Positions 1 to 64,000 of a stretch of DNA of 64,000 bases are shown piece after piece (positions within the stretch are counted from its first letter, which is position 1; every line of letters starts with the position of its first letter). The notes beneath the pieces were generated by a model. It was not told where the DNA came from, searched no databases, and saw only the letters and a program-made list of their open reading frames with translations. The stretch spans positions 62,001 to 126,000 of the forward strand of contig NZ_MRDE01000072.1 in NCBI RefSeq assembly GCF_001968835.1, written 5' to 3'. Source of the DNA: Tersicoccus phoenicis. GTDB lineage: Bacteria > Actinomycetota > Actinomycetes > Actinomycetales > Micrococcaceae. Made by a program: the position numbers and the translations under genes.

Positions 1-34
1 CCTGCAGTCGACCTTGATGGACTTCCTGCGATGA
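1..34 (+). CDS. flgL: C-terminal tail of flagellar hook-filament junction protein FlgL (partial)
   Basis: Only the last ten codons and the TGA at 32-34 lie in the window; they read LQSTLMDFLR. This C-terminal pattern, together with the position directly before fliW, fits the end of FlgL. The stop overlaps the fliW start as ATGA, so the two genes are probably translationally coupled. The call rests mostly on context because so little sequence is present. Confidence 0.5.
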   Translation, partial: LQSTLMDFLR

Positions 35-399
35 GTGCTCTGACCCTCGTCGAGCCGATGCCGGGCCTGGCCCCCTGGACCGCCTACACGCTGGACGCCG
101 TGACCGGCGCACCCGGACTGTTCAGCCTCCGCCCGGCCGCGGAGACCGATCTGCGGCTGTACCTGCTCGATGCCTCCGTCTACGTGCCGGGGTACGCCCC
201 GGATCTCACGGACGCTGCCGAGGGACTGGGCCTGGCCGCGGGCGAGTCCGTCCGCGTGCTCGTCGTCGCCACGCCCGGGGAGGACGCGACCACCGTCAAC
301 CTGCTCGCTCCCGTCATCGTCAACGAGCGGACGGGCACGGGCGCTCAGGTGATCCTCTCCGACCAGGACTACCCGCTGCGGGCACCGCTGGCTCGTTGA
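31..399 (+). CDS. fliW: Flagellar assembly factor FliW
   Basis: FliW is a small cytoplasmic protein that binds flagellin and, where present, the RNA-binding repressor CsrA, linking flagellin export to flagellin translation. The 122-aa length is slightly short for the family. The diagnostic C-terminal core is visible at about residues 90-110 as NLLAPVIVNERTGTGAQVIL, preceded by a FliW-like LRLYLLDASVYVPGY stretch. Its start overlaps the preceding flgL-like stop by ATGA. In many genomes csrA follows fliW directly; here a strong hairpin comes 26 bases after the stop and the next gene is on the other strand, so no csrA is linked within this window. Confidence 0.85.
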   Translation: MSALTLVEPMPGLAPWTAYTLDAVTGAPGLFSLRPAAETDLRLYLLDASVYVPGYAPDLTDAAEGLGLAAGESVRVLVVATPGEDATTVNLLAPVIVNERTGTGAQVILSDQDYPLRAPLAR

Positions 400-425
400 G
401 TACCGGCCTGCACGGCTGATCCTTG

Positions 426-463
426 CCCCGTAGCCCGGCCCGGTGGCGAGCCGGGCTACGGGG
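426..463. terminator. Bidirectional hairpin terminator after fliW
   Basis: A perfect 14-bp inverted repeat (arms 426-439 and 450-463, starting CCCCGTAGCCCGGC) has a 10-nt loop. It sits between the convergent fliW and 544-999 genes. No T-run follows, which is common in high-GC genomes, so it could serve both directions. Confidence 0.75.
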
Positions 464-543
464 ACGACATGCCACGATCCTCGGCGATCGCCCCATGTCC
501 GAGGCGACCGGCGACCAACGCGGCAATCGCCGGCTTGGCGGCC

Positions 544-999
544 TCAGTCGGTGGACTCCCCGGCGATCCGCTCCTCCGCCTCCCGGACGAATTCGACGAC
601 GTTGGCCGCCCGGCGGTGGACGGCGTCGAGCCCGCCCGCGCCGAGCCGCACCATCGCGGCGGCCTCCGCGGTCGCGGCCAACGCGTTGCCGCTGCGCGTC
701 AGGGCCCGATGCACGTCGGACAGCCGTCCGCGGGCCGAGGCCGGGATGTCGCTGCCCTCGCTGGGTGCGGCCCGATGGGCGGCCGCGCAGACGGCGCGCA
801 CCCGGGGCAGCAGGTCGGCGAGCTCGTCACCGGTGAGCACCAGCGCGTTGGCGGTCACGGCGTCGGCCACCTCCTCGGTCACCTGGTGGTACCGGTCGAG
901 CCCCCGCCGGAACCGGTCGTGCGCCCGGCGCCACACCCCGCGACCCAGCGCCGCGTCGTCCCGCCGGGCGGCACGCGCCGCGGAGAAGAAGCCGGCCAT
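544..999 (-). CDS. Hypothetical helical protein, last gene of the cstA cluster
   Basis: I do not recognise a family. The 151-aa product starts MAGFFSAARAARRDD and is alanine/arginine-rich, with long helix-favouring stretches (for example the ANVVEFVREAEERIAG tail) and no signal peptide or membrane segment. The ATG at 999 was chosen because it begins two bases after the stop of the YbdD-like gene; the open frame continues further upstream, but only by reading over that gene in another frame. The tight spacing suggests co-transcription with cstA and ybdD, so a role linked to that transporter is possible but unproven. Confidence 0.6.
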   Translation of the reverse strand: MAGFFSAARAARRDDAALGRGVWRRAHDRFRRGLDRYHQVTEEVADAVTANALVLTGDELADLLPRVRAVCAAAHRAAPSEGSDIPASARGRLSDVHRALTRSGNALAATAEAAAMVRLGAGGLDAVHRRAANVVEFVREAEERIAGESTD

Positions 1000-1001
1000 G
1001 C

Positions 1002-1250
1002 TCAGCAGCAGCGCCCCTGCGGATTCTTCTCCTGCCAGTCGGTGCGTGCCCGCCAGTACTCCCGCTCGCTCAACACCGGACCCTCGGGGTGGGTAGCCGC
1101 ACGGTGCGCCACGTAGGCGTCGTACACGTCTTCCCCCAGGACGCCGCGGACGTACCAGCGCAGGGTCGCCCACCACCCGCGCGGCCGCCGGGCGGAACCG
1201 ACGGCTCTCCCGGCAGCGGGCGTCCCCGGTCGGAACGACGATGACGCCAT
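1002..1250 (-). CDS. ybdD: YbdD/YjiX-family small protein (DUF466), CstA partner
   Basis: An 82-aa protein ending WQEKNPQGRCC, the hallmark C-terminus of the YbdD/YjiX family, with the family's VLSEREYWRARTD motif before it. YbdD-type proteins are encoded directly after CstA/BtsT pyruvate or peptide transporters and in E. coli influence transporter activity. Here the start ATG shares one base with the cstA stop (TGATG), so translation is very likely coupled. An N-terminal stretch rich in Ser, Arg and Pro precedes the conserved core, which begins around RGWWATLRWYVRGVLGED. Confidence 0.9.
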   Translation of the reverse strand: MASSSFRPGTPAAGRAVGSARRPRGWWATLRWYVRGVLGEDVYDAYVAHRAATHPEGPVLSEREYWRARTDWQEKNPQGRCC

Positions 1251-3586
1251 CAGTGGCCCACTCGCTGCGGCTGCGCCCCGGCCGGCACGGTCGCCCACCG
1301 CTCCTCCAGCTCCTTCTCCGCCCGGTTCGGGACGAACCCGGCCGGCGCGTAGATCCGGGAGGGAACCGGGGCGTCCTCCGTGTCCGCACCACCACCGGCA
1401 CGCAACGCCCGCACGGTGGTCACGATCGCGGCGACGATGACGATGATCGACAACGTCACGAACACGATCGACAGGGTGCCCTGGATGACGGTGTTGCGGA
1501 CCACCGCCTCCATGGCGGCGGTGGTCTTGGCGGTGCCGAAGCTGGTCTTCCCGGCGGCGAGCGCATCGCGGAAGGCGGCGTTCTGGGCCCAGTAGCCCAC
1601 GGCGGGCACCGGGGAGAAGATCTTGAACATCGACGCGGTGATCGTCACGACGGCGGCGAATGCGAGCGGGAGGGCCACCACCCAGAGCCGACCGACCACG
1701 CCGCGTTTGGCGATGATCGCCATGCAGACCGCGAGCGCGATGGCCGCCAGGAGCTGGTTGGCGATGCCGAACAGCGGGAACAGCGTGTTGATCCCGCCCA
1801 GCGGGTCGGTGACGCCCATGATCAGGATGGCGCCCCAGGCGGCCACCATGATCGCCGTCGTGATCCACGAACCGGCGGTCCAGGAGGTGTCCCGGAACCG
1901 CGGGAACACGTTGCCGAGGGAGTCCTGCAGCATGAACCGGGCGACCCGGGTGCCCGCGTCCACGGCCGTGAGGATGAACAGCGCCTCGAACATGATGGCG
2001 AAGTGGTACCAGAAGCTCATCATGCCGCCGCCGCCGAACCACTGCTGCAAGATCTGGGCCATGCCGACGGCGAGGGTGGGGGCGCCGCCGGTGCGGGAGA
2101 CGATGGTCTCCCCGACGTCGTTCGCGGTCTGGGTGAGCATGTCCGGGGTGAGGTTCACGCCCTGCAGACCGAGACCGTTGACGAAGGCGACGGCGCCCTG
2201 CACGGTGCCTCCGGTGGCCGCGGCCGAGGAGTTCATGGCGAAGTAGATCCCACGGTCGATGGAGATCGCCGCGACCAGCGCCATGATCGCCACGAAGGAC
2301 TCCATCAGCATGCCGCCGTACCCGATCATCCGGGTCTGCCGCTCCTTCTCGATCAGCTTCGGCGTCGTGCCGGAGGAGATCAGGGCGTGGAAGCCGGAGA
2401 GTGCCCCGCAGGCGATGGTGACGAACAGGAACGGGAACAGGGACCCCGGCACCACGGGCCCGTTCTCCCGGCCGGCGAACTCGCTGAACGCCGGGACGGA
2501 GACCTCCGGGCGGACCACGATGATAGCGACGGCCAGCAGCACGATGGTGCCCACCTTCATGAAGGTGGAGAGGTAGTCGCGCGGGGCCAGCAGCAGCCAG
2601 ACGGGCAGCACGGCCGCGACGAAACCGTAGATGATGATCAGCCAGGCGAGAGTGACCTTGTCCAACTGGAACAGGGCGTTGCCCCAGTCGCTCTCGGCCA
2701 CCCAGCGGCCGGCGACGATGGCCAGGATCAGCAGGACGAACCCGATGACGGAGACCTCACTGACCTTGCCGGGGCGGAGGTAGCGCAGGTAGACGCCCAT
2801 GAACAGGGCGATGGGAATGGTCATGCCGACGGAGAAGACGCCCCACGTGCTCTCCCCCAGGGCGTTGACCACCACGAGGGCGAGGATCGCGACGATGATG
2901 ACCATGATGACGAGCGTGGCCAACTGGGCGGCGATGCCCCCGACCACACCCAGCTCGTCGCGCGCCATCTGGCCGAGGGACCGGCCACCGCGGCGCATGG
3001 AGAAGAACAGCACGAGGTAGTCCTGCACCGCGCCGGCCAGGACGACGCCGACGATGATCCACACGGTGCCGGGCAGGTAACCCATCTGCGCGGCCAGCAC
3101 CGGACCGACCAGCGGGCCGGCACCGGCGATCGCGGCGAAGTGGTGGCCGTAGAGCACCCGGCGGTCGGTCGGCATGTAGTCACGGCCGTTCGCCTTGTAC
3201 TCGGCCGGGGTGGCCCGTCGGTCGTCCGGCCTGGTGATGTACCGCTCGATGTAGCGGGAGTAGAAGCGGTAGGCGATCAGGTAGGTGGCGACGGCGGCGA
3301 ACACGAACCAGATGGCGTTCACCGTCTCCCCGCGGACCAGGGCCAGCATCACCCAGGCGAGGCCGCCGAGCAGGGCGATGGCCGCCCAGATCGCGATCTT
3401 CACGGGCGTCCACCGCCGGTGCTCGGCCTCCAGCACCTCCTCGTCGACCGCGGCGGGCGGGAGGTCCGGATCGGATGCGAGCGCGGTGGCCGCGGACGTC
3501 GTTCCGGTGGCGTCGTGGCGGTGGTCCCGGCCGTGCTCTCGGCCGTTGTCGTCGCTGCGATTCTCGTCGCTGCGGTGTGAGCCCAT
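1250..3586 (-). CDS. cstA: Carbon starvation protein A, peptide/pyruvate transporter
   Basis: CstA transporters take up peptides or pyruvate across the cytoplasmic membrane when preferred carbon runs out. The 778-aa protein has a hydrophilic His/Asp-rich N-terminus (about 55 residues), then many hydrophobic segments. The family signature HFAAIAGAGPLVGPVLAAQ is present, as is GFHALISSGTTPKLIEKE. The ATG at 3586 is preceded at 7 nt by GAGGAGAG, a good ribosome binding site, and is preferred over a GTG-initiated extension upstream to 3769. It heads a three-gene minus-strand cluster. A TAATCT box and a Crp-like palindrome lie upstream (3730-3770), consistent with starvation control. Confidence 0.92.
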   Translation of the reverse strand: MGSHRSDENRSDDNGREHGRDHRHDATGTTSAATALASDPDLPPAAVDEEVLEAEHRRWTPVKIAIWAAIALLGGLAWVMLALVRGETVNAIWFVFAAVATYLIAYRFYSRYIERYITRPDDRRATPAEYKANGRDYMPTDRRVLYGHHFAAIAGAGPLVGPVLAAQMGYLPGTVWIIVGVVLAGAVQDYLVLFFSMRRGGRSLGQMARDELGVVGGIAAQLATLVIMVIIVAILALVVVNALGESTWGVFSVGMTIPIALFMGVYLRYLRPGKVSEVSVIGFVLLILAIVAGRWVAESDWGNALFQLDKVTLAWLIIIYGFVAAVLPVWLLLAPRDYLSTFMKVGTIVLLAVAIIVVRPEVSVPAFSEFAGRENGPVVPGSLFPFLFVTIACGALSGFHALISSGTTPKLIEKERQTRMIGYGGMLMESFVAIMALVAAISIDRGIYFAMNSSAAATGGTVQGAVAFVNGLGLQGVNLTPDMLTQTANDVGETIVSRTGGAPTLAVGMAQILQQWFGGGGMMSFWYHFAIMFEALFILTAVDAGTRVARFMLQDSLGNVFPRFRDTSWTAGSWITTAIMVAAWGAILIMGVTDPLGGINTLFPLFGIANQLLAAIALAVCMAIIAKRGVVGRLWVVALPLAFAAVVTITASMFKIFSPVPAVGYWAQNAAFRDALAAGKTSFGTAKTTAAMEAVVRNTVIQGTLSIVFVTLSIIVIVAAIVTTVRALRAGGGADTEDAPVPSRIYAPAGFVPNRAEKELEERWATVPAGAQPQRVGH

Positions 3587-3729
3587 GTCGCTCTCCTCGG
3601 TTCGGCGCTCGTGATGATGGCGAGCGGCTGTCCCGCAGGCCGCCGCGGGTGGCGGGCGCTGCTGGTGCTGGTCGTGTTGGTCCTGCTGCACGCCGCGGGC
3701 TGCCCGGCCCGCGGCGTCGTGCTGATTCG

Positions 3730-3770
3730 AGATTACTCCGGGCCACCGACGTTTCGTGACGGCGGTCACC
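3730..3770 (-). promoter_or_regulatory. cstA promoter with Crp/GlxR-like site near -40
   Basis: On the minus strand TAATCT (3735-3730) resembles a -10 box. The palindrome CGTGACGGCGGTCACC (3755-3770) matches TGTGA-N6-TCACA except at its two outer bases. Its centre would lie about 40 bp before the predicted start point, the usual place for a class II activator. No clear -35 element is seen. Confidence 0.5.
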
Positions 3771-3808
3771 GCCGGCGATTCCCGTGGCGATCCCCGTGGC
3801 GGTGGTGC

Positions 3809-4792
3809 TCAGGCTCCCGTGGTGAGCAGCACCTTGCCGATGTGGCTGCCGGAGTCGAAGTACTCGTGTGCGGCGGCGGCCTCGGTCAGCGGGAAGCGCC
3901 GGTCGATCAGCGGCGTCAACCGGCCGGCTTCGATCAGGGGCCAGACGTGTTCCCGGACGGCAGCCATGATCTCCGCCTTCTCCGCCCTCGGCCGCGCGCG
4001 CAGGGTCGTGCCGATCACCGACGCCCGCTTGCTCATCAGCCGGCCGATGTTCAACTCGGCGCGGCTGCCCTGCTGGGTGGCGATGATCACCAGCCGCCCG
4101 TTCGGCGCGAGCGCCCGCAGGTTGCGATCCAGGTAGGCGCCGCCGACGACGTCGAGGATCACGTCCACGCCCCGGCCGTCGGTCAGGTCATGGATCCGTT
4201 CGACGAAGTCCTCGCCGGTGTAGTCGATCCCGGCAACGGCGCCGAGCTGGGCCGACGCCTCGATCTTCTGCGCCGACGAGGCGGTCACGTACACGGGTGA
4301 GCCGAGCGCAGTGCCGAGTTGGATCGCCGTCGTGCCGATGCCACCCGCGCCGCCGTGGACCAGCACGGTCTCCCCCGGCTGCAGCCGCGCCTGCAGGTAG
4401 AGGTTGGAGTACACGGTGGCGACCGTCTCGGGCAGCCCGGCGGCGTCGGCGACGTCGACGCCGGCCGGCACCGGCAGCACCTGCCCGGCGGGCACCGCGA
4501 CCTTCTCGGCGTAGCCGCCACCGGCGAGCAGCGCGCACACCGGCTCGCCGACTTCGAAACCGTCCACGCCGTCACCGACCGCGCTGATCCGGCCGGAGAC
4601 TTCCAGACCCGGCAGTTCCGACTCTCCCGGCGGCGGCGGGTAGTGGCCCTTGCGCTGGTTGACGTCCGCCCGGTTCAGGCCGGCGGCGACGACGTCGATG
4701 ACGACGTCGCCGGGGGCGGGCCGCGGGTCGGGCACGTCGGTGAGGACGAGCGACTCGGGGCCGCCCGGGGACTGGATCTGGATCGCCTTCAC
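3809..4792 (-). CDS. NAD(P)H:quinone oxidoreductase, zinc-independent MDR family (PIG3/QOR-like)
   Basis: A 327-aa member of the medium-chain dehydrogenase/reductase superfamily that reduces quinones or enone-type substrates with NADPH. It contains the GroES-like N-terminal fold (AAGLNRADVNQRKGHYPPPP is typical of PIG3-type enzymes), the nucleotide-binding motif HGGAGGIGTTAIQLG, and no structural zinc cysteines. The GTG at 4792 is chosen because it matches the family start (MKAIQ...) and lies six bases after CACAAT, a leaderless arrangement; an ATG farther upstream would run the frame through the tRNA gene. It stands alone, with cstA diverging in function downstream. Confidence 0.85.
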   Translation of the reverse strand: MKAIQIQSPGGPESLVLTDVPDPRPAPGDVVIDVVAAGLNRADVNQRKGHYPPPPGESELPGLEVSGRISAVGDGVDGFEVGEPVCALLAGGGYAEKVAVPAGQVLPVPAGVDVADAAGLPETVATVYSNLYLQARLQPGETVLVHGGAGGIGTTAIQLGTALGSPVYVTASSAQKIEASAQLGAVAGIDYTGEDFVERIHDLTDGRGVDVILDVVGGAYLDRNLRALAPNGRLVIIATQQGSRAELNIGRLMSKRASVIGTTLRARPRAEKAEIMAAVREHVWPLIEAGRLTPLIDRRFPLTEAAAAHEYFDSGSHIGKVLLTTGA

Positions 4793-4798
4793 CCGCCC

Positions 4799-4804
4799 AT
4801 TGTG
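4799..4804 (-). promoter_or_regulatory. -10 box, leaderless promoter of the quinone oxidoreductase gene
   Basis: CACAAT lies six bases before the GTG start at 4792. No strong -35 element was seen. Confidence 0.45.
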
Positions 4805-4938
4805 CCCGGTCGACACGGCCAGCACCCCGGCCGACCCTTGTTTCTGGCGGAACCCGATGACCACGTCGGTCCGCCGTGTTCGGTGGACCCCGCGTGGCTT
4901 TGTTCTGTCCCGGGCGCCCATGACAGACTGCAGGCCCG

Positions 4939-5026
4939 GGAAGGTTGTCCGAGCGGCCGATGGAGCTGGTCTTGAAAACCAGTGTGCGGTGACCCCGTAC
5001 CGAGGGTTCGAATCCCTCACCTTCCG
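4939..5026 (+). tRNA. tRNA-Ser(TGA)
   Basis: An 88-nt type II tRNA. The acceptor stem pairs GGAAGGT (4939-4945) with ACCTTCC (5019-5025), G is the discriminator, and no CCA is encoded. The anticodon loop CTTGAAA gives TGA. A long variable arm (TGTGCGGTGACCCCGTACC) and a GGGTTCGAATCCC T-arm are present. Confidence 0.95.
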
Positions 5027-5152
5027 CTCGCGCGGTCGGGCTCCGCGGCCGCGCGCTCACCGATCGCCACAATGTGCCGCCGCCGTCCCTACCCGTGCAT
5101 CTGGCGAGTTCCACAGGATGCACTTTCTAACAAGCACTAACATGACGGGATC

Positions 5153-6313
5153 ATGAACGGAGACAATCCCTTCCGGCCGGGGTTCGGGCTGACCCCGGCC
5201 GTCCTGGCCGGTCGCGGCGCCGTCGTCGACGACTTCGACCGCGCCCTGCGCGAGAACCGGCCGGGCGAACGCAACGTGCTGGTGTTTGGCGCCCGCGGCA
5301 CCGGCAAGACGGTGCTGATCACCGAGTTCGAGTCCGTGGCGACCGACCGGGGGTGGACGGTCCTCACCCTGCACACGGCGTCGTCGTCCCTGGTGGAGGA
5401 ACTGCGTGAACTGGCCGTCGACCGGCTCCGGTCCCTCGACCCCGACGCCGTCCGGTCCCGGCTCACCGGCGCCGGGGCCTCCGGCATCGTCGCGACCCGT
5501 CAGGTGGTGGACCGGTACGAGAAGGAGCGTCTGCCCCTCGGGGAGCTGCTGACACGGCTCGCCACCGTCGCGGGCGAGGGTCACGGTGGTCTGCTGCTGA
5601 TCCTGGACGAGGTGCAGTCGGTCGACCGGGACCAGTTGCACGAGGTGACCCAGCACCTGCAGGACCTGCTGCGCCGCGACCTCCCGGTCGGCCTGGTGGC
5701 GGCGGGCGTGCGTACCGGCGTCGACGACCTCCTCGACCACGACCGCACGACTTTCCTGCGCCGGGCCCACCGGGTAGAGCTCGGCAGCGTCCCCCTCAGC
5801 GCCGCGATCGAGACGATCCGGCAGACCGTCGCCGACACGAGCCGGTCGATCACCCCGGAGGCGGCGGTGCTCGCCGGGCAGATCTCGTTCGGTTATCCCT
5901 ACCTGATCCAACTCATCGGTGCGCACGCCTGGGAAGGGGCCGGAACGTCCCCGGTGATCGCGGTGGAGGACGTCGCCCAGGCGCGCTCCGATGTCGTCGC
6001 GCAGATGATCCGGAACGTGCACGGCCCGGCCCTGCGCGGCCTCAGCGCCCGTAAGGCCGACTACCTGACGGCGATGCTCGACGACGACGGTCCCTCGCGC
6101 GTCGCGGACATCGCCGCGCGGATCGGCGTCAGCGTCAAGTACCAGTCGGTCTACCGTGCCCGGCTGATCGAGGACGAGCTGATCCGGCCGGCGGGTACCG
6201 GCCGGGTCGAGTTCGCCCTCCCGTATCTGCGCGAGGCGCTGCTCGACCGGCAGACCGGCGGGCGGCTCGCGTCCGCCGACGACGACGTGCGCCGGCCCCG
6301 GCGCCGATCCTGA
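5153..6313 (+). CDS. AAA ATPase, Orc1/Cdc6-like with C-terminal winged helix
   Basis: A 386-aa predicted ATP-binding protein. Walker A is GARGTGKT at residues 46-53, and Walker B reads LLLILDEVQ near residue 150. The C-terminal third (LSARKADYLTAMLDDDGPSRVADIAARIG...) looks like a winged helix, and the whole resembles the Orc1/Cdc6-like ATPases found scattered in bacteria. The function is unknown; related proteins are linked to DNA binding or defence islands. It lies 126 bp after tRNA-Ser(TGA), a common insertion site, but no integrase or tRNA-end repeat was seen. Base composition matches its neighbours. TAACAT at 5138-5143 may be its -10 box. A repeat block follows the stop. Confidence 0.75.
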   Translation: MNGDNPFRPGFGLTPAVLAGRGAVVDDFDRALRENRPGERNVLVFGARGTGKTVLITEFESVATDRGWTVLTLHTASSSLVEELRELAVDRLRSLDPDAVRSRLTGAGASGIVATRQVVDRYEKERLPLGELLTRLATVAGEGHGGLLLILDEVQSVDRDQLHEVTQHLQDLLRRDLPVGLVAAGVRTGVDDLLDHDRTTFLRRAHRVELGSVPLSAAIETIRQTVADTSRSITPEAAVLAGQISFGYPYLIQLIGAHAWEGAGTSPVIAVEDVAQARSDVVAQMIRNVHGPALRGLSARKADYLTAMLDDDGPSRVADIAARIGVSVKYQSVYRARLIEDELIRPAGTGRVEFALPYLREALLDRQTGGRLASADDDVRRPRRRS

Positions 6314-6322
6314 CGGCTGCGC

Positions 6323-6439
6323 ACCGGCGAACTCGCGCGTCGACCGGCGTTCCCTGCTGACCTCGCCACTTCGTCTCGAGCGGGGGAGGAAAATCTCCCC
6401 CCGGTCAGCAGGAACCGGCGAACTCGCACGTCGACCGGC
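6323..6439. repeat. Structured repeat block: two direct copies around nested hairpins
   Basis: Two 26-bp direct repeats (6323-6348 and 6414-6439, starting ACCGGCGAACTCGC) differ at one base. Between them GTTCCCTGCTGACC (6349-6362) pairs with GGTCAGCAGGAAC (6403-6415). Inside that, GGGGGAG (6382-6388) pairs with CTCCCCC (6395-6401). It could end transcription of the AAA ATPase gene or be a mobile or REP-like element. Confidence 0.65.
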
Positions 6440-6580
6440 CGACATCTCTCGTTCACGCGGGCCTGATGTGATGACGCCGGAGCTGTTGTGTCGGAGGTCA
6501 CCCGTAGCCTCGGACGCATCGGCACCACCATCACTCGCACCGGTCGACCCATCACCGACCGGGCCTCGAACGGGAGTCCC

Positions 6581-9500
6581 ATGAGAATGCCAGCCCTGAG
6601 AGTCAAGCCAAGGGCCGCCGTCGGTGCTGCCCTCGCCACCGCTCTGCTCGCCTCGCCCCTGCTCGCCCTCCCGGCGACAGCGGTCGAACCCACCCCCGCA
6701 TCGTCGGCCTCCGGTGTCGTCATCAGTGAGGCGTACACCAACGGCGGCAGTGCCAACGCCCCCTACAAGAACAAGTTCGTCGAGCTCTACAACGGCTCGG
6801 ACGCCGCGGTCAGCGTCGACGGCTGGTCCGTGCAGTACCGGTCCGCCGCCGGTACCGCCGCGCCCACCGGCGTCATCCCCCTGACCGGCAGCGTCCCCGC
6901 GAAGGGCCACTACCTCGTGGCGGCCTCCTCCAACGGCGCGACCGGCGCGGCCCTGCCGGCCGCCGACGCCACCGGTGGCACCTCGTTCGCGGCCACCGCC
7001 GGAACCCTGGTCCTCGCCGACCGAACGACGGCCGTTCCCGACCTGCCGACCGGATCGATCACCGACGCCCGGCAGGTGCCCGGCGTCGTCGATGTCCTGG
7101 GCTACGGCACGTCCAACACGTTCGAGACCACGGCCGCAGCCGCCCCGGCCGCCACCACGGACCCGAAGTCCATCACCCGCTCCGGCCCGGACACCGACGA
7201 CAACGGCGCGGACTTCACGGTGAGCGCCGACGTGACGCCGCAGAACACGGCGTCCTCGACGGCGCCGGACCCGTCCCCGTCGGCCTCCCCGACATCGAGC
7301 CCCACCGTCGATCCCACCAGCAGTCCCACCACGGCGCCGGCGACCGTCACCCCGATCGCGAGGATCCAGGGCAGCGGGTCGAGCAGTGGGCTGATCAACC
7401 AGACCGTCACCACCCGGGGACGGGTCACCGCCGCGTACCCGACCGGCGGCTTCAACGGCTACTACCTGCAGACGGCGGGCACCGGCGGCGACGTCGACCT
7501 CACCACCCACCGGGCGTCGGACGCGGTCTTCGTCTACTCGCCCGCGACCGTCGGCGACGTGAAGGTCGGCGACTACATCCAGGTCACCGGCACCGTCGGC
7601 GAGTACTACGGCCTGACCCAACTCTCCGTCCCCGGCGGCGGCGTCACCGCCCTGACCGAGGCCGCCCCCGAGGTCAAGGCCACGACCGTGGGGCTGCCCA
7701 CGGACGAGGCGCAGAAGGAATCCCTTGAGGGGATGCTGGTCGCCCCGGCCGGTGACTTCACCGTCACCGACAATTACAGCCTCAACCGGTACGGCGAGAT
7801 CGGCCTTACGCCGGGCTCCAGCCCCCTGCTCACCCCGACCGTGGCCGTCGCCCCCGGCGCCGCCGCTAGGGCCGCCGCCGCGCAGAACACGGCGAAGACC
7901 GTGCGCCTGGACGACGGCGCCACCACCGACTTCCTCGGCGGCGCTGCGAACCAGGCCCTCCCGTTGCCGTACCTGACGCCGGACAAACCGATCCGGGTCG
8001 GCGCGCAGGCCACCTTCACCACCGACGTCGTCCTGGACTACCGGAACAACGCCTGGAAGTACCAGCCGCTGGTCCCGCTGACCGCCGAGAACGCGGACAC
8101 CGTGCAGCCGGCGACCTTCAGGGACACGCGGCAGGCCGCCCCGAAGAACGTGGCCGGAGCGGTGAAGATCGCCACGTTCAACATGCTGAACTACTTCACC
8201 ACCACCGGTGACTCCTTGCCCGGCTGCCGGGCGTACACGGACCGAGCGGGCAACCCCGTCACCGTCAAGGACGGCTGCCAGGCGCGCGGCGCCTGGGACG
8301 CGGCCAACCTGAAGCGGCAGCAGGACAAGCACGTCACCGCCATCAACGGGCTCACCGCCGACGTCGTCGCGCTGGAGGAGATCGAGAACTCCGCGAAGTT
8401 CGGCGAGGACCGCGACGACGCCCTGAAGCGCCTGGTCGCCGCGCTCAACGCCGGCACCGGGACGGACACCTGGGCGTACGTTCCCTCGCCAGCCGCCGTG
8501 CCGCCGCTGGCCGACGAGGACGTCATCCGGACTGCGTTCATCTACAAGAAGGCCGCCGTGCAGCCGGTCGGCGATTCGGCCATACTCCTCGGCTCACCCG
8601 CCTACACGAACGCCCGCGAGCCGCTGGCGCAGGTGTTCACACCGGTCGGCGCGCCGGACGCGTCCCGGTTCATGGTGATCGGCAACCACTTCAAATCCAA
8701 GGGCGCGTCGGGGGCGACCGGCGGCAACGTCGACAGCGGGGACGGACAGGGAGCGTACAACGCAGATCGGGTCCGCCAGGCCGACGCACTGCTCGCCTTC
8801 GCGGAGGCGCAGAAGAAGGACACCGGCGTCACGAAGGTCTTCCTCGTCGGGGACTTCAACTCGTACGCGAAGGAAGACCCGGTCCAGCGCATCCTCGCCG
8901 CGGGTTACGTGAGCCAGGGCGCGAAGACCGGCAAGCAGACCTACGCCTTCGGCGGCGCCGTGGGATCCCTCGACCACGTCTTCGCCTCCCCCGAGGCCGA
9001 CGCCGCGGTGACCGGCGCCGACATCTGGGACATCAACGCCGACGAGCCGGTCGCCCTGGAGTACAGCCGGTACAACAACAACGCGACGAACTTCTACCGG
9101 CCCGACGCCTACCGCTCCAGCGACCACGACCCGATCCTGGTCGGGTTGAACCCGGCTTCCCCGGCTGGCGGCAGCACCGAGATCAACCTGCTGAACATTA
9201 ACGATCTCCACGGCCGGATCGACAGCAACACCGTCAACATGGCCGGCACCGTGGAACAACTCAAGGCGGCCGCACCCTCGGGGCAGACCGTGGTCCTCTC
9301 CGCCGGTGACAACATCGGCGCCTCCTTGTTCGCGTCCTCGGTCGCCCAGGACCAGCCCACCATCGACGTGCTCAACGCTCTCGGGATGACGGCGTCCGCC
9401 GTCGGCAACCACGAGTTCGACCAGGGGTGGCCCGATCTGCGGGACCGGGTCCGGACCGCCGCGGACTGGAGCTACCTCGGCGCGAACGTGTACGCCAAGG

Positions 9501-11155
9501 GAACGAAGAAGCCGGTGCTGGACGAGTACCGGATCGTCGACGTCAAGGGCGTGAAGGTCGCCGTGATCGGCACCGTCACCCAGGAGACGCCGACGTTGGT
9601 CAGCCCCGGCGGCATCACCGACCTCGACTTCGGTGATCCGGTCGAGGCGGTCAACCGGGTGGCCACCCGGCTGCACGAGGCGAAGCTCGCCGACGTCATC
9701 GTCGCCGAATACCACGAGGGCGCCGGTGCCGGCACCCCGGACAAGGCGACGCTGGCGCAGGAGGTCGCCGCCGGCGGGGCGTTCGCGAAGATCGTCACCG
9801 GCACCAGCCCGTGGGTGAACGCCATCTTCACCGGTCACACCCAGAAGCAGTACGCGTGGGAAGGTGCCGTGCCCGGGCAACCCGGCAAGACCCGCCCGAT
9901 CCTGCAGACCGGCAGCTACGGGGAGAACATCGGCCAGATCACGCTCACGTGGGATCCGGCGACCTCCGCGGTCACCGGCCATCATGTCCGCAACGTGCCG
10001 CGCACGAGCACGCCGGCGGACCAGCTGGTGGCGACGTACCCCGCGGTCGCGAAGGTCAAGCAGATCACCGACGCCGCCCTGGCGAAGGCCGCCGAGGTCG
10101 GCAACCAGCCGGTCGGCAAGGTGACCGGGGACATCACCACGGCGTTCATCGGCACCAGCCGGGATGACCGGGCGAGCGAGTCCACCCTCGGTCACCTCGT
10201 GGCCGACGCCCTGCTGGACCGGCTCAAGGACCCGGCGGTCGGTGGCGCCGAGATCAGCGTCGTCAACCCCGGCGGCCTGCGCAACGAGCTGTACTACGCG
10301 TCGGCCGACCCGAACAACCCGCAGGATCAGAATGGCACCATCACCTACGCCGAGGCTAACGCGGTGCTGCCGTTCGTGAACAACCTGTGGACCACGTCAC
10401 TCACCGGCGCCCAGGTCAAGACGCTCCTCGAGCAGCAATGGCAACCGGCCGGCGGGTCTCGGTCGTTCCTGGCGTTGAGCGTGTCCAAGAACATGACCTT
10501 CACCTTCGACCCCGCCCAGCCGGCCGGCGCGAAGGTCACGTCGGTGCGGGTCAACGGGCAGCCGCTGGATCCGGCCCGGTCCTACCGGGTGGGCACGTTC
10601 AGTTTCCTGGCGCAGGGCGGGGACAACTTCACCGTCTTCAAGGAGGGCACCAACACCCGGGACTCGGGCCTGATCGACCGGGACGCGTGGATCGCCTACC
10701 TCAAGGCGAACAGTCCGGTCTCGCCGGACTTCGCCCGACGCGGGGTGCAGACGACCGGCCTGCCGAGCGGGCCGGTCGTGGCGGGCTCGTCCGTCAGCGT
10801 CGCGCTCTCGTCCCTGGACCTGACCTCCCTGGGCAGCCCGACGAACACGACGGTGGCGGCCACGTTCATCGACGCGGCGGGCACGACGACGTCGCTGGGC
10901 AGCGTCCCGGTGACCGGCGGTTCCGCCACCGTACGGGTGACGGTGCCGGCGGGTGCGCCCACCGGAGCGGGTGTGCTGCGGCTGGTCGCGGCGCCGACGT
11001 CGACGACGGTCGATGTCCCGGCCACGGTCCGGGCGGCGACCCCGCCGGGGAAGCAGTGCGTCGCCCCGACACCGCCGACCACCGGGGGGATCGGCGCCTG
11101 GCTGAAGTACTTCGCCGAGCTGGTGCGCTACGGCATCTGTCGCATCCGCGGCTGA
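6581..11155 (+). CDS. Secreted ExeM/NucH-type endonuclease fused to a 5'-nucleotidase
   Basis: A 1524-aa exported protein likely to degrade extracellular DNA and dephosphorylate the nucleotides. It has a signal peptide (residues 1-36, ending ALPATA). A lamin-tail-like domain follows (about 40-165, GVVISEAYTNGG), then a Pro/Ser/Thr linker near 230-260 and an OB-like segment. Next comes an endonuclease/exonuclease/phosphatase domain from about 530 (IATFNMLNY, GDFNSY, SDHDPILVGL). A metallophosphatase/5'-nucleotidase module follows from about 868 (NINDLHGR, SAGDNIGAS, GNHEFDQG, and its C-terminal domain). The C-terminus has no LPXTG motif and carries two cysteines. The ATG at 6581 is preferred over 6488 because GGGAG precedes it and the signal peptide then starts correctly. 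Confidence 0.9.
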   Translation: MRMPALRVKPRAAVGAALATALLASPLLALPATAVEPTPASSASGVVISEAYTNGGSANAPYKNKFVELYNGSDAAVSVDGWSVQYRSAAGTAAPTGVIPLTGSVPAKGHYLVAASSNGATGAALPAADATGGTSFAATAGTLVLADRTTAVPDLPTGSITDARQVPGVVDVLGYGTSNTFETTAAAAPAATTDPKSITRSGPDTDDNGADFTVSADVTPQNTASSTAPDPSPSASPTSSPTVDPTSSPTTAPATVTPIARIQGSGSSSGLINQTVTTRGRVTAAYPTGGFNGYYLQTAGTGGDVDLTTHRASDAVFVYSPATVGDVKVGDYIQVTGTVGEYYGLTQLSVPGGGVTALTEAAPEVKATTVGLPTDEAQKESLEGMLVAPAGDFTVTDNYSLNRYGEIGLTPGSSPLLTPTVAVAPGAAARAAAAQNTAKTVRLDDGATTDFLGGAANQALPLPYLTPDKPIRVGAQATFTTDVVLDYRNNAWKYQPLVPLTAENADTVQPATFRDTRQAAPKNVAGAVKIATFNMLNYFTTTGDSLPGCRAYTDRAGNPVTVKDGCQARGAWDAANLKRQQDKHVTAINGLTADVVALEEIENSAKFGEDRDDALKRLVAALNAGTGTDTWAYVPSPAAVPPLADEDVIRTAFIYKKAAVQPVGDSAILLGSPAYTNAREPLAQVFTPVGAPDASRFMVIGNHFKSKGASGATGGNVDSGDGQGAYNADRVRQADALLAFAEAQKKDTGVTKVFLVGDFNSYAKEDPVQRILAAGYVSQGAKTGKQTYAFGGAVGSLDHVFASPEADAAVTGADIWDINADEPVALEYSRYNNNATNFYRPDAYRSSDHDPILVGLNPASPAGGSTEINLLNINDLHGRIDSNTVNMAGTVEQLKAAAPSGQTVVLSAGDNIGASLFASSVAQDQPTIDVLNALGMTASAVGNHEFDQGWPDLRDRVRTAADWSYLGANVYAKGTKKPVLDEYRIVDVKGVKVAVIGTVTQETPTLVSPGGITDLDFGDPVEAVNRVATRLHEAKLADVIVAEYHEGAGAGTPDKATLAQEVAAGGAFAKIVTGTSPWVNAIFTGHTQKQYAWEGAVPGQPGKTRPILQTGSYGENIGQITLTWDPATSAVTGHHVRNVPRTSTPADQLVATYPAVAKVKQITDAALAKAAEVGNQPVGKVTGDITTAFIGTSRDDRASESTLGHLVADALLDRLKDPAVGGAEISVVNPGGLRNELYYASADPNNPQDQNGTITYAEANAVLPFVNNLWTTSLTGAQVKTLLEQQWQPAGGSRSFLALSVSKNMTFTFDPAQPAGAKVTSVRVNGQPLDPARSYRVGTFSFLAQGGDNFTVFKEGTNTRDSGLIDRDAWIAYLKANSPVSPDFARRGVQTTGLPSGPVVAGSSVSVALSSLDLTSLGSPTNTTVAATFIDAAGTTTSLGSVPVTGGSATVRVTVPAGAPTGAGVLRLVAAPTSTTVDVPATVRAATPPGKQCVAPTPPTTGGIGAWLKYFAELVRYGICRIRG

Positions 11156-13308
11156 TCAGGTGGACCGCCCAGGGGCACCCCGGTTCGCCGGGGTGCCCCT
11201 GCCGCGCTTCCGGAGCCGGCCGCGCCCGCGACGATGTCGGCGGCGATCCGGTCGGCGTCCCACAGCGTCCGGCCACCGGACCGGGCCGACCGGTGCGCCT
11301 CGGCCGCGATCGCCGTGCCGAGCTGGACCGAGGAGAGTGGCAGCCCGATCACGTACAGCCCGTCGACCGTGCGCCCCGCGGCGTCGATCGCCCGGTACGG
11401 CGGCCGGGTGACGTCCATGCCGGAGGTGATCTCGGGGGTGCCGCTCACCCCCATCATGGACCGAGGCCGGATCAACCCGTCCGTGAGCATCCCGGTCAGC
11501 AGCGGCGACTCGGCCCGAGCGATCGCGTTCGCCGGCGCCGTCGCCTCGATCATCACCCGGGCGGTCACCGGCGGCCGGGCCACCCACGGGGAGGACGCGA
11601 CGAAAGCGGCCCCGGACTCCTCGACGCCGAACTGCGGATCGGGCCCGACGAAGCGCACGACGCCGGCCTCGACGAGCGCGATCAGCTGCTCGATCCGCTG
11701 TACCGGTGGACCGCTGGCCAGGCCCTCGACGAACGGTTCGAACCAGCCGCGCAGCTCCCGCAGCCAGGATTCGTCGGTGATCCCGCCGTCCGCGACCACG
11801 GTCTTGAGCAGGTACCGGCCCGCGTTCAGCGCCCCGATCGCGACCTTCAGCGGGTCGTCCTCACCGCGGGCGGACCCGGCGGCGTCGGCGTGCAGGTAGT
11901 GCAGCACGGCGGAGTCGAAGTCGGCGGCGCTCTCCCAGGTTCGACGGCCCAGCGGCTGAGCCAGCTTGTCGGGGTTGATCCGGGCGTCCTCCCGCACGTA
12001 CCGGGCGGCCAGGTGCCGCAGCCGGTCGTCCCACGCCGGGTCGTCGCCGCGGACGGGCTCGCTCAGCAGGGCGTCCAGCTCGGCCAGGAAGGCCGGCCCG
12101 TCGTCGGTGAGGTCGGCCGGGGTGGTCGCGACCAGCGTCGTGTAGTACGCCCACAGGGCGTCGCGCCGCAGCAGCGGCCACAGGTCGTGCCGGAACGTCA
12201 GGGTGGCACCCTCGCGGCGCAGCGCTCGGGCCGCGTCGTCGGTGAAGAACCGGAGCCGCACCCGGCGGGGCAGGTACGTCTGCAGCACCGCCTTGGCCCG
12301 GTACGGGACGCCGCGGCGCGAGGCGGCGTGGAGGACGGGCTCTCGACCCGACGGCCGGTACCGGTAGCGCCGCCGGGGCCCGTCCTGCCACGGTTCGAAC
12401 ACCCCGCCGCGGCCCTCGGTCAGCTCGGCCATCAGGTCGAAGAAGTTCAGACCCAGGCCGCGGACCAGCACGGGCTCCCCGGCATGCACGTCGGTGAGGT
12501 CCACGTCGGCGGGGATCGCCGGTGGGTGGTACCGCAGCCCGTGCTGGGCAGCGGCGTCGCGGAGCAGCCGTTGCTCGGGCCGCAGCCGGCTCTCCTGGTG
12601 ACCGGTGGCGAGGACGACGGCGTCCGCGTCCAGCAGGGGCACCTCCGACGGCGCGTGCCCGTCGTCGAGGGTGAGGCAGAACCGGTGGACCTGACCCTCG
12701 GGCTCCGCCCCGCTGCCGGAGTGTTGCCGGGTCAGGGCCGTGACGGTGGCCCGGTGCTCGGTGATCGTCACGTTCGTGGGGGCGGCGGCCCGCAGTTTCG
12801 CCAGGGTCGCGGCCAGGTACCGGCCGTACAGCCGCCGGGTCGGGAAGTCGCTCGAGGTCAGGGCCCGCAGTTCGGCCCACTCGCCGGCGTCCAGGCCCCC
12901 GCAGAGCGCCCCGTCGGGCCCGGTCTCAGCGCCGGGCGGACCCCCGTCCCGGCGCGTCTGGTCGCCGTCCCGGCCGGTGCCGGTCCGATCGGTCTTCCGG
13001 CCGACGCCGGCCTCCTCGCCGTCGGTCATCCGCTGGCGCCAGCCGTCGAACGTCCACCCGGCGACGCCGGGCACCGGCAGCACGCCGTCGGGTACCACGG
13101 TCGGGAACAGGGCGGGCGTGTTCATCAGGGGCAGCCGGGACTGCTCGGCCCGCCACACCCGACCCGGACCGGCCGGGAACGGGTCGATCAGGTGCACGTG
13201 GAGCCGGACGTGGGGATGCTCCCGGCCGTGGGCGAGGAGCCGCTCGAGCACGGAGGTGCCGCGGGGTCCGCCGCCGACGACGGCGACCGTGACCTCCCGT
13301 GACCCCAT
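11128..13308 (-). CDS. FAD/NAD(P)-binding protein, large flavoprotein of unknown substrate
   Basis: A 726-aa protein beginning with a dinucleotide-binding motif (VAVVGGGPRGTSVLERLL) typical of the FAD-NAD(P)-binding family (PF13454-like). A second nucleotide-binding region reads DADAVVLATGHQESRL. The likely function is an FAD-dependent oxidoreductase; the substrate cannot be told. Residues about 105-130 are a low-complexity charged insert. The start at 13308 lies six bases after TAGGCT, fitting a leaderless transcript divergent from the oligopeptidase gene. Its stop overlaps the end of the convergent secreted nuclease gene by 28 bases, so its last codons read through the hairpin at 11170-11201. 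Confidence 0.8.
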   Translation of the reverse strand: MGSREVTVAVVGGGPRGTSVLERLLAHGREHPHVRLHVHLIDPFPAGPGRVWRAEQSRLPLMNTPALFPTVVPDGVLPVPGVAGWTFDGWRQRMTDGEEAGVGRKTDRTGTGRDGDQTRRDGGPPGAETGPDGALCGGLDAGEWAELRALTSSDFPTRRLYGRYLAATLAKLRAAAPTNVTITEHRATVTALTRQHSGSGAEPEGQVHRFCLTLDDGHAPSEVPLLDADAVVLATGHQESRLRPEQRLLRDAAAQHGLRYHPPAIPADVDLTDVHAGEPVLVRGLGLNFFDLMAELTEGRGGVFEPWQDGPRRRYRYRPSGREPVLHAASRRGVPYRAKAVLQTYLPRRVRLRFFTDDAARALRREGATLTFRHDLWPLLRRDALWAYYTTLVATTPADLTDDGPAFLAELDALLSEPVRGDDPAWDDRLRHLAARYVREDARINPDKLAQPLGRRTWESAADFDSAVLHYLHADAAGSARGEDDPLKVAIGALNAGRYLLKTVVADGGITDESWLRELRGWFEPFVEGLASGPPVQRIEQLIALVEAGVVRFVGPDPQFGVEESGAAFVASSPWVARPPVTARVMIEATAPANAIARAESPLLTGMLTDGLIRPRSMMGVSGTPEITSGMDVTRPPYRAIDAAGRTVDGLYVIGLPLSSVQLGTAIAAEAHRSARSGGRTLWDADRIAADIVAGAAGSGSAAGAPRRTGVPLGGPPDQPRMRQMP
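11170..11201. terminator. 14-bp hairpin with TTCG tetraloop
   Basis: CAGGGGCACCCCGG (11170-11183) pairs perfectly with 11188-11201 around a TTCG loop. It lies just after the nuclease stop at 11155 but inside the C-terminal codons of the convergent flavoprotein gene. It most likely ends the plus-strand transcript. Confidence 0.85.
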
Positions 13309-13314
13309 CCGGTC

Positions 13315-13320
13315 AGCCTA
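13315..13320 (-). promoter_or_regulatory. -10 box of the FAD-binding protein gene
   Basis: TAGGCT on the minus strand lies six bases before the ATG at 13308, a leaderless layout. Confidence 0.5.
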
Positions 13321-13375
13321 ACGGGCCGCACGAACGGCCCCGCCCCACCGGGGACGGCCCCGCACGGGTCGGCCC

Positions 13376-13381
13376 TACGAT
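13376..13381 (+). promoter_or_regulatory. -10 box of the prolyl oligopeptidase gene
   Basis: TACGAT lies six bases before the ATG at 13388. It diverges from the TAGGCT box at 13315-13320, so both promoters share about 55 bp. Confidence 0.5.
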
Positions 13382-13387
13382 GGCTGG

Positions 13388-15550
13388 ATGAGCGACACAC
13401 AGGCGAGCACCGCACCCTCCTCCACCGAGAGCGCCCCCGGCGACGACGCCGAGCCGGCCGACGAGTTCCTCTGGCTGGAGGACATCCACGGCGCCGCGTC
13501 ACTCGCTTGGGCCGAGCAGCAGAACGCGCGCACCGAGGCGGCCCTCGACGCCGCTGCCTACGACCGGTTGCGCGAGCAGATCCTCGCCGTCCTCGACGAC
13601 ACCGCCAAGATCCCCGACGTCACGAAGCGCGGCCCGTACTACTACAACTTCTGGCGCGACGAGACGAACCCTCGCGGTCTGTGGCGGCGCACCACCTGGG
13701 CGTCCTACCAGCAGGAGCGGCCGGAGTGGGAGGTTCTGCTCGACGTCGACGCCCTCGCCGCGGCCGACGGCACGCCGTGGGTGTTCGCCGGGGCAAGCCT
13801 GCTGCGGCCGACGCCGGGCGAGCCCTGGCGGCGCGGCTTGGTCAAGCTCTCCCCCGACGGTGGGGACGCCGTCCGCGTGCGCGAGTTCGACGTCGAGGAG
13901 AAGTCCTTCGTCGCCGGCGGCTTCGACCTGCCGGCCGCGAAGACGCAGGTGAGCTGGGTGGATGCGGACACGATCTTCGTCGGCACCGAGGTCGGTCCCG
14001 GGTCGATGACCACGTCCTCCTACCCGCGCACCGGCCGCCGCCTCACCCGCGGGCAGGAACTCACCGAGGCGCCCGTGCTGTGGGAGGTGCCCGAGGACCA
14101 CCTGATGGCCGTCCTCGCCCACGACCGCACCCCCGGCTTCGAGCGGGACATCGCCGTCGACGTCATCGACTTCTTCCGCAGTCGCACCCACGTCGCGGAC
14201 CCGGACAGCGAACCCGGCGCCTGGCGGCACGTCGACGTGCCCGACGACGTCAACGTCGACCTGCACCGGCAGTGGCTGCTGTTCCGTCCGCAGACCGACT
14301 GGGATCACGACGGCACCACCGTGCCCGCCGGCACCCTGGCCGCCGCACCGCTGGACGCCTTCCTCGCCGGCCAGCGCGAGCTGATCGTCGTGTTCGCCCC
14401 CGACGAGCGGACGTCCCTGCAGGGCTGGAGCTGGACGGCGCACCACCTGATCCTCAACCTGCTCACCGACGTCGCCTCCCGTGTGCTCGTCCTCGACCCG
14501 GACGCCGGGTTCACCGGCACGGAACTGCCCGACGCCCCGGCGCTGAGCACCGCGCATGCCGCCGCGGTCGATGACGAGGATCCGGACGAGGGCGACGACT
14601 ACTGGCTCACCGTCTCCGGGTTCCTCACCCCGACCACCCTGCAGCGCGGTCGGCTGGGCGGCGCTGCGACCGGCGACGACGGCGAACCGGCCCACACCGT
14701 CAAGACCTCGCCGTCGTTCTTCGAGACGGCCGGCCTGCAGGTCGAGCAGCACTTCGTCACCTCCGCCGACAGCACCCGGGTGCCCTACTTCCAGATCGGC
14801 CCGAAGGACCTGGTGCTCGACGGCGCCAACCCCACCCTGCTCAACGGGTACGGCGGGTTCGAGATCTCCCGCACCCCCGCGTACAGCGGGGCGATCGGGC
14901 GCAGCTGGCTGACCCGGCGCACGGCGGACGGCCGCAGTGGCGTCTATGTGATCGCGAACATCCGCGGCGGCGGCGAGTACGGGCCCGGGTGGCACCGGGC
15001 CGCCCTGCAGGCCAACCGGCCGCGCGCGTACGAGGACTTCGCCGCCGTCGCGCAGGACCTGATCGACCGCGGAGTCACCACCCGGGAGCACCTGGGCTGC
15101 TCGGGCGGATCCAACGGCGGCCTGCTGGTGGGCAACATGCTCACCACCTGGCCGCACTTGTTCGGCGCCATCTCCTGCGGTGTCCCGTTGCTGGACATGC
15201 GCCGGTACACGAAGCTGTCCGCCGGGTACTCGTGGATCGCCGAGTACGGCGACCCCGACGACCCCGAACAGTGGGCCTTCATCCGCACCTTCTCGCCGTA
15301 CCACAACCTCGTCCCGGGCACCGACTACCCGGCGACGCTGATCTACACCGCCACCTCGGACGACCGGGTCGGGCCGGTGCAGGCCCGCAAGATGGCGGCG
15401 CGGATGGCGCGGATGGAGGCGATGGGCGCGGACGACGTGTGGTTCTACGAGGCGCTCGAGGGCGGCCACGCGGCGGCGTCGGACAACCGGCAGGCCGCGC
15501 AGATGGCGGCGCTGAGCAGCCAGTTCCTGTGGCAGCAGGTGGCGGGCTGA
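13388..15550 (+). CDS. Prolyl oligopeptidase family serine peptidase (S9A)
   Basis: A 720-aa cytoplasmic-type peptidase that would cleave short peptides, typically after proline. An N-terminal propeller region (residues about 30-430) is followed by an alpha/beta-hydrolase domain. The catalytic triad is visible: Ser575 in GCSGGSNGGL, Asp658 or Asp659 in TATSDDRVG, and His694 in EGGHAAASD. The GGGEYGPGWHRA motif typical of S9A enzymes is at about residue 525. No signal peptide is seen. The start follows TACGAT by six bases and the gene ends before a strong terminator. The upstream neighbour is divergent. Confidence 0.92.
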   Translation: MSDTQASTAPSSTESAPGDDAEPADEFLWLEDIHGAASLAWAEQQNARTEAALDAAAYDRLREQILAVLDDTAKIPDVTKRGPYYYNFWRDETNPRGLWRRTTWASYQQERPEWEVLLDVDALAAADGTPWVFAGASLLRPTPGEPWRRGLVKLSPDGGDAVRVREFDVEEKSFVAGGFDLPAAKTQVSWVDADTIFVGTEVGPGSMTTSSYPRTGRRLTRGQELTEAPVLWEVPEDHLMAVLAHDRTPGFERDIAVDVIDFFRSRTHVADPDSEPGAWRHVDVPDDVNVDLHRQWLLFRPQTDWDHDGTTVPAGTLAAAPLDAFLAGQRELIVVFAPDERTSLQGWSWTAHHLILNLLTDVASRVLVLDPDAGFTGTELPDAPALSTAHAAAVDDEDPDEGDDYWLTVSGFLTPTTLQRGRLGGAATGDDGEPAHTVKTSPSFFETAGLQVEQHFVTSADSTRVPYFQIGPKDLVLDGANPTLLNGYGGFEISRTPAYSGAIGRSWLTRRTADGRSGVYVIANIRGGGEYGPGWHRAALQANRPRAYEDFAAVAQDLIDRGVTTREHLGCSGGSNGGLLVGNMLTTWPHLFGAISCGVPLLDMRRYTKLSAGYSWIAEYGDPDDPEQWAFIRTFSPYHNLVPGTDYPATLIYTATSDDRVGPVQARKMAARMARMEAMGADDVWFYEALEGGHAAASDNRQAAQMAALSSQFLWQQVAG

Positions 15551-15637
15551 CGCAGCCGCCGCGCCCGCTGACGCTCGCGGGCCGGCACAGAGTCCGTGAA
15601 CGACGGCCCGGCGTGTGAACGATGACCCGGGAACGAC

Positions 15638-15671
15638 GAACGGCCCGGGCCCCTGAGGGCCCGGGCCGTTC
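15638..15671. terminator. 15-bp hairpin terminator after the oligopeptidase gene
   Basis: Perfect arms 15638-15652 and 15657-15671 (GAACGGCCCGGGCCC) flank a CTGA loop. It separates the oligopeptidase gene from the convergent tRNA-Ser gene and can work in both directions. Confidence 0.85.
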
Positions 15672-15708
15672 CCGGTGCTGTGCTCTCGGCGTCCGCGGAC
15701 GCCGCTCG

Positions 15709-15797
15709 CGGAGACGGGGGGATTTGAACCCCCGGTCGAGTTTTAGCCCGACCCTTCATTAGCAGTGAAGTCCATTCGGCCGCTCTGGCACGTCTCC
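15709..15797 (-). tRNA. tRNA-Ser(GCT)
   Basis: An 89-nt type II tRNA on the minus strand. The acceptor GGAGACG (5' end at 15797) pairs with CGTCTCC (ending at 15710), with discriminator G at 15709 and no encoded CCA. The anticodon loop CTGCTAA gives GCT. A long variable arm and a GGGGGTTCAAATCCCCC T-arm are present. Confidence 0.95.
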
Positions 15798-15891
15798 AGC
15801 GCTGTCACCAGCCTTCCCAGCGTACCCAGAACTGACGGAGCTGCACAAAACCACCGATCCCCGGACCGGCGCACGGCACGGGTGCAGCTCC

Positions 15892-15979
15892 AGTGTCGCA
15901 GACAAGAGACATCAACCAAGTGTCGCAGATCACAAAGGTTCCTTTGCAAACATGTCTTTGCGATGCTATCGTTGTTGCC
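15892..15979 (+). promoter_or_regulatory. Promoter and candidate operators of the ArsR-type gene
   Basis: TTGCAA (15944-15949), a 17-bp spacer and TATCGT (15967-15972) form a good promoter that ends 7 nt before the ATG at 15980, so the transcript is probably leaderless. Upstream, AGTGTCGCAGA occurs twice (15892-15902 and 15919-15929, 27 bp apart). The palindrome CAAAGG-TT-CCTTTG (15933-15946) overlaps the -35 box and is a candidate operator. Confidence 0.6.
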
Positions 15980-16648
15980 ATGTCCGAGATCCCTCCCACC
16001 GACGCGCTGCCCGTGCTGGCCAGCCCGGTCCGGGACGTCGGCGTCGAATCGCTGAAGGCGCTGGGCCACCCGCTGCGCGTACAGATCCTGAACACGCTCA
16101 GCCAGTTCGGGCCGCAGACCGCCAGTTCGCTCGCCGAGCGACTCGGCGGGACGAGCGGCTCGTTCAGCTACCATCTTCGGCAGCTGGCCAAGCATGACTT
16201 CATCCGGGACGTGCCCGACCGCGGCAACGCCCGGGATCGGTGGTGGGAACGCACCCCGGGCTCCATCAACGTCAATCCTCTGGCCGTCGCCGACAACCCC
16301 GCCGGCGTCGAGGCGGCCCACGTGATCCTGCGCGAGTGGGGCCGCAACCGCGCCGCGCTGCTCGCCGCGTTCGAGGAGCGCGGCGAACGCGAACTGCCCC
16401 GGCCGTGGTTCGAGGCCAGTGTGCTCGAGGCCGCGAACGTCCGCGTCACCGCCACCGAGCTGGATCACATCAGCCACCGGGTGACCCGCGCCCTGGAGGC
16501 CATCATCGCCCCCTACCGGAATCGGGAACTGGCCGACGGCATGCGCGCCGTCCAGGTCCAGCTCAACCTGTTCCCCATCCTCGACCCGAGCACACCGCAG
16601 GCTCCGACCACCGACACGCCACCCACCACCGAAGGAGAAGATCGATGA
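15980..16648 (+). CDS. ArsR-family winged-helix transcriptional regulator
   Basis: A 222-aa DNA-binding protein with an ArsR/HTH_20 domain at residues about 15-75 (LKALGHPLRVQILNTLSQFG, then the recognition region SGSFSYHLRQLAKHDFI). The C-terminal half is a helical extension seen in many actinobacterial ArsR-like regulators of MFS genes. No metal-binding CxC motif was seen, so metal sensing is not indicated. The ATG at 15980 is chosen over an ATG at 15893 because the promoter at 15944-15972 lies between them. Its stop overlaps the next small gene as ATGA. Autoregulation is likely from the palindrome and direct repeats in its promoter. Confidence 0.85.
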   Translation: MSEIPPTDALPVLASPVRDVGVESLKALGHPLRVQILNTLSQFGPQTASSLAERLGGTSGSFSYHLRQLAKHDFIRDVPDRGNARDRWWERTPGSINVNPLAVADNPAGVEAAHVILREWGRNRAALLAAFEERGERELPRPWFEASVLEAANVRVTATELDHISHRVTRALEAIIAPYRNRELADGMRAVQVQLNLFPILDPSTPQAPTTDTPPTTEGEDR

Positions 16649-16857
16649 GCGCCATCGACACCAGCACTTTGATGACCATCCGCCCGGCCGCACCGCGCAG
16701 CCGCACCAACCTGCTGGCACGGTTCGTCCGCCCCAGCGCCCCGAAGCCGGCCACCGACCGGCGCGAGCGTTACCTGCAGAACGTCGAGACGTTCCGCAGC
16801 ACCCATGACGGCACCAGCCCGTTCAGCACCGGCAGCACCTGGCCCGACTTCGGCTGA
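16645..16857 (+). CDS. Small 70-aa protein coupled to the ArsR-type regulator
   Basis: An unrecognised 70-aa protein with a basic N-terminal half (APRSRTNLLARFVRPSAP), then RRERYLQNVETFR and a polar tail ending STWPDFG. No signal peptide or membrane segment is seen. It has a strong ribosome binding site (GAAGGAGA) and overlaps the regulator stop as ATGA, so it is almost certainly co-translated. A partner or effector of the regulator is possible but unproven. A terminator-like hairpin follows. Confidence 0.65.
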   Translation: MSAIDTSTLMTIRPAAPRSRTNLLARFVRPSAPKPATDRRERYLQNVETFRSTHDGTSPFSTGSTWPDFG

Positions 16858-16903
16858 GCGCCTGTTCACGACCCGGACTGAGCTACCCCTCGACCGACCC
16901 ACC

Positions 16904-16940
16904 ACGACGCCCCGACACCACCACGGTGCCGGGGCGTCGT
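16904..16940. terminator. Imperfect hairpin between convergent genes
   Basis: Arms 16904-16919 and 16925-16940 (ACGACGCCCCG core) pair with a single mismatch around a 5-nt loop. It lies 46 bases after the small gene and 15 bases beyond the stop of the convergent MFS gene. Confidence 0.7.
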
Positions 16941-16955
16941 CGTGCGCCGTCCGCG

Positions 16956-18410
16956 TCAGCGCGTCCCGACCGTCGGCTGGGCGGCGGAGATGGGTGCGGC
17001 GATGTCCTCCAGGGACTTGCGGGCGGCCTCGACCCCGAGAAAGATCTCCACGACACCGGCCGCGATCATCAGCGCCGCCCCGATGAAGTAGCCGAAGGTC
17101 ACCGCGCCGATGCCCTGTTCGACGAACCCGCCGAACAGCAGCGGCCCGATGATGCCGCCGAGCCCGGTCCCGACCGCGTAGAAGAAGGCGATCGCCATCG
17201 CTCGGGTCTCCATGGGGAAGATCTCGCTGACCGTCAGATAGGCGGAACTGGCGCCGGCGGAGGCGAAGAAGAAGACGACGCACCAGCACACGGTCAGCCA
17301 CACGGCGTCGAGCACCTGCGCCTGGAAGAGCAGGCCGGTCAGCACGAGCAGGACGCCCGAGCCGATGTAGCAACCGGCGATCATGGGCCGGCGGCCGACG
17401 GAGTCGAACAGCCTGCCCAGCAGCACGGGACCGGCGAAGTTGCCGAGCGCGATCGGCACCAGGTACCACGGCGCGGCGTCACCGGGCACGTCGAGCAGTT
17501 TGGTCAGCACCAGCGCGTACGTGAAGAACACGGCGTTGTACAGGAACGCCTGACCGATGAACAAGCTCAGGCCCAGCACGGATCGCTTGGGGTACTGCCC
17601 GAAGGCGACCTTGACGATGGTGCCGAAGCCGATGGAGTGCCGCTGATGAATGGTGATGCTGGCGTTCACCGGCTCCAACGATCTCCCGGTCTCCCGCTCG
17701 ACGCGGTGTTCGACGCCCTCCACCAGCTTCTCCGCCTGGTCATTGCGGCCGTGGATGAACATCCACCGGGGCGACTCCGGGACGTGCCGCCGCACCAGCA
17801 GGACCACCAGGCCGAGGATCGCGCCGAGCCCGAAGGCCAGCCGCCAGCCGATGTCCGCCGCGAAGAAGCCCTCGTTCAACAGCACCACGGACAGCACTGC
17901 TCCGAAGGCTGCACCCAGCCAGTAGGAGCCGTTGATGGCCAGGTCGACGACGCCGCGGTGGCGCGCGGGGATCAGCTCGTCGATAGCGGAGTTGATCGCC
18001 GCATACTCGCCGCCGATCCCGGCGCCGGTGAAGAATCGGCAGATGAAGAAGTAGATCGGGTTGAAGGAGAAGGCGGTGGCGACCGTCGCCAGCAGGTAGA
18101 GCAGCAGGGTGATCATGAACAGGCGCTTCCGGCCCCAGCGGTCGGTCAGGTACCCGAACACCAGAGAGCCGATACAGGCACCCGCCACGTAGACCGCCGC
18201 GGCCAGGCCGATCTCGGACGGCGTCAGGCCCAGCCCCGAGGAGGACTGGGTCAGCCGATCGCTGATCGACCCGATGATGGTGACCTCGAGGCCGTCCAGG
18301 ATCCACACCGTGCCCAGTCCCACGACGATCATCCAGTGCCAGCCCGCCCACGGCAGTCGGTCCATCCGGCCGGGGATCCGGGTCTCGATCGTCTCCAGCT
18401 GCTGCGCCAT
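16956..18410 (-). CDS. MFS transporter, metabolite:H+ symporter type
   Basis: A 484-aa polytopic membrane protein with about 12 predicted membrane segments. Loop motifs DRWGRKR (about residue 90) and the repeat-half motif DSVGRRP (about residue 345), plus PESPRW before the central loop, place it in the sugar/metabolite-symporter branch of the major facilitator superfamily. The substrate is unknown. The ATG at 18410 has GGGAGC just upstream; the frame extends much further but only through the neighbouring MFS gene. It may be controlled by the convergent ArsR-type regulator, an inference from position only. Confidence 0.85.
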   Translation of the reverse strand: MAQQLETIETRIPGRMDRLPWAGWHWMIVVGLGTVWILDGLEVTIIGSISDRLTQSSSGLGLTPSEIGLAAAVYVAGACIGSLVFGYLTDRWGRKRLFMITLLLYLLATVATAFSFNPIYFFICRFFTGAGIGGEYAAINSAIDELIPARHRGVVDLAINGSYWLGAAFGAVLSVVLLNEGFFAADIGWRLAFGLGAILGLVVLLVRRHVPESPRWMFIHGRNDQAEKLVEGVEHRVERETGRSLEPVNASITIHQRHSIGFGTIVKVAFGQYPKRSVLGLSLFIGQAFLYNAVFFTYALVLTKLLDVPGDAAPWYLVPIALGNFAGPVLLGRLFDSVGRRPMIAGCYIGSGVLLVLTGLLFQAQVLDAVWLTVCWCVVFFFASAGASSAYLTVSEIFPMETRAMAIAFFYAVGTGLGGIIGPLLFGGFVEQGIGAVTFGYFIGAALMIAAGVVEIFLGVEAARKSLEDIAAPISAAQPTVGTR

Positions 18411-18469
18411 CGTCAGCTCCCTTCCCAATGTCCTCCTGCTCGGCAGCATAGACCCGCTCCGGCTCCTGG

Positions 18470-19696
18470 TCAGCGGTTCTGTTCCCCGCCGGGCAGCACG
18501 GGCGCGGCGGGCAGCACCAGCAGGGCCAGCGCCGCTGCCACGGCCGCCAGGCCGATGACCAGCACGGCCGCCCCTGGCCAGCCCCACCAGCCGAACAGCA
18601 CGCCGCCGAACCAGCCGAACACACTCGAGCCCAGGTAGTACGCCAGGTTGTAGAGGGACGTGGCCTGGGCTCGGCCGGCGGTCGCGGTTGCGCCGGCCCA
18701 ACCGGCGGCGATCGCGTGCGCGCCGAAGAAGCCGGCCGTGAGCACCAGCACGCCGGCGAGGATCACGGGCAGCCACAGCGTCGTCGTCATCAGCACCCCC
18801 ACGACCATGACCGCCGTCGCTCCGAGCAGCACCGGGCGCCGGCCGTGGCGCGAGGCCAGCCGGCCCGCCGCGGGCGAGGACACCGTCCCGGCCAGGTACG
18901 CGACGAAGATGGCGCTGATCACCGCGTGCGGCAGGGACCACGGCGGCCCCTCCAACCGGAAGCCCAGATAGTTGTAGATCACCACGAAGCCGCCCATCAA
19001 CAGCATGCCCTGCGCGAAGACGGCGAGCATCCGGGGGTCGCGCAGGTGTACCAGCAGCAGCGCGAACCCGCCACCGCGGCGGTCCGGACCGCGGGTGACG
19101 GCGAACCCGCGTGGGATCGGGGCCAGCCGGATGAATCCGACGGCCGCGACGGCGGCCAGCCCCGAGACGGTCAGCATCCCGGCGCGCCAGCCGAGCCACT
19201 CCCCGACCGGCCCGGCGACGATCCGGCCCAGCAGGCCGCCGACGGTCGTGCCCGCGACGTAGGTGCCCGCCGCGAGCGCGGCGTGGAACGGGTGCACCTC
19301 CTCGTTGAGGTACGCGACGGCGAGCGCGGGCACTCCGCCCAGGGCGACCCCCTCGAGCAGACGCAGTATCAGCAGTACCCCGTAGTCGGGGGTGACGGCG
19401 ACGGCGAGGCCCAGCGCGGTGGCGGCCACGATGGCGACGCGCATGGCCTGCACCCGGCCGAACCGGTCGGCAGCGAAGGACCAGAGCACGACGGACAGCG
19501 CCAGCCCGGCGGTGGCCGCGGAGATGGTCAGCCCGGCGTCGGAGGCAGTGATGCCCAGGTCGGCCGCGATCAGCGGCAGTACGCCCTGCGGGGAGTAAAG
19601 CTGGGCGAACGTGACGACGCCGGCGCACGCCAGCGCGGCGATGACGCGCCGGTAACCCGGGCTGCCCCGGAGATACCCGGTGAACTCAGCGCTCAT
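18470..19696 (-). CDS. MFS transporter, YnfM-like drug/metabolite exporter
   Basis: A 408-aa protein with about 12 membrane segments. The first loop carries FAADRFGRVQAMR, and FAQLYSPQGVLPLIAADLGI in segment one is typical of YnfM-type exporters. The second half contains RLASRHGRRPVLL. The substrate cannot be inferred. It lies 59 bp before the start of the other MFS gene on the same strand; the two may be co-transcribed, although the downstream gene has its own good ribosome binding site. There is no recognisable leaderless box at its start. Confidence 0.85.
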   Translation of the reverse strand: MSAEFTGYLRGSPGYRRVIAALACAGVVTFAQLYSPQGVLPLIAADLGITASDAGLTISAATAGLALSVVLWSFAADRFGRVQAMRVAIVAATALGLAVAVTPDYGVLLILRLLEGVALGGVPALAVAYLNEEVHPFHAALAAGTYVAGTTVGGLLGRIVAGPVGEWLGWRAGMLTVSGLAAVAAVGFIRLAPIPRGFAVTRGPDRRGGGFALLLVHLRDPRMLAVFAQGMLLMGGFVVIYNYLGFRLEGPPWSLPHAVISAIFVAYLAGTVSSPAAGRLASRHGRRPVLLGATAVMVVGVLMTTTLWLPVILAGVLVLTAGFFGAHAIAAGWAGATATAGRAQATSLYNLAYYLGSSVFGWFGGVLFGWWGWPGAAVLVIGLAAVAAALALLVLPAAPVLPGGEQNR

Positions 19697-19789
19697 CGGT
19701 CACACTCACCGGTCTCACGGTAGCCCGGCATCGGCGCCCCCGGTGACGCGTCACCTGCGTGCGTGGACCGAGAGGCGTGGGGCCTTCGT

Positions 19790-19795
19790 TACCCT
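19790..19795 (+). promoter_or_regulatory. -10 box of the phosphohexomutase gene
   Basis: TACCCT lies six bases before the GTG start at 19802. No clear -35 element. Confidence 0.4.
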
Positions 19796-19801
19796 TGACC
19801 C

Positions 19802-21226
19802 GTGAACCAGCAGAGGCCCGTGCCCGAGACCAGCGACCTGAGCGAATCGTTCAAGGCCTACGACGTGCGCGGCATCGTCGGTGAGACCATCACGGAGCAG
19901 ACCGTCCGCGCCACCGGCGCCGCCTTCGTCGACGTGCTCGACCTGGCCGGGCAGACCGTACTGGTCGGCGGCGACATGCGCCCCTCCTCCCCCGCCTTCG
20001 CGAAGGCCTTCGCCGAGGGCGCGACCGCTCGCGGCGCGGACGTTCAGCTGCTGGACCTGATCTCCACGGACGAGCTGTACTTCGCGTGCGGGACCCTCGG
20101 TGCGGCGGGCGTCACGTTCACGGCCTCGCACAACCCGGCGTCCTACAACGGCATCAAGTTCTCGCGCGCCGGCGCCGTGCCGGTCTCCTCGGAGTCCGGT
20201 CTGAACGAGATCCGCGACGCGGCGCAGCGATACCTGGCGGAGGGCCACGTGGAGCCGGCCGAGCGGCGCGGCGCCGTCGGCGTGACGGACGTGCTCGCCG
20301 ACTACGCGGCCTACCTCCGCTCACTCGTCGATCTGCGGCAGATCCGGCCGCTGACCGTCGTCGTCGACGCCGGCAACGGCATGGCCGGGATGACGACGCC
20401 TGCCGTACTGGGGGACGCGATTCTGCCGGCGCTGCCCCTGACCGTCGTGCCGCTGTACTTCGAACTGGACGGCAGCTTCCCGAACCACCCGGCCAACCCG
20501 CTGGAACCGGAGAACCTGGCCGACCTGCAGGCCGCCGTCGTCGAACACGGCGCGGACCTCGGTCTGGCGTTCGACGGCGACGCCGACCGCTGCTTCGTCA
20601 TCGACGAGAAGGGTGCACCGGTCTCGCCGTCGGCGATCACCGGGCTGGTCGCGAAGCGCGAGATCGCCCGGGCGCGGGCCGCCGGGGAGGAGCGCCCCGC
20701 CGTCATCCACAACCTGATCACCTCCCGCGCGGTGCCCGAACTGGTCGAGCGGGAAGGTGGCCGGCCGATACGTACCCGGGTGGGGCACTCCTTCATCAAG
20801 GCCGTGATGGCGGCCGAGGGTGCCGTCTTCGGCGGCGAACACTCGGCGCACTATTACTTCCGTGACTTCTTCAACGCCGACACCGGCATGCTCGCGGCGA
20901 TGCACGTGCTCGCGGCCCTCGGCGAGCAGGACCGGCCGCTCTCCGAACTCGGCGCCGCCTACGAGCCCTACGTCTCCTCCGGCGAGGTCAACTCGCGGAT
21001 CGAGGACAAGGCCGGGGCGGTGGACCGGGTGCGGGCGGAGTTCGCCGGCGACGACGTCGTCATCGACGAGCTCGACGGCACCACGTTCAGCGCGGCCGAC
21101 GGGTCCTGGTGGTTCAACCTCCGCCCGTCCAACACCGAGCCGTTCCTGCGGTACAACGGGGAGGCCGCAACGCGGGAACTGATGGAACGCACCCGCGACC
21201 GCGTGCTCACCTTCGTCCGCGCCTGA
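19802..21226 (+). CDS. Phosphomannomutase/phosphoglucomutase
   Basis: A 474-aa alpha-D-phosphohexomutase that interconverts hexose 6- and 1-phosphates, feeding GDP-mannose, glycan and trehalose pathways. All four domain signatures are present: the phosphoserine loop TASHNP with Ser109, the metal-binding DGDADR at residues 258-263, the sugar-binding GEHSAHYYFRD at about 340, and the phosphate-binding RPSNTEP near 440. The GTG start lies six bases after TACCCT and has no Shine-Dalgarno, suggesting a leaderless mRNA. The repeat block at 21268-21378 follows. Confidence 0.93.
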   Translation: MNQQRPVPETSDLSESFKAYDVRGIVGETITEQTVRATGAAFVDVLDLAGQTVLVGGDMRPSSPAFAKAFAEGATARGADVQLLDLISTDELYFACGTLGAAGVTFTASHNPASYNGIKFSRAGAVPVSSESGLNEIRDAAQRYLAEGHVEPAERRGAVGVTDVLADYAAYLRSLVDLRQIRPLTVVVDAGNGMAGMTTPAVLGDAILPALPLTVVPLYFELDGSFPNHPANPLEPENLADLQAAVVEHGADLGLAFDGDADRCFVIDEKGAPVSPSAITGLVAKREIARARAAGEERPAVIHNLITSRAVPELVEREGGRPIRTRVGHSFIKAVMAAEGAVFGGEHSAHYYFRDFFNADTGMLAAMHVLAALGEQDRPLSELGAAYEPYVSSGEVNSRIEDKAGAVDRVRAEFAGDDVVIDELDGTTFSAADGSWWFNLRPSNTEPFLRYNGEAATRELMERTRDRVLTFVRA

Positions 21227-21267
21227 GCGACCGTTCCGCCGCCGACCCGAGGCACAGTTCCGCCAGT

Positions 21268-21378
21268 GGGACAGTTCCTACCGCCGAGGCGGTGGCGCCC
21301 CGAGCCCCAGTTCGCCGTTGGGACCGTTCCTACCGCCGAGGCGGTGGCAATCCCACGCATTCCGGTAGTACCTGTCCC
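21268..21378. repeat. Palindromic repeat copies R1-R3, left flank of the nuclease-like gene
   Basis: R1 (21268-21296) and R2 (21320-21348) are 29-bp direct copies (28/29) starting GGGACAGTTCCTACCGCC; each contains the palindrome CCGCCGAGGCGG. R3 (21364-21378) is a shorter inverted copy of the first 15 bases (12/15), so R2 and R3 can pair. Further copies lie on the other side of the gene at 22468-22526. Confidence 0.75.
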
Positions 21379-21439
21379 ACCGGGGACGACGGACGAGCGA
21401 CGAGGACGGGAACGTGGTCGGTCCCACCGGGCGACGAGC

Positions 21440-22381
21440 TCAGCCGACTGCCGGCCGGTGGTCGGCGGCGAGCGCTACCGTGATGAGGCGACGGAAGGCC
21501 TCGGTCTTCCGAGTGACGTCCGCCCAGCCGATCCGGATGACGCGCCAACCCGCGTTGACGAGAGCCTTCTCCCGACGTCGTTCCTCGTAGAGTGCCTCAG
21601 CGGTCGGCCGGTAGTCGAAGTACTTCCCGCGCCCGTCGAACTCGAGGATGATGCGGCGGTCCGGCCAGGCGAAATCCACCCGATGGTAGCCGATGGCGGT
21701 CATGATCCAGTGCTGGCTGACCGGGAGCGGGACCGCCCACTCGTGCAGGAGTACCCGGGTCAGCGTCTCACCCGCGGACTCCGCCGCCGGGTCCAGCCGG
21801 TCCAGGACCAGAGCAAGCCGGCGGACGCCGGGTCGGCCGGGGTTATCGGCGATCCACCGCCGGAGCACGTCGGTGTCGAGGCCACGCCGGGCCGCCTGAT
21901 CGGCGACCACGAGCGCCGCCCGATGAGTGGCGATCGACGCCATGTCCCTGACGACGTCCTCTCGTCCGCTGATGCGCAGTCCGTACACCGTCGTCGTCGG
22001 AACGAGCTGGAGGGTCATCCGGTGGTACGCCACGTCGGTACGCGTCCCGCGGCCGGCCACCGGTACCGGGACCCGTGCGTGCACCCGATCCGGCACGGAA
22101 AGCAGGTGCAGACCGTGCAGGACGGCCGCGGACTCATGGCTGAGAACGGCGTCGTCGGACAGGGACAACCCACACGCATAGACCGACGTCCGGTAGCGAT
22201 CGTCGGCGTCGAGGCGTTGCCAGCGGTCCTCACCGACGTACCAGCCGCGCCGGACCCGTCGTAGCACTCCCCGTTCGACGAGCCGCCTCACCCGGTTCGG
22301 CGGGTATCCGGACAGCTCGAGCGCGCGGGCGGAGCGCAGCCCCAGTTCTTCAGGTGACGGCGCGGGTCGAACGGTGTTCAT
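21440..22381 (-). CDS. AbiEi-like N-terminal domain with DUF559/Vsr-like nuclease C-terminus
   Basis: A 313-aa protein. The N-terminus (RSARALELSGYPPNRVRRLV, then GVLRRVRRGWYV) resembles the winged-helix domain of AbiEi-type antitoxins. The C-terminus resembles the DUF559/Vsr branch of PD-(D/E)XK nucleases: Asp in YHRVDFAWPD, EFDG in RRIILEFDGRGKY, and GWRVIRIGWADV. No partner AbiEii toxin is adjacent, so it is not a complete type IV toxin-antitoxin pair. The ATG at 22381 gives the family-like N-terminus; a longer frame upstream would translate repeat DNA. Palindromic repeats lie on both sides and TTGTCCACA boxes upstream. The function is unknown. Confidence 0.75.
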   Translation of the reverse strand: MNTVRPAPSPEELGLRSARALELSGYPPNRVRRLVERGVLRRVRRGWYVGEDRWQRLDADDRYRTSVYACGLSLSDDAVLSHESAAVLHGLHLLSVPDRVHARVPVPVAGRGTRTDVAYHRMTLQLVPTTTVYGLRISGREDVVRDMASIATHRAALVVADQAARRGLDTDVLRRWIADNPGRPGVRRLALVLDRLDPAAESAGETLTRVLLHEWAVPLPVSQHWIMTAIGYHRVDFAWPDRRIILEFDGRGKYFDYRPTAEALYEERRREKALVNAGWRVIRIGWADVTRKTEAFRRLITVALAADHRPAVG

Positions 22382-22426
22382 CCGTTCACTGTCCCAAGCC
22401 CGCGCCTCAGGAAACAGGGAGCACCT

Positions 22427-22462
22427 CGCTCCTGTGGACAACTCCGCTCCTGTGGACAAATC
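22427..22462 (-). promoter_or_regulatory. Two TTGTCCACA (DnaA-box-like) 9-mers in an 18-bp tandem repeat
   Basis: An 18-bp unit is repeated at 22427-22444 and 22445-22462. Each holds TGTGGACAA (22433-22441 and 22451-22459), that is TTGTCCACA on the minus strand. This equals the preferred actinobacterial DnaA box. The boxes lie 50-80 bp upstream of the nuclease-like gene. Confidence 0.55.
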
Positions 22463-22467
22463 CGCTC

Positions 22468-22526
22468 GGGACAGTTCCTCCCGACGAGGCGGTGCCCCAC
22501 ACCGCCTCAACGGTAGGACCTGTCCC
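22468..22526. repeat. Inverted repeat pair R4/R5, right flank of the nuclease-like gene
   Basis: R4 (22468-22494) and inverted R5 (22500-22526) pair over 27 bp with four mismatches around a 5-nt loop. R4 matches R1 at 26 of 29 bases. The pair may also end pckG transcription coming from the right. Confidence 0.75.
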
Positions 22527-22529
22527 AAT

Positions 22530-22613
22530 CGGGCTGGGCAACGCGGAAGACGGGCTGGGCAACGCGGAGATCGGGTAGGGCAACGCGGAAGACGGGCCGG
22601 GCAACGCGGCAAT
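22530..22613. repeat. 21-bp tandem repeat, four copies
   Basis: Four adjacent 21-bp units (22530-22550, 22551-22571, 22572-22592, 22593-22613), each built on CGGG-N4-GCAACGCGG. A fifth partial unit follows. There are no spacers, so it is not CRISPR. The minus strand is open as a (LPRCPAR)-like heptapeptide repeat but has no convincing start. Confidence 0.8.
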
Positions 22614-22652
22614 CGGGCGGAGCGGCGGGGATTGCGCTGACCAAGGCGGTCC

Positions 22653-24518
<1,866 letters not shown>

Positions 24519-24552
24519 GGCGTTTCCCTTCGTTGGGACCTGAGGTGCCCTC

Positions 24553-24668
24553 ATCGTAGGGGGAGCCGGCAGCGCCCGCCCGGGTCGGACCGCTCCGCGT
24601 CACCGTCGACCCGGCACGACGACGCGCCGACGCACGAAGAACGAGCGCCCACTGTGATCCAGGTCACG
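24553..24668 (-). promoter_or_regulatory. pckG promoter region with Crp/GlxR-like site
   Basis: TACGAT (24558-24553, minus) is the probable -10 box. TGTGATCCAGGTCACG (24653-24668) matches TGTGA-N6-TCACA at nine of ten positions but lies about 114 bp from the predicted start point, so it may act at a distance or on the plus-strand tRNA side. Confidence 0.5.
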
Positions 24669-24730
24669 TAGACCGGTATGTTCGTGTGACCCGGTTGCCG
24701 TCATCTCCCTCCTTCGGCGGCGCCGCAGAT

Positions 24731-24759
24731 TTGGGCACCCCTCGGCGCCGGTGTATGGT
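24731..24759 (+). promoter_or_regulatory. Promoter of tRNA-Arg(ACG)
   Basis: TTGGGC (24731-24736), a 17-bp spacer and TATGGT (24754-24759). The predicted start point lies about 75 nt before the tRNA. Confidence 0.5.
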
Positions 24760-24841
24760 TTTATCCGGCCCGTTCACCGTCGTCCACCTGCCGCAGACCG
24801 CTCCGTCCGGAGTGTGCGACCGTGCGATCAGTGACGAGAAG

Positions 24842-24917
24842 GCGCCTGTAGCTCAACGGATAGAGCATCTGACTACGGATCAGAAGGTTGGGGGTTCGAA
24901 TCCCTTCAGGCGCACCA
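24842..24917 (+). tRNA. tRNA-Arg(ACG), CCA encoded
   Basis: The acceptor GCGCCTG (24842-24848) pairs with CAGGCGC (24907-24913), discriminator A, then encoded CCA (24915-24917). The anticodon loop CTACGGA gives ACG. This is the tRNA whose A34 is converted to inosine by TadA; a tadA gene is at 39682. Confidence 0.95.
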
Positions 24918-24920
24918 GCA

Positions 24921-24955
24921 CAGCAGCCCCGGTTCCTCGTGAACCGGGGCTGCTG
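24921..24955 (+). terminator. Terminator of tRNA-Arg
   Basis: A perfect 15-bp stem (CAGCAGCCCCGGTTC, 24921-24935, with 24941-24955) and a CTCGT loop start four bases after the tRNA. Confidence 0.85.
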
Positions 24956-25146
24956 CGGTTGCGGCCCCTTCCGCCCACGGCCGGTTCGCCGTCACCGCGG
25001 GGATTCTGCTCCGCGCCTCGCCCTTGGCACCGGGTGAGGGGCCTCGCCATGATGGGTCCGTAGCCGGCGCCACCGCCGGACGCGGGACGGCGAGCAGCGG
25101 ACGAGCTGGTCGGCCCGCCCACCGCCACACGGAAGGTGCGACACCC

Positions 25147-25206
25147 ATGAAACCGCTGCACACCACAGACCTGGACACCGTCACGGCCGCGGGAGCCGAC
25201 CGATGA
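25147..25206 (+). CDS. Possible 19-aa leader peptide
   Basis: A 19-codon frame, MKPLHTTDLDTVTAAGADR, has GGAAGGTG 8 nt before its ATG and ends in an ATGA overlap with the next gene. It may serve translational coupling. No run of one amino acid suggests attenuation. The downstream start has no ribosome binding site of its own other than bases inside this frame, which mildly supports it. Confidence 0.3.
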   Translation: MKPLHTTDLDTVTAAGADR

Positions 25207-26645
25207 CCGCCGCCACACCGGACCGGACGATCACCACCGACGTCGTCGTCATCGGCGCCGGCCCCGTCGGGGAGAACGCGGCCGACCGGGTCATCGCCGG
25301 TGGTCTGCAGGCCGTGGTCGTCGAGTCCGACCTGGCCGGCGGCGAGTGCTCCTACTGGGCGTGTATGCCGTCCAAGGCGTTGATCCGGCCCCTCACCGCG
25401 GTGCACGCGGCGCGGGCGGTGGACGGTGCGGCCCAGGCGGTCACCGGCTCGGTCGACGTCGACCGCGTCTTCGCGCGGCGCGACGAGTTCACGTCGCACT
25501 GGGACGACGCCGGGCAGGTCGAGTGGATCGAGGGCATCGGGGCGACGTTCTTGCGCGGCCGTGGCCGGATCAGCGGGGAGCGGGAGGTCACGGTCACGGC
25601 GCCCGACGGCGGAACGACGGTGATCACCGCCCGGCACGCCGTCGTGCTGGCGACGGGCTCGACGCCGGTGACGCCGCCGATCGACGGGCTCGCCGACGTC
25701 GACTTCTGGGGCACCCGGGAGGCCACCTCGGCGCACGAGGTGCCCGGCCGGCTCGCCGTGCTCGGTGGCGGCGTCGCCGGGATGGAACTGGCGCAGGCGT
25801 TCGCCCGGCTCGGCTCCACCGTGACCATCATCGCCCGCTCCGGTGTGCTGGCGAAGTTCCCCCGGCCCGCCGTCGAGGTCGTCCTCGACGCGCTTCGCGC
25901 CGAGGGCATCACCGTGCTGGAGAACACCGGGACCACGCGGGTGGAGGCCGCCGCGGACGGCACCGTCACCCTGACGCTCGACAGTGCCGAGCCGGTGGTC
26001 GCGGACCGCCTGCTCGTCTCGACTGGCCGCCGGCCCGCCACGGACGACCTGGGCACCGAGCACGCCGGTGTGGAACTGACCGACAAGGGAGGCCTGCCCG
26101 AGGTCGCGCCGACCGGTCAGGTGACCGGCACGGACTGGCTGTACGCCGTCGGTGACGTCGCGGGCAAGGTGCTGCTGACCCACCAGGGCAAGTACGAGGC
26201 CCGCGCGACCGGCGACTTCATCGCGGCGCGCGCGCACGGGAGCACCCCGGACGCCGGCCCGTTCAGCAAGTACGCGGCGACCGCGGACGAGATGGCCGTC
26301 CCGCAGGCGGTGTTCACGGACCCGGAACTGACCATGGTCGGGCGCACCGCGGAGCAGGCTCGCGACGCCGGGCTGGAGGTGCGGATCGTGGAGCTGCCGA
26401 TCACGGTCGCCGGCTCCGCCCTGCACGCCGACGGCTACACGGGCTGGGCGCAGCTGGTGATCGACACCGCGGACGACACGCTGACCGGCGTCACCTTCGC
26501 CGGCCCCGACGTCTCCGAACTGCTGTACTCGGCGACCGTCGCGGTGGCCGGGCAGGTGCCCCTGGACCGGCTCTGGCACGCGGTACCCGCCTACCCCACG
26601 ATCAGCGAGGTGTGGCTGCGGTTGCTGGAGAAGGTCGGGCGCTGA
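25203..26645 (+). CDS. Pyridine nucleotide-disulfide oxidoreductase (Lpd/MerA-like)
   Basis: A 480-aa flavoprotein of the dihydrolipoamide dehydrogenase/mercuric reductase family. It shows the FAD motif VVVIGAGPVGENAA, the redox disulfide Cys49-Cys54 in GGECSYWACMPSK, the NAD(P) motif LAVLGGGVAGMELAQ near residue 185, and the flavin motif LYAVGDVAGKVLLTHQGKYEA. The C-terminal dimer-domain motif reads HAVPAYPTISE, differing from the HAHPT of true Lpd by a two-residue insertion. There are no 2-oxoacid dehydrogenase genes nearby, so a general disulfide or quinone reductase is more likely. The physiological substrate is unknown. Confidence 0.85.
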   Translation: MTAATPDRTITTDVVVIGAGPVGENAADRVIAGGLQAVVVESDLAGGECSYWACMPSKALIRPLTAVHAARAVDGAAQAVTGSVDVDRVFARRDEFTSHWDDAGQVEWIEGIGATFLRGRGRISGEREVTVTAPDGGTTVITARHAVVLATGSTPVTPPIDGLADVDFWGTREATSAHEVPGRLAVLGGGVAGMELAQAFARLGSTVTIIARSGVLAKFPRPAVEVVLDALRAEGITVLENTGTTRVEAAADGTVTLTLDSAEPVVADRLLVSTGRRPATDDLGTEHAGVELTDKGGLPEVAPTGQVTGTDWLYAVGDVAGKVLLTHQGKYEARATGDFIAARAHGSTPDAGPFSKYAATADEMAVPQAVFTDPELTMVGRTAEQARDAGLEVRIVELPITVAGSALHADGYTGWAQLVIDTADDTLTGVTFAGPDVSELLYSATVAVAGQVPLDRLWHAVPAYPTISEVWLRLLEKVGR

Positions 26646-26659
26646 TCGCGGCGTCGGCC

Positions 26660-26686
26660 GGCTCAGCGCGCCGGGCTCAGCGCGCC
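26660..26686. repeat. 13-bp direct repeat in an intergenic gap
   Basis: GGCTCAGCGCGCC occurs at 26660-26672 and 26674-26686 between two convergent genes. No clear long hairpin was seen in this 63-bp gap. Confidence 0.5.
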
Positions 26687-26708
26687 CCGGCGGCTCGCCG
26701 CGCGGCGC

Positions 26709-27236
26709 TCACCGAACGCAGCGCGGCACCGCGAACGCGGTGACGGCTGCGTCGCGCCGGTCCAGCTCGGCCCACGGCAGGTCGTGCTCGAGCAGGGTCA
26801 GGCCCAGCGTCGGGTACTCGGTGCCGAGGTCGGTCACGGCGTCCTGGTCCGACTCCGCCGACGCCAGCCGGAGGGCGACGTTCTGCACCCCCGGGAAGTG
26901 GGCCACGACCAGCAGGGTCCGCACCGTCTCCGGCACGTGATTGATCACGGCGAGCAGGCCCGTGGTGCCGGCGTTGTACAGGTCGTCCCGCAACTGCGGC
27001 GTCGGCGCCTTCTCCCCCAGCTCCTGGCACACCCACGTCGTCGTCTGCCGGGCGCGGAGGGCACTGGAGCACAGGATGAAGTCGGGGACGACGCCGTGCT
27101 CGACCATCCACCGCCCCGCGGTCGGCGCCTCGTCGTGCCCGCGCCCCGCGAGGGGCCGATCGTGGTCGGTCACCTCCGGGGCGGCGGCGGCCTTGGCGTG
27201 GCGCAGCAGCAGGAGACGACGATGATCGGGGCTCAT
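26709..27236 (-). CDS. SixA-like histidine phosphatase
   Basis: A 175-aa member of histidine phosphatase branch 1. The catalytic motif LLLLRHAKA is at residues about 8-16, the second Arg is in ALRARQT, and the C-terminal His is in VVAHFPGVQN. SixA enzymes remove phosphate from phosphohistidine on signalling proteins; the size and the RHAK form of the motif favour SixA over phosphoglycerate mutase. TAGACT lies six bases before the ATG, so a leaderless transcript is likely. It follows the winged-helix regulator gene on the same strand after 53 bp. Confidence 0.85.
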   Translation of the reverse strand: MSPDHRRLLLLRHAKAAAAPEVTDHDRPLAGRGHDEAPTAGRWMVEHGVVPDFILCSSALRARQTTTWVCQELGEKAPTPQLRDDLYNAGTTGLLAVINHVPETVRTLLVVAHFPGVQNVALRLASAESDQDAVTDLGTEYPTLGLTLLEHDLPWAELDRRDAAVTAFAVPRCVR

Positions 27237-27242
27237 CCGGTG

Positions 27243-27248
27243 AGTCTA
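27243..27248 (-). promoter_or_regulatory. -10 box of the histidine phosphatase gene
   Basis: TAGACT on the minus strand, six bases before the ATG at 27236. Confidence 0.5.
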
Positions 27249-27289
27249 TCCAGCGGGCCGGGCCCCGAACCCTGCGCCGCGAGCGCGGT

Positions 27290-28093
27290 TCAGATGGAGT
27301 ATTCGGGGGCGGCCCAGACGACGACCTCGGGGTGGTCGTAGAACCGGTAACCCTGACCCCGCACGGTGCGCACCGTGTTGGCGAGCCGGCCGAGCTTGGA
27401 GCGCAGTCGCCGGATGTGCACGTCGATGGTCCGCTCGTTGGGCGCTTCCTCGGCGTTGCGCCACAGGCCGCTGAGCAGTTCGTCGCGGCTGACGGTGCGC
27501 GTTCCGTTCTCCACCAGGAAGTTCAGCAACTCGAATTCCTTGAACGTGAGGTTCAGCAGGTCCCCGTCGAGGAACACCTCTCGTCGGGAGAGGTCGATCA
27601 GCACGCCGGTCGGCCGGTTGACGGTCGGGGCGGGAGCCGGTTCGGGCTGGTGCGCGCGGGTTCCGCTGATGGTCGGGTCGCCCAGGGTGCCTCGGACGAC
27701 GTCCAGGTCGCTGCCGACGGCGTCGTTCGGTGCCAGCGCCACCGCCGCGTAGCTCTCCGCTTCCGGGACCACCGAGCGGACGTGCGTGCGGAGGTCCTGC
27801 ACCAGCTTGACCAGGCTCGTGCCGTGCTCCGCCGCGGCCTGCTCGTCCAGACCCACGTAGATGACGAAACCGCGGGCGGAACTCTCCGACTCCGCTGCCG
27901 TCACGTCCTCGGGCCCCGGCACGCCGGTGGCGTCACGGCCGGTCGGCACCGAGCGCAGACCCGGATAGCGCCCGACGACGGGCATTGGACCGGTGGGAGG
28001 CACCGGGGGACGGACCGCGGACCCGCGTGCTACGGGTGCCTGCTGCCGGTTGCGCAGGGAGATGTGGACGTATCCGGACGAGGCGACAGACAT
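27290..28093 (-). CDS. OmpR-type winged-helix transcriptional regulator without receiver domain
   Basis: A 267-aa regulator. The C-terminal domain (residues about 170-255) is a clear OmpR/PhoB winged helix: LTFKEFELLNFLVEN, then TIDVHIRRLRSKLGRLANTVRTVRGQGYRF. The N-terminal part lacks the Asp and Lys of a response-regulator receiver and instead has an uncharacterised region, GFVIYVGLDEQAAAEHGTSLVKLVQ. Such orphan regulators are seen across actinobacteria; the signal is unknown. The ATG at 28093 has GAGG upstream. The gene has a long leader from a promoter near 28284-28313. Confidence 0.85.
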   Translation of the reverse strand: MSVASSGYVHISLRNRQQAPVARGSAVRPPVPPTGPMPVVGRYPGLRSVPTGRDATGVPGPEDVTAAESESSARGFVIYVGLDEQAAAEHGTSLVKLVQDLRTHVRSVVPEAESYAAVALAPNDAVGSDLDVVRGTLGDPTISGTRAHQPEPAPAPTVNRPTGVLIDLSRREVFLDGDLLNLTFKEFELLNFLVENGTRTVSRDELLSGLWRNAEEAPNERTIDVHIRRLRSKLGRLANTVRTVRGQGYRFYDHPEVVVWAAPEYSI

Positions 28094-28283
28094 GGGGAAC
28101 CTCACATGACGATGAAGGTGAACGACGGTGAATGCCGGTGCGTGGGCTCCAGGGGATCCGACGCGCTGGATGCGATGGCGGGTGGGGTGGACCTGATCAG
28201 CGGGGCATTCGTCGACCACACATTCGCCGCACGGTCGGGTGGACACCGAGGCGACGGATGACGGTCGTGTTGTTCACGTCTCG

Positions 28284-28313
28284 ATTCTGTCCCGGCGACA
28301 ACCGTACGTGCAA
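28284..28313 (-). promoter_or_regulatory. Promoter of the winged-helix regulator
   Basis: On the minus strand TTGCAC (28313-28308), an 18-bp spacer and CAGAAT (28289-28284). This would leave a leader of about 180 nt. Confidence 0.45.
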
Positions 28314-28736
28314 GTAACATATGGCTGAAATGTCCACATGGTGAGACTGCCTGTCTCATCCGATCGCCGGCGGGGAGTCCGGCGATGGCCGACCGGCGCG
28401 CCACACCACGCGACTGACGTGGCACGACGTTCCTGTCGGGGTTGATCCTGGAAGGCAATCCCTCCGCTGCTGAAAAATCAAGTACCGGTGGACCCCGCCG
28501 TCAAGGACCGCATCCCGGGTCTGAGCGCAGGCGGCGGTCGCTCCGGAACGAACTGCCGCGCGACGCGCGGGGAGACGGTGGTCCGGCAGTTCGTCGCCGA
28601 CGCCGGGTCACCGCCCGCGACCCCCACTGGGTGATGTCGGTGCCCGACGACCCCGTGCCGGTCCGGGCCGGGCCGGTTCACCCGGGTGATGTGGGCGGAA
28701 TCTCGTCGTGCCGTGGCGGGGACCGTTCCGCTTCGC
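28314..28736. other. Non-coding stretch with three inverted repeats
   Basis: No supportable gene. It holds GAGAC/GTCTC (28343-28357), ATCGCCGG/CCGGCGAT (28363-28386) and an 11-bp pair ACGAACTGCCG/CGGCAGTTCGT (28548-28558 with 28584-28594). These may be terminators or regulator targets between the divergent regulator and gcv transcripts. Confidence 0.5.
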
Positions 28737-28771
28737 TACACTGATCCCGTCGGCCGGTGATCGCAGTCACA
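28737..28771 (+). promoter_or_regulatory. gcv promoter -10 box and Crp/GlxR-like site
   Basis: TACACT (28737-28742) is a candidate -10 box. GGTGATCGCAGTCACA (28756-28771) matches TGTGA-N6-TCACA at nine of ten positions and would lie just downstream of the start point, where binding would block transcription. Confidence 0.45.
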
Positions 28772-28813
28772 TGTACTGCGGTGACACGTGGTCCTCGTCC
28801 GGCAGGCTGTGAT

Positions 28814-29000
28814 CCGCGGCGGGAGAGTCCCGCACCCGCGGGCGCCGAAGGAGCAAGTCCTCCCCGGGAATCTCTCAGGCACCTGTACCGCCGCGGCGAG
28901 CCACCTCTGGAAAGCAGCCCTCGCGGGCTCACCGACGGTGCAAGCCGGCCCGACCGACAAACTCGGGCCCGGTGGAATCTCTCAGGTCCGAGACAGAGCG
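28814..29000 (+). ncRNA. Tandem glycine riboswitch (gcvT motif)
   Basis: The first aptamer is closed by a perfect 9-bp P1 (CCGCGGCGG 28814-28822 with CCGCCGCGG 28888-28896) and holds the conserved GGGAGAG, GCCGAAGGAGCAA and AATCTCTCAGGCA elements. The second (about 28903-29000) has CTCTGGAAAGCAG, ACCGACGGTGCAAGCC, AATCTCTCAGGTCC and a closing CAGAG. Tandem glycine aptamers sense glycine and usually turn on glycine cleavage. The gcvP start is 56 nt downstream. The expression platform probably involves the GGGGAGGA and CCTCCGGAG stretches before the start. Confidence 0.93.
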
Positions 29001-29055
29001 GGGAGGAACCCGTCCGTACCGGCGCCCGCCGGCTGACCGACCTCCGGAGTTCCTC

Positions 29056-31917
29056 ATGATCCCGTCCACGCCCACGGCTTTCGCGGACCGCCACATCGGC
29101 GCCCGTCGCGGCGAGCACGTCAAGCACATGCTCAACGCCATCGACCTCGACTCGGTCGAGGCCCTCGCCGCCATCGCCGTCCCCGACACCATCAAGCAGG
29201 ACCGCCCCCTCGAGCTCGGTCCGGCCCTGAGCGAGTCGGACGCCCTCGCCGCGCTGCGCGCGCTCGCCGCGAAGAACACGCCACGGGTCCAGATGATCGG
29301 CCAGGGCTACTACGACACGGTCACCCCGCCGGTGATCCGCCGCAACGTCGTCGAGAACCCCGCCTGGTACACCGCGTACACCCCGTACCAACCGGAGATC
29401 TCCCAGGGCCGGCTCGAGGCGCTGCTGAACTTCCAGACCGCGGTGGCCGACCTGACCGGCCTGCCGATCGCCAACGCCTCCCTCCTCGACGAGGCCACCG
29501 CCGTCGCCGAGGCCGTCCTGCTGATGCGCCGGGCCAACCGGGACAAGGCGGCGAAGGACGGCGTCACCGTGCTCGACGCGGACCTGTTCCCGCAGACCAT
29601 CGCCGTCGTCACCGGCCGCGCGAAGGCCCTCGGGTTCGAGACCGTCGTCGCCGACCTGTCCGCCGGGCTGCCCGAGGGCCCGATCAACGGCATCGTGCTG
29701 CAGCAGCCCGGTGCGTCCGGCCGGGTGGAGGTCGCCGCCGAGCTGATTGCCGCCGCGAAGGCACGCGGCGCGATGGTGACTGTGGCCACCGACCTGCTCG
29801 CGCTGACCCTGATCACCTCCCCGGGCGAGCAGGGCGCCGACATCGCCGTCGGCTCCGCGCAGCGCTTCGGCGTCCCCCTGTTCTACGGGGGCCCGCACGC
29901 GGCGTTCATCGCCGTGCACCGGGGCCTGGAGCGTCAGCTGCCGGGCCGGCTGGTCGGCGTGTCCAAGGACGACGCCGGCGCCCCGGCGTACCGGCTCGCC
30001 CTGCAGACCCGCGAACAGCACATCCGGCGGGAGAAGGCGACGTCGAACATCTGCACCGCGCAGGCGCTGCTCGCCATCGTCGCCGGCATGTACGCCGTCC
30101 ACCACGGCCCGGAAGGCCTGCGCGCGATCGCCGATCGGGTGCACGGTCACGCCCGCGAACTGGCGACCGCGCTCGACGCCGCCGGCGTGCCCGTGGCCCA
30201 CCGGTCCTTCTTCGACACGGTCACCGCCTCCGTGCCGGGACGGGCCGACGACGTCGTCGCGGCCGCCGAGCGTGACGGCGTGAACCTGCGCCGCATCGAC
30301 GCCGACACCGTCGGCATCTCGTGCGACGAGCTGACCATCGCCCACCACGTCGTCGTCGTCGCTCGCGCGTTCGGGGTGGAGCTGGACGCCGCCCCCGAGC
30401 CGGCCGCGTCGTTCGCGCTGACGCCCGAGACCCGGCGCAGCAGCGACTACCTGACCCACCCGGTGTTCCACAGCTACCGGTCCGAGACCCAGCTGATGCG
30501 CTACCTGCGCCGACTGGCCGACCGGGACCTGGCGCTGGACCGGACCATGATCCCGCTCGGTTCCTGCACCATGAAGCTGAACGCGACCGTCGAGATGGAG
30601 GCCATCACCTGGCCCGAGTTCGCCGGCATCCACCCGTTCGCCCCGGACAGCCAGACCACCGGCTGGCGGGAACTGATCGCCGACCTGGAGTCGGACCTGG
30701 CGACCATCACCGGGTACGACCGGGTGTCGATCCAGCCCAACGCCGGTTCCCAGGGCGAACTGGCGGGGCTGCTGGCGATCCGCGGGTACCACGCGAGCCG
30801 TGGCGACGACCAGCGCACGGTCTGCCTGATCCCCGCGTCCGCGCACGGCACCAACGCCGCGTCCGCGGTGCTGGCGGGCATGCGGGTCGTCGTCGTCGCC
30901 ACCGCCGGGAACGGTGAGATCGAGCACGACGACCTGGCCGCGAAGATCGAGGCGAACCGGGACACCCTGGCCGCGATCATGATCACCTACCCGTCCACGC
31001 ACGGGGTGTACGACGCCGACGTGCGGGAGGTGTGCGAGGCCGTGCACGCCGCGGGCGGTCAGGTGTACATCGACGGCGCGAACATGAACGCCCTGGTCGG
31101 CCTCGCCCAGCCCGGTGCGTTCGGCGGGGACGTCTCGCACTTGAACCTGCACAAGACGTTCTGCATCCCGCACGGCGGTGGCGGTCCCGGCGTCGGACCG
31201 GTCGCGGTCCGGGAGCACCTGGCACCGTTCCTGCCCGGTGACGCGGCCACGTGGACCGCGGACACCGAGCGCAGCGACATCCCCGTGTCGGCCTCCCGCT
31301 ACGGCTCCGCCGGCGTGCTGCCGATCTCGTGGGCCTACGTGAAGCTGATGGGCGGTGAGGGCCTCACCCAGGCCACCACCTCGGCGCTGCTCGCGGCCAA
31401 CTACGTCGCCCGGCGGCTGGACCCGCACTTCCCGGTGCTGTACACGGGCGAGGCCGGGCTGGTCGCGCACGAGTGCATCCTGGACCTGCGTGAGCTGACC
31501 GCCCGCACCGGGGTCACCGCGGAGGACGTCGCCAAGCGCCTGATCGACTTCGGCTTCCACGCCCCGACCCTGTCCTTCCCGGTCGCCGGCACCCTGATGG
31601 TCGAGCCGACCGAGTCGGAGGACCTGGGCGAGATCGACCGGTTCATCGACGCCATGATCGCCATCCGCGCGGAGATCGAGAACGTCGCCGACGGGACGCT
31701 GACCGTCGACGACTCGCCGCTGCGCCGCGCCCCGCACACCGCGGCCGCCGTTATCAGCAGCGACTGGGACCGGCCGTACTCCCGCGAGGAGGCCGCCTTC
31801 CCGGGTGCCACGCACACGCAGGACAAGTACTTCGCCCCGGTCGGCCGGATCGACGGCGCGGGCGGGGACCGCAATCTGATCTGCGAGTGCCCGCCGCTGA
31901 GCGCCTTCGAGAACTGA
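29056..31917 (+). CDS. gcvP: Glycine dehydrogenase (decarboxylating), P protein
   Basis: A 953-aa full-length single-chain P protein of the glycine cleavage system, which decarboxylates glycine on pyridoxal phosphate and passes the aminomethyl group to lipoylated H protein. The N-terminus [18 protein letters not shown] is typical. The PLP lysine is Lys700 in [18 protein letters not shown]. The PSTHGVYD motif is near residue 645. The ATG at 29056, preceded by GGAG, is chosen over 28972, which lies inside the riboswitch. It is first in the order gcvP-gcvT-gcvH, with a 42-bp gap to gcvT. Confidence 0.96.
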
Positions 31918-31959
31918 GTTCTCCGCCCCCAACGACGTCACTTCCGAACGGAGACCTCC

Positions 31960-33102
31960 ATGACCGAGACCACGACCACGCAGCGGTTCACGGCCCTGTA
32001 CGACATCCACGCCGAGCTCGGTGCCTCCTTCACCGACTTCGGCGGCTGGCAGATGCCGCTGAAGTACGGGTCGGAGCTCGCCGAGCACCGGGCCGTCCGC
32101 GCCGCCGCGGGCCTGTTCGACCTGTCCCACATGGGGGAGATCGAGGTGACCGGGCCCCGGGCCGGGGAGTTCCTCGACGCCGCGCTGGTCGGCCGGCTGT
32201 CCGCGATCGCGGTCGGCAAGGCGAAGTACTCGTTGATCTGCGCGCAGGACGGCGGCATCATCGACGACCTGATCGTCTACCGGCTGGCCGAGGAGGAGTA
32301 CCTGGTCGTCCCCAACGCGGGCAACGCCGCGACCGTCGCCGCCGTCCTCGAGGAGCGGCGGGCCGGGTTCGACGGCGTCACCCTGCGGGACGTATCGGCC
32401 CAGACGTCGCTGATCGCCGTGCAGGGCCCGAACGCCGAGGAGATCGTGCGGGCCGTCGTGCCCTCCGAGCAGGCCGAGGCCGTCAGGGCGCTGAAGTACT
32501 ACGCGGGCATCCGCGTGACCGCCGCCGGCGTGCCGGTGCTGCTGGCCCGCACCGGGTACACGGGCGAGGACGGCTTCGAGCTGTTCCTGGCCAACGACGC
32601 CGCCCCCGGGCTGTGGACGGCGCTGCGGACCGCCGGCGAGCAGCACGGGCTGATCCCCTGCGGTCTGGCCGCCCGGGACTCCCTGCGTCTGGAGGCGGGC
32701 ATGCCGCTGTACGGCAACGAACTCTCCCGCGACCGCTCTCCGTTCGCCGCCGGGCTCGGCGGCGTCGTCGCCCTGAAGTCCAAGGAGGGCGATTTCGTCG
32801 GCCGTGCTGCCCTGCAGGCGGGCAAGGACGCCGGTGAGGGCAGCACGAGTGGTCAGCGGCTGGTCGGGCTGAAGGGCCTGGGGCGGCGCGCCGCCCGGTC
32901 GCACTACCCCGTGCTGCACGACGGCGCTCAGGTCGGCGAGATCACCTCCGGCCAGCCCAGCCCGACGCTCGGCTACCCGGTCGCGATGGCCTACGTCGAC
33001 GTCGCCCTGACCGCGCCGGGCACCCGCCTGGACGTGGACCTGCGGGGCAAGGCGGAACCGTTCGAGGTCGTCGAGCTGCCGTTCTACCGGCGCGAGCAGT
33101 AG
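31960..33102 (+). CDS. gcvT: Aminomethyltransferase, glycine cleavage T protein
   Basis: A 380-aa tetrahydrofolate-dependent protein that releases ammonia and forms 5,10-methylene-THF from the H-protein intermediate. The N-terminal [19 protein letters not shown] and the folate-domain motifs [14 protein letters not shown] and [12 protein letters not shown] are present; the C-terminal beta-barrel segment ends [19 protein letters not shown]. Length is normal. GGAG precedes the ATG. It is second in the gcv operon. Confidence 0.96.
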
Positions 33103-33166
33103 CCCTTCCCCCGCTTCCCCATCGTCCCGACCCGTCCCGCCCGACCCGAGCAGAGGAAACCCCGTC

Positions 33167-33565
33167 ATGAGCACTGACCCGAACAGCAACGGCCCGGTCC
33201 GCACCGGCCTGCGGTACTCCGAGGAGCACGAGTGGATCGACAGTTCCTCCCCGGCCCGGATCGGCGTCTCGAAGGTCGCCGCCGACGCGCTGGGCGACGT
33301 CGTCTACGTCGACCTGCCCGAGGCCGGCGCCACGGTGACCGCGGGGCAGACCTGCGGCGAGATCGAGTCGACCAAGAGCGTCTCGGACCTGTACTCCCCG
33401 GTCACCGGCACGGTCGCCGAGGTCAACGCCGACGTCGCGGACAACCCCGCCCTGGTCAACGAGGATCCGTACGGCGCCGGCTGGCTGTTCACCGTCGAGG
33501 TCTCCGAGGAGGGTCCGCTGCTGAGCGCACAGGAGTACGCGGAGAAGAACGACGTGACCCTGTAG
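33167..33565 (+). CDS. gcvH: Glycine cleavage system H protein
   Basis: A 132-aa lipoyl carrier of the glycine cleavage system. The lipoylated lysine is Lys70 in [16 protein letters not shown]; the N-terminal YSEEHEWID and the C-terminal [10 protein letters not shown] are standard. GAGGAAA precedes the ATG. It ends the operon; the next gene has its own promoter 47 bp downstream. Confidence 0.97.
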
Positions 33566-33580
33566 CTCCTCGCCCATCGT

Positions 33581-33618
33581 TGCATGGCCGTGCACCTGTG
33601 GGCACCCGGCGGTATGAT
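33581..33618 (+). promoter_or_regulatory. Promoter and candidate operator of the first RES module
   Basis: TATGAT (33613-33618) lies six bases before the ATG at 33625. The near-palindrome TGCATGGCCGTGCA (33581-33594, 12 of 14 symmetric) overlaps the expected -35 position and is a candidate site for autorepression. Confidence 0.5.
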
Positions 33619-33624
33619 GAGAGT

Positions 33625-34233
33625 ATGTCGTCGATCGTGCAGCGGTTCATCCGAGAGGCGGGGTCATCCCTGTCCGAGGAACAACTACGTGATGCTCTCG
33701 TCGAGGCGTCGTCCGGCCCAACGGCCGCAGGCCAGCCCGCTACGGCATCCGACGTGGAGTGGCTGCTGAACGTCTCCGGCCTGGACGGTGACGACCAAGC
33801 CGAACTGGTCGAGTTGCTTGACGACACCGCCCAGTCGCAAGCCCTCGTTGAGCAGGACCGGGTCAGGTGGGCTACGCGGACGCTCAACGGCTCCATGACC
33901 GCGCAGGATGCGGCCACGCTGCTGGGCGTCGATCGCACCACCGTGGCCCGCCGTCACGATCGAGGGCAGCTGTACGGGATCAGCACGCGCAGCGGAGTGC
34001 GGTACCCGCGCTGGCAGTTCCTGCGGGACGAGGACGGCACGGTGTCCGTACCGGGTGGTCTGGCCGACGTGATTGCCTCACTGCCGCCCGACGCGCACCC
34101 CTTGACGGTCGAGGCCCTGTTGAGCACGCCCAACGAGAAAACCGGGAATGCGCCGCCGCTGCAGTGGCTTGCCGGCGGCGGCCCGGTTGAGCCGGTCGTC
34201 GAACTGGCGACCGGGCTCCGGTGGCTGCCCTGA
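33625..34233 (+). CDS. Antitoxin of RES toxin-antitoxin module 1 (HTH plus MbcA/ParS-like domain)
   Basis: A 202-aa predicted DNA-binding antitoxin. A helix-turn-helix is visible at residues about 92-125 (NGSMTAQDAATLLGVDRTTV, ending ARRHDRGQLY), followed by a C-terminal segment (LADVIASLPPDAHPLTVEAL...) in the position where MbcA/ParS antitoxins bind RES toxins. The N-terminal 80 residues are acidic and helical. The start follows TATGAT by six bases. It overlaps the toxin gene by 13 bases. The assignment relies partly on the toxin partner, since the HTH looks more like an excisionase/MerR type than classical Xre. Confidence 0.75.
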   Translation: MSSIVQRFIREAGSSLSEEQLRDALVEASSGPTAAGQPATASDVEWLLNVSGLDGDDQAELVELLDDTAQSQALVEQDRVRWATRTLNGSMTAQDAATLLGVDRTTVARRHDRGQLYGISTRSGVRYPRWQFLRDEDGTVSVPGGLADVIASLPPDAHPLTVEALLSTPNEKTGNAPPLQWLAGGGPVEPVVELATGLRWLP

Positions 34234-34844
34234 TCGCGAAGAGTCCGTGGCGGCCCGATCGGCCGCTGATCGTCACCGAGGAGAACCTCACCGACTGGGC
34301 GACGGACCGGCCGCTGATCCGCATCCACCGCAGCGCAGGCGCTCACCCGTGGAACGCGCTGCGTGAGTTCGGGCCGCTCACGGCCCGCTGGGACCCCCAT
34401 CCCGAGCCTGTCGGCGAACATCCCGGATTCGGGGTCATGTACACGGCCGGCGACATCGCGACCGCGGTGGCCGAGGTCTTCCAGGACCGGGGGACCGTGG
34501 ACTGGTTCACCGGCTCGCCCGCCCTGACCTCCTGGCGCCCGTCTCGAACGCTGCGGCTGCTGGACCTGACGGGAGACTGGCTGACCCGGCACGGTGCCTC
34601 TACCTCCCTGGCGCAGGGGCCTCATGCGAAGTGCCGGGCATGGGCTCGGGCGATCGTGGAGCAACACCCTGAACTTGACGGGCAGCTCACGTCCTCGACG
34701 ATGACCGGCGGAGCATGCGTCACACTGTGGACGCCGAGCGCGGATGCGTTCCCGCCGTACCCGGACCATTCCCTGCCGCTCCACCATCCGGCTGCGGCCG
34801 ACGTCGTGAGGATTGCCGCACGCCGGCTCGGCTACCGGTTCTGA
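34221..34844 (+). CDS. RES-domain toxin, NAD+ phosphorylase type (module 1)
   Basis: A 207-aa RES protein. RES toxins such as MbcT and ParT degrade NAD+ or modify metabolic enzymes and are held inactive by the upstream antitoxin. The family triad is in place: Arg34 in LIRIHRS, Tyr74 and Glu85 in GVMYTAGDIATAVAEVF, and a Ser pair in LTSSTMTGG. The start is a GTG at 34221 inside the antitoxin gene, so translation is coupled. Length is normal for the family. Confidence 0.85.
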   Translation: MAALIAKSPWRPDRPLIVTEENLTDWATDRPLIRIHRSAGAHPWNALREFGPLTARWDPHPEPVGEHPGFGVMYTAGDIATAVAEVFQDRGTVDWFTGSPALTSWRPSRTLRLLDLTGDWLTRHGASTSLAQGPHAKCRAWARAIVEQHPELDGQLTSSTMTGGACVTLWTPSADAFPPYPDHSLPLHHPAAADVVRIAARRLGYRF

Positions 34845-35031
34845 ACCAGGAACCGGTCCGGGAGGCCGGCCCGAACGCCTTCGCCCTACGCGGCTTGACG
34901 TTCAGGCCGGCGACGACGCCGTGGATCGCGGCTCGTCACCGGCCTGTTCTCGTCTTTCGACCCCGACGGAGGAAGCGGAGTAGCATCGGAATGCAGGAGG
35001 AACCCGATCACCGTCCAGTTGAGGAGGTGAC
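34845..35031. other. Intergenic gap between the two RES modules
   Basis: No gene is supported in these 187 bases. TAGCAT (34981-34986) may be a -10 box, and AGGAGG (35022-35027) is a near-consensus ribosome binding site for the next gene. Confidence 0.4.
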
Positions 35032-35667
35032 ATGTCCACCCGCGCTCACGCCGTCGCCACGGACCGAGCCTCGTTGCCGACCGCGCCGGCCGAGGAGAGG
35101 GCACGAGCTCTCACCGGACTGATCCGCGTCGTCTCCCTGGCGGAGACGATCCGCGCCGTTCCCCGGGTCGACGATATCGGAACCGGGCTGCCGTCCTTCA
35201 TTGCAGCGGCCAGGGCACTCGCGCTGCTGGGGTTGGGTCGCCGTGCACCCGGGCTCTCCGAGCAGCCGACCATCGCAGAAGTGATCAGAGCCGCGGAGAC
35301 GGTCCTGGACGCGTGGGAGCAGTCCCCGATCCCCGAGGCCGAATGGGTTCCGATCAGCGACCTGTTCGGCGACGGCCTCGCCTCCCTTCTGTCGATCTCG
35401 CCGAGCTCACTGATCAGGTACCGGTCGGGAGAGCGTTCGACCCCGGACGCCGTCGCGGCGCGTCTGCACCTGATCACCACGATCGTCGCCGATCTCTTGG
35501 GCTCGTACAACGACTTCGGCATTCGACGATGGTTCCACCGGTCTCGGACCGCACTGGATGGACGGGCGCCGGGCGACATCCTGACCGGCGCCTGGGGACC
35601 GGACGACCCGGACGTCGTCCGTGTACGCGATCTGGCGCATTCGCTCCTCGGACCGGCGTTCGGATGA
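35032..35667 (+). CDS. Antitoxin of RES toxin-antitoxin module 2 (Xre/MbcA/ParS type)
   Basis: A 211-aa antitoxin. Residues about 110-145 (LFGDGLASLLSISPSSLIRY, then RSGERSTPDAVAAR) form an Xre-like helix-turn-helix. The C-terminal segment GIRRWFHRSRTALDGRAPGD is the DUF2384 (MbcA/ParS) toxin-binding signature. The ribosome binding site AGGAGG is unusually strong compared with neighbours, consistent with excess antitoxin. Its stop overlaps the toxin start as ATGA. Confidence 0.88.
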   Translation: MSTRAHAVATDRASLPTAPAEERARALTGLIRVVSLAETIRAVPRVDDIGTGLPSFIAAARALALLGLGRRAPGLSEQPTIAEVIRAAETVLDAWEQSPIPEAEWVPISDLFGDGLASLLSISPSSLIRYRSGERSTPDAVAARLHLITTIVADLLGSYNDFGIRRWFHRSRTALDGRAPGDILTGAWGPDDPDVVRVRDLAHSLLGPAFG

Positions 35668-36194
35668 TCCTCTTTCGACACGGCGATCGCCGATACCCGT
35701 TCTTCTGGGAACAGCCGGCCCAACCGATCGGCCGCTGGCACGGAACCGACGAGGGCCCGGTGCAGTATCTCGCCGACACGTCCCATGGGGCCTGGGCGGA
35801 GTATCTCCGGCATGAAGAGATCGTCGATGAGGTCGATCTGGCTGGGGTGGAGAGAGCCTTCTGGGCGATCGAGGTCGACGTCGACGACCTCAAACCGGCA
35901 GCGCTGCCGTACGCCGTGATGACCGGCGACCAGGACACCTATGAGCAATGCCGGAGCGAAGCTCGACACCTGCGTGACGACGGCAGCCCCGGTTTCACTG
36001 CGCCGTCGGCAGCCCTCGTCAACGACGGGGCGACGGGTCACCGGGTCGATGGGGGGATCCACGACGGTCCGCCCCGTGACGGCGTGAACTACATCCTCTT
36101 CGGTCGATGGCCGGAAGCTGTCGGCTGGACGGTGGTGGACCGGGGCCGCCCTCCCGTCCGGCTGCTGCCGCGAGTGCGTCACTTCTCGACGTAG
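35664..36194 (+). CDS. RES-domain toxin (module 2)
   Basis: A 176-aa RES-family toxin, shorter and clearly different in sequence from the module 1 toxin. The core triad is visible: Arg5 in ILFRHGDRRYPFFW or Arg24 in IGRWHGTDEG, Tyr35 in VQYLADTSHG, and Glu46 in AWAEYLRHEE. The ATG at 35664 overlaps the antitoxin stop. By family knowledge it would deplete NAD+ when released from its antitoxin. It ends 72 bp before the stop of the convergent LigD-type gene. Confidence 0.82.
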   Translation: MILFRHGDRRYPFFWEQPAQPIGRWHGTDEGPVQYLADTSHGAWAEYLRHEEIVDEVDLAGVERAFWAIEVDVDDLKPAALPYAVMTGDQDTYEQCRSEARHLRDDGSPGFTAPSAALVNDGATGHRVDGGIHDGPPRDGVNYILFGRWPEAVGWTVVDRGRPPVRLLPRVRHFST

Positions 36195-36266
36195 GACTCC
36201 GGTGGCCGGCGCACCGTGGTGGACGTGGTCGCCGGTTCCGGAGGGGCAGGGCAGCAGCCGCCCCGG

Positions 36267-37250
36267 TCAGGGCTTGGTGCCCTCCTCCGGCTCCGGCGGG
36301 GTCTGCTTGCCGACGGCCTCGTCGCGGGCTGCCCAGTCCAGCAGCGGAGCGATGTCGAAGACGGCGTCGTCGATGCCCGCGTGCAGGTCGCCGAGCTGCG
36401 CGAACCGGGTGGGCATCGTCGCGATGGTGAAGTCCCCCGGCTCGGCGTCGTCGACCTCGTCCCACCGCAGCGGCGCCGAGACGGTGCCGACGTCGTTGCC
36501 GCGCACCGAGTAGGCGGAGGCGATGGTGTGGTCGCGGGCGTTCTGGTTGAAGTCGACGAACACGGTCGACGGGTCCCGGTCCTTGCGCCACCACGTCGTC
36601 GTGACGTCGTCGGGAAGTCGGCGCTCGACCTCGCGGGCGAAGGCGAGCGCGGCGCGGCGGACGTCGCCGAAGCCGTGCTCGGGTGCGATCCGGACGTAGA
36701 CGTGCAGGCCGTCGCCGCCGCTGGTCTTCGGCCAGCCGGTGGCGCCGAGCTCGTCGAGCACCTCGTGGGCGACGTGGGCGGCCCGGCGCACATCGGTCCA
36801 GGTGGCCTCCGGCATGGGGTCCAGGTCGATGCGCCACTCGTCGGGCTTCTCGGTGTCGGCACGGCGACTGTTCCAGGGGTGGAACTCCACGGTGCTCATC
36901 TGCACCGCCCAGATCACGTCGGCCAGCTTGGTCACGCACAGTTCGTCGGCGTGCAGGTTCCAGCGCGGGAAGTGCAGCCGGACGGTCTCCACCCACGGCG
37001 GGGCTCCGCGGGGCAGCCGCTTCTGGTGCACCTTCTTCCCCGCGGCGCCGTCGGGGAACCGGTGCAGCATGCACGGCCGCTCCCGCAGGGCGCGCACGAT
37101 GCCGGGCCCGACGCTCTGGTAGTAGGCCGCCAGGTCCCGCTTCGTCTCCCCGCGGGCGGGGAAGTAGACCCGGTCGGGGCTGGAGAGCCGCACGTCGAAG
37201 CCGTCGACGTCGAGCACGACCGGGTCACCGAACTCACCTCTGCTGGACAT
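36267..37250 (-). CDS. LigD-type polymerase/primase domain protein
   Basis: A 327-aa stand-alone homologue of the polymerase domain of bacterial LigD, which fills and primes DNA ends in non-homologous end joining. It shows the family core: VIWAVQMSTVEFHPWNSR, the metal-binding DEWRIDLDP, GLHVYVRI and VFVDFNQNARDHTIASAYS. The nuclease and ligase domains of full LigD are absent. The ATG at 37250 is favoured over 37280 by the family N-terminus. An ATP-dependent ligase gene lies 90 bp upstream on the same strand, so the two may work together. No ku gene is in the window. Confidence 0.9.
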   Translation of the reverse strand: MSSRGEFGDPVVLDVDGFDVRLSSPDRVYFPARGETKRDLAAYYQSVGPGIVRALRERPCMLHRFPDGAAGKKVHQKRLPRGAPPWVETVRLHFPRWNLHADELCVTKLADVIWAVQMSTVEFHPWNSRRADTEKPDEWRIDLDPMPEATWTDVRRAAHVAHEVLDELGATGWPKTSGGDGLHVYVRIAPEHGFGDVRRAALAFAREVERRLPDDVTTTWWRKDRDPSTVFVDFNQNARDHTIASAYSVRGNDVGTVSAPLRWDEVDDAEPGDFTIATMPTRFAQLGDLHAGIDDAVFDIAPLLDWAARDEAVGKQTPPEPEEGTKP

Positions 37251-37340
37251 GCCCCCACGCTCACCGATCCCCGTCGGCACGTCAACACCCGCACACCGGA
37301 GGTCGCTGCGAGCACGGGGGGAGAAGCGAGCTGGAGGGGA

Positions 37341-38876
37341 TCAGTTCCGGAGGAGGCCGCGCAGGGTGCCGATCGTGTCGGCGTCCTCGGGCCGTTTGTC
37401 CTCCCGGTACCGCTTCACCCGGGCGAACCGCAGCGCCACCCCGCCGGGGTAACGGCTGGAGGTCTGGACGCCGTCGATGGCGATCTCGACCACGACGCGC
37501 GGCTCGACGAACACGGTCTGGGCGGTGCGCCGGACCTCGATCTCCTGGAACCGCTCGGTCTGCCAGGTCAGCAGCTTGTCGGTCAGACCCTTGAACGTCT
37601 TGCCGACCATGACGTAGCCGCCCGGCTCCCCGAACGCGCCGTCGGCATCCAGCGCGCCCAGGTGCAGGTTGGACAACCAGCCCTGCCGCCGGCCGGACCC
37701 CCACTCGCAGGCGAGGACGACGAGGTCATACGTGTGCACCGGTTTGACCTTGATCCAGCTCGACCCACGGCGGCCGGCCGCGTACAGCGAGTCGACCACC
37801 TTGACGACGACGCCCTCCTGCCCGGCGGCGAACGCCTCGGTGGACACCCGTTCGGCGGTCGCGGCATCGTCGGTGATGACGCCGGGCACGCGGAGGTCCG
37901 GGGCGATGCGATCCAGTTCGGCGATCCGCACCGAAAGCGGCTCGTCGAGCAGGTCCCGCCCGTCGACGTGCAGCACGTCGAAGAACCACGGGGTGAGCAC
38001 CGTCTCCTGGGCCATCGCGGAGTCGGCCAGTGTGCCGAACCGGGACATCGTCTGTTGGAACGGCCGAGGTGCGCCGGCCTCGTCGAGGGCCAGGGTCTCC
38101 CCGTCCAGGATCACGTCCCGGACGGGCAGGGCGCGGACCGCCGCGACCACGTCGGGCAGCCGCTCGGTCACCTCGGCGAGGCTCCGGGTGAACACGCGCA
38201 CCGTCTCCCCCGACCGGTGCACCTGAATGCGGGCGCCGTCGAGCTTGTACTCCACCGACGCCTTTCCCGTGGTGGTCAGGGCGGCCGTGGGCGTGGCCGC
38301 CGTCGCGGCGAGCATCGGCAGGACCGGTCGGCCGACGACGAGCCCGACGGCGGCGAGCGCCGCCTCGCCCTCGGTGAGCGCGAGGCGGGCGGTCCCGCCG
38401 AGGTCGCCGGAGAGCATCACCGCCCGTCGGATCGTGGCGACGGGGTGGCCCGAGGCGGCGGCGATCGCGTCGGTGAGCACGCCGTCCAGCGCGCCGGTGC
38501 GGACCTCACCGAGCAGCACGCGGGTGATGAAATCCTGCTCGCCCGCGGTGGCCTTCGACATCAGGCCGGCTAGATCCGCCGAGCGGACGGCGTCGGAACC
38601 GGCGCCCGTCGTCGTCAGCAGCCGGTCGAGGAACGCGTCGAGCCGCGCGACCGTGAGGGTGGGCTCGGCGGCGGGGTCGCCGGTGATCGCACCGATGCTG
38701 CGCCAGCCGACACCCACCCGGCCCTGCCGGGGTCGGCCGATCAGGAACCCGACCGCGGGTGCGACGTCACCGGGCTCGAGCCGACGCAGCAGGGCGGCCA
38801 GGGCATCGACCTTGGCCAACCGGGAGCGGGTCGCGGTGACGGCCGTGGCCGTGGTGACGACGTCATCGAGGAGCAC
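37341..38876 (-). CDS. ATP-dependent DNA ligase (LigB type)
   Basis: A 511-aa ATP-dependent ligase resembling mycobacterial LigB. An N-terminal DNA-binding domain (residues 1-195) is followed by the nucleotidyltransferase motif I EYKLDGARIQVHR with the adenylated lysine at about residue 210, motif III FFDVLHVDG, motif IV EGVVVK, motif V WIKVKP, and an OB fold ending RVKRYREDKRPEDADTI. It seals nicks in DNA using ATP. The GTG start lies six bases after CAGACT. It precedes the LigD-type polymerase gene. Confidence 0.92.
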   Translation of the reverse strand: MLLDDVVTTATAVTATRSRLAKVDALAALLRRLEPGDVAPAVGFLIGRPRQGRVGVGWRSIGAITGDPAAEPTLTVARLDAFLDRLLTTTGAGSDAVRSADLAGLMSKATAGEQDFITRVLLGEVRTGALDGVLTDAIAAASGHPVATIRRAVMLSGDLGGTARLALTEGEAALAAVGLVVGRPVLPMLAATAATPTAALTTTGKASVEYKLDGARIQVHRSGETVRVFTRSLAEVTERLPDVVAAVRALPVRDVILDGETLALDEAGAPRPFQQTMSRFGTLADSAMAQETVLTPWFFDVLHVDGRDLLDEPLSVRIAELDRIAPDLRVPGVITDDAATAERVSTEAFAAGQEGVVVKVVDSLYAAGRRGSSWIKVKPVHTYDLVVLACEWGSGRRQGWLSNLHLGALDADGAFGEPGGYVMVGKTFKGLTDKLLTWQTERFQEIEVRRTAQTVFVEPRVVVEIAIDGVQTSSRYPGGVALRFARVKRYREDKRPEDADTIGTLRGLLRN

Positions 38877-38882
38877 GGGCTC

Positions 38883-38888
38883 AGTCTG
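38883..38888 (-). promoter_or_regulatory. -10 box of the DNA ligase gene
   Basis: CAGACT on the minus strand, six bases before the GTG at 38876. Confidence 0.4.
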
Positions 38889-39009
38889 TCACCGGCTCCG
38901 ACAGCCGCGTCGGCAAGGACCGCACGCCAGGTCGTCACTAGATGTCGACGCAAGCGGTTGCGAGGGCCCCGATGGAGCATCTAATGACGAGCTGGCGCAG
39001 AAGGAGGGG

Positions 39010-39648
39010 TCAGCCGACGACGCCGTAGAGCCGGTCACCGGCGTCGCCCAGGCCCGGGACGATGTAGCCGTTCTCGTCGAGCCGCTCGTCGATGGAGGCG
39101 AGCACGATGGTGACCCGGTGTTCGTCGCCGAGACGTGATTCCAGGGCCTCCAGACCCTCCGGGGCGGCCAGCAGGCAGATGCAGGTCACGTCCTCGGCGC
39201 CGCGCGCGAAGAGGAACTGGATGGCCTCGCGCAGGGTGCCTCCGGTGGCGAGCATCGGGTCGAGCACGAACACCTGCCGCCCGGTCAGGTCGTCGGGGAG
39301 CCGCTCGGCGTAGGTGACCGCCTCGAGGGTCTGCTCGTTGCGGGCCATGCCGAGGAAGCCGACCTCGGCCGTGGGCACCAGCCGGGTCATGCCCTCGAGC
39401 ATGCCCAGACCCGCGCGCAGGATGGGCACGACGAGAGGGGTCGGCTTGTCCAGCCCGGTGCCGGTGGTGGTGGCGACGGGAGTGGTGACCTCGACGTCGT
39501 GGACGCGCACCCCGCGGGTGGCCTCGTAGGCGAGCAGGGTGACCAGTTCCTCGGTCAGCTGCCGGAAGACGGGTGAGTTGGTGTCCGCGTCACGCAGCAC
39601 GGAGAGCTTGTGGGCGACGAGCGGGTGGTCCACGACGGTGACGCGCAT
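39010..39648 (-). CDS. upp: Uracil phosphoribosyltransferase
   Basis: A 212-aa pyrimidine salvage enzyme that makes UMP from uracil and PRPP. It begins [20 protein letters not shown], contains [14 protein letters not shown] and the PRPP loop [13 protein letters not shown], and ends with the uracil-binding [16 protein letters not shown]. Full length and intact. TACGTT lies 7 nt before the ATG. It is divergent from tadA, with only 33 bp between the two start codons. Confidence 0.96.
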
Positions 39649-39655
39649 GCTGCCC

Positions 39656-39675
39656 AACGTACCAGCGGGCACAAT
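39656..39675. promoter_or_regulatory. Face-to-face -10 boxes of upp and tadA
   Basis: TACGTT (39661-39656, minus) precedes the upp ATG by 7 nt. CACAAT (39670-39675, plus) precedes the tadA ATG by 6 nt. The boxes are 8 bp apart, so each promoter's -35 region would lie within the other gene's first codons. Confidence 0.5.
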
Positions 39676-39681
39676 GGCTTC

Positions 39682-40164
39682 ATGCCCGCCCTGCCCGTGC
39701 CCCTCGACGTGCCCGTGCAGCACCACGCCTGGATGGGTCTGGCGCTGGCCGAGGCCGCCGCGGCGCTCGCGCACGACGACGTGCCGATCGGCGCCGTCGT
39801 CGTCGGACCGGGCGGGACCGTGCTCGGGGCCGGGCACAACCGGCGGGAGGTGGACGCCGACCCGACGGCGCACGCCGAGGTGCTCGCGATCCGGGCGGCG
39901 GCGGCTCGGCTGGGGCGCTGGCGGCTGGACGACTGCACGCTGGTGGTCACCCTGGAACCGTGCGCGATGTGCGCCGGGGCCGCGGTCCTGGCTCGGCTCC
40001 CGCGCGTCGTGTTCGGGGCCTGGGACGAGAAGGCGGGCGCCTCCGGCTCGGTGTTCGAGGTGCTGCGCGAACCGCGGCTGAATCACTGGGTGCAGGTGTA
40101 CCCCCGGGTGCGGGAGGCCGAGTGCGCCGCCCTGCTCCGGGACTTCTTCGCCGCCCACCGGTGA
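39682..40164 (+). CDS. tadA: tRNA-specific adenosine deaminase TadA
   Basis: A 160-aa zinc deaminase that converts A34 of tRNA-Arg(ACG) to inosine so it can read CGU, CGC and CGA codons. The zinc site is complete: His64-Ala-Glu66 in [10 protein letters not shown] and Cys94/Cys97 in [10 protein letters not shown]. The ATG at 39682 fits the family and the CACAAT box six bases before it. The matching tRNA substrate is encoded at 24842. It is followed by tRNA-Ser(CGA). Confidence 0.94.
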
Positions 40165-40262
40165 TCCGGGTTCGACGACGCCGTCGCGCACCATTCGCGG
40201 TGCCGTTGCTGATGCCACTCGATTGGTGCCGTGCTCGGGCGACCCGGTAGGGTATCGGCGTT

Positions 40263-40349
40263 GGTGACGTGTCCGAGCGGCCGAAGGTGCAACACTCGAA
40301 ATGTTGTTTGGTGTCAAAGCCAACGTGGGTTCAAATCCCACCGTCACCG
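40263..40349 (+). tRNA. tRNA-Ser(CGA)
   Basis: An 87-nt type II tRNA. GGTGACG (40263-40269) pairs with CGTCACC (40342-40348), discriminator G, no encoded CCA. The anticodon loop CTCGAAA gives CGA. The variable arm is long and the T-arm reads GTGGGTTCAAATCCCAC. Confidence 0.95.
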
Positions 40350-40372
40350 CCGACTGATGCCTCCGGCATCGA

Positions 40373-40407
40373 CGAAGGGCCCCGACCACGCCGGTCGGGG
40401 CCCTTCG
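40373..40407 (+). terminator. Terminator of tRNA-Ser(CGA)
   Basis: A perfect 15-bp stem (CGAAGGGCCCCGACC, 40373-40387, with 40393-40407) around a 5-nt loop, 23 bases after the tRNA. Confidence 0.85.
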
Positions 40408-40467
40408 CGCGTCCGACCGTGCCATCGTGCGCCGGCGTGCCGCCTTCTCATTCGGTGGCCCAGCCGC

Positions 40468-40536
40468 TGAGTCAGTCGTTCCCGCCCGAAGGCGGGGCTC
40501 TTTCCCCTCCTGTTTCGGGCGGATCCAGCTGACTCA
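40468..40536. repeat. Palindromic element A
   Basis: Outer arms TGAGTCAG (40468-40475) and CTGACTCA (40529-40536) enclose inner arms CCGCCCGAA (40482-40490) and TTCGGGCGG (40514-40522). The left half resembles element B at 40812. Confidence 0.75.
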
Positions 40537-40556
40537 TCGAGTTGGCAGGCAGGTGT

Positions 40557-40799
40557 TCATGCCGGCAGCAGCCCGATGCCGGGCCCGGTCAGGCGCGGCA
40601 GTGCGGCCGCGGTCCGGCCGGTCATCAGCAGCAGCAGGTCGGCGGCCCGTCCCGTGACCGCGGGCCCGTCGCCGACCGCGACGTCGACGTCGGTCGCCTC
40701 CAGTCGTACGCCCTGCAGCCGACGCCGGGCGTGGAACGGCCAGCCCATCGCCCAGACCCGCTCGAACGCCATCCGCGCGGCGTCGTGCGACGCCGCCAC
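40557..40799 (-). pseudogene. Truncated maleylpyruvate isomerase/TIGR03083-family C-terminus
   Basis: About 80 codons match the C-terminal part of the mycothiol-dependent maleylpyruvate isomerase-like family: AFERVWAMGWPFHARRRLQG, LEATDVDVAVGDGPAVTGRA, then DLLLLMTGRTAAALPRLTGPG. Intact members are about 200 aa or more and carry a DinB-like metal-binding domain that is missing here. Reading upstream, the frame hits a stop after eight codons, within element B (40812-40882). The gene therefore looks cut off at its 5' side exactly where the palindromic repeat starts. It is unlikely to make a functional enzyme. Confidence 0.7.
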
Positions 40800-40811
40800 C
40801 CCAGCCCCGCC

Positions 40812-40911
40812 GTGAGTCAGTCAGTTCCGCCCGAAATTGGGGGTCTGTTCTGACTGACTCGGGAAGCAAGTGACTGACTCACCGGCAGGCCAGCACTGAC
40901 TCACCGGCAGG
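40812..40911. repeat. Palindromic element B with direct-repeat tail
   Basis: GTGAGTCAGTCA (40812-40823) pairs perfectly with TGACTGACTCAC (40871-40882). A further TGACTGACTC is at 40851-40860. ACTGACTCACCGGCAGG then occurs twice (40873-40889 and 40895-40911). TGAGTCAGTC and GTTCC(C)GCCCGAA are shared with element A on the other side of the truncated gene. Confidence 0.75.
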
Positions 40912-41030
40912 ACGACGCCGTGACGGGGGCCCCCGGTGCCCTGCGAAGGACGCGGGAGTAGCGTGGTGTGCGTCTTACGGCCTGAAGCCGTCCGGGCCGC
41001 CATCCCCGACCCCGATCGAAGGGAAGCACC

Positions 41031-42062
41031 ATGGACTACCGCACGCTCGGCCGCAGTGGCGCCGTCGTCTCCACCTACGCCCTCGGCACCATGACGTTCG
41101 GGGCGGAGGCCGACGTCGAGACCTCCCACGCGCTGCTGGACGCCTACCTGGACGCCGGCGGGAACTTCCTCGACACGGCCGACGTCTACTCGTCGGGTGT
41201 CTCGGAGGAGATCATCGGCGCCTGGTTCAAGGCCGACCAGTCCCGGCGCGACCGGGTGGTCCTGGCCACCAAGGGCCGGTTCCCGATGGGGACCGGACCG
41301 AACGACGTCGGCACCTCCCGCCGCCACCTGCGTCGGGCCCTGGAGAACTCGCTCAGCCGGCTCGGGGTGGACCACATCGACCTGTACCAGATGCACGCCT
41401 GGGACCCGATCACCCCGCTCGACGAGACCCTGCAGTTCCTCGACGACGCCGTCACCGCCGGGCACATCGGGTACTACGGTTTCTCCAACTTCACCGGCTG
41501 GCAACTCACCAAGGCGGTGCACGAGGCCCGCGCCCACGGCTGGCACCCACCCGTCACCCTGCAGCCCCAGTACAACCTGCTGGTGCGTGGCATCGAAGCC
41601 GAGGTGGTGCCCGCCGCGCTCGACGCCGGCATCGGCCTGCTGCCCTGGTCGCCGCTCGCCGGTGGCTGGCTGACCGGCAAGTACCAGCGGGACACGGAAC
41701 CGACCGGCGCCACCCGGCTCGGAGAGAACCCGAAACGCGGCATGGAGGCGTACCAGGAGCGCAACGCGGAGGAGTCCACCTGGCGGGTGGTCGACGCCGT
41801 CACCGGCATCGCGAAGGACCACGACGTCAGCCCCGCACAGGTGGCGCTGGCGTGGGTCGCCGCCCAGCCCGCGGTCACCTCGGTGATCCTGGGGGCTCGC
41901 AGCGTCGAGCAGCTGCACGACAACCTCGGCGCCGCCGACCTGTATCTGAGCGAGGACGAACTGACCGTCCTGACCGCGGCGAGCGACCCGGTGTGGCCCG
42001 ACTACCCCTACGGCCCGGCCGGCCGGGAGCAGCGGGGCCGGCGCCTCGCCGGCGGCCGGTGA
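41031..42062 (+). CDS. Aldo/keto reductase
   Basis: A 343-aa NADPH-dependent oxidoreductase of the AKR superfamily with a TIM-barrel fold. Catalytic residues are recognisable: Asp in GNFLDTADVYSSG, Tyr in the same motif, Lys in VVLATKGRF, and His in IDLYQMHAWDP. Cofactor-binding segments SVILGARSVEQLHDNL and PWSPLAGGWLTGKY are present. The substrate is unknown. GAAGGGAAG precedes the ATG; TAGCGT at 40959-40964 may be the -10 box. Its stop overlaps the next gene as GTGA, so it begins a three-gene run. Confidence 0.92.
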   Translation: MDYRTLGRSGAVVSTYALGTMTFGAEADVETSHALLDAYLDAGGNFLDTADVYSSGVSEEIIGAWFKADQSRRDRVVLATKGRFPMGTGPNDVGTSRRHLRRALENSLSRLGVDHIDLYQMHAWDPITPLDETLQFLDDAVTAGHIGYYGFSNFTGWQLTKAVHEARAHGWHPPVTLQPQYNLLVRGIEAEVVPAALDAGIGLLPWSPLAGGWLTGKYQRDTEPTGATRLGENPKRGMEAYQERNAEESTWRVVDAVTGIAKDHDVSPAQVALAWVAAQPAVTSVILGARSVEQLHDNLGAADLYLSEDELTVLTAASDPVWPDYPYGPAGREQRGRRLAGGR

Positions 42063-42835
42063 CGACGATCGCCACCGGGGTCCGGGTCCGCCGGCTGATC
42101 CTGGCCCGGCACGGAGAGAGCGAGGCGAACCGGGCGGCCGCCGAGGCGGACGCGGCCGGTGCCGAGCGGATCGCCGTCCCGGCCCGGGACGCCGACGTCG
42201 AGCTCTCCGCGACCGGGCGACAGCAGGCGCAGGCGCTGGGGCACCACCTGGCCGACGCGGGGTCCGGGCCCACGCCGACCGCCGTGTGGGTCTCCCCTTA
42301 CGTCCGCGCGCGGCAGACCACGGCGATCGCCCTGCGCACCGCCGGGCTCGACCTCGTCCCCCGGGTCGACGAGCGGCTGCGGGACCGGGAGCTGGGTATC
42401 CTCGACGCCCTCACCGCCCGGGGTGTCCGCGTCCGGTACCCCGGCGAGGCCGACCGCCGGCAGTACTTGGGCAAGTTCTACTACCGTCCGCCCGGCGGCG
42501 AGTCGTGGGCGGACGTCGCCCTGCGCGTGCGCTCCCTGCTCGCCGACGTCGAGACGGCATCCGACCCGGACGGGAACGACGGCGGAACGGTGCTGGTCGT
42601 GTGCCACGACGCCGTCGTCTCCCTGATCCGCTACGTCTGCGAGCGGATCGAGGAACGGGCCCTGCTCGAGGACGCCCGGACCGATCCGATGCCGAACGCG
42701 GCGGTCACCGTCCTGGAGCGCATCGAGACGGAACCGGGGTGGCGAGCGGTCGTCGTCAACGACGTGAGCCACCTCGACCGGCACGACGCCGCCGTCACCC
42801 GGCACAGTGGAGAGTCCGATGACACGACGCCCTGA
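42059..42835 (+). CDS. Histidine phosphatase / phosphoglycerate mutase-like protein
   Basis: A 258-aa member of histidine phosphatase branch 1. The phosphohistidine motif LILARHGESEANRA is at about residues 13-26, the second Arg in YVRARQT, and the C-terminal catalytic His in VLVVCHDAVVS. The insertion FYYRPPGGESWADVALR is common in broad-specificity phosphatases. The precise substrate is unknown. The GTG start overlaps the aldo/keto reductase stop, and the 3' end overlaps the next gene by 17 bases, so all three are co-translated. Confidence 0.85.
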   Translation: MTTIATGVRVRRLILARHGESEANRAAAEADAAGAERIAVPARDADVELSATGRQQAQALGHHLADAGSGPTPTAVWVSPYVRARQTTAIALRTAGLDLVPRVDERLRDRELGILDALTARGVRVRYPGEADRRQYLGKFYYRPPGGESWADVALRVRSLLADVETASDPDGNDGGTVLVVCHDAVVSLIRYVCERIEERALLEDARTDPMPNAAVTVLERIETEPGWRAVVVNDVSHLDRHDAAVTRHSGESDDTTP

Positions 42836-43670
42836 CCACGTCAGCCCGCGCCTGCTGCGGCGGCACCCCCTGCCGACCGCGAGCGGGGGCAAACGCCAGC
42901 GCGGGTCCCTGCTGGTGGTCGGCGGCTCCCGCCGCACGCCCGGTGCCGCCGCACTGACCGGCCTGGCCGGGCTGCGGGTCGGGGCCGGCCGGCTGACCCT
43001 GGCGATCGCCGCGTCGGTCGCGAGCCCGCTGGCCGTCGCCCTGCCCGAGGCCGGCATCGTGGGCCTGCCCGAGGATCCGGCCGGGTCGGTACTCGGTGAC
43101 TGCGCCGAGACGCTGCTCGCGGAGGACGCCGACGCCGTCGTGATCGGGCCCGGCCTGACCGACATCGACCAGACGGCCGTTCTGCTGCGGGAACTGCTAC
43201 CCCGGCTCTGCGCCCACACCGCCGTCGCCCTCGACGCCTTCGCGCTCGGCGCGCTGGCCCATCATCCGGAACTCGCCGAACCCGTCGCAGGCCGGTTGCT
43301 GCTCACCCCGAACCAGACGGAAGTGGGGCTGCTGCTCGGCGAAGAACCACGCAACGAGGCCGCCGGCGCCAGAGAGACGGCACGGCGGTTCGACGCCGTC
43401 GTCAGCTGCGGTGGCATCGTCGCCGGGCCCGACGGCGCGTTCCGGGTGCGGGCGGGTGGCCCCGGACTGGGCACCTCCGGCAGCGGCGACGTGCTGGTCG
43501 GCGCGGCCGGCGGCCTGCTGGCCCGTGGCGCCGCACCGCAGACCGCGGCCCTGTGGGCCACCTGGCTGCACCACACCGCCGGTGAACGGGTCGCCCGGCG
43601 GGTCGGGCCGGTCGGCTTCCTCGCCCGCGAGCTGGCCGACGAGCTGGCGCCCCGGTTGGCGCAGGCGTGA
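42819..43670 (+). CDS. nnrD: ADP-dependent NAD(P)H-hydrate dehydratase (YjeF C-domain, NnrD)
   Basis: A 283-aa carbohydrate-kinase-like repair enzyme that restores damaged NADH and NADPH hydrates. The N-terminal segment LLVVGGSRRTPGAAALTGLA, the central LLTPNQTEVGLLL and the C-terminal GTSGSGDVLVGAAGGLLARG with its catalytic Asp are typical. The YjeF N-terminal epimerase domain is absent, so NnrE must be elsewhere. The ATG at 42819 has GTGGAGAG upstream. It overlaps the preceding phosphatase gene. Confidence 0.9.
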   Translation: MTRRPDHVSPRLLRRHPLPTASGGKRQRGSLLVVGGSRRTPGAAALTGLAGLRVGAGRLTLAIAASVASPLAVALPEAGIVGLPEDPAGSVLGDCAETLLAEDADAVVIGPGLTDIDQTAVLLRELLPRLCAHTAVALDAFALGALAHHPELAEPVAGRLLLTPNQTEVGLLLGEEPRNEAAGARETARRFDAVVSCGGIVAGPDGAFRVRAGGPGLGTSGSGDVLVGAAGGLLARGAAPQTAALWATWLHHTAGERVARRVGPVGFLARELADELAPRLAQA

Positions 43671-43739
43671 TCCCGGCCCTGGCCGACGCCACCGCATGGA
43701 ACCGGTGACCGAGGGATCCGACCGACTTGGAGGAGCGGC

Positions 43740-44234
43740 ATGGCCGACGGGGTGCACCTCTACCATCCTGAGCTCCGGCAAGGACCGGAACTGGCCGAGC
43801 TACTGGCCGGGTGGAAGCCGGGCAAGACGGCGTCCCTCGGGCCGCCGACGCCGAACCTGCCGGCGACCGTCGCCGAGGTGGACGGGCGGCTGGTCGGGTT
43901 CCTGACCGGTCACCACCGGTTCCGGCACTGGGAGGCCCTGCCCGACCACCGCGGGCTGGCCGGCAGCCACGGTTCCTGGCTGGCCGAACTGTTCGTCCAT
44001 CCCGCGCACCGCCGCGCCGGCGTCGGCGCGGCCCTGGTCAGCCACTTCATCGACGAGTCCGTCGCGGCGGGCGCCAGCATGGTCGTGGTCCGACCCGACG
44101 CGAGCGACTCCGGCGTCGAGCAGACCGCCCGGCAGTGCTTCTTCCTCGCCCAGGGCTTCGTCGTGCTGCGCCTGGACCCGGACGTCCGTTTCCTGCCCGA
44201 ATGGCTGATGGGCCGTCCCAACGACCACGGGTGA
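43740..44234 (+). CDS. GNAT-family N-acetyltransferase
   Basis: A 164-aa acetyltransferase. The acetyl-CoA loop is visible as AELFVHPAHRRAGVGAALVS at about residues 80-99, and VDGRLVGFLTGHH is the preceding strand pair. The acceptor substrate cannot be inferred. The ATG has GGAGGAG upstream and lies 69 bp after nnrD, so it may belong to the same operon. Confidence 0.85.
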   Translation: MADGVHLYHPELRQGPELAELLAGWKPGKTASLGPPTPNLPATVAEVDGRLVGFLTGHHRFRHWEALPDHRGLAGSHGSWLAELFVHPAHRRAGVGAALVSHFIDESVAAGASMVVVRPDASDSGVEQTARQCFFLAQGFVVLRLDPDVRFLPEWLMGRPNDHG

Positions 44235-44328
44235 GCGCGGCCGCGCCGCGTCCGACGTGCAGGAACGATCCGATAACGACACGGCGCGGTCGTTGACCCG
44301 GATACCGCGGGACAGAACACTGGACCCC

Positions 44329-45102
44329 ATGACATCCACGAGGTCGACGTCCGCGGTGGTGCTGGGGATCACCGCGGTCGCCCTGACTCTGAGCGCGTGC
44401 GCCCCCAACTCCTCCACCGGTACCGCGGCCTCCTCCGGCAGCGCCCCGGCCACCTCGGCCAGCGCCTCGACGGCGGCCACGCCGACCGGCTCCGCCACCG
44501 ACTCCTCCGCACCGGCCACGGACAGCACCACCAGCGCCGGGCCGTCGGGGTCGGCCTCTTCCTCGTCGGCGCCGTCGGCTCCGATCTCCTCCGCTCCCTC
44601 CTCCAAGGCTCCGGCCTCGAAGCCGAAGACCCCGGGGCCCACCGCCGGCCCGTCGAGCCCGGCCGCCGAGGGTCTGCCCCTGTGCACGGCCGCCCGGTTG
44701 AGCGGGACCGCCGCCGCACTGCCCGGCGGCGCCGCTGCCGGTAGCGTCTATGCCGGCCTGACGGTGCGGAACACGTCCGGGGACGCCTGTCGGCTCGCCG
44801 GCTACCCGGGCGTCTCGTTCGTCGGTGGCGGCACCGGGGAGCAGATCGGTGTACCGGCCCAGCGCGACACGACGCAGGCGACCGTCACCATCACGCTGAA
44901 CCCGGGGCAGAGTGCCCGGGCACGGCTGCAGATCACGCGGGCCGAGAACTACGGCGGCGTGTGCAACCTCAAGCCGGCCGACGGCTTCCGCGTCTACCCG
45001 CCGAGCGCCACCGACGCGTTGTTCCTGCCCTACACCGCCAACGGCTGCGGCAACCCGAAGATCGTCCTGCTGCACGTCGGAGCGTTCCAGCCCCTGAGCT
45101 GA
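44329..45102 (+). CDS. DUF4232-containing lipoprotein
   Basis: A 257-aa predicted lipoprotein. The signal peptide ends in a lipobox LTLSAC with Cys24. Residues about 25-118 are an almost pure Ala/Ser/Thr/Pro linker, as seen in cell-wall-spanning proteins. The folded C-terminal domain (about 120-257; CTAARLSGTAAALPGGAAAG, then CRLAGYPGVSFVGGG) matches the DUF4232 family of actinobacterial surface proteins. It has four cysteines that could form two disulfides. The function is unknown. Confidence 0.85.
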   Translation: MTSTRSTSAVVLGITAVALTLSACAPNSSTGTAASSGSAPATSASASTAATPTGSATDSSAPATDSTTSAGPSGSASSSSAPSAPISSAPSSKAPASKPKTPGPTAGPSSPAAEGLPLCTAARLSGTAAALPGGAAAGSVYAGLTVRNTSGDACRLAGYPGVSFVGGGTGEQIGVPAQRDTTQATVTITLNPGQSARARLQITRAENYGGVCNLKPADGFRVYPPSATDALFLPYTANGCGNPKIVLLHVGAFQPLS

Positions 45103-45154
45103 CCACCTTGCCCGCGAGGGCGTCCACCCGTCGGCGAGTTCGGTCGGTGGTGGG

Positions 45155-48100
45155 GTGGATGATGGAGCCGTGGACGTACTCGACCGGTTCAGCTCCGCGA
45201 CCAGCACCTGGTTCCGCGGTGCGTTCGCGGCGCCCACGGCCGCTCAGACGGGTGCGTGGGAGGCGATCTCGGCGGGCGCCCACGCGCTCGTCGTCGCCCC
45301 CACCGGATCCGGGAAGACACTGGCGGCCTTCCTCTGGGCCCTGGATTCCTTCCTCGGTGGGCGCGGCTCCGGGGCATCCGGCGTCGAGGTGCCGGAGGCG
45401 GGCGCGGCCCCGACGGACGGGTCGAGGTCGGCGCCGGGGTCGAAGGACGACCGCCCGACCGGTACCCGGGTGCTCTACATCTCCCCGTTGAAGGCCCTCG
45501 GCGTCGACGTCGAACGGAACCTGCGTGCGCCTCTGATCGGCATCACCCAGACCGCCCGCGGCCGCGGCGAGACCCCGCCCGACATCAGCGTCGGCGTCCG
45601 CAGCGGTGACACGACGGCAGCGGACCGGCGGCAGTTGCTCGCTCATCCACCGGACATTCTCATCACCACCCCCGAATCGCTCTACCTGATGCTCACCTCG
45701 CGGGCGCGGGACACCCTGACCGATGTGCACACCGTGATCGTGGACGAGGTGCACGCCGTCGCCGGCACCAAACGGGGCGCCCACCTCGCGGTGACCCTGG
45801 AGCGGCTCGACGCGCTGCTCGCCCGCCCTGCCCAGCGGATCGGCCTCTCCGCGACCGTCCAGCCGCGGGAGACCGTCGCCCGGTTCCTCGGGGGCAACGC
45901 CCCGGTCACCATCGTCGCCCCGCCGTCGGGCAAGTCGTGGGACCTGACCGTGACCGTCCCCGTCGAGGACATGACCGAACTCGGCCCCGCTCCGGGACTC
46001 GAGGGATCCTCCGCCGGACAGACCCCGCAGGCGTCCATCTGGCCGCACGTGGAGGAGAAGGTCGTCGACCTGATCGAGGCGAACCGGTCGACCATCGTGT
46101 TCGCCAACTCCCGCCGGCTCGCCGAGCGGCTCACCGCCCGGCTGAACGAGATCCACGCGGACCGGCAGCTCGTCGAACAGCAGAGCGCCGAGGTGTGGGC
46201 CACCGGCACGGACGGCGAGCCGCTGCCGGTCCCGGCCCATGCCGCGTCCGGGCCGCCGGCCCAGGTGATGGCCCAGGCCGGGTCGACGTCCGGCGCGGAA
46301 CCGGTGCTCGCCCGCGCCCACCACGGGTCGGTCAGCAAGGACCAGCGGGCACAGATCGAGGACGACCTGAAATCCGGGCGGCTGCGGTGCGTGGTCGCCA
46401 CCAGCTCCCTGGAACTGGGCATCGACATGGGCGCCGTGGACCTGGTGATCCAGGTGGAGTCCCCGCCGTCGGTCGCCAGCGGCCTGCAACGCGTCGGCCG
46501 CGCCGGGCACCAGGTCGGCGAGATCTCGCGCGGCGTGCTGTTCCCCAAACACCGGGGCGACCTGGTCAACAGCGCCGTCACGGTCGAGCGGATGGTCGCC
46601 GGCGCCATCGAGTCCCTGTCCATCCCCACGAACCCGCTGGACATCCTGGCCCAGCAGACCGTGGCCGCATCGGCGCTCGGCACCATCGACGTCGAGGAGT
46701 GGTTCGACACCGTCCGGGCCAGCGCGCCCTTCGCCACCCTGCCGCGGTCGGCGTTCGACGCGACCCTGGACCTGCTCGCCGGCCGGTACCCGTCGGACGA
46801 GTTCGCCGAGCTGCGGCCACGGATCGTCTGGGACCGCACCGAGGGCACCATCACGGGCCGTCCGGGCGCGCAACGACTCGCCGTCACGAGCGGGGGCACG
46901 ATCCCCGACCGCGGACTGTTCGGGGTGTTCATCGTCGGGGAGGAACATGGGAAGAACCCCCGCCGTGTCGGCGAACTGGACGAGGAGATGGTCTACGAGT
47001 CCCGGGTCGGGGACGTCTTCGCGCTCGGTGCCACCAGCTGGCGGATCGAGGACATCACGTACGACCGGGTGCTCGTCTCCCCCGCCTGGGGCCAGCCGGG
47101 CAAGGTGCCGTTCTGGAAGGGCGACTCCCTCGGCCGCCCGGTGGAACTCGGCCGGGCCCTCGGCGCGTTCGTCCGCGAGCTGTCCACCGCCGACGACGAC
47201 GCCCGCGCCCGGCTGGCCGCGAACGGCCTGGACGAGTGGGCGTGCTCCAACCTGTTGACCTACCTGGCCGAGCAGAAGGAGGCGACCGGCCAGGTGCCTG
47301 ACGACCGCACCCTCGTCGTCGAACGCTTCCACGACGAGCTCGGCGACTGGCGGATCGTGCTGCACTCCCCGTTCGGCATGCCCGTGCACGCGCCGTGGGC
47401 GCTGGCCGTCGGCGCGCGGCTGCAGGAGCGGTACGGCCTGGACGGCGCGGCGATGGCCGGCGACGACGGCATCGTGCTGCGGGTGCCGATGATGGAGGAC
47501 GACCCGCCCGGCGCGGAGTTGTTCGTGTTCGAGGAGGACGAGCTCGACGAGCTGGTCACCGCCGAGGTGGGCGGCTCCGCCCTGTTCGCGTCCCGCTTCC
47601 GGGAATGCGCCGCCCGGGCCCTGCTGCTGCCGCGGCGCAACCCGGGCAAGCGGTCCCCGTTGTGGCAGCAGCGGCAGCGCTCCGCGCAGCTGCTGGACGT
47701 GGCCCGGAAGTACCCGACGTTCCCGATCATCCTGGAGACCGTCCGGGAGGTACTGCAGGACGTGTACGACGTGCCGGCGCTGAAGGACATCAGTGCGCAG
47801 GTCGCCCGACGCGAGTTGCGGCTGGTGGAGACCACGTCGACGCAGCCGTCCCCGTTCGCCCGGTCGCTCCTGTTCGGGTACATCGCCGGGTTCCTCTACG
47901 AGGGCGACAGCCCGCTGGCCGAGCGCCGGGCCGCCGCCCTGTCCCTGGACCCGACCCTGCTCAACGAGCTGCTCGGCCGGGCCGAACTGCGCGAACTGCT
48001 CGACCCGGGCGTGATCGACCAGACCGAGGCGCAGTTGCAGCACCTGGCTGACGGGTGGCGGGTCCGCGGGCCCGAGGGCGTCGCGGACCTGCTCCGCCTG

Positions 48101-50242
48101 CTCGGTCCCCTGGCCGCCGACGAGATCGCCGCCCGCACCGATGACCCCGACGCCGGGACCGCGGCGTCCGGCGGCGGGCACCAGTACGGTCCGGCCGGCG
48201 GTGCGGCATCGGACGTCGCCGCGCTCGAGAGCTCCGCACCGGGTCCGTCCGGCGAGGCCCCCGACCCGGGGGCCGCCCCGCCCACGCCGACGGCCCCGCT
48301 CGCCACCGTCACCGCGTGGGCGGACGAACTGGTCCGCGCCAACCGCGCGCTGTCGGTGTCCATCTCCGGGATCCCGCGGTACGCCGCGGTCGAGGACGCC
48401 GCTCGGCTGCGCGACGCCGCCGGGGTCCCCCTGCCGATGGGTGTGCCCACCGCCTTCATCGAACCGGTGCCGGACCCGCTCGGCGACCTGGTCGGCCGGT
48501 ACGCGCGCACCCACGGGCCGTTCCTGGCCGCCGAGGCGGCACGTCGGCTCGGTCTCGGCGTCGCCGTCGTGACCACCACCCTGCAGCGCCTCGCCGTCGA
48601 GGGCCGCGTCGCCGAAGGCGAGTTCCGGCCCGCGTCACTGCAACCGGTCGGGTCCGCCGGGGCCGCGGAGTGGTGTGACGTCGAGGTGCTGCGGCGGATC
48701 CGCCGTCGCTCCCTCGCCGCGCTGCGGCACGACGTCGAGCCCGTCACCCCGCAGGTGTACGCGCGATTCCTGCCGGCCTGGCAGCACATCGGGCCCGAAC
48801 GGGGCAGCCTCCGGGGCCTGGACGGCGTGCTCACCGTGGTCGACCAACTCGCCGGGGTGCCCGTGCCCGCCAGTGCGTGGGAGCCACTGGTACTCGCCGG
48901 CCGGGTCGCCGACTATGCCCCCGCCATGCTCGACGAGCTGATGGCCACCGGTGACGTGCTCGTCGCCGGCGCGGGGGAACTGGCCGGCAACGACGGGTGG
49001 CTCAACCTGCACCTGGCCGAGTCCGCGGACCTGACCCTGGCCCGGCAGCCCCTGTTCGTGCCCACCGGTCTGCAGCAGGCCATCATCGACTTCCTCGCCC
49101 GCGGCGGGGCGTGGTTCTTCCGCCAACTCGCCGACGCCGTCCGGGGGGCCGCGCCGGCGGTATCCCCCGGTCCATCCGCCGCCGGGAACGGCGACGATGA
49201 CGGGGCAGGCGACGGAGCGGGAACCGGGGCGGCCGAGGGGAACGGGCCGGCCGAGGGGAACGGACCTGGCCGCCCCGCCACGGACGACGAGGTTGCCACC
49301 GCCCTGTGGGGCCTGGTGTGGGCCGGGGTGGTCGGCAACGACACGTACGCCCCGGTCCGGTCCCTGCTGGCGGGCGGCCACACCACGCACACCGCCAAAC
49401 GGGCGCCGGCCCGGGCGCGCACCGGCGGGGGCCGCTTCGGGCGGTCCCGACTGCCCGGTCACCGGCCCGGCCGGGACGGGCTGGCCGCTCTGGGCCGCGA
49501 GTCGACCCTCGGCCGGGGCCCGGACCTGCGCTCCTCCGCGATGCGCAACCAGACCCCCCGTCCGGCGGTCCTGCCCACCACGGCCGGACGCTGGTCCCTG
49601 CTGCCCGAGTCCGCCCTCGACGCCACCGTGCAGGCGCACGCGATGGCCGAGCTGCTGATGGACCGGTACGGGGTGCTCACCCGCGGCTCGGTGGCCGTCG
49701 AGGGCACCCCCGGCGGATTCGGCACCGTCTACAAGGTGCTCAGCCGGCTCGAGGAGATGGGTCAGGCCCGGCGGGGCTACTTCATCGAAGGACTCGGCGC
49801 CGCCCAGTTCTCCGTGCCCGCCACCGTCGACCGGCTCCGCTCCTTCTCCGAGGAGACGGAGGTGTCCCGCAGGGAACCGACGGCGATCTGCCTGGCGGCG
49901 ACCGACCCGGCCAACCCCTACGGGTCGGCTCTGGCGTGGCCGGCCCTGGAGGGCAGCGGGCACCGCCCGGGGCGGAAGGCCGGTGCGCTGGTCGCCCTGG
50001 TCGACGGTGCCCTGGTGCTGTACGTCGAACGCGGCGGCAGGACGCTGCTGGTCTTCGACGAGGAGCCCGATGCGCTCACCCGGGCGGCGCGGGCACTGGC
50101 CGGCGTCGTCCGCCGGGGCGCGGTGGACAAGCTCGCCGTGGAGAAGGTCAACGGCCGCTCCGTGCTGGACACGCCGACCGGGTCCGCCCTGGCCGACGCC
50201 GGTTTCTACTCCACTCCCCGGGGCTTGAGGATCCGTGCCTGA
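45155..50242 (+). CDS. lhr: Lhr-family ATP-dependent helicase
   Basis: A 1695-aa superfamily 2 helicase that unwinds DNA or RNA:DNA hybrids in repair. Walker A is APTGSGKT at residues 48-55, the DEVH box at 197-200, motif III LSATVQPRE, motif VI QRVGRAGHQ. The Lhr-specific winged-helix and C-terminal domains follow to the end. Low-complexity Gly/Ala/Pro inserts near residues 70-105, 1000-1040 and 1330-1375 explain its length beyond the usual 1500. The start at 45155 is uncertain; GTG at 45170 would also fit. It overlaps the glycosylase gene by eight bases, a pairing common in actinobacteria. Confidence 0.92.
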   Translation: MDDGAVDVLDRFSSATSTWFRGAFAAPTAAQTGAWEAISAGAHALVVAPTGSGKTLAAFLWALDSFLGGRGSGASGVEVPEAGAAPTDGSRSAPGSKDDRPTGTRVLYISPLKALGVDVERNLRAPLIGITQTARGRGETPPDISVGVRSGDTTAADRRQLLAHPPDILITTPESLYLMLTSRARDTLTDVHTVIVDEVHAVAGTKRGAHLAVTLERLDALLARPAQRIGLSATVQPRETVARFLGGNAPVTIVAPPSGKSWDLTVTVPVEDMTELGPAPGLEGSSAGQTPQASIWPHVEEKVVDLIEANRSTIVFANSRRLAERLTARLNEIHADRQLVEQQSAEVWATGTDGEPLPVPAHAASGPPAQVMAQAGSTSGAEPVLARAHHGSVSKDQRAQIEDDLKSGRLRCVVATSSLELGIDMGAVDLVIQVESPPSVASGLQRVGRAGHQVGEISRGVLFPKHRGDLVNSAVTVERMVAGAIESLSIPTNPLDILAQQTVAASALGTIDVEEWFDTVRASAPFATLPRSAFDATLDLLAGRYPSDEFAELRPRIVWDRTEGTITGRPGAQRLAVTSGGTIPDRGLFGVFIVGEEHGKNPRRVGELDEEMVYESRVGDVFALGATSWRIEDITYDRVLVSPAWGQPGKVPFWKGDSLGRPVELGRALGAFVRELSTADDDARARLAANGLDEWACSNLLTYLAEQKEATGQVPDDRTLVVERFHDELGDWRIVLHSPFGMPVHAPWALAVGARLQERYGLDGAAMAGDDGIVLRVPMMEDDPPGAELFVFEEDELDELVTAEVGGSALFASRFRECAARALLLPRRNPGKRSPLWQQRQRSAQLLDVARKYPTFPIILETVREVLQDVYDVPALKDISAQVARRELRLVETTSTQPSPFARSLLFGYIAGFLYEGDSPLAERRAAALSLDPTLLNELLGRAELRELLDPGVIDQTEAQLQHLADGWRVRGPEGVADLLRLLGPLAADEIAARTDDPDAGTAASGGGHQYGPAGGAASDVAALESSAPGPSGEAPDPGAAPPTPTAPLATVTAWADELVRANRALSVSISGIPRYAAVEDAARLRDAAGVPLPMGVPTAFIEPVPDPLGDLVGRYARTHGPFLAAEAARRLGLGVAVVTTTLQRLAVEGRVAEGEFRPASLQPVGSAGAAEWCDVEVLRRIRRRSLAALRHDVEPVTPQVYARFLPAWQHIGPERGSLRGLDGVLTVVDQLAGVPVPASAWEPLVLAGRVADYAPAMLDELMATGDVLVAGAGELAGNDGWLNLHLAESADLTLARQPLFVPTGLQQAIIDFLARGGAWFFRQLADAVRGAAPAVSPGPSAAGNGDDDGAGDGAGTGAAEGNGPAEGNGPGRPATDDEVATALWGLVWAGVVGNDTYAPVRSLLAGGHTTHTAKRAPARARTGGGRFGRSRLPGHRPGRDGLAALGRESTLGRGPDLRSSAMRNQTPRPAVLPTTAGRWSLLPESALDATVQAHAMAELLMDRYGVLTRGSVAVEGTPGGFGTVYKVLSRLEEMGQARRGYFIEGLGAAQFSVPATVDRLRSFSEETEVSRREPTAICLAATDPANPYGSALAWPALEGSGHRPGRKAGALVALVDGALVLYVERGGRTLLVFDEEPDALTRAARALAGVVRRGAVDKLAVEKVNGRSVLDTPTGSALADAGFYSTPRGLRIRA

Positions 50243-51056
50243 GGGCGACACCGTGTGGCGCAGCGCCCGCAACCTGGACCGGGCGCTGGCCGGTCAGGTG
50301 CTCACGCGCTGCGACCTGCGGGTGCCTTCGGTCGCCACGGTCGACCTGACCGGGCAGCCCGTGCACGGCGTCGTCTCCCGCGGCAAGCACCTGCTGATGC
50401 GGATCGGGGAGAGCACCGTCCATTCCCATCTGAAGATGGAGGGCTCCTGGCACCTGTACCCGCCGGAGGGGCGGTGGCGGCGCCCGGCCCACTCGGCGCG
50501 GGCGGTGCTCGGGACGGCCACCGCTACCGCGGTCGGCTTCTCCCTGGGCATGCTGGAGGTCTTTCCCACGGCGGACGAGGCCGCCCACGTCGGGCATCTC
50601 GGCCCGGACCTGCTGGGCGCCGACTGGGACGCCGCCGAGGCGTTGGCCCGCCTCGGCAGGGAACCGGGCAGAGCCGTCGGGCAGGCGCTGCTGGACCAGC
50701 GCAACCTCGCCGGCGTCGGCAACATCTACCGGTGCGAACTGTGCTTCCTCGCCGGCGTGCATCCGCTCACCGCCGTCGCCGACGTCCCGGCACTGCCGCG
50801 CCTGATCGACCGCGCCCACCGGCTGCTGCTGCTCAACCGGGAGCAGGCGGCCATCGTCACCACCGGCAGCACCCGGCGCGGTGAGGAGAACTGGGTGTAC
50901 GGCCGGGCCGGGCGGCCCTGCCGACGGTGCGGCACGCCGATCCGCAAGGACCAGGCCGGCAACACCGACCTGGACGTGCGGGAGTACTGGTTCTGCCCGA
51001 CGTGTCAACCCGTTCCCGTGCACCCGGGAGACGCCGTCGTGCCGGCCGCCGACTGA
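50235..51056 (+). CDS. nei: Fpg/Nei-family DNA glycosylase (endonuclease VIII-like)
   Basis: A 273-aa base-excision repair glycosylase/AP lyase for oxidised bases. The N-terminus MPEGDTVWRSARNLDRAL supplies the catalytic Pro and Glu after Met removal; PEGDT is typical of Nei. HLKMEGSW and NLAGVGNIYRCELCF follow, and a C-terminal zinc finger is present with CRRCGTPIRK and FCPTCQ. The GTG start lies inside the end of lhr, so the two are co-translated, suggesting joint action in repair. Confidence 0.92.
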   Translation: MPEGDTVWRSARNLDRALAGQVLTRCDLRVPSVATVDLTGQPVHGVVSRGKHLLMRIGESTVHSHLKMEGSWHLYPPEGRWRRPAHSARAVLGTATATAVGFSLGMLEVFPTADEAAHVGHLGPDLLGADWDAAEALARLGREPGRAVGQALLDQRNLAGVGNIYRCELCFLAGVHPLTAVADVPALPRLIDRAHRLLLLNREQAAIVTTGSTRRGEENWVYGRAGRPCRRCGTPIRKDQAGNTDLDVREYWFCPTCQPVPVHPGDAVVPAAD

Positions 51057-51068
51057 GACCCCGCCGCC

Positions 51069-51074
51069 TAGACT
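51069..51074 (+). promoter_or_regulatory. -10 box of the pseudouridine synthase gene
   Basis: TAGACT, six bases before the GTG at 51081. Confidence 0.45.
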
Positions 51075-51080
51075 GGTCCG

Positions 51081-52004
51081 GTGATGCCCTCGCCGCTGCC
51101 CGTGCGCAACGGCGTCAACGCCACCCGGGTGCGGCTGCCCGACGACGGGCCCTGGGCCACGGCGCTGGACTACCTGCTGGACCGGTGGGGCCACGTGGAC
51201 CCCGACGGCATCCGGGCCCGGTTCGACGCCGGCGAGGTGTCCGCCGCGGACGGCACGCGGCTCACCGCCGCCACCCCGCTGACCGCCCACACCTTCCTCT
51301 GGTACTACCGGGACCTGCCCACCGAGACGCCGATCCCCTTCGACGTCGACGTCCTGCACGAGGACGACCACCTGCTGGTGGCGGACAAGCCGCATTTCCT
51401 GCCGACGACCCCCGGTGGCGGATTCGTCAGCGAGTCAGCGCTGGTCCGGCTGCGGGTACGGACCGGTATCGACGACCTCACCCCGGTGCACCGGCTGGAC
51501 CGGATGACCGCCGGCGTCGTCCTCTTCGCCAAGGACCCTGCCACCCGTGGGCGCTACCAGGTGATGTTCGAGCGGCGCCAGGTGCACAAGGAGTACGAGG
51601 CCCTGGCCGGTGTCCGACCGGACCTGGCCCTGCCGGTCACCGTGCGCAGCCGGATCGAGAAGTCCCGCTCCTACCTGCTGGCCCGCGAGGTGCCGGGGCC
51701 GCCGAACGCGGAGACCGTCGTCGAGCTGGACCGTGTCCTCGAGGGCGAGGTTCTCGAGTGCAGCGATCCGCCCATCGGCCGGTACCGGTTGTACCCGCAC
51801 ACGGGCAAGACCCACCAGTTGCGCGTGCACATGGCGTCCCTCGGCCTCGGTATCCGCGGCGACCGGTACTATCCGGTGCTGCAGGACGAGGCGCCCGACG
51901 ACCACGGCCGTCCCCTGTGCCTGCTCGCCCGGTCGATCGGGTTCACCGACCCGATCACGGGCCGCGACGTCACCTACACCAGTCGGCGCACGCTCGGACC
52001 CTGA
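51081..52004 (+). CDS. RluA-family pseudouridine synthase
   Basis: A 307-aa enzyme that isomerises uridine to pseudouridine in rRNA or tRNA. The catalytic Asp140 is in PVHRLDRMTAGVVLFAK, preceded by LLVADKPHFLPTTPGG, and the C-terminal HTGKTHQLRVHMASLG motif is intact. No S4 domain is present. The target site in RNA cannot be assigned. The start is GTG 51081 (or ATG 51084) six bases after TAGACT, implying a leaderless transcript. Confidence 0.92.
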   Translation: MMPSPLPVRNGVNATRVRLPDDGPWATALDYLLDRWGHVDPDGIRARFDAGEVSAADGTRLTAATPLTAHTFLWYYRDLPTETPIPFDVDVLHEDDHLLVADKPHFLPTTPGGGFVSESALVRLRVRTGIDDLTPVHRLDRMTAGVVLFAKDPATRGRYQVMFERRQVHKEYEALAGVRPDLALPVTVRSRIEKSRSYLLAREVPGPPNAETVVELDRVLEGEVLECSDPPIGRYRLYPHTGKTHQLRVHMASLGLGIRGDRYYPVLQDEAPDDHGRPLCLLARSIGFTDPITGRDVTYTSRRTLGP

Positions 52005-52132
52005 TCCGGCCACCGGCGCCATCGCCTCTCGTCGACTGCGGATCCGGGTGTGCTGGCGTCGTTCCTGCCGGTACCGTATCCGGCGGCCGCCGGGGCGGCC
52101 GTGCTCGACGGCATCGGTGCCGCCGCAGACGT

Positions 52133-52696
52133 TCAGTCCTGAAGCAGCCGCTTCTCGTACCGGGCGTTGAGCCGCTCCCACAGCGGGTACCAGGCGTCCC
52201 ACCAGGTGTCCCAGCGGACCGGGTGACCGTCGAGGGCGTCGTGCAGGTGCTCCAGATGCACGTGCCAGCCGGCCATCACGGTGGCCACCTCCAGGGGCGA
52301 GAGCGCGACGTCGGCCGTGAACCGCAGGCGGGAACCGCCGTCGTTCGCCGCGGCGAGGTCGAACTCGAGCCGGCCGTGCTCACTGTTGCTGATCGTGAAC
52401 ACCGCATCCCGGTGAGCGGTCAACACGGTGCCCTGCCACCACGGCAACGGGTCCGGCCGGCCGTTGAGCCAGTGCAGGTCGAAGGCCGCTCCCTCCCGGG
52501 CCTCCCCGCGGACCTGCGCCCACCACGTCTCCGTCCGTGCCGGATCGGTGATCATCCGCCACACCTCATGCACGTCGTGCAGGTAGTCCCGCTCGAACTC
52601 CAGCCGCACGGTACCGTCGGGCAGTTCGGTCGCGGTGCCGAGGGGATGCCGGTTGACGAGGGTGAGCAGCGGTGAGACGTCCCCCGCGGCCGTCAT
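52133..52696 (-). CDS. SRPBCC (AHSA1-like) domain protein
   Basis: A 187-aa protein with the START/Bet v1-like fold typical of AHSA1-type polyketide-cyclase-like proteins: [20 protein letters not shown] then [30 protein letters not shown], and a C-terminal [17 protein letters not shown]. These proteins bind small hydrophobic ligands; the role here is unknown. Its ATG overlaps the stop of the upstream SDR gene as ATGA, so the two are co-translated. Confidence 0.85.
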
Positions 52697-53466
52697 CGGG
52701 GGGCCATCCGGATGGCACCGTCGAGGCGGATGGTCTCGCCGTTGAGCATCGGGTTGCTCACGATGTGTTCGACCAGCGCGGCGTACTCGGCCGGCTTGCC
52801 CAACCGCGACGGGTGGGGCACCTGGGCGCCGAGCGAGTCCTGCGCGGCCTGGGGCAGACCCGCCATCATCGGCGTCTCGAAGATGCCCGGGGCGATCGTC
52901 ATCACCCGGATCCACTGGCGGGCGAACTCCCGGGCGAGTGGCAGGGTCATGGCGGCCACACCGCCCTTGGACGCGGCGTAGGCCGGCTGGCCGATCTGCC
53001 CGTCGAACGCGGCCACCGACGCGGTGTTGACGATGACGCCGCGCTCCGCGCCGAACGGGCCCTGGAGCGGTTCGACCTCGCTCATCGCCTCGGCCGCGAG
53101 CCGGATCACGTTGAAGGTCCCGATCAGGTTGACCGCCACGACGCGGCTGAACCGATCCAGCGGCAGCACCCCGTCCTTGCCGAGCACCTTGCCGGGCGTG
53201 GCCACGCCGGCACAGTTGACGACGATCCGCAGAGGCCCCAGTTCGTTCGCGGTGGCCACAGCGGCGGCGACCTGCGCCTCGTCGCACACGTCGGCGGCGG
53301 CGAAGCGGGCGCGGTTTCCGAGGGCGGTAGCGGCCTCCTCACCGCGCGAGGACGGCAGGTCGACGAGCACGACGGCGGCCCCCGCGTCGTGCAGAGCCTG
53401 TGCGGTTGCGGCCCCCAGGCCGGACGCACCGCCCGTGATCAGCGCGGTCGAACCCTCGATCTGCAT
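52693..53466 (-). CDS. Short-chain dehydrogenase/reductase (3-hydroxyacyl-CoA dehydrogenase-2 like)
   Basis: A 257-aa SDR. The cofactor loop is [16 protein letters not shown] with [10 protein letters not shown] after the second strand (NAD preference). [17 protein letters not shown] and the active-site YAASKGG are present. The sequence pattern [17 protein letters not shown] with [19 protein letters not shown] strongly resembles HSD17B10-type 3-hydroxyacyl-CoA dehydrogenases, pointing to fatty-acid or branched-chain oxidation. It overlaps the SRPBCC gene. Confidence 0.88.
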
Positions 53467-53581
53467 GCCATCCCCTTCTGTCGGTGTCCCGATCCTCGAC
53501 GCCGGATCCGGTGTCGGTGGCCCGTGCCGTGGCCGGTTGCCTCGTGCGCCCGGCTCCGATCACGGCCCGACCGGTCGCCCC

Positions 53582-53647
53582 GTGTCCCCGGTGTCCCCGG
53601 TGTCGCCGGGTCGCCGGGTCGCCGGGTCGCCGTGTCGCCGTGTCGCC
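53582..53647. repeat. Short tandem repeat, mostly 8-bp units
   Basis: Two 9-bp units (GTGTCCCCG) are followed by six 8-bp units (GTGTCGCC or GGGTCGCC). The array ends 67 bp before the GH76 start. Such arrays can change copy number. Confidence 0.75.
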
Positions 53648-53702
53648 TGCCAGCCTAGCGCCGGCCGGGCGCCGTCCCGCCGGCGCCCGTTCGCGCTGTC
53701 CC

Positions 53703-53708
53703 TAGGCT
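53703..53708 (+). promoter_or_regulatory. -10 box of the GH76 gene
   Basis: TAGGCT, six bases before the ATG at 53715. Confidence 0.45.
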
Positions 53709-53714
53709 GGCCCC

Positions 53715-54890
53715 ATGAGTGAACCCGCGAACTCCCCGGCCTCGGTGCGTGCCGCCGTCGCGGCCGGATCGGTGATCACCCTCTTCGGCCACCGGCTACT
53801 GCACCTTCCCGGCACCGGCCTGGCCGCGGTCCGCTGGCCGCGTCCGTGGGCCGCCGATCTCCGACCGCCCTGGCACTACTGGTGGCAGGCCCACTACCTG
53901 GACTGCCTCGTCGACGCCGGCTGGCGGGAACACCGGTCCGGCCTGCCCCCGGCGGCCCTGCGGCTGGGCCACCAGCTGCTGCGCGGGATCCGGCTGCGCA
54001 ACCTGGGCCGCTACCCGAACCTCTACTACGACGACATGGCCTGGCTCGCCCTCGCGGCCGGCCGGCTGGACGAGCTGGCCCGGGCGGTCACCGGTGCCGG
54101 CACCCGGCAGAGCCGTGCCGTGATCGACGTCCTCGCGCCGCGGCTGATCAGCGCCAGCACCGACGACGCGGGCGGCGGCGTGTTCTGGAACACGCGGCGC
54201 ACCTTCAAGAACACCGCCGCAACCGCTCCGGCCGCCCTGTTCTTCGCCCGCGCCGGGGAGCCGGAGCGCACCCGGGCGCTCACGGACTGGCTGCGGGACC
54301 GGCTGCTCGACCCCGACTCGGGCCTGTACCTCGACGGTGTACGGCTGGGCCGGCGCGGCGTCGAGACCGTCCGGTCCCGCTACACCTACAACCAGGGGCC
54401 GGTGCTGGGCGCGTTGCTCGCGCTCGGCGATCCGGCCGACCTCGACGCCGCGGCGCGGCTCGTCGACGCCGTCGACGCGGGCCTCACCCGCCCGTCACCC
54501 GTCGTGGCCGGCGCCAAGGTGCTGATCACCCACGGCGGTGGTGACGGCGGCCTGTTCACCGGCATACTCGTGCGGTACCTCGCGGCCGTCGCGATCGACG
54601 CGCGGCTGCCCCCGACGGCTCGGTCCACGGCCGCGCGTCTGGTCACCGGCACCGCCGACGCGCTGTGGACCGGCCGCCGGCGCGTCCCTCCGGGCGAGTC
54701 CCGGTCCGCGGAGGGCCCGGGCGACGGCGCCCTGATCTTCTCCGCCGACGCCGGCGTCGACGCCGCGACCAGCTATCCGCTCGGCGGTCCGGTTGAACTG
54801 TCCACCCAGTTGCAGGCGTGGATGAGCCTCGAGGCGGCCGCCGTATGCGTCGGCGGGACAGCCGCGGAGGATTCGACGTCAGTCGTCTGA
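53715..54890 (+). CDS. Glycoside hydrolase family 76 protein (alpha-1,6-mannanase-like)
   Basis: A 391-aa protein with an (alpha/alpha)6-barrel pattern. The catalytic Asp pair of GH76 is at 106-107 in NLYYDDMAWLALA, and GVFWNTRRTFKNTAATAPAA and RYTYNQGPVLGALLALG are family motifs. Such enzymes cut alpha-1,6-mannans. No signal peptide is seen, so it may act on an internal glycan. The start follows TAGGCT by six bases. Upstream lies a variable short tandem repeat. Confidence 0.85.
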   Translation: MSEPANSPASVRAAVAAGSVITLFGHRLLHLPGTGLAAVRWPRPWAADLRPPWHYWWQAHYLDCLVDAGWREHRSGLPPAALRLGHQLLRGIRLRNLGRYPNLYYDDMAWLALAAGRLDELARAVTGAGTRQSRAVIDVLAPRLISASTDDAGGGVFWNTRRTFKNTAATAPAALFFARAGEPERTRALTDWLRDRLLDPDSGLYLDGVRLGRRGVETVRSRYTYNQGPVLGALLALGDPADLDAAARLVDAVDAGLTRPSPVVAGAKVLITHGGGDGGLFTGILVRYLAAVAIDARLPPTARSTAARLVTGTADALWTGRRRVPPGESRSAEGPGDGALIFSADAGVDAATSYPLGGPVELSTQLQAWMSLEAAAVCVGGTAAEDSTSVV

Positions 54891-55062
54891 GGCCGTGCTG
54901 CCGGGCGCGGAATCGATCGCGGGACCGGCCCGACGCTGCGCGGCCGGAACGCAGACACGGCCACGCCATCGTGCGGGCCTGCGCAGCTCGGAAGGCTCCG
55001 CGCGTGCCGTCCGGCTGCGTGGCGGTCGGGCACCCACCGGTCGATCGGATAGAACAGAGGAC

Positions 55063-55605
55063 ATGAGCAACGTGCGCACGCCCGATCCCTACCCCGGCTG
55101 GCTCTCGCCGGAGGACCTCCACGAGGCACGGCAGCGGCTTCCGATGATGTATGTCGAAGCGCTGCCCGTCCGGGTCGACACGCTGGGCTACGTCACCGAG
55201 CTCGGGCTGCTGCTGACCGCCAGCGACGAGGGCGAGATGGTGCGCACCTTCGTCTCCGGCCGGGTGCTCTACCGGGAGTCGATCCGCGCGGCGCTGCTGC
55301 GGCACCTGGAGAAGGATCTCGGGCCGTTCGCCCTGCCGCAGATCCCGCCGTCGCCGGCGCCGTTCACGGTCGCCGAGTACTTCCCGTCGCCGTCGCCGTC
55401 CCCCTACACGGACGACCGGCAGCACGCCGTCGCGCTGGCCTACATCGTCCCGGTCACCGGGGAGTGCAGCCCGCGACAGGACGCGCTGCAGCTGTCCTGG
55501 CTCACGCCCGAGGAATGCCTCAGCGAAGGCGTGCAGGCGGAGTTCGTGGGCGGACGCGGCAATCTCGTGCGGCAGGCGCTGGCCCACGTCGGCTGGGGCC
55601 GTTGA
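55063..55605 (+). CDS. DUF4916 family NUDIX-like protein
   Basis: A 180-aa protein matching the actinobacterial DUF4916 family: GWLSPEDLHEARQRLPMMYV at the N-terminus, VTELGLLLTASDEGEM, and a Nudix-box-like stretch RESIRAALLRHLEKDLGP that keeps the REx pattern but is not a canonical G-x5-E-x7-REUxEExGU box. Hydrolysis of a nucleoside diphosphate derivative is possible. AGAGGA precedes the ATG at 55063. Its stop lies six bases from the stop of the convergent membrane-protein gene with no hairpin between. Confidence 0.82.
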   Translation: MSNVRTPDPYPGWLSPEDLHEARQRLPMMYVEALPVRVDTLGYVTELGLLLTASDEGEMVRTFVSGRVLYRESIRAALLRHLEKDLGPFALPQIPPSPAPFTVAEYFPSPSPSPYTDDRQHAVALAYIVPVTGECSPRQDALQLSWLTPEECLSEGVQAEFVGGRGNLVRQALAHVGWGR

Positions 55606-55611
55606 CGCCGA

Positions 55612-56673
55612 TCAGGCCCGGTTCCGCACCCGCGCGACGGCCGGCTCCAGCAGCACCACGACAACCACCGCGACGGCGGCGCCGATCACCGTCTCCACGG
55701 CGCGGCTGACCACCAGCTGCCCCACCGGCATCGGATTGCTCAACTGCACCATGCACAGGGCCAGCGGGGTGATGAAGAGCAGGGCCGTGGCGTAGTGCCG
55801 GACGACGAACAGCTCGCCGAGGAACTGCAGCACGATGATCACGAGTGCGAGGGCCCAAGCACCCAGACGCAGCCCGAGGATGACCGCACTCACGGCGACC
55901 CCTGCGAGCGTGCCGACGACGCGGTGGATGGCGCGCCCGACGCGCGCGGGCGCATCGGGCGCGGCGATCGCGGCGATCCCCGCGACCATCGCCCAGTTGC
56001 TGTGGCCGACACCCGAGAGCTGGCCGATGACCCCGGCCATCAGCGCGACGATGAGGAACTGCGAACCGTGCCAGGTGAGTTGCGCCGCGCTGAAGGAACC
56101 GCCGAGGATCGGTGCGCCCTCTCCCATGCCCGGCAGCACGCGGGCCAGGTAACCGAGGAACACGCAGAAGGCGATCGTGCCCAGGGCGACGCCGAGGCCC
56201 TGAGCCGCCGGTGGCGGCGACGGCAGGCCGGCGATCGAGGTGAAGGCGAAGACGAAGAAGACGGAGCCGCTGGGCTTGAGCCCGATCCCGGCGGCCAGCA
56301 CGGCCCCGAGCGCCGCGACGACGGACCCGATCAGTACGATGGTCACCCCGCTGACGCCGGCGGCATCGGCGACGAGCATTCCGAGGGCGAGGCAGGCGAG
56401 GATGACGAGCCCGGCAACAGACTGGTGGACGAAGCGGCGGCGCAGCGTCTCCCGACGCGCGTAGATGCCGGTGAAGGACCCGAAGGCCGCGTACACCGCG
56501 AGGTCGGTACGGCCGAGGAGCATGACGACCACCAGCGGCACGGCAACCCCCACGGCGATGCGGGCGGCCGAGAGGTGATCCGCCTGCGCGGGTCCGAATC
56601 GGAAGAAATCGCGAACTCCTGCCACGACCTCCAGCACATCACAGGTCCGGGCGTCCGAAGCCGGTGAAGGCAC
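55612..56673 (-). CDS. FUSC-family (aromatic acid exporter-like) membrane protein
   Basis: A 353-aa membrane protein with about ten hydrophobic segments arranged as two repeats. ARIAVGVAVPLVVVMLLGRT near the start and the second-half GRAIHRVVGTLAGVAVSAVI fit the FUSC/YccS-type superfamily thought to export aromatic acids or other organic anions. The substrate is unknown. The GTG start at 56673 is uncertain; GTG at 56637 is an alternative. It lies 65 bp from hairpin H1. Confidence 0.75.
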   Translation of the reverse strand: MPSPASDARTCDVLEVVAGVRDFFRFGPAQADHLSAARIAVGVAVPLVVVMLLGRTDLAVYAAFGSFTGIYARRETLRRRFVHQSVAGLVILACLALGMLVADAAGVSGVTIVLIGSVVAALGAVLAAGIGLKPSGSVFFVFAFTSIAGLPSPPPAAQGLGVALGTIAFCVFLGYLARVLPGMGEGAPILGGSFSAAQLTWHGSQFLIVALMAGVIGQLSGVGHSNWAMVAGIAAIAAPDAPARVGRAIHRVVGTLAGVAVSAVILGLRLGAWALALVIIVLQFLGELFVVRHYATALLFITPLALCMVQLSNPMPVGQLVVSRAVETVIGAAVAVVVVVLLEPAVARVRNRA

Positions 56674-56738
56674 TGTTCGTTCCGCACCTCACCCCGGCCG
56701 CCACCCGCAGCCTGCGGGAATATCACCACCCACCCCAC

Positions 56739-56799
56739 GTCGACTATCGAATTTCGGGGCTCTCGCAGCCCCAGAAAGCCCCGAAATTCGATAGTCAAC
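56739..56799. repeat. Hairpin H1, left flank of the second DUF559 gene
   Basis: 23-nt arms (56739-56761 and 56777-56799) pair at 22 of 23 positions plus one G-T wobble, with a 15-nt loop. The right arm begins AGCCCCGAAATTCGATAGTC. It has the same arm and loop lengths as H2 at 57931-57991. Confidence 0.85.
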
Positions 56800-56873
56800 G
56801 CGACGGGATGGGCCGACGACGACCGCAGCGCAAGACGATCCGGGACCCGGAACGGGCAGCCGGACGAGATCGA

Positions 56874-57842
56874 TCATCGTGGAGCCCAGCCCTGAGCACC
56901 CAGAGCAGCCGCCACTTTGGCGACGGCGCGTGGCACGATCCCGAGACCGGGAACGACGACCAGCGCGCTCAGGTCGGCGGCCGCGATGCGCACCTCGGTC
57001 CAGCCGGCGGCCGCGGTGAGATCGGCCCGTTCGATGTCCAGTGCGTGCTGCCGAGGGTCGGCGTGGTGGGCGCCGTCGTACTGCACCGAGAGGAGCTGCT
57101 GGCGGTAGGCGAGATCCGGCAGGACGACCCGGCGTCGCCCGTTCACCGCGATCCACACGTTCAGCTCCGGCTCCGGCAGGCCGGCGTCCACCAGCATCAG
57201 CCGGAGCCGGGTCTCGGGCTCCGAGTCGGCACCGACCCGCACGCGCTCGAGCGCGGCCCGGGCGGTCCGGACGCCACGCCGCCGTCGCACGATCGCCACG
57301 CGACGCTGCAGGTCGACCAGGCTCACGAGCGGATCGTCCGGCTCGAATCCTCGCGGGTCCGCGTGCCAGCAGACCATCGCGTCGCCGACCGCGACCAGCT
57401 GGTCCACGGTCAGCTCTGAGGCCAGATCGAGGAACACGCGCGCCGGCGTCGTCACGCGGACGCCTCCCCGGACCGTCACGTCGGCTTCGGACAGGACGGC
57501 GAGATGGCCGACGACGCCGCGACGGTGCACAGCCGAGGTCCGTGGAGTCGCCGCGTGCGTGACGTGGAGGAGTTCGGCCTCCTGGAGCCTGCGGGGAAGA
57601 GGTAGACCCCACAGGGCGGCGGCGGTCGTGTGGCTGACCACTGCCGTCGGCATGGCCGCGATCGCCGCCCGCGCCCTGACGGCGACCGATCCGCCCAGCT
57701 CCGCCGGAATCCGCGCACCGGTGATCCCTGCCGCCAGGTGGTGGCCTCGAAGGCGATCCGCACTCACCCCGGCAGCAATCGCCTCTCGCACCGCGAAGGG
57801 GCGGAGGGCGAACTCCGGCGGGAGCGCGGCCCGGGCGCTCAC
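56874..57842 (-). CDS. DUF559-type (PD-(D/E)XK-like) protein
   Basis: A 322-aa protein with the architecture of the 21440-22381 gene but little sequence identity to it. The N-terminal part (SARAALPPEFALRPFAVREA) may be an AbiEi-like helical domain; SHTTAAALWGLPLP is a family motif. The C-terminal nuclease-like fold has Asp in VVLPDLAYRQ and SVQYDGAHHADP, then GWTEVRIAAADL. The usual Glu before YDG is Gln here, so catalysis may be lost. GTG at 57842 gives a good N-terminus; GTG 57848 is possible. Hairpins H1 and H2 bracket the gene. Confidence 0.72.
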   Translation of the reverse strand: MSARAALPPEFALRPFAVREAIAAGVSADRLRGHHLAAGITGARIPAELGGSVAVRARAAIAAMPTAVVSHTTAAALWGLPLPRRLQEAELLHVTHAATPRTSAVHRRGVVGHLAVLSEADVTVRGGVRVTTPARVFLDLASELTVDQLVAVGDAMVCWHADPRGFEPDDPLVSLVDLQRRVAIVRRRRGVRTARAALERVRVGADSEPETRLRLMLVDAGLPEPELNVWIAVNGRRRVVLPDLAYRQQLLSVQYDGAHHADPRQHALDIERADLTAAAGWTEVRIAAADLSALVVVPGLGIVPRAVAKVAAALGAQGWAPR

Positions 57843-57904
57843 GTGCACCTCACCGCTCCATCGTGCCTGCTCACCGCCTCGCACAGGCCCGGCCGGCGCC
57901 CGCC

Positions 57905-57913
57905 TGTGGACAA
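57905..57913 (-). promoter_or_regulatory. TTGTCCACA (DnaA-box-like) 9-mer
   Basis: TGTGGACAA on the plus strand, 63 bp upstream of the second DUF559 gene. The same 9-mer occurs twice upstream of the first DUF559 gene. Confidence 0.45.
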
Positions 57914-57930
57914 CCAGCCGCACTCTCCAC

Positions 57931-57991
57931 GTTGATTATTGGATTTCGGGGCTCCGGCCAGCCTCCGAAGCCCCGAAATCCAATAGTCAAC
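57931..57991. repeat. Hairpin H2, right flank of the second DUF559 gene
   Basis: 23-nt arms (57931-57953 and 57969-57991) pair at 22 of 23 positions plus one wobble, with a 15-nt loop. The right arm begins AGCCCCGAAATCCAATAGTC. Compared with H1, two base pairs differ by compensatory change on both arms. Confidence 0.85.
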
Positions 57992-58030
57992 GAGCAGGAG
58001 GGGCAGCGAGAGGGGGGCGGCGCCCGCTGG

Positions 58031-58036
58031 CAGAAT
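58031..58036 (+). promoter_or_regulatory. -10 box of tgt
   Basis: CAGAAT, six bases before the GTG at 58043. Confidence 0.45.
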
Positions 58037-58042
58037 GGGCCG

Positions 58043-59338
58043 GTGCCCCGCAGCGACTTCTCCTTCCACGTCACCGCCCGCCTGACCGAGACGACGACGT
58101 CGCCGGCCGCCGGGCGCGCCGGCGTCATCGACACCCCGCACGGGCCGATCCGCACCCCGGCGTTCATCCCGGTCGGGACCCAGGCGGCGGTCAAGGCCGT
58201 GCTGCCGGAGGCGGTCGCCGAACTCGGTGGGCAGGCCGTCCTGGCCAACGCCTATCACCTCTATCTGCAGCCGGGCGCGGACATCGTCGACGAGGCCGGT
58301 GGGCTCGGTCGCTTCATGAACTGGCCGGGGCCCACGTTCACGGACTCGGGCGGCTTCCAGGTGATGAGCCTGGGTAGCGGGTTCAAGAAGGTCATCTCGA
58401 TGGACCTGCCCGCGGAGCGCCAGGGGGCCGACGACGCCGTCGCCCCCGGCAAGGAGCGGCTGGCGGACGTCGACGAGGACGGGGTCTGGTTCCGTTCGCA
58501 CCTGAACGGCGACCGGCACCGGTTCACCCCGGAGGTCTCGATGGGGATCCAGCATCAGCTGGGAGCGGACATCACGTTCGCCTTCGACGAGCTGACCACC
58601 CTGATGAACTCGCGCGGGTACCAGGAAGAGTCACTGGAGCGCACACGCCGGTGGGCGCAGCGCTGCCTCGACGAGCACGCCCGGCTGACGACGCAGCGCT
58701 CGGGCAAGCCGTACCAGGCGCTGTTCGGCGTGATCCAGGGCGCCCAGTACGAGGATCTGCGCCGGAAGGCCTGCCGGGACCTCGCGGCCATGACGAGCGG
58801 GATGGACGACGGCGAGGACGGTGGGGGCTTCGACGGCTACGGCATCGGCGGCGCGCTGGAGAAGGAGAATCTGGGCACGATCGTCGGCTGGTGCGCCGAC
58901 GAGCTGCCCGAGGACCGACCTCGGCACCTGCTGGGCATCTCCGAACCCGATGACGTGTTCACCGCGATCGAGAACGGTGCCGACACGTTCGACTGCGTCT
59001 CCCCCACCCGGGTCGCCCGCACGTCGGCGGTGTACACCCGGGACGGCCGGATCAACCTGGCCGGCGCCCGGTACAAGCGGCAGTTCACGCCCATCGACGA
59101 GACCTGCGACTGCTACACCTGCGCCCACTACACGGTCGCCTACCTGCGGCACCTGTTCAAGGCGAAGGAGATGAACGCGGCCACGCTCGCCTCCATCCAC
59201 AACGAGCGGTTCGTGGTGCGGATGGTCGACGACGCGCGGCGGGCACTCGAGGACGGCACGTTCTTCGACCTCAAGGCCGACGTGCTCGGGCGCTACTACG
59301 GGCGCACGGCGGCGAGGGGGACGACGACGGTCGGCTGA
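58043..59338 (+). CDS. tgt: tRNA-guanine transglycosylase
   Basis: A 431-aa enzyme that swaps guanine-34 of GUN-anticodon tRNAs for a queuosine precursor. The substrate-binding FTDSGGFQVMSLG, GVIQGAQYEDLR and FDCVSPTRVAR regions are present, as are the zinc ligands ETCDCYTCAHYT with a downstream His. The GTG start was chosen because it begins the family N-terminus (FSFHVTARLT) and lies six bases after CAGAAT; frames farther upstream run through hairpin H2. No queuosine synthesis genes are nearby, but an importer-like gene is at 61719. Confidence 0.95.
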   Translation: MPRSDFSFHVTARLTETTTSPAAGRAGVIDTPHGPIRTPAFIPVGTQAAVKAVLPEAVAELGGQAVLANAYHLYLQPGADIVDEAGGLGRFMNWPGPTFTDSGGFQVMSLGSGFKKVISMDLPAERQGADDAVAPGKERLADVDEDGVWFRSHLNGDRHRFTPEVSMGIQHQLGADITFAFDELTTLMNSRGYQEESLERTRRWAQRCLDEHARLTTQRSGKPYQALFGVIQGAQYEDLRRKACRDLAAMTSGMDDGEDGGGFDGYGIGGALEKENLGTIVGWCADELPEDRPRHLLGISEPDDVFTAIENGADTFDCVSPTRVARTSAVYTRDGRINLAGARYKRQFTPIDETCDCYTCAHYTVAYLRHLFKAKEMNAATLASIHNERFVVRMVDDARRALEDGTFFDLKADVLGRYYGRTAARGTTTVG

Positions 59339-59389
59339 GCCGGAGTGCGAGTCGCGCGAAGCCGGAGAACGAGTGGGAACCGACGTCCC

Positions 59390-60979
59390 TCACGGGTTCA
59401 CCGGGCTCGGGGTCGTCGCGGCGACGCCCACGACGAGGGTGACCACCGCCTGCGCCAGGAGCAGGAGTGGTGCGGTCCCCCCGGCCAGCAGGGCGACGAC
59501 CAGCGGCACCAGGACGACCAGCGCCAGATCCGGACCCTGCCCCATGGTCGCCAGGGCGGAGGCGGGCAGGTAGCCGAACGGCGTCGGGACCGGGGGTGCG
59601 GAGAAGTCGACCGGCGGCCGGTACGCCGAGCGCACCGCGCAGGCGCCCAGACCCAGTCCGGCGACGGCGCCCAGCAGCACCAGCCCGGCGTCGGCCGCGC
59701 CGAGCAGCACCAGACCCCCGGACAGGACCGCCATCATCGCGGCCAGCACGACGCCTGGAACCAGGGCGTGCAACTGCCGGGTCCGGGCGGCGGAGAGCGG
59801 CAGGAGGTCGTCGAGCTCGGGCACCGACGCGCTCGCCCGCAGCCCCCGGGCGGCCCGGCTCATCCCCGCCAGCGCCACGATCACGATCCCTCCCGCCACG
59901 GGAAGCACACCGTTGCCCCCGACAGTCAGCGGCGGCAGCCACGCGAGCGCCGGCAACCAGGCGTAGCCGGACCAGCCGCGTCGCCGGGCGGTGCCGAGCA
60001 GATCCGCGACCAGCAGGGCGCCGGACGGCGTGCCGACCCGGCGGATCAGGGGGCGCCCCCGGCGGGTGGACACGGCGTCGGTCGGCGCGGTCCGTACCAG
60101 GTCGTCGGCACCTCCGGTCATCGCCCAGAGCCGAAGGGTCGTCATCGCCCCGCCGCCCCGGGCGAGTTGGTCGGTCGTCAGCTCGGCCAGCCGGGGGCGT
60201 ATCGCCGACCAGAGCAGCACGACGACGACGGCGAGCACGAGCAGCGGCCACCCGGCCCCCTCGGCAGCGAGCACGAACCACCCGGTCGGCACCAGCGCCA
60301 GGACGTGCCCGATCAGGGGCAGGCTGGACGGCACGAGCGACCCGCACACCCACAGGACGAGGACGGCGATCCCGCCGAGGACGGCCAGCACGGTCGCCGT
60401 CCGACGCAGCACCTGCCCCCGGTCCGCGGTCTGCGCCACGACCGCCTCCTCGGTCGCGATCGCGGCGAGCAGGCCCACGCTGAGCACACCGAGCAGCAAC
60501 CCGGGTCCCAGGGTGACCACCGCGAGGACCGGTGCGGACAGCGCCGCGCCGAGGGCGGCAGCGGCGCCGACCCGGCTCAGACCCATCCGCTCGAGCAGGC
60601 GTGAGCGGGGCACCGGCGCCGACATCCACCAGGCCAGCGTGGCCGCGTCGGGACCGACGGGCCCGAGCCGCAGTGCCCAGTTCGCCACGGCCGCGACCAG
60701 CAGCAGGCCCAGCACGGGCAGGAACACCGCGGGCGGGAGCACCGCGACGGCCGGGTCGGTCACCGGGCGGCTGACCGCCACCGCACCCAGCTGCTGGTTC
60801 AGCGCGGTGAGCAACCCGTACCCGAACAGCGCCGCCACCCCGACCGACAACGCCGCCGTGTACCCGTCGAGCAGTGCCGACATCCGGGAACGGTGCTGGT
60901 GGCGCCGTGACATCCGCCGGGTGAAGACTGCGGGGTCGAAGCCGGTGACGGCGCCGGCCTCGAGCTGCGGCGTCCTCAC
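59390..60979 (-). CDS. ABC transporter permease-like membrane protein
   Basis: A 529-aa polytopic protein with about 12 hydrophobic segments and a basic N-terminus (FTRRMSRRHQHRSRMSALLD). DUF6297-type proteins next to small ABC ATPases look like this, but I cannot assign the family firmly. It is likely the membrane half of the transporter whose ATPase is encoded just upstream, since their genes overlap as GTGA. The substrate is unknown. The stop is 52 bp from the end of the convergent tgt. Confidence 0.7.
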   Translation of the reverse strand: MRTPQLEAGAVTGFDPAVFTRRMSRRHQHRSRMSALLDGYTAALSVGVAALFGYGLLTALNQQLGAVAVSRPVTDPAVAVLPPAVFLPVLGLLLVAAVANWALRLGPVGPDAATLAWWMSAPVPRSRLLERMGLSRVGAAAALGAALSAPVLAVVTLGPGLLLGVLSVGLLAAIATEEAVVAQTADRGQVLRRTATVLAVLGGIAVLVLWVCGSLVPSSLPLIGHVLALVPTGWFVLAAEGAGWPLLVLAVVVVLLWSAIRPRLAELTTDQLARGGGAMTTLRLWAMTGGADDLVRTAPTDAVSTRRGRPLIRRVGTPSGALLVADLLGTARRRGWSGYAWLPALAWLPPLTVGGNGVLPVAGGIVIVALAGMSRAARGLRASASVPELDDLLPLSAARTRQLHALVPGVVLAAMMAVLSGGLVLLGAADAGLVLLGAVAGLGLGACAVRSAYRPPVDFSAPPVPTPFGYLPASALATMGQGPDLALVVLVPLVVALLAGGTAPLLLLAQAVVTLVVGVAATTPSPVNP

Positions 60980-61665
60980 CGCCGGGTCCCCGAGATGAGG
61001 GCCGCACCGGCGTCGACCGGGACCGGGCGCACCTCGTCGTCGATCAGCAGGCAAGAGGTCGCCGTCGCGCGCAGCAGGTCCGGTGAGTGGGTGACGAGCA
61101 CCACCGCGCACCCGTCCGCGGCGACCGCGCGGATGCGGCCGCCGAGCACCTGCTGCATCACGGGGTCCAGCCGCTGCTCGGGCTCGTCCAGAACGAGCAG
61201 GTCCCGCGGCCGGACGAACCCGGCGGCCAGCAGCAGGCGGCGGCGCTGGCCCGAGGAGAGCTCGGTGGGCAGGGCGTCGGCGACGGCGATGACGCCGAAG
61301 GCGTCCAGCTCCCGCTCGACGGCGCCGGCCGGGTCCGGCACGCCGTGGCCGCGGGCGACCAGTTCCAGGTGCTCGGCGACGGTCAGGGAGGGGAAGAACG
61401 CGTCCTGGTCGAACACGCACGCGACGGCGGCCCGGAACGAGGCTGCCCGGTCGTCGATGAGCAGCCCGCGGAAGCGACTCTCGCCGTCGAGCGCGGGCTG
61501 ACGACCGATCATGGTCCGGGCCACCGTGGACTTGCCGGCCCCGTTGAACCCCACGATGCCCAGCACGTCGCCGGCATCCACCGACGCGGTGACCGGACCG
61601 CACACGGGCACCGATCCGTACCCGCAGACCAGACCCTGCACGGTCAGCAGTGGTCCGTCGGTCAT
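60976..61665 (-). CDS. ABC transporter ATP-binding protein
   Basis: A 229-aa ATPase. Walker A is GIVGFNGAGKSTVART, the signature is LSSGQRRRLLLAAG, Walker B is LLVLDEPEQRLDP, and the switch His is in VVLVTHSPD. It powers the neighbouring permease. The ATG at 61665 has no Shine-Dalgarno but lies 7 nt after TAGCGT (61678-61673), so the operon probably begins with a leaderless message. Confidence 0.9.
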   Translation of the reverse strand: MTDGPLLTVQGLVCGYGSVPVCGPVTASVDAGDVLGIVGFNGAGKSTVARTMIGRQPALDGESRFRGLLIDDRAASFRAAVACVFDQDAFFPSLTVAEHLELVARGHGVPDPAGAVERELDAFGVIAVADALPTELSSGQRRRLLLAAGFVRPRDLLVLDEPEQRLDPVMQQVLGGRIRAVAADGCAVVLVTHSPDLLRATATSCLLIDDEVRPVPVDAGAALISGTRR

Positions 61666-61672
61666 GGGAGGA

Positions 61673-61678
61673 ACGCTA
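61673..61678 (-). promoter_or_regulatory. -10 box of the ABC operon
   Basis: TAGCGT on the minus strand, 7 nt before the ATG at 61665. Confidence 0.4.
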
Positions 61679-61718
61679 CCAACGGCGAGGGCGGCAGGCC
61701 GGTGGTGCGTCCGTGGCC

Positions 61719-62435
61719 TCAGGCCGCCGGCGGCGTGGCGTAGTCCGGCTCGCGGGACTTGATCACCCGGATAACCAGCATGGTCAGCGGACTGACGACG
61801 ATTTCCACCAGACACTTGTAGAGGTACCCGGCGATGACGTAGTTGACGAACTGGCCGGCGTCGGCGATGCCGATCACCGGGGCGGCGATGGAACAGAAGA
61901 TCAGCGTGTCCGCGAACTCGCCGACGCCCGTGGAGCCGATCAGGCGACCCCAGAGCGCCGACTCCCCGGTGCGCTCCTTGAGCCGGACCAGCACCCACGA
62001 GTTGAGCAGCTGGCCCACCACGTATCCGGCCATGCTCGCGATCACGATCTGCGGCACCTGCCCGAGCGCGCCCTCCAGCGCGGACTGCTTCGCGGTGCCG
62101 TACGCGTCCGTGAATCCGGGCAGGGCGATGATGACGACGAAGGCCAGGGACGCGAGCAGCGACAGGGCGAAACCGGTGACGACGGTGCGACGGGCGGCCG
62201 CGAAGCCGTACACCTCGCTGAGCACGTCGCCGAGGACGTAGGCCAGCGGGAACAGGAAGAACCCACCGTCGGTCACGATGGTGAAGTCGCCGAACACCGG
62301 CCCGATCAGCACGCCCTTCGACGCCCCGACGTTCGACAGGATCAGGACCACGCAGAACAGGGCGACGAGGATGTCGAAGTAGCGGCGGTTGCGGGTGGCG
62401 AACGCGGCGCGGTGGGGCGTGACGGCGACGCTCAT
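61719..62435 (-). CDS. Queuosine precursor transporter (YhhQ/DUF165 family)
   Basis: A 238-aa membrane protein of the YhhQ family, shown in E. coli to import 7-cyano- and 7-aminomethyl-7-deazaguanine. Six hydrophobic segments and the family motifs FFLFPLAYVLGDVLSEVYGF and GSTGVGEFADTLIFCSIA are present. With tgt 2.4 kb away it would let the cell salvage queuosine precursors. The ATG has GAGAGG upstream. A leader of about 115 nt with a GCCCGC-TTC-GCGGGC hairpin precedes it. Confidence 0.9.
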   Translation of the reverse strand: MSVAVTPHRAAFATRNRRYFDILVALFCVVLILSNVGASKGVLIGPVFGDFTIVTDGGFFLFPLAYVLGDVLSEVYGFAAARRTVVTGFALSLLASLAFVVIIALPGFTDAYGTAKQSALEGALGQVPQIVIASMAGYVVGQLLNSWVLVRLKERTGESALWGRLIGSTGVGEFADTLIFCSIAAPVIGIADAGQFVNYVIAGYLYKCLVEIVVSPLTMLVIRVIKSREPDYATPPAA

Positions 62436-62534
62436 GACAGGTGCCTCTCGAGACGGGTGCGACGGCGACCCACGCGACGGTGTCGCGGGATGCGGATGCT
62501 GTGCGCCGGACCGCCTGCCACCCGGTCGGGACGC

Positions 62535-62561
62535 GCCCGCTTCGCGGGCACCGCCATTCTG
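62535..62561 (-). promoter_or_regulatory. Promoter box and leader hairpin of the YhhQ-like gene
   Basis: CAGAAT (62561-62556, minus) is a likely -10 box; the transcript would start near 62549 with a 6-bp stem hairpin (62535-62549) at its very 5' end. I could not match the leader to a known preQ1 riboswitch class. Confidence 0.35.
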
Positions 62562-62624
62562 TCACGCGTCGTTCGCCGCGGTGGAGCGACCTTGGGGTGC
62601 AGTCCGGGTGCAGTCCGCAGGGTG

Positions 62625-62630
62625 AACAAT
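62625..62630 (+). promoter_or_regulatory. -10 box of pdxK
   Basis: AACAAT, 7 nt before the ATG at 62638. Confidence 0.4.
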
Positions 62631-62637
62631 GGTGCCC

Positions 62638-63486
62638 ATGGCACAACTCCCCTCTGCAGCCTCACCCGACGCGCCCGCCGCGCCCGACGCGCCCGCAGTC
62701 GTCCTGACCATCGCCGGGTCCGAAGCGACCGGCGGGGCCGGCGCCCAGACCGATCTGAAGACGTTCCAGCAGTCCGGGGTGTTCGGGATCGCCGCCCTGA
62801 CCTGCATCGTCTCGTTCGACCCCAAGAACGACTGGAACCACCGCTTCGTCCCGGTCGAACCGCAGGTCATCACCGACCAGCTGGAGGCCATCTCCGCGGC
62901 CTACACCATCGAGACCGTGAAGATCGGCATGCTCGGCACCCCCGCGACCATCGAGGTGGTGGCCGGGTGGCTCGCCGAGCACACGCCGCGCACCGTGGTG
63001 CTCGATCCGGTCCTGATCTGCAAGGGACAGGAGCCCGGCGCCGCGCTGGACACCGATCAGGCACTCAAACAGCACATCCTGCCGCGCGCCACGTTCGTGA
63101 CGCCCAACCACTTCGAGTCGATCCAGCTCTCCGGCATGACGGACATCGACTCGGTGGAGGACCTGACCGAGGCCGCACGCCGCATCCACGACGCCAGCGG
63201 CGCCGTCGTGCTCGCCAAGGGCGGCGTCCGGCTGGCCGGCGACTCGGCCCAGGACGTGTTCTTCGACGGGAGCCACGTCGACATCCTGACGGCACCGAAG
63301 ATCGGTGACGTGGCCGTCAGCGGCGCGGGCTGTACGCTGGCGGCCGCGGTCGCCGCGGAGCTCGGCAAGGGCGCGGACCCGCTGACCGCGGCCCGCACCG
63401 CGAAATCCCTGGTGACGGCGGCGATCCAGGGTCGGGTCTCGTCCAACGCACCGTTCGACGCCGTGTGGCAGGGCGCTGCAGGCTGA
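62638..63486 (+). CDS. pdxK: Pyridoxal/pyridoxine kinase (ThiD-like PdxK)
   Basis: A 282-aa ribokinase-fold enzyme. The sequence follows the PdxK branch of the ThiD family: VLTIAGSEATGGAGAQTDLK, then IETVKIGMLGT, DPVLICKGQEPGAALDTDQA and ATFVTPNHFESIQLSGM, and the catalytic loop GAGCTLAAAVAAELGKGADP. Such enzymes phosphorylate vitamin B6 vitamers and sometimes hydroxymethylpyrimidine. ATG 62638 is preferred to ATG 62629 because AACAAT then sits 7 nt upstream. A Pro/Ala-rich N-terminal tail precedes the fold. Confidence 0.88.
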   Translation: MAQLPSAASPDAPAAPDAPAVVLTIAGSEATGGAGAQTDLKTFQQSGVFGIAALTCIVSFDPKNDWNHRFVPVEPQVITDQLEAISAAYTIETVKIGMLGTPATIEVVAGWLAEHTPRTVVLDPVLICKGQEPGAALDTDQALKQHILPRATFVTPNHFESIQLSGMTDIDSVEDLTEAARRIHDASGAVVLAKGGVRLAGDSAQDVFFDGSHVDILTAPKIGDVAVSGAGCTLAAAVAAELGKGADPLTAARTAKSLVTAAIQGRVSSNAPFDAVWQGAAG

Positions 63487-63728
63487 GCAGGGCGATCGGC
63501 AGCTTCCTTATCATCGTTGCGGCAGGTCACGGCACGGTCAAGATCCGGCCGCGCATCGTTGACATGTGACCAACCTGACATCAGGGTAGGAGTCAACCGC
63601 TGTCGCTCGATGGCGGCCACCGGAGTCATCCGGGTCATCACCGCACGCGAGCAGAACCTTCCCGTCGCGCCGCTGCGTCCCGATCGGACGCGGACGCGAT
63701 GTTCTGCTCGCCCTCTTCGAGGAGAAGC
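63487..63728. other. Upstream region of the secreted protein gene
   Basis: I see no gene here. GAGGAGAAGC just before the ATG at 63729 is a strong ribosome binding site. No confident promoter box was found. Confidence 0.4.
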
Positions 63729-64000
63729 ATGAAAAGAGCGCGCAACCGGGGCCTGGGACGGGCCCTGCTGGCGACCCTGACAGGTGCCGCACTCGTGACG
63801 AGTTTCGCGACACCCGCCATGGCCGACCAGAATTCTGGTCCCACCCCCCCGGCCCAGGGGCTGAAGTCACAGCCCGTCAAGGCCACCAAGATCTCGCCCC
63901 GGCTCGCCAGCGCGTCGGGGCAGACTTCTGTATTCGTCCAGTTCACCGGTCAGGGTGCGTTCGACCGCACCCAGCCCGTCGGCGTCAAACGCGGCACGCA
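63729..64000 (+). CDS. Secreted protein, N-terminal part (possible subtilisin-like peptidase)
   Basis: The window ends inside this gene after 90 codons. The signal peptide is clear: MKRARNRGLGRALLATLTGA, ending TPAMA, with cleavage likely after residue 32. The mature start (QTSVFVQFTGQGAFDRTQP) resembles the propeptide region of actinobacterial subtilisin-like (S8) secreted peptidases, but no catalytic motif is within view, so the enzyme class is a guess. GAGGAG precedes the ATG. Confidence 0.55.
   Translation, partial: MKRARNRGLGRALLATLTGAALVTSFATPAMADQNSGPTPPAQGLKSQPVKATKISPRLASASGQTSVFVQFTGQGAFDRTQPVGVKRGT

Follow-up and report, generated by a model that had tools for sequence, protein, structure and literature searches.

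In Tersicoccus phoenicis, a gene whose likely product joins an AbiEi-type DNA-binding protein to a Vsr-like nuclease lies between two palindromes whose arms recur elsewhere in the same genome, and palindromes of quite unlike sequence enclose its homologs in other genera. The arms match within a locus, are conserved among the dispersed copies and change together with the protein, and at one locus the whole palindrome–gene–palindrome unit appears to have been exchanged. Below, the window is the whole stretch of 64,000 nucleotides of T. phoenicis DNA that we analyzed.

Results

Twin palindromes at the window locus

The features of the locus are as follows:

55612..56673, minus strand, neighboring FUSC_2-type membrane protein, outside the palindrome–gene–palindrome unit
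56738..56800, no strand, H1 palindrome, 3' of the gene, with 24-nt arms and a 15-nt spacer
56874..57848, minus strand, predicted fusion gene for an AbiEi-like DNA-binding protein and a Vsr/EDxHD-type nuclease, with a predicted start codon
57930..57992, no strand, H2 palindrome, 5' of the gene, with 24-nt arms and a 15-nt spacer
58043..59338, plus strand, neighboring tgt, tRNA-guanine transglycosylase, with a predicted start, outside the palindrome–gene–palindrome unit

H1 and H2 are each a near-perfect 63-bp palindrome, and the arm consensus of their family is CGTTGACTATYGAATTTCGGGGCT. The original prediction had described 61-nt hairpins at 56739–56799 and 57931–57991; both are found there, with one extra C–G pair that makes the arms 24 and not 23 nt long. 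Direct comparison confirmed that the left arms differ, at positions 3, 6, 10, and 12, and that two of the differences are compensatory changes in both arms, from C–G to T–A at position 10 and from A–T to G–C at position 12. The loops, as had also been noticed, have the same length (15 nt) and unrelated sequences. RNA folding of all four H1 and H2 strands gave energies of -42 to -53 kcal/mol (z -8.2 to -10.4), and on any strand 0 of 200 shuffles were equally stable. Across 14 kb of the window, no Rfam family reached its gathering score.

The bracketed gene and its predicted protein

The open reading frame (ORF) between H1 and H2 spans 56874–57923 on the minus strand; judged from the homologs, the real start of the gene is probably the GTG at 57848 or 57842. 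The predicted structure of the protein (mean pLDDT 90.2) divides into an AbiEi-like part, model residues 1–203, and a Vsr/EDxHD-type nuclease, residues 207–320. The AbiEi antitoxin 6y8q matched residues 1–203 (Z 10.9, rmsd 5.4, 176 aligned), and the catalytic domain of the homing endonuclease I-Bth0305I, 3r3p, matched residues 208–320 (Z 9.0, rmsd 2.6, 96 aligned). The matches to Rv2827c (Z 7.6), to Vsr 1vsr (Z 7.1) and, for residues ∼51–203, to nucleotidyltransferase folds such as the toxin MenT1 (Z 7.8) have Z under 8, a range in which, by the tool's own caution, a match may reflect a mere common arrangement. Foldseek alone gave no match below E 0.001, its top row being Rv2827c with a probability of 0.98.

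Profile searches gave a similar picture for the family as a whole. The PADLOC AbiEi profile was matched by all 23 of the 23 aligned members at E 0.01 (best 1.5e-14). At the same threshold, the Pfam models MTES_1575 and DUF559 matched 15 and 6 of the 23, respectively, and the window protein had no Pfam match. No NCBIfam model covers the protein family. The 23-sequence alignment has 17 invariant columns, including E211, D244, H261, and D270, which we take to be the EDxHD motif, as well as Q266, R273, and W282; the catalytic residues are present in the window protein too. The predicted fold of both halves makes it likely that the gene product joins DNA binding of the AbiEi type and a Vsr/I-Bth0305I-like nuclease in one protein. 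Homologs were found in 69 of 99 genomes (E 1e-10) and, across the phylum, in 60 of 396 genomes (E 1e-20), the T. phoenicis genome being included in both counts.

A palindrome family dispersed in the Tersicoccus genome

The palindrome family has 24 distinct sites in the T. phoenicis genome (best-strand E 3.6e-4 or better, the weakest sites having divergent arms), namely H1, H2, and 22 sites away from the gene. In 16 aligned copies the spacer is always 15 nt long and the spacer sequences are unrelated, while 96.4% of the cells pair. Six of the 24 arm pairs have changed on both sides, against a mean of 2.6 in shuffled data (5 of 500 shuffles reach 6), and 15 of the 24 never vary. The invariance of these pairs next to unrelated spacer sequences indicates that the arms are constrained in sequence, beyond their pairing.

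The parent genome and its relatives were searched for the hairpin, as had been proposed: in addition to the 24 own sites, a covariance model of the window palindrome gave matches in 5 of 59 genomes, the own genome included. We dropped the reading of a private repeat drawn from this number once the regions around homologous genes had revealed the general design described below. The window-palindrome pattern had 0 exact matches in a wider contig collection from which the own or near genomes may be absent. In Tersicoccus solisilvae, the orthologous gene and its catalytic residues are kept and no palindromes are present, and neither H1 nor H2 could be aligned with the intergenic stretches orthologous to theirs; in Tersicoccus sp. 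Bi-70, the gene is absent at the window locus and ∼5.5 kb of other DNA lies there instead. Neither comparison gave the clean insertion edges that the original prediction had proposed as a check.

We rejected the notion that the palindromes are specific to this nuclease gene only, as most copies have no such gene adjoining. That most copies adjoin unrelated genes agrees with one half of what had been named as a refutation of the nuclease association; the other half, the lack of a link to the DUF559-type gene, fails, since the link to the gene holds. Two other close pairs of copies show that bracketing is not exclusive to the nuclease gene. On one contig (C115), copies at 54624 and 56920, 2.3 kb apart (L019, L011), enclose an NAD-synthase gene, which we took for a core gene. 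On another (C107, locus L029), a divergent pair at 69432 and 70248 surrounds two small ORFs and is followed by a typical copy at 71462. Within L029, this divergent pair (3433–3503 and 4249–4319, 816 bp apart) encloses minus-strand ORFs of 85 and 111 amino acids, presumably a YefM/YoeB-type antitoxin–toxin pair. Three 37-bp tandem units (5521–5632, 97% matches) start at the right end of a palindrome copy in the same locus, and its TAGTCAACG end recurs in them; they look like a tandem duplication that grew from this end of the palindrome.

Homologs in other genera are bracketed by palindromes

We defined palindromes by 20-nt arms with at most three mismatches and a loop of 3–40 nt, located within 300 bp of the gene, and studied two sets of loci: 40 loci, being the first 42 homolog places after removal of the window gene and of a place on a short contig, and 80 loci, the best 80 of 336 relatives. 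Palindromes were present on both sides of the gene at 21, on one side at 11, and on neither at 8 of the 40 loci; the corresponding numbers in the larger set were 48, 16, and 16. For the 40 loci, we found 54 palindromes in the 24 kb near the gene against 47 in 719 kb elsewhere in the same stretches; for the 80 loci, the counts were 116 (47.6 kb) against 92 (872.7 kb). Because solitary copies of the same family count toward the background, the true enrichment is at least this large. Only 4 of 488 and 4 of 562 neighboring ORFs were bracketed, and two of these eight lie between copies of the same family (L093, L094). The two sets overlap and comprise 121 loci, of which 112 are nonredundant; at the threshold, 64 of the latter have palindromes on both sides, 26 on one side, and 22, or one fifth, on neither.

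The palindromes around homologs in other genera are quite unlike those of the window in sequence, and their placement is regular. The center of the 5' palindrome lies a median of 102 bp upstream of the point where the match begins (59 palindromes, quartiles 101 and 111), and that of the 3' palindrome a median of 26.5 bp past the stop (57 palindromes). Among 28 loci outside the window's family, 5 were bracketed on both sides (L284, L285, L293, L298, L302), 9 on one side, and 14 on neither. One of them, L298 (G170), has five palindromes with a common arm (CGCCGAGTTCTACACCACGG type) around the homolog, four of them consecutively on the 5' side. Homologs also occur on three Arthrobacter plasmid records; we examined two of these homologs, one with palindromes on both sides and the other with a 5' palindrome only. 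On the 754-kb plasmid unnamed2 of Arthrobacter sp. ERGS1:01 (NZ_CP012477.1, L279), a homolog annotated as a hypothetical protein lies between matching palindromes.

Arms are shared within loci and recur in dispersed copies

The two palindromes of a locus have matching arms in 61 of the 64 doubly bracketed loci (best 20-nt comparison with at least 16 identical positions, median similarity 0.95), compared with 174 of 2000 random pairs between loci (median 0.60; Mann–Whitney P value 2.5e-37, indicative only because the loci are related). Leaving the window aside, the doubly bracketed loci comprise 17 arm families that are dissimilar to one another. A half-site motif common to these 17 is weak (11.3 bits vs. 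8.2–8.9 in shuffles), and the window arms fit it no better than shuffles do (557–639 of 1000 as good).

Dispersed copies are found in other genomes too. In two congeneric species, G069 and G020, the arms flanking the gene at locus L093 match at 32 and 33 distinct places, respectively, that is, at 30 and 31 places beyond the bracketing pair; the spacer is 13 nt in every copy read, a row with 16 mismatches (L113) belonging elsewhere. G020 and G069 contain further palindromes, of the CGACGGCGGCCGTCG type, at places remote from the nuclease gene (L089 at 3074; L095 at 16852 and 18629). In a genome of another family (G037, contig C1), we found 16 dispersed GATCTCTGGAGGCTTTCCGGGGTCTC palindromes from the DNA alone, and the sole two copies less than 2 kb apart enclose a family member (HMM E 8.8e-35, 30% identity). 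Palindromes alone thus led to a bracketed homolog as predicted, in a genome where an earlier search had counted three homologs without giving positions. The two further homologs of G037 are not bracketed by GATCTCTGGAGGCTTTCCGGGGTCTC palindromes, and one (L303) has no palindrome nearby. G027 is a partial exception: it has 26 dispersed copies, none of them around its gene, whose own palindromes are related to, yet different from, the dispersed ones, and two pairs of copies, 2.4 and 4.3 kb apart, contain no homolog.

Both the nuclease association put forward in the original prediction and its analogy with REP sequences and RAYT transposases are strongly supported, over several genera and for palindromes of unrelated sequence, by a bracketing frequency far above that of neighboring ORFs, by the sharing of arms within loci, and by the dispersed copies.

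Protein and palindrome change together

We compared arm similarity with identity in the AbiEi domain across 87 loci (3741 pairs), counting the pairs with an arm similarity of at least 0.8. Their fraction was 0.00 of 87 pairs and 0.01 of 2406 pairs below 40% identity, 0.03 at 40–50%, and 0.19 at 50–60%, and it rose to 0.85 of 109 pairs at 60–70%, 0.96 of 90 at 70–80%, and 1.00 of 42 above 80%. The partial rank correlation between the arms and the AbiEi part given the nuclease was 0.30, a value reached by 0 of 300 permutations, and that between the arms and the nuclease given the AbiEi part was 0.24. Residues 1–50 alone, the expected region of the recognition helix, correlated with the arms at 0.31, below the nuclease at 0.42. 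The signal thus does not single out the first helices, and, as the nuclease correlates with the arms as well and does so better than residues 1–50, part of it is due to shared ancestry.

At the orthologous locus L111/L112, the nuclease is identical at 100 of 106 positions (94%) and the AbiEi parts at 30 of 43 and 113 of 155 (70–73%); the outer arms differ (CGAGAGGCCATTTACGGC vs. CGAGATTACAGAAACTGC), although their best 20-nt window still reaches 0.80. A solitary copy adjoining both L111 and L112 resembles the L112 arms. Among 74 syntenic pairs, we inspected the 40 with the largest gap, and the clearest case was L089/L095. Here, identity is 98–99% in the flanks and 60% in the gene, the palindromes differ save for their outermost seven bases, and identity resumes at or within ∼20 bp of the outer palindrome edges, which we read as an exchange of the whole palindrome–gene–palindrome unit. 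In the remaining 39 inspected pairs, the gene is merely less conserved than its flanks.

The compared dispersed copies are old

Among the 24 distinct G069 copies taken from the 32 places, 21 have an ortholog in the G020 stretches fetched, and the other three appear to be roughly collinear with G020 matches outside these stretches. No gain or loss was seen among the 21 copies compared. They are old and show no recent movement, and this one genome pair does not demonstrate the nuclease-mobilized palindromes suggested earlier. Between orthologous copies, the arms differ at 33 of 1008 positions (3.3%), and the loops at 56 of 273 (20.5%), or 29 of 273 (10.6%) when each loop is taken in whichever orientation fits better. 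The 25-nt flanks, compared without gaps, differ at 366 of 1050 positions, a number inflated by indels. As the arms diverge less than the loops and the flanks, the sites are maintained.

The spacer matched better when inverted in 5 of the 21 orthologous copies (L202/L225, L208/L234, L209/L227, L211/L241, L219/L228), and in two of these, L208/L234 and L209/L227, the inversion was exact. Hairpin loops can flip by template switching. For this reason, and since unrelated loops come within 2–6 mismatches of each other, we set aside loop inversion as proof of cutting.

Gene orientations around the sites were assigned with a crude G+C-based ORF caller, which failed at 11 of 12 sites in G027. The 47 sites of T. 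phoenicis and G069 comprise 17 between convergent, 20 between tandem, and 2 between divergent genes, 4 inside an ORF, and 4 uncalled, against background gaps of 67 convergent, 140 tandem, and 66 divergent. In G037, four sites are tandem, three convergent, and two inside an ORF.

Discussion

A proposed mechanism and its alternatives

We think it somewhat probable that the palindromes around the gene and their dispersed copies are cognate sites of the AbiEi–nuclease fusion, forming a REPIN-like family that is kept by a non-RAYT enzyme and whose sites are nicked or cut, the arms being copied by repair. Each palindrome would then be a two-monomer site with two inverted half-sites of ∼24 bp placed 13–15 bp apart, and the bracketing pair and the dispersed copies would be sites of one and the same protein. 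H2, just upstream, would act as its operator, with two inverted half-sites ∼115 bp ahead of the likely start, a position that fits that of the 5' palindromes of homologs. Both readings draw on the agreement of the 23–24-bp arms, the 13–15-bp spacing, and the location ∼100 bp before the gene with AbiEi and Rv2827c. Now and then, the nuclease would nick or cut its sites, and repair would copy arms between sites or exchange the bracketed unit; in this way the arms would stay alike and the protein and its sites could change specificity together. Site-directed nicking or cutting would explain the shared arms, their joint change with the protein, and the dispersed copies. We infer binding, cleavage, autoregulation, copying, and spreading by the protein from these comparisons. 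Several results speak against this reading: the loci with a palindrome on one side or on neither; the T. solisilvae ortholog that lacks palindromes and the other DNA at the Bi-70 locus; the dispersed copies of G027, whose arms are merely related to those at its gene; the two additional G037 homologs; the lack of gain or loss between G069 and G020; the correlation of the nuclease part with the arms; the weak half-site motif, which the window arms do not fit; the nucleotidyltransferase-like middle part of the protein; and the lack of a Foldseek match.

A bolder form, to which we give less than even weight, is that of a homing-like selfish system of non-HUH type: an AbiEi-guided Vsr-type nuclease would cut the palindromes, and repair would copy the arms, giving concerted evolution, and exchange the gene between alleles, with the solitary copies arising from the same process.

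The sites could instead be part of a regulon only, bound by an AbiEi-like repressor that controls its own gene and whose nuclease is a toxin or serves repair, and selected for regulation, never cut or copied. The fold and the spacing fit AbiEi operators, the 5' site stands at a nearly fixed distance from the start, and the compared dispersed sites are conserved at orthologous places. However, a second, equal site lies past the gene, the dispersed sites are mainly at gene 3' ends, and regulation leaves unexplained how tens of sites jointly gain a new specificity; we regard this explanation as unlikely. Movement of the palindrome–gene–palindrome unit in the manner of an insertion sequence with palindromic ends, the solitary copies being remnants or passengers, seems improbable. 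Many homologs are at the same locus across species and genera, the compared solitary copies are stable, and no clean empty site was found, Bi-70 having other DNA there, although that genome does lack the gene at the window locus, at one orthologous locus (L089/L095) the unit is a different one and identity breaks off at the palindromes, and homologs occur on the three plasmid records.

That the palindromes are plain transcription terminators or mRNA 3'-end hairpins, alike by chance, is very improbable. They are very stable hairpins, mostly at 3' ends and adjoining many unrelated genes, but it is the arm sequence that is conserved and not the stems alone, given the invariant arm pairs; the arms agree much better within a locus than between loci and follow the protein; and the 5' copy precedes the gene. 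Taken by itself, the paired RNA terminator considered in the original prediction leaves the matching of arms within a locus and their link with the protein unexplained; a terminator role is possible as a by-product. That a RAYT-type Y1 transposase mobilizes a REP/REPIN family here, the nuclease being a bystander, is hardly credible. The layout of inverted arms, variable spacer, dispersed copies, and 3'-end bias is that of REPINs (PMC3116915, PMC3733652), but Y1_Tnp (PF01797) was found in 0 of 6 genomes carrying such palindromes or homologs, having been detected in 5 of 14 control genomes; this contradicts the reading for the six genomes, short of a Y1 protein missed by the Pfam model.

As this palindrome family is accompanied by one gene, its function, specificity, and spread can be tested with the purified protein and one DNA fragment. 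The finding also suggests what a common group of orphan proteins, annotated as DUF559 or AbiEi-like, may do, and it ties together toxin–antitoxin DNA recognition, Vsr-type nucleases, and dispersed repeats.

Comparison with known systems

As described in PMC7319586, the promoter of Streptococcus agalactiae AbiEi contains two 23-bp inverted repeats, separated by 3 bp, to which AbiEi itself binds, and Rv2827c binds pairs of 23-bp repeats 13 bp apart. The family studied here resembles these type IV toxin–antitoxin (AbiE) proteins in the AbiEi fold and profile of its N-terminal part and in having inverted repeats of 23–24 bp, with a spacing of 13–15 bp close to the 13 bp of Rv2827c; binding to them is predicted. 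In contrast to AbiE, it has an additional nuclease domain and sites on both sides of the gene as well as dispersed ones, and no gene for the AbiEii (DUF1814) toxin was found among the scanned neighbors at the window locus (FUSC_2, tgt, DUF4916). With Vsr and the EDxHD homing endonuclease I-Bth0305I it has in common the catalytic fold and the conserved E, D, H, and D, with cleavage predicted, but unlike them the window protein carries an AbiEi module; the scanned neighboring proteins include no methylase, and no homing site was found. The system is neither a plain AbiE nor a known homing system. Its C-terminal domain matches the DUF559 and MTES_1575 models in the members counted above, and the family descriptions consulted mention neither palindromes nor the N-terminal half.

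REPINs are persistent inverted doublets of REP sequences with a variable spacer, associated with REP-associated tyrosine transposases, or RAYTs (PMC3116915, PMC3733652), and a GTAG tag has been described beside REPs (PMC3733652). The present family shares with them the inverted doublets with conserved arms, the variable spacer, the dispersed copies, which number in the tens and lie mostly at the 3' ends of genes, the copies flanking one protein gene, a separate palindrome family per gene, and the long residence. It differs in that the protein is an AbiEi–nuclease fusion and not a Y1/HUH transposase, and no GTAG or GGAG tag is conserved beside the 16 copies of the window genome with 20 nt of flank. 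Given the lack of the Y1 transposase in the six genomes and of a conserved tag in the window genome, the family is not a member of REPIN/RAYT.

A survey of REPs has noted that whole families apparently lack a dedicated transposase (PMC3733652), and RepRanger (PMC12306157) counts REPs in an Arthrobacter, its main text being without the words nuclease or RAYT. Among the matches listed from open-access PMC, judged by title and abstract opening, we found nothing comparable in print. The design of a gene plus palindromes points to a type of dispersed repeat for which we found no earlier description. We know of no kind of system that joins an AbiEi–nuclease fusion with both bracketing and dispersed palindromes. 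Its logic is nevertheless REPIN-like, and on a stricter view it may be a variation on the REPIN logic, built around a different enzyme.
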